IMG/VR virus record: IMGVR_UViG_3300033981_000257
Span: 1 to 25,811 of that record
Length of the DNA stretch: 25,811 nucleotides
Source: a virus
Direction: 5' to 3' (one strand)
Shown here: positions 1-25,811 of the stretch, in pieces
How positions within the stretch are numbered: the first letter of the stretch is position 1
Layout of the letters: each line of letters opens with the position of its first letter
Program-made: the position numbers and the translations under genes
The notes under the pieces: model-generated
The model's input: only the letters and a program-made list of their open reading frames with translations
What the model was told of the DNA's origin: nothing
The model's database searches: none

Positions 1-1728
1 GTAGGCAATGTTCGGCAGCTCGCCGGTGTCCTTGAACCGCTGCCGCGTGACCTCGACGTGCGTGTTGGGCTGCGCGGCGCGCTTGACGATGTACTCCGCG
101 TCTGGGTTAGCCATGAGTGCGCTCGCGCCCCTCGGGCGGTCGGCGTCGCCGTGACCGCTGTGGGCGACGATGAGCACCGTAGCGTCGTACCGCTCGCGGA
201 TATAGCGACTGATCTGCGCCAGGTACGCCGCGACCTCTTGGTTGCTGTTCTCGTCCATCCCGGCGCTGAACTTCGAGAGCGTGTCGATGACGACCATCGA
301 CGGGCGGATACCCGCCTGGTCGATCGCCTGCACCAACAGCGTCATCTCCTCGTCGCGGTTAAGGTTGAGCGGCCGCTCGAGCGCAAGGATCGGCAGCTCG
401 CGCAGTGACCGCCCGCCGCCGAATGTCTGCATCCACGCCTTGACACGGCGCCCGAGTCCGCCGCCCTCGCCGGACAGCATCGCCACGGGTTGCTCGTCCA
501 TCGCGACCCGCATCGCCCAGTCAAGTGCGATAAATGACTTAAAGCTCGCCCGCGGACCGGCGAGCACCGCGACGACTTTTGCCTCGATGATGCGGTGCAG
601 GAGCCACTCCGGCTCGCGGTTCTCGTCGACGATATCGGCGACGTGGCGCAGCTCGACCTTAAAGCCTAGGCTGGCCTCGGTCGCCGCGGCGGCCGTCTCT
701 GGCGTCTGCGGCTCTATGACGCGCTCAAGCCCAAGCGCCTCCGGCACGTCGCTGTAGTCCGCCGCCGGCTCCTCCCGCTCCGGCGGCCCGATGCGTACCG
801 ACTCTGGCACGTTGACCCAGCCCTGCGCCTTGGCCGCGTTGAATAGGCTCCCGAGCGTGACGCCGCCGCCGCGATCGAGGTGGAACGACTGCCACCGATA
901 CTCGATATCGGCGCGGCCGGCGTAGGAGGCGGGCAGCACGCCCGTGATGCCGCCGCTTGACCACGCGTCCCAGAGCTCTAGCCCGTCATCGGCACCGCCG
1001 GAGGCGTGGTGCAGCGCCATGCCTACCATAAGCCACGGGTCATAGTCAGCTGGATCGATGAATGCGAGCGCCTCGGTGATCCGAGGCAGGTCGCGCTGGA
1101 AGTCTTGGCTGGTGCCAGGGCGCGGCGGGAGTCTTGCCGCGACCTCTGCGGGCAGCTCGAGGTCCATGCGCCGCTCGTCGATCAGCCCCGCCGGGAGCGC
1201 CTTGATCTCCTCGAGCGCGCCGCCCTGGCCGAAGTGCAGGGGCCACCAGATGATGTACCCGCCCTCGGCGCGGATATCGAGCCCCTCACGCTTGACCTTG
1301 CCGAGGACGACGCTGGCGCCGCCGCGGATCTTGACCCCGGCCGGTAACTTGTACAAGTAATGCCGGCCGCCGCTCCCGCCGCCGGTCTGGTGGACGCGTG
1401 TTGTCAGAAGAGCGCCTTGATTTTCTGACAACCACTCTTGAGCAGCCGAGCCAGCCTTGCTGGTATCGAAGTCGATGACGGCGAGGTTGGTGCGGCTGCC
1501 GGTTGGTACGCCAACGAGTGCGTCGGGGTGAGCGGCCCAGAATCGTCTGATCTGCGCCTCGTCTTGGGTGGCGTCTTTGAACCCGTTTTTGGTGAGCGGG
1601 CTCTTGGCTTTGAGCGTGCGCCCTTCTGGATCTGTTTCATCTCGCCTCCTGCAGGGGAATACGGGGTATCGCTTGGCCAGCTCGAGCACGCGCTCGACCG
1701 GGACGATGGCGGTCAATTCTGGTTTCAT
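1..1728 (-). CDS. Primase-polymerase / RepA-like helicase fusion (partial, C-terminus cut by left edge)
   Basis: This gene reads leftwards from ATG at 1728 and is still open at base 1, giving 576 visible residues. Residues 1 to about 165 look like an archaeo-eukaryotic primase (bifunctional primase/polymerase). They carry the FPC segment near 24-26, catalytic IDFD (D86, D88), SGGRH (119-123) and GLDIR (D151). Residues about 225-310 resemble the primase C-terminal helical domain (DYDPWLMVGMALHH, then GLELWDAWS). From about 370 follows an AAA_25/RepA-type ATPase: Walker A GPRASFKS (K397), Walker B VVIDT (D482), then IVAHSGH and RPRGASAL. Walker A has Phe instead of Gly before Lys. By family, the protein would prime and unwind DNA at the phage origin. 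The start overlaps the stop of the upstream regulator gene (ATGA), so translation is probably coupled. No strong Shine-Dalgarno is seen. Confidence 0.9.
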   Translation of the reverse strand, partial: MKPELTAIVPVERVLELAKRYPVFPCRRRDETDPEGRTLKAKSPLTKNGFKDATQDEAQIRRFWAAHPDALVGVPTGSRTNLAVIDFDTSKAGSAAQEWLSENQGALLTTRVHQTGGGSGGRHYLYKLPAGVKIRGGASVVLGKVKREGLDIRAEGGYIIWWPLHFGQGGALEEIKALPAGLIDERRMDLELPAEVAARLPPRPGTSQDFQRDLPRITEALAFIDPADYDPWLMVGMALHHASGGADDGLELWDAWSSGGITGVLPASYAGRADIEYRWQSFHLDRGGGVTLGSLFNAAKAQGWVNVPESVRIGPPEREEPAADYSDVPEALGLERVIEPQTPETAAAATEASLGFKVELRHVADIVDENREPEWLLHRIIEAKVVAVLAGPRASFKSFIALDWAMRVAMDEQPVAMLSGEGGGLGRRVKAWMQTFGGGRSLRELPILALERPLNLNRDEEMTLLVQAIDQAGIRPSMVVIDTLSKFSAGMDENSNQEVAAYLAQISRYIRERYDATVLIVAHSGHGDADRPRGASALMANPDAEYIVKRAAQPNTHVEVTRQRFKDTGELPNIAY

Positions 1729-1937
1729 GGGTAAATATCCGGCCGCAACAGTTTTCTAGATACCCCGCTCGCGGCCTCCACGGCAAGGACACGAAGGGGC
1801 GGGACGCGGCCGGAGGCGCACCATTTCTGGACGGCCTGCGGTCTTATCCCTAACTCCCGCGCCAAGGAAGACTGCCCGCCTGCCCTGTCCACGGCGTGAA
1901 TGACTGCCGCCTGTTGCGGCGTGATTTTCTTGCTCAT
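1725..1937 (-). CDS. YdaS/Cro-like helix-turn-helix regulator
   Basis: This 70-residue protein begins MSKKITPQQAAVIHAVDRAG. It has a helix-turn-helix of YdaS/Cro type (SSLARELGIRPQAVQKWCAS) followed by RVPPLRVLAVEAASGV and the tail LRPDIYP. That tail and the paired RVPP...EAA...GV pattern are typical of the YdaS antitoxin/Cro-like family in Pseudomonadota prophages. It probably binds the divergent control region at 1938-2082 and represses one or both directions. ATG at 1937 is preferred; an in-frame TTG at 1973 would add 12 unrelated residues. There is no usable Shine-Dalgarno, and a weak promoter would place the transcript start at the ATG, so the mRNA may be leaderless. The stop overlaps the primase start by 4 bases. 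No partner toxin gene is seen. Confidence 0.8.
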   Translation of the reverse strand: MSKKITPQQAAVIHAVDRAGGQSSLARELGIRPQAVQKWCASGRVPPLRVLAVEAASGVSRKLLRPDIYP

Positions 1938-1943
1938 TCCCAC

Positions 1944-1973
1944 AGAATACAACCAAAGGTAGATATCCTGCAA
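1944..1973 (-). promoter_or_regulatory. Candidate sigma70 promoter for the YdaS-like gene
   Basis: Reading the minus strand, TTGCAG (1973-1968) and TATTCT (1949-1944) are separated by 18 bases. The expected transcript start falls at about 1938-1937, on the start codon itself. The hexamers match the consensus only at 3/6 and 4/6 positions, so this is tentative. Confidence 0.3.
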
Positions 1974-1975
1974 GG

Positions 1976-2019
1976 ACCGAAAAAATATTTTCCACTAGGG
2001 GTTGTAGTCCGTTTTCGGT
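1976..2019. promoter_or_regulatory. Candidate operator region in the divergent promoter
   Basis: ACCGAAAA (1976-1983) and TTTTCGGT (2012-2019) form an 8-base perfect inverted pair. The right copy is also part of the short palindrome CCGTTTTCGG (2009-2018), which lies within the spacer of the rightward promoter. Between them is the palindrome AAAATATTTT (1982-1991), conspicuous in this GC-rich genome. The adjacent YdaS-like protein is the obvious candidate ligand. Binding is inferred only from position and symmetry. Confidence 0.35.
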
Positions 2020-2030
2020 GAGCGTATAAC
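2002..2030 (+). promoter_or_regulatory. Candidate sigma70 promoter for the early rightward operon
   Basis: TTGTAG (2002-2007) and TATAAC (2025-2030) are separated by 17 bases. The -10 matches 5/6 and the -35 matches 3/6. Transcription would start near 2037, about 45 bases before the first gene at 2083. It lies opposite the regulator gene, as in phage early control regions. Confidence 0.45.
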
Positions 2031-2082
2031 GTCAATCAACGGGCAGCGCAGTGTTGCCCACGAAGCGATAGAAGGAGCAAAC

Positions 2083-2283
2083 ATGACGACGCTGGACACC
2101 CTCTCCCAAGCCCTCCACCGCCACGACTGGCACTACAACTACAGCGACGACTACCGCGTGTGGCGCCGCGGCGTCGACGAGGTGGACGCGATCCGCGACA
2201 TGATCGAGAGCCTGGACAAGGCCGGCCTCGGCAAGGAAGCGCGTGCGCTCTATAACAAGGTCGCAGAGGAGAACCTCAAGTGA
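2083..2283 (+). CDS. Hypothetical protein, first gene of the early operon
   Basis: This is a 66-residue acidic protein starting MTTLDTLSQALHRHDWHYNY. It has an aromatic/histidine-rich first third and a helical second half (VDAIRDMIESLDKAG). No family is recognised. The start is well supported by Shine-Dalgarno GAAGGAG at 2071-2077, five bases upstream. It is the first gene after the candidate early promoter, a position often used for small host-takeover or regulatory proteins; that role is only suggested by position. Its TGA overlaps the GTG start of the next small gene (GTGA). Confidence 0.75.
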   Translation: MTTLDTLSQALHRHDWHYNYSDDYRVWRRGVDEVDAIRDMIESLDKAGLGKEARALYNKVAEENLK

Positions 2284-2378
2284 TTAGTTACGAAGAGTGG
2301 ATGTTCCTCGCGAAGCTGCTCGGCTTCTTCGCGGTGGTGGTGGCGATCTACGCGGTGATCCATCCGGAGGAGTGGTGA
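2280..2378 (+). CDS. Small membrane peptide
   Basis: This 32-codon gene starts with GTG at 2280 (GTGA overlap with the previous stop). The peptide has a charged start (ISYEEWM), one hydrophobic helix (FLAKLLGFFAVVVAIYAVI) and the end HPEEW. A single membrane segment is clear. It is too short to assign to a family. Its stop at 2376-2378 overlaps the GTG start of the methyltransferase in the same way. This double overlap, filling what would otherwise be an unexplained 90-base gap, is the main evidence that it is translated. Confidence 0.6.
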   Translation: MISYEEWMFLAKLLGFFAVVVAIYAVIHPEEW

Positions 2379-3550
2379 GATACCTCTCCGTATGCAGCGG
2401 CATCGAAGCCGCTACCGTCGCATGGCACCACATGGGATGGCAGCCGGTCGCCTTCAGCGACATTGAGCCTTTCCCGTCTGCCGTGCTGGCCCATCATTAT
2501 CCACACGTCCCTAACCTTGGCGACATGACCAAATTTGAGGAGTGGAATCTTGAATCAGTTGACCTTCTTGTCGGAGGAACCCCTTGCCAGTCATTTAGCG
2601 TCGCAGGACTGCGCAAAGGACTCGCCGACCCACGCGGCAACCTCATGCTTACCTTTCTTGCGATCGCTCAACGTCAGCGGCCTCGATGGATTGTCTGGGA
2701 AAACGTCCCCGGCGTCTTGTCGAGTAACGGCGGACGGGATTTTGGAACCTTCCTCGGGGCGCTGGGGGAGCTGGGGTATGGGTTCGCATACCGAGTGCTG
2801 GACGCTCAATGGTTCGGAGTGGCCCAACGACGTCGCCGTGTGTTCGTTGTCGGATGTGTTGGAGACTGGCAGCGTCCCGCAGAGGTTCTTTTTAAGCGCG
2901 AAAGCGTGCGCCGGGATACTGCGCCGAGCAGAGAGGCGAGGCAAGAAACTGCCAAGTGCATTAAAGCAGGCGTTGGAAAGCGTTTCAACTTTGAAACCGA
3001 AACCCTCCCTATAGCCTTTCACAACCGCCAAGACCCGGTGTCATCCGAGGATGCGACCAATGCTCTCGGTGCGAAAGACAACGGGCTTGGCGTGTTGGCA
3101 TTCTCTGCAAAGGATTACGGAGCAGATGCTTCAAGCATTGCGCCAACCCTGCGAGCAATGGGACATGACGATAGTCACGCCAATGGCGGCGGGCAAGTGG
3201 CTGTCGCGCAGACTGCCATGCAAGTGCGTCGCCTCACGCCCGTCGAGCAATCAGTAGGGTTTTACTCAAACCTTGGCTCTCAAGGTGGCGGGTTTGGTAT
3301 CAATGGTTCGCCAACTTTAAAAGCAGCGACAAGTAACAATCTAGCGGCTGTGGCGACCGCTATGCAAGTGCGCCGCCTCACGCCGGTAGAGTGCGAGCGT
3401 CTGCAAGGTTTTCCCGACAACTACACCAACATCCCGTGGCGCAAGGCCGCAGAAAGCCCAGACGGGCCTCGCTACAAGGCGCTAGGGAATAGCATGGCCG
3501 TGCCGGTCATGCGTTGGATCGGCGAGCGGATCAACAAGGTGAACACATGA
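2375..3550 (+). CDS. Orphan C5-cytosine DNA methyltransferase (Dcm-like)
   Basis: This 391-residue enzyme transfers methyl from S-adenosylmethionine to cytosine C5 in DNA. The GTG start at 2375 gives the usual N-terminus (RYLSVCSGIEAAT, motif I). It has GGAGG at 2366-2370 and a 4-base overlap with the previous stop; a longer start further upstream is not needed. Visible motifs are GGTPCQSFS (motif IV, catalytic Cys71), WENVPG (VI, 108-113), AQRRRRVFVVG (VIII, 150-160) and YKALGNSMAVPV (X, G371). The target-recognition region (about 190-335) is long, and MQVRRLTPVE occurs twice, at residues 282 and 330. No restriction endonuclease is nearby. It is probably an orphan phage enzyme that protects phage DNA from host restriction or marks it. 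The ATGA at its end starts the next gene. Confidence 0.95.
   Translation: MRYLSVCSGIEAATVAWHHMGWQPVAFSDIEPFPSAVLAHHYPHVPNLGDMTKFEEWNLESVDLLVGGTPCQSFSVAGLRKGLADPRGNLMLTFLAIAQRQRPRWIVWENVPGVLSSNGGRDFGTFLGALGELGYGFAYRVLDAQWFGVAQRRRRVFVVGCVGDWQRPAEVLFKRESVRRDTAPSREARQETAKCIKAGVGKRFNFETETLPIAFHNRQDPVSSEDATNALGAKDNGLGVLAFSAKDYGADASSIAPTLRAMGHDDSHANGGGQVAVAQTAMQVRRLTPVEQSVGFYSNLGSQGGGFGINGSPTLKAATSNNLAAVATAMQVRRLTPVECERLQGFPDNYTNIPWRKAAESPDGPRYKALGNSMAVPVMRWIGERINKVNT
3218..3391 (+). repeat. Direct repeat inside the methyltransferase gene
   Basis: Bases 3218-3247 and 3362-3391 encode the identical decapeptide MQVRRLTPVE. The DNA copies differ at 3 of 30 bases, all third codon positions, and lie 144 bases (48 codons) apart. 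The preceding stretches are also related (PTLRA then PTLKA, GGGQVAVAQTA then NNLAAVATA). A whole segment was therefore probably duplicated. Confidence 0.8.
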
Positions 3551-4101
3551 GCCTCTTCACCCACGCCGGCGCGCTCCCGGCGCACCGCTACGTCTGGATC
3601 GAGCCCGACGCGCTCGGCACCCACGAGTGGCTGCGTGCGGTTTGGTTTGGCCTCACGTCTTACCCAGGCCGCGCCTGGGGGTGCCACGTCATGCTCGAGA
3701 GCGGCGCGGTGTATCGAAACGTGCCGCTGCACAAGCTGGCCGCCGAGCGTTGCGTGGAGGCGCCCTGGGGCGCGTCGCAGGCGCAGACGTGGGATTGTTA
3801 CGGGTGGCAGTTCTCGACGATCGAGTACCCGTTCCTGCAGAGCATGAACTGCCGCGTGCGGCTGCAAGACAAGGAAGAGCACCGCGGGATGTATCTCTTC
3901 ACGGCGGTCCCGGTTGGCGACGCCTTTAGCGCCGAGCCGGAGCAGGGTAAAGAGTTTTATTTCATCCAGCTCGAGAACGGGCGCTACACGGCGCAACCGA
4001 CCAACCACGTCCTCGTCGAGGATCGGTCCTTCGTGCGCAAGTCGCTCGGGTGGCCGGACTTTCTCAAGAGGCAGACAGAGTGGTGGAGCGCAGAAGAATG
4101 A
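3547..4101 (+). CDS. Hypothetical phage protein
   Basis: This 184-residue soluble protein begins MSLFTHAGALPAHRYVWIEP. The ATG at 3547 overlaps the methyltransferase stop (ATGA); an earlier in-frame start would lie inside that gene. The protein is rich in Trp, Tyr and Phe (WFGLTSYPGRAWGCHVMLES, WDCYGWQFSTIEYPF) and has no membrane segment, signal peptide or catalytic motif that I recognise. It lies between the methyltransferase and the ssDNA-binding gene in one coupled run, so a role in early DNA metabolism or regulation is possible but not shown. The ending EWWSAEE overlaps the next small gene (ATGA). Confidence 0.8.
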   Translation: MSLFTHAGALPAHRYVWIEPDALGTHEWLRAVWFGLTSYPGRAWGCHVMLESGAVYRNVPLHKLAAERCVEAPWGASQAQTWDCYGWQFSTIEYPFLQSMNCRVRLQDKEEHRGMYLFTAVPVGDAFSAEPEQGKEFYFIQLENGRYTAQPTNHVLVEDRSFVRKSLGWPDFLKRQTEWWSAEE

Positions 4102-4223
4102 TCCGCGTCGCAGAATTTTTGCGCATCGTGCGGCGCAAGTTTACAGACAGCTGGCGGTCGGTTCCCCCGCCAAACTGGGCCAGCTCTCGGCGTCGCGCCG
4201 GGTCTGACCACAACCTCTGGTGA
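4098..4223 (+). CDS. Small basic hypothetical protein
   Basis: This 41-residue peptide begins MIRVAEFLRIVRRKFTDSW. It has an amphipathic basic N-terminal helix and a Pro/Arg-rich C-terminus. ATG at 4098 overlaps the previous stop by 4 bases, the pattern used by most neighbouring genes. No family is recognised. The reading frame is short, so it could be fortuitous. Confidence 0.5.
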   Translation: MIRVAEFLRIVRRKFTDSWRSVPPPNWASSRRRAGSDHNLW

Positions 4224-4257
4224 ACCGTATACACATTGTAGATACAAGGAGCATTTT

Positions 4258-4908
4258 ATGAGCTTGATTATTTCTGCATCTGGCGGCGGCAACTTCCCCG
4301 AGCGCAAGCCGCTCGAGGCCGGCGCCTACGCGGCGGTCTGCGACATGATCGTGGACCTTGGCGTGCAGCCCTCGCCGGGCGGTCAGTTTGCGCCGAAGCG
4401 TTCGTTGATGCTGCGGTTCCAGATCCCGAGCGAGCGCGTCGAGATCACCCGCGACGGGCAGACCAAGAGCCTCCCGGCGGTGATCTCCCGCACCCTCGGC
4501 TTGAGCCTCAACGAAAAGGCCACGCTGCGGCAGCTGCTCCAGAGCTGGCGCGGGCGCGCCTTCACGCCGGAGGAGCTGAAGGCGTTCGACCTCGGCAAGG
4601 TGGCCGGCAAGCCCGCCTTTATTAACGTCACGCACGCCGTGAAGGGCGAGCGCACCTACGCGAACTTGACGTCGATCATGCCGCTCCCGAAGGGCATGCC
4701 GGCGCCGACCCTCGAGGGCGAGGCGCTGGTGTACTCCATCGACGCGCCGGACCCCGACGTGTTCGACAAGCTCCCGCAGTGGGTCCAGGACAAGATCGCG
4801 GGCCGCATCATCGAGGCGCCGACCGCGAAGCCGGCCCCTGCGGCGAAGCCCGCGGCTGCGCCAGCGGCGGCGGAGGAAGAGTTCGTCGACGACGCGGTGG
4901 CGTTCTAA
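4258..4908 (+). CDS. Putative ssDNA-binding replication protein
   Basis: This 216-residue protein begins MSLIISASGGGNFPERKPLE. The core has segments such as YAAVCDMIVDLG, KRSLMLRFQIPSE, LSLNEKATLRQLLQSWRG and YANLTSIMPLPKG. It matches a common phage early protein placed beside RecB-like nucleases. The Ala/Pro-rich linker (about 188-206) and the acidic end EEEFVDDAVAF, closing on Phe, resemble the tail of single-stranded DNA-binding proteins that recruits partners. I therefore infer ssDNA binding; no OB-fold motif can be proven by eye. Shine-Dalgarno AAGGAG at 4247-4252 supports the start. The next gene begins on its stop codon (TAATG). Confidence 0.7.
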   Translation: MSLIISASGGGNFPERKPLEAGAYAAVCDMIVDLGVQPSPGGQFAPKRSLMLRFQIPSERVEITRDGQTKSLPAVISRTLGLSLNEKATLRQLLQSWRGRAFTPEELKAFDLGKVAGKPAFINVTHAVKGERTYANLTSIMPLPKGMPAPTLEGEALVYSIDAPDPDVFDKLPQWVQDKIAGRIIEAPTAKPAPAAKPAAAPAAAEEEFVDDAVAF

Positions 4909-5615
4909 TGGCCACCGCACGCTACGGGTACAAACTGGCGGACGGCACGAAGGTGCCGTCTGTCACCACCGTCCTCAAGATCAAAGACCCCGGCGCGCTC
5001 TTGAACTGGGCCTACAAGACGGGACGCGCCCACGGCGTCCTGGAGGGGCAGGGCAAGGACGCCCCTGGCGGCCTGTATGAGGGCAACGACGCGCTCGCGG
5101 TCGGCACCTGCGTGCACGAGATGTGCGAGGCGTGGGTGAAGGGCGACGAGCCGATACTGGTCCTCGAGAAGGCGATCGAGGCGCCCTCGGTGACCGACAA
5201 GGCATCGTTTCGCGCACAGGCCGCGTCGGCTTACTCGGCGTTCGAGTTTTGGTGCAAGGGCACGCAGCTAGAGATCTTGGACTGCGAGGTGCCGGTGGTG
5301 AGCGAGGCGCACCGCTTCGGCGGCACGCTGGACTTCATCGGGCGCCTCAACGGCAAGCTGGTGCTGGGTGACTTCAAGACCAGCGGCGCGGTGTACCCCG
5401 AGTACCTCATGCAGGTCGCGGCATACGCCAAGGCCTACGAGGAAACCAGCGGCAACAAGATCGACGGCGGGTATCACATCCTGCGGTTTTCAAAAGAAAA
5501 CGGCGACTTCGGGCACCATTTCTATCCGTCGCTGGACGACGACGCGTGGCCGGCGTTCCTGCACCTGCGTGCGCTGCACGATCTGAACGAGAAGCTCAAG
5601 AAGAGGGCCGCGTGA
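4908..5615 (+). CDS. PD-(D/E)XK exonuclease, RecB/Cas4-like
   Basis: This 235-residue nuclease carries the order of motifs seen in phage RecB-family exonucleases. These are GTCVHE (G66 to H70), a GGTLDF segment with metal ligand D142, LGDFKT (D155, K157) and QVAAYAKAY (Q169, Y173). The N-terminal VPSVTTVLKI is also typical. The family cleaves DNA using Mg2+ and, next to an ssDNA-binding protein, usually works in recombination or end processing. The ATG at 4908 overlaps the previous stop by one base; a start inside the previous gene is unnecessary. No single-strand annealing protein is recognised in the window; the gene at 4258 is its likely partner. Confidence 0.85.
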   Translation: MATARYGYKLADGTKVPSVTTVLKIKDPGALLNWAYKTGRAHGVLEGQGKDAPGGLYEGNDALAVGTCVHEMCEAWVKGDEPILVLEKAIEAPSVTDKASFRAQAASAYSAFEFWCKGTQLEILDCEVPVVSEAHRFGGTLDFIGRLNGKLVLGDFKTSGAVYPEYLMQVAAYAKAYEETSGNKIDGGYHILRFSKENGDFGHHFYPSLDDDAWPAFLHLRALHDLNEKLKKRAA

Positions 5616-5926
5616 TGGAAGACAGGCTCGCAAACATTCCGCCGCCCTTTGACGGGATCGGGTTCCTCGACGAGGTTGAGGACGTGGTGAACGAGCCGCT
5701 TCACTACAAGCTCGTGCTCCCAGACGGGCAGCAGATCGAGGCGATCGACTACATCCAAGCCGTGCTCGGGAACGAGGGCACGGTCTCGTATTGCCACGGG
5801 TCCGCGCTGAAGTACCTCTCACGCGCCGGGCGCAAGGATGACTTTGCGCAGGATCTGCGAAAGGCGGCTTGGTTTTGTACCAGAGCGGCGCAGGCCTACG
5901 AAGACATGTGCATGGAGGACAAGTGA
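5615..5926 (+). CDS. DUF3310 protein
   Basis: This is a 103-residue protein. The core VNEPLHYK...IEAIDYIQAVLG...SYCHGSALKYLSRAGRK...DLRKAAWF fits DUF3310, a small phage family sometimes annotated as nucleotide-kinase-like. Its biochemical role is unsettled. The ATG at 5615 forms a TGATG overlap with the nuclease stop, so the two are probably co-translated. The family usually sits in phage nucleotide-metabolism or replication clusters, as here. Confidence 0.8.
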   Translation: MEDRLANIPPPFDGIGFLDEVEDVVNEPLHYKLVLPDGQQIEAIDYIQAVLGNEGTVSYCHGSALKYLSRAGRKDDFAQDLRKAAWFCTRAAQAYEDMCMEDK

Positions 5927-6105
5927 AGCCAAACGCATACAAGATCTTGCAGCGTTGCATCGACGACGGCATCGCCTATGGGATGCGGCGTGCGTTCAAG
6001 CACACAGAGTCGCCGACGCGTGAAGAGATCGGGCTGCACATAGAGCGTGCGATCACCACCGAGATATGCGAATGGTTCGAGTTTGACGAAGTGAAGGAAG
6101 ACTAA
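5923..6105 (+). CDS. Small hypothetical phage protein
   Basis: This 60-residue protein starts with GTG at 5923, overlapping the DUF3310 stop (GTGA), with GGAGG at 5914-5918 just upstream. It contains YKILQRCIDDGIAYGMRRAF and ends in an acidic segment (ICEWFEFDEVKED). The spacing of helices resembles small conserved proteins found next to DUF3310 genes in other phages. No function is assigned. Confidence 0.7.
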   Translation: MKPNAYKILQRCIDDGIAYGMRRAFKHTESPTREEIGLHIERAITTEICEWFEFDEVKED

Positions 6106-6171
6106 CCCTAGAGACCAAGCCGCGTGGATCAGCTACGGAGCGCCGGCCCCGTCGCGGCAGCCGGACCTAAC

Positions 6172-6477
6172 ATGACCACCATCGACACAGAGAGCCCGCC
6201 CAGGGCGTGGTTGGAGGAGTGGATCGCCGGTGCGCGCAGCCGAGAGGATCTGCGGCTCTTCATCATGGAGCAGCAGAATCGGCTAGATGCCTACGTGCGC
6301 CAGATCGAGAAGATGGATCAAGAGCGCGCCGAGGTCGTGCGCTGGCAAATTGAATCGGCTCACAACGAGATGATCCTGCGCGGGCTACTCGAGCGGTACA
6401 AGTCTGCGCTGGAGGCGATCGCCAAGTTTGGCGGCCCGGCGTCTGACTTTGCCTCGACCGCGCTGCGCGCTCAATAA
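6172..6477 (+). CDS. Coiled-coil hypothetical protein, last early gene
   Basis: This 101-residue protein begins MTTIDTESPPRAWLEEWIAG and is mostly helical. A long charged stretch (residues about 28-80, with LFIMEQQNRLDAYVRQIEKM) could form a coiled coil. ATG at 6172 is preferred because the GTG at 6124 adds a Gly/Ala-rich extension with no clear Shine-Dalgarno, but neither start has a good ribosome site. Its last 7 bases overlap the end of the convergent pyruvyl transferase gene. No family is recognised. Confidence 0.6.
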   Translation: MTTIDTESPPRAWLEEWIAGARSREDLRLFIMEQQNRLDAYVRQIEKMDQERAEVVRWQIESAHNEMILRGLLERYKSALEAIAKFGGPASDFASTALRAQ

Positions 6478-6526
6478 AACGGAAACGCGCCGGACAGGGC
6501 CGAGAGGTCGACCCTGTTGCCGGCGC
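6471..6526 (-). terminator. Terminator-like stem-loop at the end of the late operon
   Basis: GCGCCGGACAGGG (6487-6499) pairs with CCCTGT plus CCGGCGC (6512-6526) around a 12-base loop, with a 2-base bulge. On the minus strand the stem is followed by GTTTCCGTTTTATTGA, a T-rich tail that includes the stop codon of the pyruvyl transferase gene. It lies where the two operons meet, so it may also slow rightward transcription, although no T-run follows in that direction. Confidence 0.5.
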
Positions 6527-7211
6527 CGTGAAACCGTGGCGCGTCGCTCAATGAAGACATGATAAACGGCGCACGGTTTTGGCTCGCGAAGTAATCCATG
6601 AACTTGAGCGTGCCCTCGGCGAGCGGGCGATATAGCCACGCGTTGGGGACGCCGTAGGCGTCCGCCACGATGAGCCCGTGCAGCGACTGGCTCACGATGG
6701 CGCTGCAGCTCACGAGCTCGTCGATGATTTCCTCGACCGGGCGTAGCGGACTGATGAAGTGGAACCCGCAGTGCTGCGGGCCACGCTTGACGTCCGAGCA
6801 GTGCGGGATAAATCCAACCTTGCAGGCAAGCTCCGGCTTGAGGCGCGGGGTGTAGAGCCGCGGCAGCAGCAGCGCCGGGTCTCCGTAGACGTCTGGGCAC
6901 TTGATGCCTCTAGAGCGCAAGAATGATCGAGTGATCGGGCCACGCACGGCGTGCACGCGTAGCGTGTTGTAACAGTGCGTTGCATCTTCCTCGTTTGGCG
7001 GGTCGGTCCGCAGCCCGGTGCCCCAAATATGCGCGCCCTCGGTGGCGTGGTGCAACCACGACCCGACCGCAAACAGCGTGGCGTCGCCTTGGTCGCTGTT
7101 GTGCAGCAGCTTGTGTCCCTTGCCCAGCAAGCGCCCGACGATGTACGGAGACAGCGCGTCGCCGAAGTTCATCTGGTCGCCGAAGGTCCAATAGCGAAGG
7201 TTGACGATCAC
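6471..7211 (-). CDS. Polysaccharide pyruvyl transferase family protein
   Basis: This 246-residue protein has the signatures of the polysaccharide pyruvyl transferase family (CsaB/ExoV-like, GT-B-like fold). They are NFGDALSP (15-22), IWGTGL (62-67), VRGPITRSFL (89-98), VYGDPALLLPRLY (108-120), VGFIPHCSD (132-140), and SQSLHGLIVADAYGVPNAW (174-192). Family members move pyruvate from phosphoenolpyruvate to sugars of exopolysaccharide or cell-wall glycans. In a phage, likely targets are host surface glycan (exclusion of rivals) or virion glycan; neither is shown. The start is GTG at 7211, a 4-base overlap with the upstream phosphoesterase gene. It is the last gene of the late operon, a usual place for accessory cargo. 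Confidence 0.85.
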   Translation of the reverse strand: MIVNLRYWTFGDQMNFGDALSPYIVGRLLGKGHKLLHNSDQGDATLFAVGSWLHHATEGAHIWGTGLRTDPPNEEDATHCYNTLRVHAVRGPITRSFLRSRGIKCPDVYGDPALLLPRLYTPRLKPELACKVGFIPHCSDVKRGPQHCGFHFISPLRPVEEIIDELVSCSAIVSQSLHGLIVADAYGVPNAWLYRPLAEGTLKFMDYFASQNRAPFIMSSLSDAPRFHGAGNRVDLSALSGAFPFY

Positions 7212-7951
7212 CCGTATTTTCTCTTCAAGTAATCCATGCGCAGCGGCATTAGATCATAGTCGCCGCGCCGGACACCGTTCAGCACTACGATCCCGTTCCA
7301 CTCTGACCGCTGAACATCGTCGGGGCGATAGCCCTCGTGCTCAAGGTAAAACCGCCCAGCGACTAGGCCGTGCTTGACGTGGTCGGGGTACTGCTTGCTC
7401 GCGTACAGAAAGCCCTGCTGGTGGCCCTGCACGAATGACTTGCCGATGCTGTTTAGTCTATTGACGATGGTGCCGCCGATCGGCTTGCCGCTGAACGGGT
7501 TCGGGAAGTAATGGCAATAAGCCACCCCGTCGATCTCGACGATCTTGAGGAAGCGGTGCCGCTCCCAGTCGAGCGTCTGGCAATTCTGCGACCCGATAAT
7601 GCCCTGCCACTTTGGGTCGTTCTTGGCGATACGGTTGGCGCGGTTCTCGTGGTTGCCCTCAAGGAAGACCCGCCGCGGGTGCCACGTCTTGCTGCGCGAC
7701 CGCTTGATGTAATTGTCAAGTATCCGAAAGGATACATTTCCGGCGTTGATATCTTCCTGGTACCTCGCGCCCTCGAGCTCTGCGCTGCCCTTTTCGGCGT
7801 GGCTGTTGAGCGACGGCAAGTCCCACCAATCTCCCAGGCACACGATCACGTCGGGGCGATAGTCGAGGATCGCCTCGCCGGCCCACTTGACATGATCTGT
7901 GCGGCTCCCCGGCTTGATCTGCGCGTCGGGAATGATGAGGTGGCGCCTCAT
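7208..7951 (-). CDS. Calcineurin-like metallophosphoesterase
   Basis: This 247-residue protein has metallophosphoesterase motifs in order: IPDAQIKPG (D9; Gln11 takes the place of the usual His in DxH), CLGDWWDLPS (G40, D41, D44), LEGNHENR (N100, H101, E102), and FVQGHQQG near residue 176. The family binds two metal ions and hydrolyses phosphate mono- or diesters in nucleotides, nucleic acids or proteins. Phage members with DxQ at the first site form a recognisable subgroup, but their substrate is unknown. ATG at 7951 overlaps the upstream stop (ATGA). Coupling to the pyruvyl transferase suggests the two are made together. Confidence 0.85.
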   Translation of the reverse strand: MRRHLIIPDAQIKPGSRTDHVKWAGEAILDYRPDVIVCLGDWWDLPSLNSHAEKGSAELEGARYQEDINAGNVSFRILDNYIKRSRSKTWHPRRVFLEGNHENRANRIAKNDPKWQGIIGSQNCQTLDWERHRFLKIVEIDGVAYCHYFPNPFSGKPIGGTIVNRLNSIGKSFVQGHQQGFLYASKQYPDHVKHGLVAGRFYLEHEGYRPDDVQRSEWNGIVVLNGVRRGDYDLMPLRMDYLKRKYG

Positions 7952-8250
7952 TCCATCGTGGTCATGGCTTGCTGCAGTAGGTGCCCGAGGCGGTCGACGA
8001 GCTGTTCATTGCGGGACAGGTCATCGTGCCCCGCCACGTCGAGCAGGGCGTGAATCAACTCGTGGGTGAAGACCTGCTGGCGGTTGCTGCCGCGCAGGCT
8101 GGAGACTATCTCGATGCGGTACACGTCCGGCATCCAGATCCCGACGCAATCCTTGCCGTGCTTCCACTTGGACTTGGGGACCGACCGCACCTCGATCGTG
8201 TGACCCGCCAGTTGGAACTTTTTGGGTATGCCGTCGGTGCGCGGCTTCAC
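7948..8250 (-). CDS. Mini zinc metallopeptidase-like protein (HExxH)
   Basis: This 100-residue protein contains VFTHELIHALLDVAG, with the zinc motif H63-E64-L-I-H67, and a downstream acidic residue at NEQLVDRLGHLL (E82) that could be the third ligand, as in gluzincins. It resembles very small ImmA/IrrE- or SprT-like phage proteins. The substrate is unknown; with lysis genes upstream and glycan/phosphate enzymes downstream it could act on host protein or wall peptide. The GTG start at 8250 overlaps the lysozyme stop (GTGA). No signal peptide is seen, so it probably acts in the cytoplasm. Confidence 0.7.
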   Translation of the reverse strand: MKPRTDGIPKKFQLAGHTIEVRSVPKSKWKHGKDCVGIWMPDVYRIEIVSSLRGSNRQQVFTHELIHALLDVAGHDDLSRNEQLVDRLGHLLQQAMTTME

Positions 8251-8711
8251 GGCAGGAGGCCCGCTTCTGCCTTGCGGCGGCGCACGAGGCCCGGCAGCTC
8301 TCGCCCGCCTGCCTTGGTCCAGCGCATGAGCTGCTGTCGTGCTCCCCCCCAGTCCTCGGCCTCGAGTCGCTTGCGCAACGTGCTTGCCCTATACCGTGAG
8401 ACGCCGAGATTGTAAGCAAAATCAATCGCCGCCGCCAACACCTTTGGGTGCTTTATGAGGTTTGGGCTGGATCTCAACACCCCGGCGCCATAATTTGAGC
8501 GCAGCTCGGACAACAGCCACGCCTCCGCCTGCTCGCGGGATATCGGTGGATCATCCATTGATACGCGGGCGCCGTCGGGCTTGAAGACGGTCCCGTAGCC
8601 GATGGTCGGGTATCCCGCCGGGCAGATGTAGGGCCGGCTGCGGAATCCCTCGAAGTGCTTGCAGAGCGCCGCCGCGACCGTTAATGCTTCCTCAAGAGCG
8701 GGTGCGTTCAT
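8247..8711 (-). CDS. Endolysin, GH24 lysozyme (E-8-C-5-T type)
   Basis: This 154-residue muramidase is of the phage lysozyme family. The catalytic segment reads FEGFRSRPYIC then PAGYPTIGYG, giving Glu21, Cys30 and Thr36 with spacings of 8 and 5 residues. Cys replaces the Asp of T4 lysozyme, as in the P21-type enzymes. Later AAAIDFAYNLGV and LMRWTKAGGRELPGLVRRR are typical of the helical lobe. It should cut peptidoglycan between MurNAc and GlcNAc. There is no N-terminal signal-anchor, so it probably needs the holin just upstream for release. ATG at 8711 is preferred to a TTG at 8726; the gene overlaps the holin gene by 20 bases. Confidence 0.9.
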   Translation of the reverse strand: MNAPALEEALTVAAALCKHFEGFRSRPYICPAGYPTIGYGTVFKPDGARVSMDDPPISREQAEAWLLSELRSNYGAGVLRSSPNLIKHPKVLAAAIDFAYNLGVSRYRASTLRKRLEAEDWGGARQQLMRWTKAGGRELPGLVRRRKAEAGLLP

Positions 8712-9162
8712 AGACGCGGCCAACAAACCAAAACGAGAGGATCATATTCAGCACCGCCATGTCGTCGACCGACCACATGGTGGTGATGACAGACTTCCAC
8801 TCTCCGCCCTGCTCGAGCGCGATCAAGTACCCGGCCACCTTCACGAGCGCATAGGCCACCACGAAGAGGTACGTCACGAAGGGCCGCACCAGCGCGGAGA
8901 TCGCCGCGACGACCTTGCCGGCGGCCTGCGCCGTGGCGCTTTGCTCTTTGAATGCCTCGCCGATAGCGTCGACCTCGGCCATCGTCATCTGCGCCTCGGT
9001 CTGACGCATAGCGATCTCGCCCTTTACCTGGGCGAACTTCATCTCGGCTTCGAGCATTCGCAGCTCGTGACCGCGCTCGTTCTTGGCATCAAAGAACTTG
9101 AGCACCTCTGGCGCCAGTCGCAGCACGCCACCGAATACGCCACCAAGGAGTGTCTCAAGCAT
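8692..9162 (-). CDS. Holin, 3-TM (GTA-type) family
   Basis: This 156-residue protein fits the 3-TM holin family also found in gene-transfer agents. A short hydrophobic N-terminus (MLETLLGGVFGGVLRLAPEV) is followed by a charged helical stretch (about 25-80) and then hydrophobic segments at about 91-116 (RPFVTYLFVVAYALVKVAGY) and 137-151 (VLNMILSFWFVGRVY). It should form membrane lesions that let the lysozyme reach the wall. It lies directly before the lysozyme gene and after a small TM gene, a normal lysis cassette. The start has Shine-Dalgarno AAGGTGA upstream. Confidence 0.8.
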   Translation of the reverse strand: MLETLLGGVFGGVLRLAPEVLKFFDAKNERGHELRMLEAEMKFAQVKGEIAMRQTEAQMTMAEVDAIGEAFKEQSATAQAAGKVVAAISALVRPFVTYLFVVAYALVKVAGYLIALEQGGEWKSVITTMWSVDDMAVLNMILSFWFVGRVYERTRS

Positions 9163-9163
9163 G

Positions 9164-9313
9164 TCACTTCACCTTGTTAATTAGGTCAAAGAGCGACTTC
9201 ACCTTTTCCTCGAGCACCGCCACGCGCAGGTCGAGCTTCGAGAGCACAATAATCAACGTGATGACGGCAAGGATCACCGGCCACGCTCTGGTAAATATCT
9301 CGAAGAGGTCCAT
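9164..9313 (-). CDS. Small membrane/coiled-coil lysis-region protein
   Basis: This 49-residue protein begins MDLFEIFTRAWPVILAVITL. It has one N-terminal membrane helix (about 10-25) and a charged heptad-like C-terminus (KLDLRVAVLEEKVKSLFDLI). ATG at 9313 lies three bases after the previous stop, and an AGAGAGGTGA ribosome site precedes it. It ends one base before the holin start. The layout resembles an inner-membrane spanin subunit or a holin regulator, but it is shorter than typical Rz proteins. No outer-membrane partner gene was found. Confidence 0.65.
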   Translation of the reverse strand: MDLFEIFTRAWPVILAVITLIIVLSKLDLRVAVLEEKVKSLFDLINKVK

Positions 9314-9316
9314 GCG

Positions 9317-11245
9317 TCACCTCTCTTCTTGAGTGGATAACAACCCCGGCAGCCGCCCGCCAAACTGGACCGAGCCCATCTTCTTTGCGGCGCGTGTCGC
9401 GGCGTCCTGCATCAGCTTTCTGTCTTCAATGTCGAGCCTGTCGAGTACGGCCATCTGCTGCTGCGGGTCCATCTGCGTGAGCATGCGCGCCATGTCCTCT
9501 CGCACCGCCGGCGTCAAGCCACGGAGCCGGCCGCCAGCGATGTTGAGCAGCGTCATAAATCGCGACGCGTTATTGCCCATCGCAAACTGCGTGATCTGCT
9601 CGGTGCGCGCCAGCTGGTCGACGCCAGCGCCACCGGCCGCCATCCTGCGCGCCGTGTCTGGTCCTATGTTCGGGTTGATCTTGCGGGCAAACTCCTGCAG
9701 GCGGCGCTCTTGCTTGATACGAAGCGCGGCCTGCGCGGCCTGCTCCGGCGTCTCTGCGATGAACTCAAGAAAGTCTCTGTTTTGCTTGCTCGAGACAAGG
9801 GCACGCGCCATGCCTGCGTCGTCCATGCGGGCGAGGTTGTTATAGAAAGCGTCTCGTGCGGTGTCACGCACAATGCCCTGCTGGTCTGGGCTCAATGCGC
9901 GGAGCGCGACCTTGCGATCAGACTCGGACATTGCGCTGAATTTTTGGCCAAGCTCCGATAGCCGTATCAGCTCGGAGTCCTCAAAGAACCGAGCACGCGC
10001 CGCGGCATACTCTGGCACCAACGTCTTGACGCGTGTATCGAGCTGGTCAAAGAGCGCCTTGATACCAGAGGCGTTCACGTCTCCGGCGCGGAATGCCTGG
10101 TCTCGCTTTGCGCCGACTGCACGCATGAGGTAATCCAGCGCGGCCACCGACGGGTAAGCGTTTTGGATTAGGTTCCCCTGTTTATCGACAAGGTCCGGCA
10201 ACTTAATTTTCTCTTGCCGCTGCGCGTTGACCTGCGCCTTTTTATAGAGCGCACGAAGCAACGGGTCGCCGACGATCGTGTTGACGATCTCATCGTCTTG
10301 CACGATCCCGACCGCACGAGCGTCGCCATATAACTGCGTGGCGTTCGCGTTGCGCATGTCCTTGAACTTTTTGAGGACGTCCTGCGTAAACTGACGGTTT
10401 CCGCCGGTCATCTCGTTGACTACCTGCATCACGCGGGCGCCAGAGCCGCCGAGGACATCTTCTGATACCGCACGCGTTACGTCCGCGGCCTGTCCGCCGC
10501 CGAGAGCGGCGCGCTCCGCGGCCATCTGCCCAGACTGGCCCATCATCATCCCGAGCGGGTTGAGCTCGCCGGGTCTCCCCGAGAGGATCTGCTGCCGCAG
10601 CTGGTCCGTCGTCATGCCAGCCTCGCGCATCGCGCCGAGCACCTCCTGCGAGGCAACACGCGGCTCGTCTGGACTGAATGCCCTGCCCATGACAGACCGT
10701 GCGCCACGCGCAAAGTCCATCGCCGCGCCAAAGGCGGGCCCGGTGACCGCGCCGGTTGCGCCGCCCGTGATTGCGCCAGAGGCGCGGCTCCCAGGCTGCG
10801 CCTCGAGGCCGCCCTGCACAGCGCCCGTCGTGCCGCCGATACCGGCCTGCGTCAAGAGACGCCCGCCAGCGCCGGTGACCGAGGTCAGCTTGCCAAACGG
10901 GTTGGGCGACGCCAGCGCGCCGGCAAACTCCGAGGCTGCGTAGGTGAACGGGTTGGCGCGCCGCATGGCCTCACGCTCCGCGGCCTGTTGCTGCATGCTC
11001 TGGCCGTAGGGCATGACCCCAGCGCCAGATTCGATCGCCGCGATGGCCTCGTCGGCGCCGCCATACGTGAGCCCCTGCCCAAAGCCGCGGATCGCGGTCT
11101 GGAGCATCCCAGGCGCCTCCGGCTCTTGAGGCTGGCTCGTGACGCGGGGCATCTTTTGCTGCCTCACGCGCTCAATCACCTCCGGCTTGGTCCCCTCTGG
11201 GAATACCGCGGTCGTGCCGTCTGGCATTGCTACCTTGATGCTCAT
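9317..11245 (-). CDS. Large virion protein, probable internal/ejection protein
   Basis: This 642-residue protein begins MSIKVAMPDGTTAVFPEGT then KPEVIERVRQQ, a start found on many large podovirus structural proteins. A Gly/Ala-rich region (about 50-170, with GFGQGLTYGGADEAIAAIES and ITGGATGAVTGPAFGAAMDF) may interact with membrane, and the rest is helical and charged. Position among the last virion genes, just before the lysis cassette, fits an internal (ejected) protein that helps DNA cross the envelope. No lytic transglycosylase motif is visible. Shine-Dalgarno GAGGGGAT supports ATG at 11245. Confidence 0.65.
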   Translation of the reverse strand: MSIKVAMPDGTTAVFPEGTKPEVIERVRQQKMPRVTSQPQEPEAPGMLQTAIRGFGQGLTYGGADEAIAAIESGAGVMPYGQSMQQQAAEREAMRRANPFTYAASEFAGALASPNPFGKLTSVTGAGGRLLTQAGIGGTTGAVQGGLEAQPGSRASGAITGGATGAVTGPAFGAAMDFARGARSVMGRAFSPDEPRVASQEVLGAMREAGMTTDQLRQQILSGRPGELNPLGMMMGQSGQMAAERAALGGGQAADVTRAVSEDVLGGSGARVMQVVNEMTGGNRQFTQDVLKKFKDMRNANATQLYGDARAVGIVQDDEIVNTIVGDPLLRALYKKAQVNAQRQEKIKLPDLVDKQGNLIQNAYPSVAALDYLMRAVGAKRDQAFRAGDVNASGIKALFDQLDTRVKTLVPEYAAARARFFEDSELIRLSELGQKFSAMSESDRKVALRALSPDQQGIVRDTARDAFYNNLARMDDAGMARALVSSKQNRDFLEFIAETPEQAAQAALRIKQERRLQEFARKINPNIGPDTARRMAAGGAGVDQLARTEQITQFAMGNNASRFMTLLNIAGGRLRGLTPAVREDMARMLTQMDPQQQMAVLDRLDIEDRKLMQDAATRAAKKMGSVQFGGRLPGLLSTQEER

Positions 11246-11256
11246 GTCTTATCCCC

Positions 11257-12456
11257 TCACCAGTTGCCAGCGGCGCCGCTGCGCCTGCCACCGACTCGGT
11301 TTCCGTTTGCGTCGTACTCTTCGACGGGCCCGGCCCGCTCGAGGATGGATCGAATCATCTGCCCCTGCACCGGCGCCGGAAGCATCGGGTTCGGGAACTG
11401 GCGTATACCAATGTCTACGTCTGGACCAGTGATCGGTCCGGTCGGGTTCTGCACCATCGCGATGCCGGCGCCGCCCGTGGTCGACGGCCCGATTAGGTCG
11501 GCGTTGGCAGACTCTACGATTGATCTTCCAAGGTCACCGACAATCGGGAGGCTGGTAATCATCCTCGCGGTGCCGCCTTGCAACACGCGACCGCCGCGTG
11601 TGCTAATCAGTCGCTCGATCTCTTCCGGCGTCATCGTCTTGAGCTTCTCGACGCTCACTCCGGTGAGGTTCGACGCGTAGGTATAGGCAGCGTCGCGGGT
11701 CATGTTCACGCCGGACTGCTGGCGGGCGTTGAGGGTCTCGCCCGCACCGCCCTCTCCCTTCGGCGTGTATGGCGCGCCGACCGGCGTGCCGGTCGTTTGC
11801 CCCGGCGCGATCCACATATCCTGCACGCGACCATCCGCTAGGCGCACCTGCCGCAGCGTCGGCTGCGGAGCTTCTTTTGGCTGCCGCACCTCGCGCTGGA
11901 TAACCCTGCGGTCCTCTGGGTTGCGACGGTTGACAGCCACGAGCCCGACGCCGGGCACGTTTTGGTAAACGTACTCTTCCGGCTTCATGCCCTCCTGGGC
12001 CGCGGTCGCGAGCCCCGGCGAGATCTGCGCCACGTCGAGTCCGGCACGAGTGCCAGAGAGCATCGCCATCGCGGCGGCAGGGTCTTGACGGTAGCGCGAG
12101 GTCAATCGCGTCGCCGGCTCAAGCCCAGGCGCCGTCTCGATCTGGCCGAGAGATTGTCCACCATAGACGCGGCCGGCGATACCCGGCAGCGCGGCCTCTG
12201 CGGCGGCTTGGCGCTCGCGGCCCCTTTGCGCCTCGAGGCGTGCGCCGGTCATGGCGGCTACGCGCTCAAGGTTCGCTGTCGGCGTGGTGCCACGCGCCAT
12301 AGCGTCAAAGATTGCGGTCGCAGCCTGCCTGCGTATAGCTCGGCGTTCTTCCTCTGAGAGGCTCTCGAGGTTCTCTCCGAGCAAGCCGCCGATGTTGCGC
12401 TCAAGGTTTTTCCCAATGCGCTGCGGAATTTTTCTCAATGCGTCAAGCAATGCCAT
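11257..12456 (-). CDS. Virion-associated protein, probable internal protein
   Basis: This 399-residue protein begins MALLDALRKIPQRIGKNLER. The N-terminal 100 residues are charged and helical; the middle is rich in Ala, Gln and Pro (about 165-240, with VYQNVPGVGLVAVNRRNPED); the C-terminal part has TMTPEEIERLISTRGGR and Gly-rich stretches. I do not recognise the family. Position between the repeat fibre gene and the 642-residue protein suggests a component of the ejectosome or tail. ATG at 12456 is chosen because GGGAG lies about 8 bases upstream; a TTG two codons earlier overlaps the previous stop. Confidence 0.6.
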   Translation of the reverse strand: MALLDALRKIPQRIGKNLERNIGGLLGENLESLSEEERRAIRRQAATAIFDAMARGTTPTANLERVAAMTGARLEAQRGRERQAAAEAALPGIAGRVYGGQSLGQIETAPGLEPATRLTSRYRQDPAAAMAMLSGTRAGLDVAQISPGLATAAQEGMKPEEYVYQNVPGVGLVAVNRRNPEDRRVIQREVRQPKEAPQPTLRQVRLADGRVQDMWIAPGQTTGTPVGAPYTPKGEGGAGETLNARQQSGVNMTRDAAYTYASNLTGVSVEKLKTMTPEEIERLISTRGGRVLQGGTARMITSLPIVGDLGRSIVESANADLIGPSTTGGAGIAMVQNPTGPITGPDVDIGIRQFPNPMLPAPVQGQMIRSILERAGPVEEYDANGNRVGGRRSGAAGNW

Positions 12457-12458
12457 TG

Positions 12459-12734
12459 TCAATCTCCCAAGAGGCCGCCGCGTACCTTGCGACCGCCATA
12501 CATGCTGTACATGCCGCCATAGTATTTGTTCGGGTCATAGACTGGCGCGCCGCCCTTCCCTTGCGCTGCCTTTCCGAGGAACGACGCCAGGTCTTCCTCT
12601 TCGCCGCCCTCTGCGCCCATGCCAGAAAGCTGCCCAAGAATATCCATTAAGCCGCCCTTCTTTTTCTTTGCCATCTCGCGCAGCAGCGGATTGGTCTCCG
12701 CGCTGAACACCGTAGGCCCGCCAGAGACTTGCAT
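12459..12734 (-). CDS. Small hypothetical virion-region protein
   Basis: This 91-residue protein has a basic patch (MAKKKKGGLMDILGQLSG), an acidic patch (AEGGEEEDLASFLGK) and a Gly/Tyr-rich end (NKYYGGMYSMYGGRKVRGGL). The ATG at 12734 overlaps the stop of the large repeat-fibre gene by one base (TAATG), so translation is likely coupled. No family is recognised. Neighbours suggest a virion or assembly role. Confidence 0.65.
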   Translation of the reverse strand: MQVSGGPTVFSAETNPLLREMAKKKKGGLMDILGQLSGMGAEGGEEEDLASFLGKAAQGKGGAPVYDPNKYYGGMYSMYGGRKVRGGLLGD

Positions 12735-15283
12735 TATTTCTTCCCCTTGCGCTTCTTGCCTTCCACCTTGGCGTCGAGCTCTTTGACGGCCTCCGTCAAG
12801 AGCCCGACCACCCGCGGGAAGTCGACCATCATCTTGCCGTTGTCGGCGTACTCCACGGCCTCGGGCATCTCGTCCTCCACGTCCTGCGCGGAGACGCTCA
12901 TGCTCTTGCCATCTGGCTTCTGGCCATTCTCTTCAACGTCGTCCTTGTACTCGTCCTCCCACTCGAACTCGATCCCCTTGAGTCGGTTGACCTTGTCGAG
13001 CGGGTTCTTGATCTTGGAGACGTTCTTCTTCATGGTCTCGTCGGAGAACCCGGCGATCGTGCTGCCGATCTGTCCGGCCATCTGCCAGTAACTCGGGCGG
13101 CTCGTGACGGTCCCCGTCTGGGTCACGTTGTACGGGCTCGCCGCGATGGCACCCTGCCGGATCGCGAGCTGCTGCAGCGGGTAGTTCTGCTGGCGAGAGA
13201 ATTCCTGGTACTGCCGGTCGAGGTACTGCTGCATCAAGTTCTGCTGCGCAGACCCGAGGCCGGTCATGGCCGCCGCAGCGCCGTATCGGTTCTGGAGCGC
13301 AGTCTGCCCAAAGTCGCCGAGCTGCGCCGCCGCGCCAAGCCGGAACTGCGCCGCCTGCTGGCCCGCGCCTTGGTTGGCGAGCGCCGCACGCATGGCCTGC
13401 TCCGCGTTGAACTGCTGCGACGTCATGCCCATCTCTTGCGCACGCTGCCGCGCCGCTTGGTTGGCGAGCGCGATCTGCTGGAGCTGCTGCGCGTTGAACT
13501 GCTGCTGCCCCTGCGTCATCTGCTGGCCCTGCAGCCGCGCCGCTTGGTTGAGCCGCGCCGCCTCGAGCGCCTGCTGGACGTTGAACTGGCCGGCCTGTAG
13601 CCCAAGCTGCTGCCCCGTCTGGGCGGCCTGCTGGTTCGCCAGAGCCGCCCGCAGCGCTGCCTCTTGGTTGGCCTGCCCAGCCGTGAGGCCCATTCGCTGC
13701 GCCTCGAGGGCGGCCTGCTGGTTGGCCTGCTCTGCGGTCAAGCCGAGGCGCTGGGCCTCCTGGCGCGCCTGCTGGTTGGCCAGCTCCGCACGGAGCTGCT
13801 GCTCGACGTTGAACTGACCCGTCTGCGTGCCGAGCTGTTGCCCCTGCAATCGCGCCTGCAAGTTGGCGCGCTCGGCCTCGAGCATCGCCGCTTGGTTCGC
13901 TCTGGCCTCCTCCGCCGTGAGCTGCGCGCCGGTAATGTCTCGGGCTTGGTTGAGGCGCTGCGCCTCCAGCATCGCCCGCTGATTCGCCTCCTCGGCGGTC
14001 ATGCCGAGCTGCGCGGCCTGCTGTTGCGCCTGCTGGTTCGCCAGCGCGGCTCGCACCTGCTGCTCCACGTTGAACTGGCCAGCGGTGAGGCCAAGCTGTT
14101 GCGCCTGTTGCTGGGCGGCTTGGTTCGCGAGCGCGGCGCGCATCTGTGCGTCCACGTTCGCCTGCCCCGCCGTGAGCCCAAGCTGCTGCAGCCGAATGTC
14201 GCGCTCTTGGTTGCTGATCTGGCCCGCCTGCGCGAGCTGCATCACATTCTGCACCGCCTGCTGGTTCGCGAGCGCCGCCTGCTGCTGGCGCCCCACGTCG
14301 GCCTCGCGCAGACCCGCGGCCTCGCGGAAGCCCTGCGCACGCTGCTCCGCCACGAAGCGGTTCCGCTCACGCGCCGCTTCGCCCGCGGCGATGCCCTCCT
14401 CAATCGCCGCACGCGAGCCGCCAAAGGCGCGGGCCGCGGTGGCGCGTGCCGAGCGGCCGGCGCGGGCCTGCTCCTCGGCGCGAGAGATATCAGCGAGGCC
14501 AGCCTCAACCACGGCCTGCTGGTACGGGTTTTGGTAACGCGCAAGGTCTTGGTCCAAGAAAGAGGCACCCTGCACCGTCGGCGCCGCACCCGGCGCGCCG
14601 ATGTCACGCGCCGCAAACTGCGTCCCGATCTGCCCCGCGCCTACGGTCGGCGCAGCGAACTGCGTCGCGACCTGCCCGGCAGAGACCGGTCCGGCTGCGC
14701 CAGGCGCCGCGATGCGCCCGGCGGCGATCTCTCGCGCCGTGAAGGGCGTCGCGATCTGCTGGGCGCCAATCTCGCGCACCGCGGCGGGGCCACCCGCCAC
14801 GCCTGCGCCCGCCGTTGGCGCCGCAAACTGCGTCGCCACGCCGGGGGCACCAAACTGTGTCGCCATGCGCTCGGCACCGACGCGCTCCGGCGCAAACTCC
14901 GTCCCGACCTGCCCGGCGCCCACGGTGTCAACTGTGGTACCCGGTATCACAGTGGCAGCCTGCGCCGTCGGGGCGCGGAACCGCTGCTGCGTCGTCGGCG
15001 CAAAGACACGCTCGGGCTGGAAGCCGAGGTCGCGCTGCACCTGCCGCGAGGCGAGGTCCAACTCTGGGACGAATCCACGCTCTCTCGCAATCGCCCGCGT
15101 CATCTGCTCGCCGCGCATGTAGTCCTGCGTGAAGGGCGCCGTCAGCAGCCCTTGGTAGGGAGTGAACGGCACCGAGGCGAGCTGGTTCGCCAGCTCGATG
15201 TTAGAGAGGACGCTTGCGTAGACGGCCGGATCAATCTCGGTCTTCTGCGTCTCGGTCTTCTTGGATTTGAAAAGGTTGCTCAC
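12734..15283 (-). CDS. Giant Ala/Gln-rich fibre protein with C-terminal S74 intramolecular chaperone
   Basis: This 849-residue protein has four parts. Residues 1-120 form a unique head. Residues 121-235 are Gly/Ala/Pro-rich with recurring ATQFAAPT-like segments. Residues 366-644 hold nine 29-residue helical repeats (type QQLGLTAGQFNVEQQ followed by RAALANQ) and one 18-residue partial unit. The end is a peptidase S74 chaperone: FSDETMKKNVSKIKNPLDKV (Ser747, Lys752; same five-residue spacing as in endosialidase), LKGIEFEWEDEY, VSAQDVEDEMPEAV and VGLLTEAVKEL. S74 domains trimerise a fibre, then cut themselves off before the Ser. Mature protein would end near residue 746. It is probably a trimeric, mostly coiled-coil fibre or tail needle. 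The GTG start at 15283 (GTGA overlap) has GGAG upstream. Confidence 0.85.
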   Translation of the reverse strand: MSNLFKSKKTETQKTEIDPAVYASVLSNIELANQLASVPFTPYQGLLTAPFTQDYMRGEQMTRAIARERGFVPELDLASRQVQRDLGFQPERVFAPTTQQRFRAPTAQAATVIPGTTVDTVGAGQVGTEFAPERVGAERMATQFGAPGVATQFAAPTAGAGVAGGPAAVREIGAQQIATPFTAREIAAGRIAAPGAAGPVSAGQVATQFAAPTVGAGQIGTQFAARDIGAPGAAPTVQGASFLDQDLARYQNPYQQAVVEAGLADISRAEEQARAGRSARATAARAFGGSRAAIEEGIAAGEAARERNRFVAEQRAQGFREAAGLREADVGRQQQAALANQQAVQNVMQLAQAGQISNQERDIRLQQLGLTAGQANVDAQMRAALANQAAQQQAQQLGLTAGQFNVEQQVRAALANQQAQQQAAQLGMTAEEANQRAMLEAQRLNQARDITGAQLTAEEARANQAAMLEAERANLQARLQGQQLGTQTGQFNVEQQLRAELANQQARQEAQRLGLTAEQANQQAALEAQRMGLTAGQANQEAALRAALANQQAAQTGQQLGLQAGQFNVQQALEAARLNQAARLQGQQMTQGQQQFNAQQLQQIALANQAARQRAQEMGMTSQQFNAEQAMRAALANQGAGQQAAQFRLGAAAQLGDFGQTALQNRYGAAAAMTGLGSAQQNLMQQYLDRQYQEFSRQQNYPLQQLAIRQGAIAASPYNVTQTGTVTSRPSYWQMAGQIGSTIAGFSDETMKKNVSKIKNPLDKVNRLKGIEFEWEDEYKDDVEENGQKPDGKSMSVSAQDVEDEMPEAVEYADNGKMMVDFPRVVGLLTEAVKELDAKVEGKKRKGKK
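13352..14188 (-). repeat. Nine 29-codon (87 bp) repeats plus an 18-codon partial unit
   Basis: In protein numbering the full units start at residues 366, 395, 424, 453, 482, 529, 558, 587 and 616. The partial unit is 511-528. The consensus is roughly QQLGLTAGQFN-x(5)-RAALANQ-x(6). The repeats are coding and diverged at DNA level. The 18-residue unit lacks exactly 11 residues, which keeps helix phase. Confidence 0.85.
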
Positions 15284-15651
15284 AGTTTTTTCTCCAATAC
15301 CACCGCCGTGCGGCGATATCCTTCAAGCGCCCGCTGCCAGCCGGGGCGGCCCATTATCAGCATCATCTGGCACCCAATAGAGCGTGCCCATTCCTCGACC
15401 ACCGGGCGGATCACGGTATCAATCTCGTTCAGATCGCCGGCGCCTATGATAATCGTCAGTTGTTTGACGCGTGGGAACACGTCGATCGTCGTGATGACGC
15501 ACGAGTTGGTTGAGGTCCAAAACTGGTATTCACCGCGCTCGATGCCGTCGATAACGTCGTCGTAGGTCAGCTGCCCGTAGCCCTCGGCGAGCGCACGCTC
15601 GATCAGCTCGCGGAACCTGGAGACGTACTCCATGCCCTCGATCGCGCTCAT
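15280..15651 (-). CDS. Conserved phage protein, hypothetical (possibly GNAT-like)
   Basis: This 123-residue protein contains LIERALAEGYGQLTYDDVID, WTSTNSCVITTIDVFPR, LTIIIGAGDL and MGRPGWQRALEGY, ending TAVVLEKKL. The pattern of a central strand pair followed by MGRPGW...GY is common in phage proteins next to tail genes and looks distantly like an acetyltransferase fold, but no cofactor loop can be confirmed. ATG at 15651 overlaps the nozzle-gene stop (ATGA) and its own stop overlaps the fibre start (GTGA). A fibre-assembly or modification role is only suggested by this coupling. Confidence 0.65.
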   Translation of the reverse strand: MSAIEGMEYVSRFRELIERALAEGYGQLTYDDVIDGIERGEYQFWTSTNSCVITTIDVFPRVKQLTIIIGAGDLNEIDTVIRPVVEEWARSIGCQMMLIMGRPGWQRALEGYRRTAVVLEKKL

Positions 15652-17123
15652 CGCTCGCCGCCCGCTACGGCGTCGAGCCGCATCGTCCCCACGCGCCAGT
15701 CGGTGTTACTCGCGCCCGTGACGCGCATCTCGATCTGGCGCCCAGAGAAGCGCACCGGCGTGTAGGGGCTGTCGATGGTGTAGGTCTTGACGACCTCGCT
15801 GCCGAGCGGCGTGAAGCGAGTCTTGAACTGCACCCCGACCGAGCCCTGTGTCTTCTCGTCTGCGATCAACTGCCGCGCCACCATGATCCGATCGCCGTTG
15901 CCGAATTCGATCGGCCCGGTCTGTGCGTAGGGCGTCGCGCCGTCGTAGGCCACGCCGACTTCGTGTTCGTACACGTAGCCGTCGGTCGAGACCATGAGCG
16001 GATAGTTGAAGACGCCGCGGTCGGTGCCCGCCGTGCGCGCCAGCGTCCCGATGGTCCAGTGGTTCTCGCGATAGTTGAAGACCACGTAGGAGTCGTTCTC
16101 GTTGTTGGTCGCGCTCGGGTAGAACCACCAGATCTCACCGTACTGGTTATTCGCCACGGCGTAGACCTTCGAGCGTTGCTGCTGCGAGAGGTTGCCGGTC
16201 ACGTAGTCGAGCACCTCGCACTTGATCGGGCGCACGAAGCCGTCGTACATGAAGAAGCCCGCCGGGCTCCACCAGTACGCGACCGACTCCACCGCCGCCA
16301 CCGCCTGCGCGCTAATAAGCCCGCAGCCCGTCGCGATGCGCTCAAAGCCATAAACAAAGGGCGGCCCCTGGTACTGCGCCGCGTGTACGTCGACGTCGGT
16401 GAAGATGAGGTTGACGCCGCGCAGGCGCTTACCCGCGACGATCGAGCCAACGGTCTCGAGTTCAATGTCGCCGGCTTGGTTCGTGACCGCCGGGGTCCAC
16501 ATGGTGTTGTCTTCTTGGTCGCTCCACTGCACCTTGCGTGCGTTGCCGCCCGCGCCGAGCGCGAACACAAACCGCTCGGCCGTCACGAGGACGGCCTTGT
16601 TACTGGTCGGGGCGTTGGTGAGCGCCGCGGCCTTGTTGTTGACGTCAAGATCCCACTCGAGGATCTTGCCGTCGGCGTTGGAGCAGGCGAGCAGGAACTC
16701 GCCCCAGTTGTCGAGGCTCCACGTCGTCGCGGGCGTCACGGTGCCGGTGTCGGCGCGTGGGGTGCCGTAGGCGAAGATCCCGTATGGGCCGCCGCCATAG
16801 CCAAGGTTCAGCGTCGCGTCTGCGACGCCTGCCGTGAAGCCCGCCGTCGGCGTGATATCCGTCAGCGTCCCCGACTCGCTCATCGCGTAGAGCTTGCTGT
16901 GCGTACCGAGCCCGATCCAGCGTGCGTTGGCGTTGCTGCGCCACGCGATCACCCCGCGGCACTTGCCCGTCATCTGGCCGCTTGCGCGCTTACGCCAGCC
17001 GCCGATCGGGCGCATCGTGGCCTCGTACCAGCGCACGAGGCTGGCGTCGCGCCAGCGCCCCTTTGACTGATAGTCGGTGCCGTTGCTGTAGACGCCGGGC
17101 TGAATGTTGATCGGCAGCAGCAT
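15648..17123 (-). CDS. Tail nozzle / beta-propeller-like virion protein
   Basis: This 491-residue protein begins MLLPINIQPGVYSNGTDYQS, then WRDASLVRWYEATMRPIGGW, a start widely shared by podovirus tail proteins. Repeated Trp-rich blade-like segments follow (TTWSLDNWGEFLLACSNADG, VQWSDQEDNTMWTP, VAYWWSPAGFFMYDGF, YGEIWWFYPS), and the last part (about 400-491) is beta-rich. This fits a propeller protein of the type forming the nozzle or tail plug (compare T7 gp12 and P22 gp10), reasoned from pattern, not alignment. Shine-Dalgarno GAAGGTAG supports ATG at 17123. Confidence 0.7.
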   Translation of the reverse strand: MLLPINIQPGVYSNGTDYQSKGRWRDASLVRWYEATMRPIGGWRKRASGQMTGKCRGVIAWRSNANARWIGLGTHSKLYAMSESGTLTDITPTAGFTAGVADATLNLGYGGGPYGIFAYGTPRADTGTVTPATTWSLDNWGEFLLACSNADGKILEWDLDVNNKAAALTNAPTSNKAVLVTAERFVFALGAGGNARKVQWSDQEDNTMWTPAVTNQAGDIELETVGSIVAGKRLRGVNLIFTDVDVHAAQYQGPPFVYGFERIATGCGLISAQAVAAVESVAYWWSPAGFFMYDGFVRPIKCEVLDYVTGNLSQQQRSKVYAVANNQYGEIWWFYPSATNNENDSYVVFNYRENHWTIGTLARTAGTDRGVFNYPLMVSTDGYVYEHEVGVAYDGATPYAQTGPIEFGNGDRIMVARQLIADEKTQGSVGVQFKTRFTPLGSEVVKTYTIDSPYTPVRFSGRQIEMRVTGASNTDWRVGTMRLDAVAGGER

Positions 17124-17124
17124 G

Positions 17125-17346
17125 CTATTTGTCTACCTTCTCGTCGAGTTTGTCGAAGATCTTCGTCAGCATGCCCTTGATATCGTCAATGTCACGCTGA
17201 TAGTGCGTCTGCGTGACATACGTGAGCGGCATCTTGCGCACGTCTTCGTCGAGTCGTTCGATGGACCTTGAGATGTTGTTCAAGATCCACCCGCCAAACG
17301 CCCCGGCGATTCCGATTGCGATGTTGAATAACACCTGCGCGTCCAC
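17125..17346 (-). CDS. Small TM plus coiled-coil protein
   Basis: This 73-residue protein begins with one hydrophobic segment (VLFNIAIGIAGAFGGWIL) followed by a charged helical tail (ISRSIERLDEDVRKM, IKGMLTKIFDKLDEKVDK). The GTG at 17346 has a GGGGGTGAT ribosome site. It resembles small phage membrane proteins sometimes called holin-like or spanin-like. It lies among tail genes, about 8 kb from the lysis cassette, so a lysis role is uncertain. Confidence 0.65.
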   Translation of the reverse strand: MDAQVLFNIAIGIAGAFGGWILNNISRSIERLDEDVRKMPLTYVTQTHYQRDIDDIKGMLTKIFDKLDEKVDK

Positions 17347-17349
17347 CGA

Positions 17350-17658
17350 TCACCCCCAAGGCAACGGCTTTGCCACCGTCGGCGGGTTGACCTGCATATC
17401 CAGTTCCCGCGCCACGTTCGCCTCAACCTCGGCCTTGTCCACGCCGTTCGCCCAAATCCAGCCCAGCACGGTGTCCTCGGTCAGATCGGGGTAGGCCACG
17501 AAAACGTCGCCCGGTGAGGCAAAGCCCATGCTGCCGTAGTTGGACGCGCTGTGGTCGCCGCTTGTAGCCGTGCAGCGCCATGCCGCAGTCACCACGCAGT
17601 CCGTGTATGCGCCGTCTACCGGCTTCACGACCATGCTTTCAACTTTCCAGTTAGCCAT
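17350..17658 (-). CDS. Conserved small phage protein (DUF7936-like)
   Basis: This 102-residue protein begins [20 protein letters not shown]. It has WRCTATSGDHSASNYG, the segment DLTEDTVLGWIWANGVDK, and ends VNPPTVAKPLPWG. This order fits a common phage protein family of unknown function (DUF7936-like, assigned from memory) found after tail-fibre genes. ATG at 17658 has AAGGAG upstream, inside the 3' end of the preceding small gene, with which it overlaps by 8 bases. A tail-accessory role is inferred from place. Confidence 0.65.
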   Translation of the reverse strand: MANWKVESMVVKPVDGAYTDCVVTAAWRCTATSGDHSASNYGSMGFASPGDVFVAYPDLTEDTVLGWIWANGVDKAEVEANVARELDMQVNPPTVAKPLPWG

Positions 17659-17809
17659 TGTCCGTCTCCTTCTGTTCGGCTTGCGCTTTTACTTGCGCGT
17701 CAATCTTAACCAACAACGGCCACGCGCCGCTGCTCGTCGGAAGTTGTCCTAATACTTGCAGGATGGCCTGCACTTCTTCGGGGATAAGCTTTAAGTTTAT
17801 TTCTATCAC
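17651..17809 (-). CDS. Small helical protein after the tail fibre
   Basis: This 52-residue protein starts with GTG at 17809, overlapping the tail-fibre stop (GTGA). The sequence [20 protein letters not shown] then [20 protein letters not shown] is helical and amphipathic. It fills the 150-base space between fibre and the next gene and carries the latter's ribosome site. Small proteins of this kind are common after phage fibres; function is unknown. Its first half is AT-rich like the fibre's C-terminal part, so it may have been acquired with it. Confidence 0.6.
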
Positions 17810-19095
17810 GACGTTAATGCTCCGGCTAAAATTGCAACTGCAAATGTTTGTGTGCCAGCAGATTTATTTTTTAATGTTGTGGTGTGGCTTGCTGCATTTT
17901 TATAAACCGCAAAATCAACACCTGTATCTGTTGCCTCACCGTTGCCAACTAGTTTCGTTACTGTTGCAGAATAATTTGCCCAAAATAAACCACCATTTCC
18001 AGAGCCTGTTACATATACAGAAATAAGTGCGCCGCCAGCAACAGCCGAAGTTAAATCAATGGACGAACCAGCCGTAAGAGTAACGGTTGAGGTTGAAGTA
18101 ACTTGCGCTCCGTTCCAATTATTAGTGGCTTCAATTCTCGTATTGCCAACATCTGTGCGGCCAGCAAAGTAGTTCCGCGCCGTCCCCGCTGCATAGAAGT
18201 TCCAGCGGTTTGAGCCAGAGGCGATGTTGCTGAAGAAGCCGTAGTTGTTGGTGGCTCCGGTGAGGCTATCTGCAACAGAAAATCCATATTGATTGGTTAC
18301 GGCTGACCCTGCACCCAAAGTTTGAGGGTCTGCTTCAAAATGGATGAGATTGGTTAAAGTAAACGCTGTTGCTTGCGTTACTGGGCGAGACAAAAAACTA
18401 CGATAACTAGCCGTTGTGCCGCTTGGAATTGTGCCGCTTAAACGCACAACTTGAGTCGCGTTGCTTGATGTCGGATATGTCCCAAGCAGATTAAGACGAG
18501 AATATGCCTCCGCCGTCCCGCCAATGCCGACGTTGCCCGCCTGATCAATGACCATGCGCGACGTAAGCGAACCACCATTCGCTTTGGTATAAATGGTCAT
18601 CTTGCCGCCACGATTGTTGGCGGTTGCGCCTTCTGTCTCTACGTCAATCTGTGCAGTTCGGATGCCGGAAGTGTTGTCAGTTGCGACAAACGCAATGGTA
18701 TTGGTGTTTCCAGCAGCATCTGCTCGCACGTTCTGCAACTGCAATATGCCGCCGCCCGCTGCGCCAGAACTGACGTTAAATACGGTTCCGCCAAATCCAA
18801 CAGGGTTGATGTTGGTAGTGCCGAGGGCAGCATTCCCCGACGTATCAATCCTCATACGCTCGCTGCCGCCGGTATTAAAACCTAACGGCAAATATGTTCC
18901 GCTGACGCTGTTTCTGTCTACGGAAATGCTTGCTTCTGTAGAATTTAAGGACATCCGAACATAACCAGCGTTGGTTGTATCGGAGTTATTGTTCAAACGG
19001 ATTCCAGAAGTAACCGACGTTCCATTTGGAATAATTTGCAAATCAGTATTGCCGTTCGTCGTACTAGTCTGAAATGCCAACCGATTGCCAATCGT
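17806..19095. other. AT-rich block inside a GC-rich genome
   Basis: From about 19095 leftwards to the fibre stop, the third codon positions become rich in A and T (many AAT, ATT, ACA, GTT codons), unlike the first 215 codons of the same gene and unlike flanking genes. The switch is abrupt, within a few dozen bases. It looks like horizontal replacement of the receptor-binding part of the fibre. Confidence 0.7.
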
Positions 19096-19746
19096 CGCAT
19101 TGGACATATCGCCCGTGATGCGCTGGCCGGTGGACGAGAAGGTGAGGTTGCCGGTGGAGACGGTCGCGGAGGTAAACGTACCCGCCGCAGCGGACGAGCC
19201 GCCGATCGTGGTGCCATCAATCGCGCCAGAGTCGATATCCACCTTGGTAATGTTTACCTCGCCGGTTCCGTTCGGCGTCAAGTCAATATTGCCGTTGGTA
19301 TCGGTCGAGGTAATGGCGTTTCCGGAAAGATTAAGATTATCTACCGCCAACTCTGTGCTGACTGTAATCTTGCCAGTGCTGTCCGCAATCGTGGCGGCGG
19401 CGGTGCCGTCCTTGGCCTTGATGTTCGTGACTTCGACGTTGGTTGCGTCTACCGTCGTAGCGTTCACCGCCGTAGAGGTCAGCGTGTTGATCGTGATGGC
19501 GTTGATCGTGCCGCCCTCGACCTTGTCGCCGCTGATCTGATTGTCAGCGAGCGTCAGCGTGCCGGACGAGACGTTCAGCGTCTTGCCGGTGCCGACGTTC
19601 AAGCCCACGGACGTGCCGTTGCCGGCGGCGGCGAAGATGCCGTCGATCGTGTCGAGGTTGGTGTTGATCTTGCCGCCCCAGGTATCCGCCGAGGCGCCAA
19701 CCTCCGGCTTCGTGAGGGACAGGTTTGTGGTTGTCGTGTCAGCCAT
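17806..19746 (-). CDS. Tail fibre protein with mosaic C-terminal region
   Basis: This 646-residue fibre begins [19 protein letters not shown] then [19 protein letters not shown], the usual N-terminal attachment start of many phage fibres. Repetitive beta segments follow: [51 protein letters not shown] and [15 protein letters not shown]. The last is typical of receptor-binding fibre shafts. The end (about 560-646) looks like a compact beta tip ([20 protein letters not shown]). It should bind the host surface. The gene's first third is GC-rich; from about residue 217 on it is clearly AT-rich, suggesting exchange of the receptor-binding part. No S74 domain is seen. Ribosome site GAGGT precedes ATG 19746. 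Confidence 0.85.
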
Positions 19747-19756
19747 GTCTCATACC

Positions 19757-20422
19757 TCAAGCGGCCTGCAAATAGGCCGGGTGTGTCTTTTCCGTCCAAG
19801 TCCGCGCCGTGTCACTCGCCGGCGTCCATGTCTCTGCCGTGTCGCTCGCCGGGGTCCACGCAACGACCGTGTCGCTCGCGGCGCTCCAGCTCTCTGCCGT
19901 GTCGGCGATCGGCGTCCAGCTCTCCGCCGTGTCTGGGTCGTCTTCCCACTTCTTGCGCCCCACACACGTCAGCGTCGCCGCCGCAGAGACCGCGCAGGAT
20001 GCGCTCTGCACCCTGTTGCACGTCGCCGTTAGCGTAGCCTCTGCGGCCATGCTCGAGGCGCCCTGCTGTATCCGCTGCCCCGCCGCGGCCAGCGTAGCGG
20101 CCGCAGAGAGCGCCGCAGCGCCTTGCTGTATACGCTCCGCCTGGGCGGTTAGCGTCGCCGCGGCAGAGAGCGCCGCCGCGGCATTCTGTACCCTCGTCGC
20201 CGACGCCGTGAGCGTCGCCGCCGCACTCAGCGCCGCGGCTCCCTGCTGGACCCGCGTCGCGCTCACCGTGAGCGTCGCCGCAGCGTTCAGCGTCGCCGCA
20301 CCCTGCTGGATGCGCACCCCGGCGACGACCAGCGTCGCCGCGGCGTTTAGCGTGGCCGCCCCCTCTTTGGGGTCTATGCCATAGTTGCCACGCCCGTATA
20401 AGCCGCTGCCGTATCCGGCCAC
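19757..20422 (-). CDS. Repeat tail protein with 20- and 10-residue units
   Basis: This 221-residue protein starts with GTG at 20422 and MAGYGSGLYGRGNYGI, a Gly/Tyr-rich head seen in other phage tail proteins. Six 20-residue units and one partial unit follow (residues 21-156; type GAAALSAAATLTASATRVQQ), then a basic joint (RKKWEDDP), then five 10-residue units (164-213; type DTAETWTPAS) with one Trp each. The repeats suggest a solenoid or extended rod built by unit addition. No enzyme motif is present. It is placed between the adaptor-side gene and the fibre, so it is probably a tail or fibre-connecting component. Ribosome site is poor; the preceding stop lies three bases upstream. Confidence 0.75.
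   Translation of the reverse strand: MAGYGSGLYGRGNYGIDPKEGAATLNAAATLVVAGVRIQQGAATLNAAATLTVSATRVQQGAAALSAAATLTASATRVQNAAAALSAAATLTAQAERIQQGAAALSAAATLAAAGQRIQQGASSMAAEATLTATCNRVQSASCAVSAAATLTCVGRKKWEDDPDTAESWTPIADTAESWSAASDTVVAWTPASDTAETWTPASDTARTWTEKTHPAYLQAA
19784..19933 (-). repeat. Five 30-bp (10-codon) tandem repeats
   Basis: The units encode DTAESWTPIA, DTAESWSAAS, DTVVAWTPAS, DTAETWTPAS and DTARTWTEKT. They are exact in length with no gaps. A Trp occupies position 6 of each unit. Confidence 0.85.
19955..20362 (-). repeat. 60-bp (20-codon) tandem repeats, six full units and one partial
   Basis: Units start at protein residues 21, 41, 61, 81, 101, 121 and 141, with no insertions. On the plus strand the phrase AGCGTCGCCG recurs every 60 bases through most of the block. 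The fixed 60-base period and high DNA similarity suggest recent unit duplication. Confidence 0.9.
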
Positions 20423-20425
20423 GTC

Positions 20426-20809
20426 TTACGCCAGCGTAATATCAAGGTCACCCGCGGGCACACGGAACACGTCGCCGGAGGCGATCGTCTTGCTCGCGGT
20501 CAAGTTTCCATAGGCAAGCAGGTTGCCGCTCGTCAGCTGGTCAAATATGCCGACCGCGACGATCGTGCCCCAAGACGATCCGGCCGTCGGAAACTCGACG
20601 GCGGAGGTGTTGCTCGCGGTGTCGTTGGTGACGGTAAAGGCCACGGTCTGGCGCGCATACGCCGTGCCGCTCACCTCGGTGCCGCCGCCGGTGTCGTCCG
20701 GCGCGACCGTATAGAGCGCAAGGTAGAGCGTCGCCGGGGCGCTGTATGCGCTGCCACCGAAGACGTGCAGCATGACCTTGTTTTCGAGATAGTTGGAAAA
20801 TGCACTCAC
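20426..20809 (-). CDS. Conserved phage tail protein (hypothetical)
   Basis: This 127-residue protein begins MSAFSNYLENKVMLHVFGGS, followed by PATLYLALYTVAPDDTGGGT, VSGTAYARQTVAFTV and VGIFDQLTSGNLLAYG. This arrangement is a common phage structural family (beta-rich, near adaptor and tail genes). The exact role is unsettled. It starts with GTG at 20809 (GTGA overlap with the adaptor stop). Its beta-rich middle and lack of membrane segments fit a virion component. Confidence 0.7.
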   Translation of the reverse strand: MSAFSNYLENKVMLHVFGGSAYSAPATLYLALYTVAPDDTGGGTEVSGTAYARQTVAFTVTNDTASNTSAVEFPTAGSSWGTIVAVGIFDQLTSGNLLAYGNLTASKTIASGDVFRVPAGDLDITLA

Positions 20810-21438
20810 GGGATCACCCTCGTCGGTTTGACGGTCATGGCGGTGCGGCCTTGACTAAAGGCGGCCCGCTCGTTTTGCAACATCAACTCTTCCATCGCGG
20901 ACTGGTACAAGCCTGCCCAGACAGAGATGCGCTCGTCGTCGCGCAGGTACGGAGACGCCTGCAAGAGCGCGCCGTACAGATACACGTCGGGGTGGCGCTC
21001 GAGCACCCAGTTGGATGCGTTGCTGTCGGAGAGCTTGGCGAGCGTCGCCACGTAGGTCAGCTCCGCCGTGTAGCCGGTGTCCGGCGCCGGGAGCACCTCG
21101 ACCTGGTTGCCGATCAGCGAGAAATACTGCGGCTTGCCGGTGGTGCGATAGATCCACTTCTTGGCGTCGAGCTCGTCCTCGGTCAAGAACACGAGCGGCT
21201 GCACCGGCGCGGTGCTGGTGAGCACCAAAGACTTGAGCGAAAGAAAATCAGACGGCAGCGCCGAAAACGGCGTATCGATGGTGGCGTTTGATCGCTTGAC
21301 CATCTTCTGCGTCGGCAGCCGGCGCTCCATCTGCGCCTCGGCGAGCGAGATAAAGTCGGGGATTACCGACGTTAAATCGTCGCGGTTCAGCCAGTCGGCG
21401 ACGCTAGACTTGAGTGCTGTGTATGAGGTCAGAGCCAC
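20806..21438 (-). CDS. Head-tail adaptor protein
   Basis: This 210-residue protein begins MALTSYTALKSSVADWLNRD, followed by IPDFISLAEAQMERRLPTQK and ALPSDFLSLKSLVL. That opening is characteristic of the podovirus adaptor family (SU10 adaptor/T7 gp11/P22 gp4-like). The C-terminal part has LERHPDVYLYGALLQASPYL and GLYQSAMEELML, also typical. It should form the ring joining portal and tail. GTG at 21438 has AAGGAG just upstream; the gene overlaps the glycosyltransferase gene by 35 bases. Confidence 0.8.
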   Translation of the reverse strand: MALTSYTALKSSVADWLNRDDLTSVIPDFISLAEAQMERRLPTQKMVKRSNATIDTPFSALPSDFLSLKSLVLTSTAPVQPLVFLTEDELDAKKWIYRTTGKPQYFSLIGNQVEVLPAPDTGYTAELTYVATLAKLSDSNASNWVLERHPDVYLYGALLQASPYLRDDERISVWAGLYQSAMEELMLQNERAAFSQGRTAMTVKPTRVIP

Positions 21439-22081
21439 CGTTCACTTGCTCCTTGATCGCCCAGGCACCCTCGTGCGAATACTCGAAGGTGCCGATGTGT
21501 TTGACGTGCTGCGATAGGTCGTGGTCCAGTAACACCTCAAAGCCGGCCTCTTTTGCCTTCTTGCAAAAGAAAACGTCCTCGCCGATGTAGTGGTTGCCGA
21601 CCGTCGAGTACGGGATCGCAAACCACGGCGCCTCAACCTTCTCGAACACCTCGCGCTTCGTCATCATCACGCCCATGCCGACATAGTCGACGGGCTCCAG
21701 CCCCTCGGACTCTGGGCCGGTGTATACGCGGTCAATCTGCCCCTTCCCCATGTCTCGCATCGCCACCGGCTTGACCGGCATGCGACGCGTCGCATAGTTG
21801 GCGGCCACGATGGGCTTGTCGCGCAAGATGAGATGCCCGATGGTTTCCTTCGGGAACCGCATGTCAGAGTCAAGCCAGAGGAGATAGTCCGCCTTCTCAT
21901 CTAGTGCTTGACGCGCAAGCTCCATCCTTTGAGAGGCGATTAGAGTCCCGTGGCTCGTGAAGAGAAGCACACGGTCGTCTGTCGTCGCTGTGTGATAACT
22001 CATCGCCCGCGCCATGTCGTACGCAAACGAGGTCATCACCGTGTCGCGGGCCGGGACCAATATGGCGACTGATCTGCTCAT
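21404..22081 (-). CDS. GT-A type glycosyltransferase (family 2-like)
   Basis: This 225-residue protein begins MSRSVAILVPARDTV. It has the ALDEKADYLLWLDSDM segment with DSD at 71-73 (metal/nucleotide-sugar motif), VGMGVMMTKREVFEKV (134-149), IGEDVFFCKKAKEAGF (166-181) with GED at 167-169, and HDLSQHVKHIG. This is the pattern of small GT-A enzymes that many phages carry. The acceptor is unknown: virion protein, DNA or host glycan. ATG at 22081 overlaps the previous stop (ATGA); a longer start would lie inside that gene. It sits in the head-gene cluster, so it is made together with capsid and adaptor. Confidence 0.8.
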   Translation of the reverse strand: MSRSVAILVPARDTVMTSFAYDMARAMSYHTATTDDRVLLFTSHGTLIASQRMELARQALDEKADYLLWLDSDMRFPKETIGHLILRDKPIVAANYATRRMPVKPVAMRDMGKGQIDRVYTGPESEGLEPVDYVGMGVMMTKREVFEKVEAPWFAIPYSTVGNHYIGEDVFFCKKAKEAGFEVLLDHDLSQHVKHIGTFEYSHEGAWAIKEQVNGGSDLIHSTQV

Positions 22082-22398
22082 ACGCGCCCCGGCCGGGTGC
22101 GAAATAACTTGTTGTCCGGCTCGTTGAGCCAGTCCTTCATCCGCTTGGGGTCGTCGATGATCCCCTTTTGCTTGAGCTTGTAGAAGAGCGCCATCGGGAT
22201 CGACGCGACCTTGTTCCACTCGCCCCACCGCGCCCGTTCGTCGGTCGCGGCGTATTGTCTCTTGTTTTGCTCTAAGAGGTCACCGACCTCGAAGACCGTC
22301 TCGATCGTCGCTTCGTCTTTCTCGGCGTCGTAGTGCCACCATTTTGTGGTGCCCGTCGCCGGGTCAAAATCAAACAGTCGCTTTCCGCTCGAGTTCAT
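22078..22398 (-). CDS. Conserved small phage protein after the capsid gene
   Basis: This 106-residue protein has FDFDPATGTTKWWHYDAEKD, a middle AATDERARWGEWNKVASIPM and the end WLNEPDNKLFRTRPGRV. The last part, with dNxxFRTRpG, is a recurring phage pattern near capsid genes; function is unknown. ATG at 22398 has GAGGG upstream, directly beyond the stem-loop at 22408-22447, so the loop could affect how well this gene is expressed compared with the capsid gene. Confidence 0.7.
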   Translation of the reverse strand: MNSSGKRLFDFDPATGTTKWWHYDAEKDEATIETVFEVGDLLEQNKRQYAATDERARWGEWNKVASIPMALFYKLKQKGIIDDPKRMKDWLNEPDNKLFRTRPGRV

Positions 22399-22407
22399 GC
22401 AACCCTC

Positions 22408-22447
22408 AACTCTGGGGCGCCGGCACCATCACCGGCGCCCCAAAGTT
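22408..22447 (-). terminator. Strong stem-loop downstream of the major capsid gene
   Basis: GGGGCGCCGG (22414-22423) and CCGGCGCCCC (22432-22441) form a perfect 10-bp stem with an 8-base loop, extended by AACTCT/AAAGTT pairing to 16 bp with one wobble. It lies between capsid stop and the next start. There is no T-run on the minus strand, so it may be a partial terminator, RNA-processing or mRNA-stability element, not a full stop. Confidence 0.55.
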
Positions 22448-22460
22448 TATACCACCGCGA

Positions 22461-23441
22461 TCAAGTCGTGGTGAGGTCAGCGGCGAGACCGTGCGCGGCC
22501 TCGGTGTTGACCTTGAGACCCCACTCGACCACGATCATGCGCTTCTCGGCGTCGCCGGTCTTCGCAAGCTCAACGGTCTGGAAGGGGCGCAGGAAGGCGA
22601 CGGCAGCGTACTCGGGGTCGAGCACGAAGGCGTCACGCTCACGCTGGAAGCGGTTCGGGACCACCGACACGGCGCCGAAGTCCGAGACGTAAACATCGGC
22701 GGCGCCGATGATGACGCCCGGCTTGTTGCCGGTCACTTCGCGGCGGATCTCCGCGATGCCCTGGAAGCCGCTCACGCGCTGCTTGTTGACCGGGCCCACC
22801 ATGAGGATCTTCGGCGTACCACCAGCCGTCCACACCTTCTGGATGACGCTCTTGAGGATCGTCTCCGAGAAGGTGCGCAGGTTGGCGGCGGTCGCGTCCG
22901 TGCGGGTCGCGTTCGGCTGCGTCGTGTAGGACGGGTCGGCGCCGGTCGTGCCCTTGTCGGTGTTGGTCTTCAAGAAGGCGAGCAGCGAGCCCGTCTTGCG
23001 CAGCGCCGTGCTGGTGCCAGCAGAGCCGCCGTCGGCCTTCTGGTTGGTCAGCATGATCGACTCCATGTCGCGCTTCAGCTCGGCCGATCGCTTGGCGAGC
23101 TGGTACGCCAACTCGGAGCGGCGGCCGGCCTTATCGACCGACTCGAGCGTGCCCGAGAGGATCAAGGTCTTGCGCGACACCTGCGTGTAGTTGCCGACGC
23201 GGACCGTTGCGGCGGTCGAGTCGTAGGTGCCGACGTCGTCGCCTTCGATCTGCGCGTTGGTCGTCGAGGCAGCGGCGAGGCTGTCGGTCTGCCACTCGAA
23301 GAACGTGTTTTTGACGTTCTCGCGGCCGATGTTCGACATGAACGGGGTCTCTTCGGGCGAGATGTTGTAGATCACGTTCGAGAGAGACTCGCGGATGCCC
23401 TTCGCGTTGAAGGTATCAAAGGTATTTGCGGTCTGTGACAT
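22461..23441 (-). CDS. Major capsid protein (SU10 / DUF5309-like, HK97 fold)
   Basis: This 326-residue protein begins MSQTANTFDTFNAKGIRESL, followed by NVIYNISPEETPFMSNIG, a hallmark of the SU10-type capsid family, then FEWQTDSLAAASTTNAQIEG. The middle has RKTLILSGTLESVDKAG and LKRDMESIMLTNQK; the end has GAADVYVSDFGAVSVVPNRF and AFLRPFQTVELAKTGDAEKR. The length fits the family. It forms the icosahedral shell. The scaffold gene lies just upstream, the small protein and glycosyltransferase downstream. AGGGGAT precedes ATG 23441. Confidence 0.9.
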   Translation of the reverse strand: MSQTANTFDTFNAKGIRESLSNVIYNISPEETPFMSNIGRENVKNTFFEWQTDSLAAASTTNAQIEGDDVGTYDSTAATVRVGNYTQVSRKTLILSGTLESVDKAGRRSELAYQLAKRSAELKRDMESIMLTNQKADGGSAGTSTALRKTGSLLAFLKTNTDKGTTGADPSYTTQPNATRTDATAANLRTFSETILKSVIQKVWTAGGTPKILMVGPVNKQRVSGFQGIAEIRREVTGNKPGVIIGAADVYVSDFGAVSVVPNRFQRERDAFVLDPEYAAVAFLRPFQTVELAKTGDAEKRMIVVEWGLKVNTEAAHGLAADLTTT

Positions 23442-23452
23442 TTGAATATCCC

Positions 23453-24430
23453 CTAATCTATAAACTGTTCAAACACGGCAGCCGCGTCACGCGTGCTGCC
23501 ACTATTTGCGAGCCTAGACAGGGCGGCCTTCGATGCAACGACCTTTGACGACTGCGGCGTGGAAGCAACTCCTGCCCGCATGGGCTTGGCCTTCTGGATG
23601 ATCTTCGGGCGCATCTGGTCACGCTTGCTCATCAACTCGTCGTAAAGCATCGCCTTACGAAGAGCGAGCACAGCGCGTGCGTCGTATACGTCCGAGATCT
23701 CCTCGACACTGAAGCCGAGCTTTCCGGTTGCGTACTCGACGATCTTTGCCTTCTCGGCGCGTGCCTTTTCTGGGTTGCGCCAATCCGGCAGCGCCTCGAC
23801 CAGCTTGCTGCGTTCGACCTCGAGGGTCTTCTCCGCGTTCAGCTGCTCCTCTGCCTGTTGCTTCTGTACCAGAGCGGTGCGCTGGGCCTGCACCCACTGC
23901 GCCTGCTCTTGCCTCGATCGCTGCAGCTCACGCTGTCTCACCCATTCGACCGGGTTCTCTTGGTAGAGCCTGTCCCAGTCGATCTCGGGCGGTTGCAGCG
24001 ACTTGAGCTGCGCGTCAAGCGCAGTCAAGGTCTGTGCATACTGTTGCCGCTCCTGCCGCGCCAGCGCCAGCTCTGCCTCGGCCTGCTTTCTGGCCTCGGC
24101 GATCGCCTGCGTCTTGCGCGTATAGTCTGCGGTGCGAGAGTAACCCTTCAGCAACTCATCCAGCGGGACTTCGACTTCTTCCCCGTCAACCTTGACGCGG
24201 AATGTCTGCCCCGTCGGCGCTGCCTCTTCGGCTTCCTCTTCGCCTTCGGTGGTCTCCTCCTCCATGCCGTCGGACTCGCTGTCGACTGCCTGGGAAGGCT
24301 CCTCACCCTCGTCCGTTGCTTCGGCCCCGAGCTGCTCGTTTTCGCCTTCGTCGGCGGCGAGCATCTGCTCAAAGACGTCCTGCGTGGACTGTATTGATCC
24401 GGGGGGTGTACCCGTGCCGGTTTCACTCAT
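23453..24430 (-). CDS. Scaffolding protein
   Basis: This 325-residue protein begins MSETGTGTPPGSIQSTQD. Residues about 25-75 are very acidic (EEETTEGEEEAEEA). Then comes VPLDELLKGYSRTADYTRKT, the usual motif of podovirus scaffold proteins, followed by a long charged coiled coil (about 95-210) and a C-terminal part ending FEQFID. It guides capsid assembly and leaves. ATG at 24430 is preferred to a TTG at 24445; neither has a clear ribosome site. It is directly upstream of the capsid gene. Confidence 0.8.
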   Translation of the reverse strand: MSETGTGTPPGSIQSTQDVFEQMLAADEGENEQLGAEATDEGEEPSQAVDSESDGMEEETTEGEEEAEEAAPTGQTFRVKVDGEEVEVPLDELLKGYSRTADYTRKTQAIAEARKQAEAELALARQERQQYAQTLTALDAQLKSLQPPEIDWDRLYQENPVEWVRQRELQRSRQEQAQWVQAQRTALVQKQQAEEQLNAEKTLEVERSKLVEALPDWRNPEKARAEKAKIVEYATGKLGFSVEEISDVYDARAVLALRKAMLYDELMSKRDQMRPKIIQKAKPMRAGVASTPQSSKVVASKAALSRLANSGSTRDAAAVFEQFID

Positions 24431-24457
24431 AAATCTATTGTGCAAGATTCAAGCGGA

Positions 24458-24727
24458 TTATTTCCTGCCGCTGATCTTGTCGATATCACGCTTGGCCATG
24501 ACGCCGTTCTCAACGACCACGCGAAGGTGTCGCTGGATCTCCTCGAGGATGCCGACCGCGAGCCACAGCCGCTCGCGCTCTTCTTGGTCGGCTGGCTTAC
24601 TCTGCCGCCACGCCTTGAGGTACTCGCGCTCCAAGACGCCAAAGGCCTCCACGAGGATCGGATTCTCGAGGAGCTCTTTGGCCTCCTGCCCGCGGCGGGA
24701 GTCGATGTAGGGGTTGCGCTCGCTCAA
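24458..24727 (-). CDS. Small helical hypothetical protein
   Basis: This 89-residue, charged and helical protein contains SRRGQEAKELLENPILVEAF, LWLAVGILEEIQRHLRVVVE and the end AKRDIDKISGRK. No earlier ATG or GTG exists in frame; TTG at 24727 makes a TTGA overlap with the previous stop, so a rare TTG start is inferred. Similar small proteins are common between portal-side genes and scaffold in podoviruses. Function is unknown. Confidence 0.6.
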   Translation of the reverse strand: MSERNPYIDSRRGQEAKELLENPILVEAFGVLEREYLKAWRQSKPADQEERERLWLAVGILEEIQRHLRVVVENGVMAKRDIDKISGRK

Positions 24728-24903
24728 GCCAGCAGGCCGCCCTTCGGCTTCTTCCTCATCGCCTTCTTCAAGAGCTTGCCACCCTTGTCGGCTTTGTTAA
24801 ATTCTTTGGCGACCTTCATCGGCACGCCGACCTTCTTGGCGAAGGCTGGGTCGTGGGCGGCCGCGGCCATGAGGCGGGCCTGCTTGGTGCTTTTGCTAGG
24901 CAT
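24724..24903 (-). CDS. Small basic phage protein
   Basis: This 59-residue protein begins MPSKSTKQARLMAAAAHDPA, followed by FAKKVGVPMKVAKEFNKADK and a Lys-rich end. The pattern is a widespread, short, basic phage protein of unknown function, possibly nucleic-acid binding. ATG at 24903 is chosen because GGAAG lies upstream and the widespread form starts here; a longer reading frame exists but overlaps the neighbouring gene. It overlaps the preceding gene by 8 bases. Confidence 0.7.
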   Translation of the reverse strand: MPSKSTKQARLMAAAAHDPAFAKKVGVPMKVAKEFNKADKGGKLLKKAMRKKPKGGLLA

Positions 24904-25228
24904 TTTTCTGCTTCCTTTTTTGATAAACATCGAGCAATCCGCGACCCTTGCGGACCGCGCTTTCTTTGTCTCCTCGATGGCCCCATGCCTCGAGCGAGAG
25001 CTTGAGTCTAGTCTTTTCGCCGCGCTCATCATAGAGCGGCCCCGGCATCGACCCCATGCGCGTCAAAAACGATCCCTTCCGGCGCAGTTGCTCGGGCGAC
25101 TTCGCCTCGCCCTTCACTGGCGGCTTCAGCGTGCCTCCGGTCTCGCGCTTATAGGATGCGCGGCCGGCAGCGTTCAGCCCGCCCTTCTTGCTCTGGCCCT
25201 CGGCCCGCTGCCACGCCGGGGTCTTCAC
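24896..25228 (-). CDS. DUF6321-like small phage protein
   Basis: This 110-residue basic protein contains KKGGLNAAGRASYKRETGG, TLKPPVKGEAKSPEQLRRKG, SFLTRMGSMPGPLYDERGEK and LSLEAWGHRGDKESAVRKG. This order fits a common phage family of unknown function (recalled as DUF6321). The GTG at 25228 overlaps the preceding stop (GTGA). High Lys/Arg content suggests nucleic-acid or capsid contact. Confidence 0.7.
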   Translation of the reverse strand: MKTPAWQRAEGQSKKGGLNAAGRASYKRETGGTLKPPVKGEAKSPEQLRRKGSFLTRMGSMPGPLYDERGEKTRLKLSLEAWGHRGDKESAVRKGRGLLDVYQKRKQKNA

Positions 25229-25374
25229 TTGCGCTTCTTCGCCGTCTTGGCCGCGGCCTTGAATGCCTTGGCGGTCGGCGCGCCCTTCGCTCCAGGCTTC
25301 CTCATCTTCTCGCCGCTGCCGGCCGCGATACGCTCACGCTTGGCCCAAATGTTTGAATAGAGACCCTGCTTCAT
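25225..25374 (-). CDS. Small basic phage protein
   Basis: This 49-residue protein begins MKQGLYSNIWAKRERIAAGS, then GEKMRKPGAKGAPTAKAFKA and a Lys-rich end. It is a very recurrent short phage protein next to the DUF6321-like gene. ATG at 25374 has AGAGGA upstream and the stop overlaps the next GTG. Function is unknown; strongly basic, so nucleic-acid contact is possible. Confidence 0.7.
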   Translation of the reverse strand: MKQGLYSNIWAKRERIAAGSGEKMRKPGAKGAPTAKAFKAAAKTAKKRK

Positions 25375-25383
25375 GGTGTCCTC

Positions 25384-25811
25384 TTAACGAAAGCTGAAGG
25401 GGTTGTTGTACAGCCCAGAGTAACTATCGACAAACATCGGCAGCGCGCCCATGTCGATCGAGCCAAACGAATACGGAAGCGCTTGCTCAATTTGCGGGTA
25501 GTACGGCATCGCCGTGAAAATATTGCTCGGCATGCCGGGCTGAGTCGGGGCAGCAGGCTGCGTCGCGGCAGGCGCAGAGCCCAACGTGCGGTTTTCTCCG
25601 CGTCCATACTTCAAGTAATGGCGCGCAGCTTCGCTCGGCGTGTCAACGCCGGCCGCACGAAGATCGGCGTTCGACGGCGCGTCAAGATACGCCTGCCAGT
25701 TAAATCCGCCGGGCAACTGCGACGCGTCAATCGGCCCCTCTCCGCGGCCCCAGTCGTCGTTTGACGTGTCGTAAAGACCCGCCGGCGCGGATTTAACTGG
25801 CAGGCGTATCT
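25384..25811 (-). CDS. Partial phage protein with a WQAYL domain (N-terminus cut by right edge)
   Basis: The frame is open to the window's right end; 142 codons are visible. It contains GGFNWQAYLDAPSNADLRAA then AARHYLKYGRGENRTLG. This is a small domain (WQAYL...DL..AG...A..HY..YG..E.R) that recurs in phage and bacterial surface or virion proteins. The C-terminal part is Pro/Ala/Gln-rich, then MPYYPQIEQALPYSFGSIDM and ends YNNPFSFR. The start is not in the window (a TTG at 25716 is internal). The stretch from 25787 to the edge may be a fold-back artefact (see inverted repeat), so the first visible residues are suspect. Confidence 0.65.
   Translation of the reverse strand, partial: IRLPVKSAPAGLYDTSNDDWGRGEGPIDASQLPGGFNWQAYLDAPSNADLRAAGVDTPSEAARHYLKYGRGENRTLGSAPAATQPAAPTQPGMPSNIFTAMPYYPQIEQALPYSFGSIDMGALPMFVDSYSGLYNNPFSFR
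25685..25811. repeat. 25-bp perfect inverted repeat ending at the window edge
   Basis: Bases 25685-25709 (beginning AGATACGCCTGCC) and 25787-25811 are exact reverse complements, with a 77-base spacer (25710-25786). The match stops at 25710/25786, where the bases no longer pair. The right arm ends on the last base of the window. Confidence 0.9.

Follow-up and report, generated by a model that had tools for sequence, protein, structure and literature searches.

We found that a gene of the polysaccharide pyruvyl transferase family recurs as inserted cargo at one junction in two phage lineages, immediately behind a metallophosphoesterase gene that normally closes the late genes in a large group of ~36-kb freshwater phages. 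One carrier is the virus analysed here, whose whole 25,811-base IMG/VR virus record forms the window; the other is a diverged virus, L043. The two genes look like neighbours by insertion rather than a dedicated pair, and what had seemed a neat gene pair comes apart as one core gene followed by inserted cargo.

Genomic setting and reality of the junction

The virus has head genes of the SU10 type (major capsid protein, PF17236, E = 3e-97; adaptor, PF24175, E = 1.3e-37). Its minus-strand late operon ends with a lysozyme, a protein with an HELIH motif, the phosphoesterase and the transferase, and at the transferase this operon meets a plus-strand operon tail to tail. The endolysin, a phage lysozyme with an unsettled start codon (8247-8726, minus strand; PF00959, E = 6.2e-32; phrog_7), precedes a small protein (7948-8250, minus strand; phrog_1233, E = 8.5e-15; phrog_13742 peptidase, E = 3.6e-6) in which the zincin-like HELIH motif was recognised by reading. 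This small protein, lying between lysozyme and phosphoesterase in the same operon, is a conserved neighbour in most relatives. The core phosphoesterase gene (7208-7951, minus strand; 247 aa, ATG start; phrog_221) and the optional transferase gene (6471-7211, minus strand; 246 aa, GTG start; PF04230) share four bases, GTGA (7208-7211, minus strand), which contain the stop of the former and the start of the latter. The convergent operon closes with an ORF at 6172-6477 on the plus strand, tail to tail with the transferase. In relatives, the position of the phosphoesterase behind the lysozyme and the HELIH protein is conserved. A promoter and terminator scan of positions 6000-9400 was uninformative, with signals near the level of shuffled sequence. 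Elsewhere in the window, an 849-aa protein (12734-15283, minus strand) combines long repeats rich in Q and A with an S74 chaperone domain at its C terminus (PF13884, E = 1e-9).

The preliminary description had reported two genes overlapping by 4 bases at the end of the late operon, beside lysis genes. We confirmed both as intact minus-strand ORFs, with the transferase last in the operon behind the lysis genes. It had also called both proteins full-length by motif; relatives of like size and confident AlphaFold2 models (mean pLDDT 90.5 for the transferase and 90.3 for the phosphoesterase) bear out their length, although some classical motif residues are replaced.

Two other records carry the same junction, L003 with 100% identity over 8,597 bases and L002 with 99.6% identity over 5,208 bases; the diverged L043 also has the transferase at exactly this place behind the phosphoesterase, with an ATGA overlap at the place where the window has GTGA. 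These records rule out an assembly chimera. In the seven transferase-less relatives displayed, the phosphoesterase stop codon is TAG or TAA. Recent foreign acquisition was not seen in base composition, the transferase having a GC3 of 0.82, where nine other genes that were measured span 0.58-0.91. A cytosine methyltransferase gene (2297-3550, plus strand) has a GC3 of 0.58, low relative to its surroundings; it is matched in some relatives and is unmatched, in pieces or located elsewhere in others.

The phosphoesterase is core and the transferase is optional

In a profile search of all six frames, the transferase accompanied the phosphoesterase at 2 of 158 loci (L005, which is the window virus, and L043), a set that includes contig repeats and many fragments, so that absence at one locus is not proof. 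In the reverse direction, 3 of 72 transferase loci had the phosphoesterase (L002, L003 and L170, all of them the window virus). Among the best 80 phosphoesterase loci, 62 reached a recognised next core gene, with the intervening gap fully seen; the transferase was present in one of these bridged loci (L043) and absent from 61. The other 18 were cut short or diverged and included L005. Of 18 related records, 12 of them 34-37 kb long, one had a PF04230 match. On gene order and co-occurrence, with 61 of 62 bridged loci free of the transferase, we rejected a dedicated pair. The linked cargo pair of the preliminary description is not supported, since the phosphoesterase is a core gene that nearly always occurs without the transferase; the co-occurrence in other phages that it proposed to look for extended to one further lineage, L043, where the order is the same, but not to the remaining bridged loci.

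A few relatives have other same-strand ORFs behind the phosphoesterase. In L026, an unusually long gap of ~2.5 kb (0-2528 bases after the phosphoesterase) precedes the next core gene; the ORFs in it may represent further cargo at this position.

In a DNA tree of the phosphoesterase (75 rows, after removal of L005, L052 and L053 as copy or fragments and of L045, L047 and L050 for having fewer than 300 bases downstream), the two transferase carriers stood apart, so that two changes are needed, and L043 grouped with the transferase-less L046 at 100%. By contrast, the transferases of the window virus and L043 were sisters at 99% in a 44-row tree. That tree contained 15 viral rows and 29 of 52 cellular loci (31 were extracted, and L200 and L221 were dropped as fragment or redundant); L002 and L184 were left out as copies. 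The nearest cellular rows were distant and weakly supported, and we therefore name no donor. The simplest history is insertion at the phosphoesterase junction together with exchange between related phages; a single transferase gain followed by many losses is a possible alternative.

The gene could also be a passenger that has no selected function and has been kept briefly by chance. Its rarity fits such an origin: among the 18 transferase loci found in IMG/VR by profile, the close ones were only those of the window-virus records and L043. Yet the gene is intact, and its motif residues are conserved across two lineages at 57% identity, with a dN/dS of 0.23 at near-saturated synonymous sites. 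We consider a passenger unlikely. The late-operon end is a slot at which the same kind of surface-glycan enzyme occurs in two phage lineages.

Family, fold and active site of the transferase

The 246-aa protein matched PF04230 (E = 3.6e-14; 53.8 bits, above the curated cut-off of 25.3), the sole Pfam family matching at E <= 0.01. Its score against the CsaB equivalog TIGR03609 was 14.8 bits, below the cut-off of 213.1, and by this measure the protein is not a CsaB. ExoV and WcaK, two further names raised in the preliminary description, we take to be PF04230 polysaccharide pyruvyl transferases. No PHROGs family matched at E <= 0.01, and PDB sequence searches found nothing, whether with the single transferase sequence or with a profile as query.

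In an alignment of 32 viral and cellular relatives, hand-picked from the loci found, N15, G17, D18, R90, H137, H178, K203 and D206 were among the invariant columns. The AlphaFold2 model built from this alignment had a pTM of 0.91. Foldseek placed yeast Pvg1p (5ax7) first (E = 1.6e-3, probability 1.00, TM 0.49 by query), and no match reached 1e-3. In the VIA fold comparison, Pvg1p scored Z 12.4 (rmsd 4.0 over 212 residues), level with an uncharacterised Klebsiella protein (Z 12.8) and UDP-sugar epimerases.

A comparison by hhalign with six CsaB-family proteins was moderate (probability 71%, E = 3.7e-5). It aligned R90 and H178 with R148 and H308 of the CsaB PEP site, and S176 with the arginine two residues before the active-site histidine (CsaB R306, Pvg1p R337). 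K203, although invariant in the 32 rows, lies outside the aligned block and is a putative equivalent of CsaB K328 by residue order only. In a study of Paenibacillus alvei CsaB, substitutions R148Q/K or H308A/R left the enzyme inactive, and R306 contacts docked PEP (PMC10435577). At the R306/R337 position, all 32 aligned members of the branch have S or A, so that the donor site differs in part from that of the studied enzymes; we read the change as a subfamily difference, a trait of the whole branch. It makes the donor site less certain and leaves the family score unaffected. Judged by alignment, the core of the PEP site is kept, with one contact altered throughout the branch. When active-site loss is assessed by alignment, most positions, R90 and H178 among them, are retained, but the CsaB R306 position is not.

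A different donor or acceptor, such as a nucleotide sugar, would make the name pyruvyl transferase wrong. The serine at the R306/R337 position would suit such an enzyme, as would a GT-B fold that epimerases and glycosyltransferases share at like Z scores (12.7 and lower). Against this, PF04230 is the only Pfam match and lies over its cut-off, and Pvg1p heads the Foldseek list; we regard another donor or acceptor as doubtful. By family and predicted fold, the protein is probably a polysaccharide pyruvyl transferase with a predicted activity. The preliminary claim of a genuine member of this family in a phage is upheld by the same Pfam and Foldseek results.

The phosphoesterase is most likely a separate phosphodiesterase

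The phosphoesterase matched phrog_221 over residues 2-244 (E = 3.6e-43). There was no Pfam match at E <= 0.01, and PDB sequence searches returned chance-level matches only. Calcineurin-like metallophosphoesterases classically carry the motifs D-x-H, GDxxD, GNH(D/E), H and GHxH. The corresponding motifs here are D9-x-Q11, GDWWD, GNHE, H147 and GHQQ, and D9, Q11, D41, D44, N100, H101, H147, H177 and Q179 were among the invariant columns of 26 viral relatives hand-picked from the loci found. Glutamine occupied both classical histidine positions (Q11 and Q179; DxQ and GHxQ) in all 26 rows, which suggests an altered metal site in phrog_221 phosphoesterases. Mre11 led the Foldseek list for the AlphaFold2 model (E = 6.8e-6), and in VIA Mre11 (Z 15.1) and LpxH (Z 14.6) were tied. 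The phrog_221 match and this Mre11/LpxH-like predicted fold agree with the earlier identification of a metallophosphoesterase.

Four annotated phage regions, chosen from 493 records matching the phosphoesterase, had the phrog_221 gene near polymerase, exonuclease, endonuclease, thymidylate synthase or ribonucleotide reductase genes. In a single comparison, Bxb1 gp47 aligned with the phosphoesterase at 25% identity over 188 residues (E = 4e-7). Figure 4A of PMC12287305 aligns the Bxb1 protein with A10ZJ24 Gp48, which is reported there to act as a phosphodiesterase and to degrade DNA; the D10G variant loses this activity. The phosphoesterase is, most likely, a separate core phosphodiesterase that would act on nucleic acid.

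Had the transferase and phosphoesterase instead formed one glycan-modifying function, phosphate would be trimmed or supplied by the phosphoesterase, much as LpxH acts on a glycolipid precursor. The 4-base overlap in two diverged lineages and the tie between LpxH and Mre11 are compatible with such a joint role. It is, however, highly improbable, given that the phosphoesterase almost always occurs without its neighbour, that its phrog_221 relatives lie near replication and nucleotide genes in the four regions, and that Bxb1 gp47, aligned with DNA-degrading Gp48 in PMC12287305, is a distant relative. The earlier suggestion that the phosphoesterase could supply or trim phosphate groups is accordingly not supported, its family occurring in replication or nucleotide-metabolism modules in the four annotated regions and the protein being distant kin of a type reported to degrade DNA.

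Proposed role of the transferase

We propose, with roughly even confidence, that the transferase is an optional late cargo enzyme that pyruvylates a host surface-glycan precursor and sits behind an unrelated phosphodiesterase. Its family, fold, conserved residues, gene order and optional presence rest on the analysis; its timing, substrate, acceptor and benefit we infer. The gene would be a moron behind the last core late-operon gene in two phage lineages. Its position suggests late expression with the lysis genes, and ribosomes probably re-initiate at the GTGA overlap to translate it. The protein, a soluble enzyme of predicted GT-B fold, may take host PEP as donor and attach pyruvate as a ketal to a surface-glycan precursor that the host makes and that is probably lipid-linked. 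The exported glycan would then be more acidic, and a receptor or the surface charge could change late in infection. The phosphoesterase would play no part in the pyruvylation step. The scan of window proteins recognised a glycosyltransferase-like gene in the head operon but nothing further for glycan assembly, and the acceptor is therefore probably host-made. A lipid-linked precursor as acceptor also agrees with the pyruvyl transferases studied so far (PMC6801904).

Loss of the host enzyme CsaB makes Bacillus resistant to some phages (PMC9703825), so that surface-glycan pyruvate can decide phage infection. A glycan change that would affect adhesion or exclude other phages, as put forward in the preliminary description, is plausible. 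Against a late role, a surface change made so late could hardly take effect before a lytic cycle ends.

The acceptor could alternatively lie on the virion: the head-operon enzyme would add a sugar to a head or tail protein, the transferase would cap it with pyruvate, and the resulting acidic virion glycans would lower sticking to debris or change adsorption. The gene concerned (21404-22159, minus strand; start codon unsettled) lies between the major capsid and adaptor genes and matches phrog_1574 (E = 1.5e-24) and the glycosyltransferase family phrog_34859 (E = 3.5e-8); against Pfam Anp1 it scored below the cut-off (E = 4.3e-6), and a DSD motif was read in its sequence. It is matched in 14 of 18 related records (one by a 23-residue edge match), and 558 viral stretches encode relatives of it. 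This gene is thus common in related phages, a hint of virion glycosylation. However, PF04230 occurred in none of the 14 records that have it, so that the presence of one gene does not follow that of the other; the L043 record does not reach far enough to include head genes. Moreover, the pyruvyl transferases studied so far act on lipid-linked precursors and need a lipid-linked acceptor (PMC6801904). A virion acceptor thus appears improbable. Were it nonetheless the true one, which we likewise think improbable, the virus would be a tailed phage with an acidic, pyruvate-capped virion glycan, a phage-borne counterpart of sialylation, gained or lost at one slot. On either reading, a working enzyme would give a ~36-kb phage a single-gene route to alter host or virion surface charge.

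Comparison with known systems

The transferase belongs to a known enzyme family, and its setting, though new, is an ordinary one. In a phage collection, 19 of 50,697 records matched it, 15 of them Prevotella (Lak) phages. The transferases of Cobetia phage Carin-5, the Lak phages, L004 and other IMG/VR contigs are ~29-38% identical to it and share the same conserved positions where aligned. Unlike in the window, the scanned neighbours of these other transferase genes include glycosyltransferases, epimerases and methyltransferases. The scan covered 77 of 112 neighbour ORFs, omitting several short ones as well as L176 and L182, which resemble L174 and L181, and matches comprised family-2 glycosyltransferases (7), group-1 glycosyltransferases (4), the galactosyltransferase domain (4) and epimerases (2), sets that may overlap. 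Phage transferases elsewhere tend to lie near glycan genes, whereas that of the window stands alone. A six-frame profile search of the other phages' transferase stretches did not find the phosphoesterase. One viral contig, L180, has two transferase-family matches on opposite strands (871-1611, plus; 2651-3283, minus). In the literature consulted on phage-borne polysaccharide pyruvyl transferases, the single case found was an Eggerthella lenta prophage operon (PMC8778435).

Like CsaB, WcfO and Pvg1p, the transferase has PF04230, a predicted GT-B-like fold, the arginine and histidine of the PEP site and an N-terminal NxGD. It differs from them in being short (246 aa), in having S in place of CsaB R306 and in its setting, a small phage where its gene stands by itself and belongs to no recognised glycan cluster.

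The phrog_221 proteins of Pseudomonas, Acinetobacter, Vibrio and other phages are 38-46% identical to the phosphoesterase over nearly its whole length (60 rows among the matches listed), and DxQ and GHxQ are common to it and the aligned phage rows. In the four annotated regions those genes lie in replication or nucleotide-metabolism modules, whereas the phosphoesterase gene of the window is last in the late operon. Aligned through Bxb1 gp47, the residues D10, D41 and H175 tested in Gp48 correspond to D9, D41 and H177 of the phosphoesterase; the mycobacteriophage Gp48/Bxb1 gp47 type is an early-gene product with GHTH, whereas the phosphoesterase of the window is a late-operon protein with GHQQ.

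Follow-up and report, generated by a model that had tools for sequence, protein, structure and literature searches.

Paired repeat arrays of coupled length in a virion protein of short-tailed phages suggest a strand-clamped helical rod

The protein considered here (the rod protein, after its proposed shape) resembles, in part, a number of described proteins. One is gp27 of Sinorhizobium phage phiM5 (ARV77528; PHROG 4287), which is syntenic, has a homologous core and ends in an S74 domain, but is only 468 residues long, has no 29-residue array and is annotated as a tailspike in its record and as a DNA ejection protein in PHROGs. Another is gp53 of Pseudomonas phage LUZ24, which occupies the same gene slot and displays weak profile similarity (in a YxPY...GSSRxGVAEGIA hairpin and in the C-terminal core), but this 313-residue protein has neither arrays nor an S74 domain, and its C-terminus is Gly-rich and hydrophobic. 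Gene 7 of phage P22, which encodes an ejection protein, similarly comes after the hub and gene 14, but no sequence similarity to its product was found, i.e., the equivalence is positional only.

The C-terminal S74 domain (also named the intramolecular chaperone auto-processing, or ICA, domain) is homologous to those of endosialidase NF, MyRF, a tail fibre (PDB 8jov) and a neck appendage (PDB 3gud), with which it shares a Ser-x4-Lys dyad; in these proteins beta-helical or beta-rich stalks precede the domain. The idea of a long helical rod is shared with the tail needles P22 gp26 and SU10 gp18, but these are encoded in another gene slot, no similarity to them was seen and they have no known paired strand array. 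In proteins of the influenza HA2 type an extended chain packs antiparallel along the helices of a coiled coil, within its groove, but, unlike in the rod protein, this arrangement is not known to be repetitive or variable in length.

The stretch of DNA that was analyzed (the window) is a linear virus record of 25.8 kb (25,811 nucleotides), which harbors head, tail and replication genes of a short-tailed phage of the LUZ24/phiM5 type. The rod protein (Table 1) belongs to a family that is already known, as unnamed or ejection-type phage proteins. Our main reading, to which we assign a probability of about 0.7, is that it is a strand-clamped straight helical rod and an internal (ejection) virion protein.

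Table 1. Features of the rod gene and of the neighboring genes in the window (aa, amino-acid residues)
Feature	Position	Strand	Remarks
Repeat protein with C-terminal S74 domain	12734..15283	-	849 aa, GTG start; ORF call and orthologues
Conserved N-terminal domain, residues 1-90	15014..15283	-	predicted helices 19-36, 51-66, 74-85
N-terminal partner array, residues 91-225	14609..15013	-	nine 14-aa and one 9-aa units
Short 9-aa N unit PGVATQFAA (147-155)	14819..14845	-	would face the 18-aa helical unit
Conserved helical hairpin, residues 240-345 (YxNPY ... AFGGSR)	14249..14566	-	
Asn ladder, diverged start, residues 331-366 (N340, N358)	14186..14293	-	upstream of the first-reported array
Helical array, residues 367-645	13349..14185	-	nine 29-aa and one 18-aa units; Asn each 11 or 18 residues
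Short 18-aa helical unit, residues 512-529	13697..13750	-	
Conserved post-array region, residues 646-746 (RLGAA ... YPLQQLAIRQGA ... SPYN ... AGF)	13046..13348	-	
Peptidase_S74 / intramolecular chaperone auto-processing domain, residues 747-849	12737..13045	-	dyad S747-K752
642-aa protein, internal-virion-protein position	9317..11245	-	phrog_5880
401-aa protein, internal-virion-protein position	11257..12462	-	position as in phiM5
91-aa protein, directly after the rod gene	12459..12734	-	
GNAT-like 123-aa protein	15280..15651	-	relatives annotated acetyltransferase; homologue of LUZ24 gp54, phiM5 gp26
Nozzle / P22 gp10-like stabilization protein	15648..17123	-	relatives annotated phage stabilization protein
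Beta-type tail fibre candidate, 646 aa, without S74	17806-19746	-	weak match to phrog_29288

Two matched repeat arrays in one chain

The preliminary description reported nine 29-residue units and one 18-residue unit in this 849-residue, minus-strand protein. The repeat is real, with its units at residues 367−645, although the coordinates then given were one residue off (now nt 13349−14185). At a lag of 29 residues the identity is 0.434, compared with at most 0.252 at the best lag in any of 500 shuffles, and the 87-nt spacing was also found by DNA-level tools. The array is marked by a ladder of conserved Asn residues, which starts at N340, earlier than first reported. In the orthologues that were first parsed, 168 of the intervals between these residues span 11 and 163 span 18 residues, mostly in alternation, while the few other intervals arise from extra Asn residues within an interval. 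The true substructure of the unit is thus 29 = 18 + 11, and the short unit is one without the 11. Two consecutive steps of 11 never occur among the orthologues, and all 16 distinct array lengths found in 52 orthologues equal a base length + 29n + 18m. The orthologues are 450 to 985 residues long and differ mainly in the number of units, with 1 to 13 helical units per relative. An evolution by gain and loss of units, as originally proposed, is borne out by near-identical phages that differ by whole units (L136 and L121 by 29 residues, L013 and L014 by 58).

A second array, missed in the preliminary description, is found at residues 91−225. Its 14-residue unit has the pattern xxV-x-A-G-x-V-G-T-x-F-x-A and displays an identity of 0.32 at a lag of 14 (95% level of shuffles, 0.24); variants with 16, 11 and 9 residues are found in the N-terminal (N) arrays of relatives. 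In the window protein, ten N units face ten helical units in antiparallel order, and the sole short N unit is then located opposite the sole short helical unit. In the orthologue L046, the reversed N array 14,16,14,16,14,11,14,11,14,11,14,14 faces the helical array 29,29,29,29,29,18,29,18,29,18,29,29.

Both arrays were parsed by dynamic programming, each without reference to the other, which yielded 21 distinct combinations. The unit numbers are equal in all 20 of the distinct arrays that were parsed automatically. Among these orthologues, which are related to one another, and with an N-array parser whose seed units were taken from orthologues already seen to match (i.e., not blind to unit types), the antiparallel order places short units opposite short units in 18 of 18 cases and long units opposite long units in 126 of 126, while in the parallel order only one of the 18 short units faces a short one. 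The unit classes match in 128 of 144 pairs (5000 permutations: mean 70.7, maximum 92). In the 21st array, that of L094, the helical side was mis-parsed, and a by-eye reading agrees with the rule. Another 16 sequences failed the anchors; 13 were read by eye and conform to the rule, apart from unusual units in L019 and diverged ends of L023, L024, L136, L121 and L120.

The coupling is also seen in regressions on length, which are independent of the unit parser. The distance from the N-terminal domain to the hairpin scales with that from the hairpin to the post-array motif with a slope of 0.503 ± 0.009 (r = 0.998, 16 distinct pairs), and with looser markers the N and helix lengths correlate with r = 0.987 over 44 distinct geometries; the length of the C-terminal part shows no such co-variation (r = 0.12). 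In a paired test that allows for relatedness, based on a tree of the conserved core, the ratio was 0.48−0.57 in 17 of 18 non-overlapping, phylogenetically independent pairs. The outlier is L129, where the N length is too short because an internal ATG was taken as the start. In a distant subfamily (B), whose repeat sequences are unrelated, some of whose members were retrieved once the length rule had been stated and whose first test had few anchors, the slope is 0.488 (r = 0.9999, five distinct arrays), with steps of 18:10, 33:16 and 44:21; subfamily C, with two usable points only, gives a ratio of 0.50. The distant subfamily with different repeats, found both with and without S74 domains (L071, L079, L080, L084, L170−L200), follows the same 1:2 rule.

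The loss of 11 helical residues is accompanied by the loss of five residues from the N array (14 to 9, 16 to 11). Eleven residues of a helix correspond to 16.5 Å and five residues of a strand to about 16 Å, and at 1.5 Å per helical residue the ratios give about 3.0−3.1 Å per N-array residue. The simplest physical reading of the length ratio is that of a helix beside an extended chain, with which it would be in contact. At the level of sequence, the two arrays, their one-to-one antiparallel matching, the constant length ratio, the S74 domain with its dyad and the surrounding gene order are established.

We consider a paired-array architecture to be highly probable. The middle part of the protein would form a straight α-helical rod, a shape that had been suggested earlier and receives indirect support from the 1:2 length match with the N array. 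The latter would fold back antiparallel on the rod as an extended strand, with one strand unit per helical unit, probably along the Ala/Gly/Asn face of the helix. Phages would gain or lose the two partners of a pair together, and the number of pairs would determine how long the rod is. It appears moderately probable that the arrangement is a previously undescribed fibrous architecture. In this case, each unit of a long straight helix would be zipped to one unit of the antiparallel, extended N strand of the same chain, with conserved Asn rungs at each 11 or 18 residues facing strand rungs at each 5 or 9, and the rod would change in length during evolution as paired units are gained or lost in a coupled manner. 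In a limited literature search, reverse-order pairing of two arrays within one chain was not found.

The S74 domain and the place of the protein in the virion

The earlier view of helical repeats whose phase is preserved upon deletion of 11 residues agrees with a period of 3.625 residues for Ala, Gln and Asn. The bulky apolar face of this helix is located roughly opposite its Ala face, and the Kyte−Doolittle hydrophobic moment is below the 95% level of shuffles. As judged from its residue pattern, the helix is two-faced rather than a standard coiled coil; the simple trimeric coiled coil of the preliminary description is disfavored, as there is no single hydrophobic stripe, and a canonical left-handed coiled coil (single stripe, period near 3.5) was rejected on the basis of the period and the low moment. 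The bulky face, opposite to that of the strand, would pack in an oligomer, for which the S74 domain suggests a trimer.

The assignment of the S74 domain itself stands (Pfam PF13884, 39 bits against a cut-off of 22, residues 747−810), including its catalytic dyad. S747 and K752 are invariant in 33 orthologues, and equivalent dyads are S911/K916 in endosialidase NF and S587/K592 in MyRF; S74 domains function as trimers (PMC8326128). In the rod protein the domain would trimerize the chain, aid its folding and cut itself off before S747, and the post-array region would then likely be the C-terminal part of the mature protein. L139, a close orthologue in which the arrays are the same, has no S74 domain, and its chain stops where the domain would begin in the window protein. 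Some distant relatives have the domain and many do not, and several of those without it end in Gly-rich hydrophobic segments. A removable folding domain, the cleavage of which would leave a C-terminus natural to the S74-less relatives, fits this distribution. The combination of this domain with a helical protein is not unique to the window, as several relatives have it too.

The order of nozzle, GNAT-like gene, rod gene and internal virion proteins is the same as in phiM5 and LUZ24. In phiM5, the syntenic gp27 was detected in the particle, and three internal virion proteins are encoded next to it downstream. PHROGs includes gp27 over its full length in phrog_4287, under the label "DNA ejection protein", which is an annotation and not a test. 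The family has a homologous hairpin and C-terminal core, and gp27 matches its profile with E 4e-61. The match of LUZ24 gp53, which is encoded in the same slot, is weak (E 4e-6, max mode, small set); this protein is recorded as a phage particle protein. In phiGT1 the slot is occupied by another S74 protein, followed by injection proteins, and the gene that precedes it is named IVPA and is homologous to P22 gene 14 (PMC10386132). In P22 no frame was found at E ≤ 10 with the rod-family profile in max mode; such proteins diverge strongly, so that the lack of similarity to P22 gp7 lowers the likelihood of membership among the ejection proteins and does no more than that. The GNAT-like gene was also considered as a homologue of P22 gp14, which is not detectable by sequence. 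Matches in the PDB were found for LUZ24 gp56 (entry 9nwi, six chains) and gp55 (entry 9nxp, three chains), which fit a nozzle and a needle, respectively, where gp55 would be the needle from its chain number and position; LUZ24 gp53 has no match among the solved PDB structures. From the slot, the homology to phiM5 gp27 and LUZ24 gp53, the PDB matches and the presence of a separate tail fibre gene, the best reading is that of an internal (ejection) virion protein in the P22 gene 7/LUZ24 gp53 slot. We regard this assignment as moderately probable, and the protein may have a role in genome ejection.

The preliminary description instead proposed a fibre or needle in the form of a trimeric coiled coil. 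In this view the rod would protrude from the tail, with the S74 domain as a fibre-tip chaperone. The trimeric action of S74 domains (PMC8326128) and their common occurrence on fibres would be consistent with such a structure, as would the size of the longest arrays. These span about 500 residues between markers, or about 75 nm if straight, compared with a roughly 60-nm head; rods too long to fit straight in the head are hard to reconcile with an internal protein, except if the rod bends or forms after ejection, and their size favors an assembly or extension that takes place outside the head, where a needle or fibre would be better placed. Furthermore, the window has no other needle gene between the nozzle and GNAT-like genes, and the needle role is kept in consideration because the usual slot holds no needle candidate. 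However, the rod gene is found after the GNAT-like gene, the only gene in between, and not directly after the nozzle gene, while in LUZ24 it is gp55, directly after the nozzle, that matches a solved three-chain protein, with gp53 two genes further on; this match also weakened an assignment as needle by synteny with the SU10 and P22 gene orders, which had been considered first. In addition, there is a separate beta-type tail fibre gene, the protein belongs to the LUZ24 gp53/phiM5 gp27 family in an internal-virion-protein cassette, the S74 domain is absent from L139 and many distant orthologues, and the helix lacks a single hydrophobic stripe. Taken together, a needle or fibre is unlikely.

Other observations were made in the same gene cluster. 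The nozzle and GNAT-like genes (15280−17123, minus strand) overlap directly, with no needle gene where LUZ24 has gp55. Flanked by the tail fibre gene and a gene for a head protein, a minus-strand gene at 19757−20422 encodes a 221-residue protein with Ala-rich repeats of ~20 residues (AAATLT...RIQQGA), followed by several 10-residue DTAxxWTPAS repeats. A glycosyltransferase-like gene (phrog_34859; 21404−22228, minus strand) is located within the structural cluster and overlaps a gene for a 210-residue virion structural protein.

Structure prediction and other explanations of the pairing

Monomer models from AlphaFold2 had a mean pLDDT of 43.5 for the window protein (33 rows) and 57.1 for the short orthologue L101 (48 rows), and gave no usable fold; in these models the N array is coil and the helix is broken at most G-L/M-T motifs. 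A Foldseek search with the L101 model gave no PDB match below E 1 and, in BFVD, matches mostly to unnamed phage proteins. A sequence search of the PDB with the rod protein alone gave no match, while the search with the family profile returned S74 entries only.

The breaks in most units at G-L/M-T, and a T/S-A-E-E/Q motif that resembles a helix N-cap, would agree with an α-solenoid, where each 29-residue unit is a helix broken at G-L/M-T to which an N unit adds a strand or loop, and this pairing of stacked modules also predicts unit-for-unit matching. Yet, the ratio is near 0.5 across unit sizes (11:5, 18:9−11, 29:14−16, 33:16, 44:21), as expected for a linear rise and not for fixed modules, the Asn/Ala phase is held at 3.625 residues per turn throughout the array, and the Gly motif is missing from some units, which makes the solenoid doubtful, slightly more so than the needle or fibre. 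Co-variation without contact, where each array measures the same third object or phages swap whole matched gene variants, is very improbable. In its favor, the arrays are about 140 residues apart in the chain and phage genes recombine as blocks; against it, the match extends to the position of the short unit and to the 14/16 class, in reverse order, and it recurs in the independent pairs (17 of 18), some nearly identical, and in a subfamily with unrelated repeats.

The match of the two arrays, in unit number and size class as well as in their reversed order, is strong evolutionary evidence for a fold missed by structure prediction, and it provides a virion protein that is widespread among phages with a structure exact enough to be tested. 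More generally, where an alignment lacks the depth needed for co-evolution methods, coupled repeat numbers may point to contacts within a chain. The relatives, with their 1 to 13 units, would form a natural series of graded rods, with which the determinants of rod length in short-tailed phages could be studied.

Two deviations from the regular arrays were also observed. In a clade composed of L136, L121, L118 and L120, an additional RQAELGAMGDQASRILEAQR segment is found at the end of the helical arrays, and the N array opens with an irregular APTxDPRVxAERIGAERVGASL unit. In the 861-residue orthologue at L019:2682-5264, there are unusual N units that end in GAP and the helical array contains an irregular stretch, which offers a natural test of the tolerance to mismatch.
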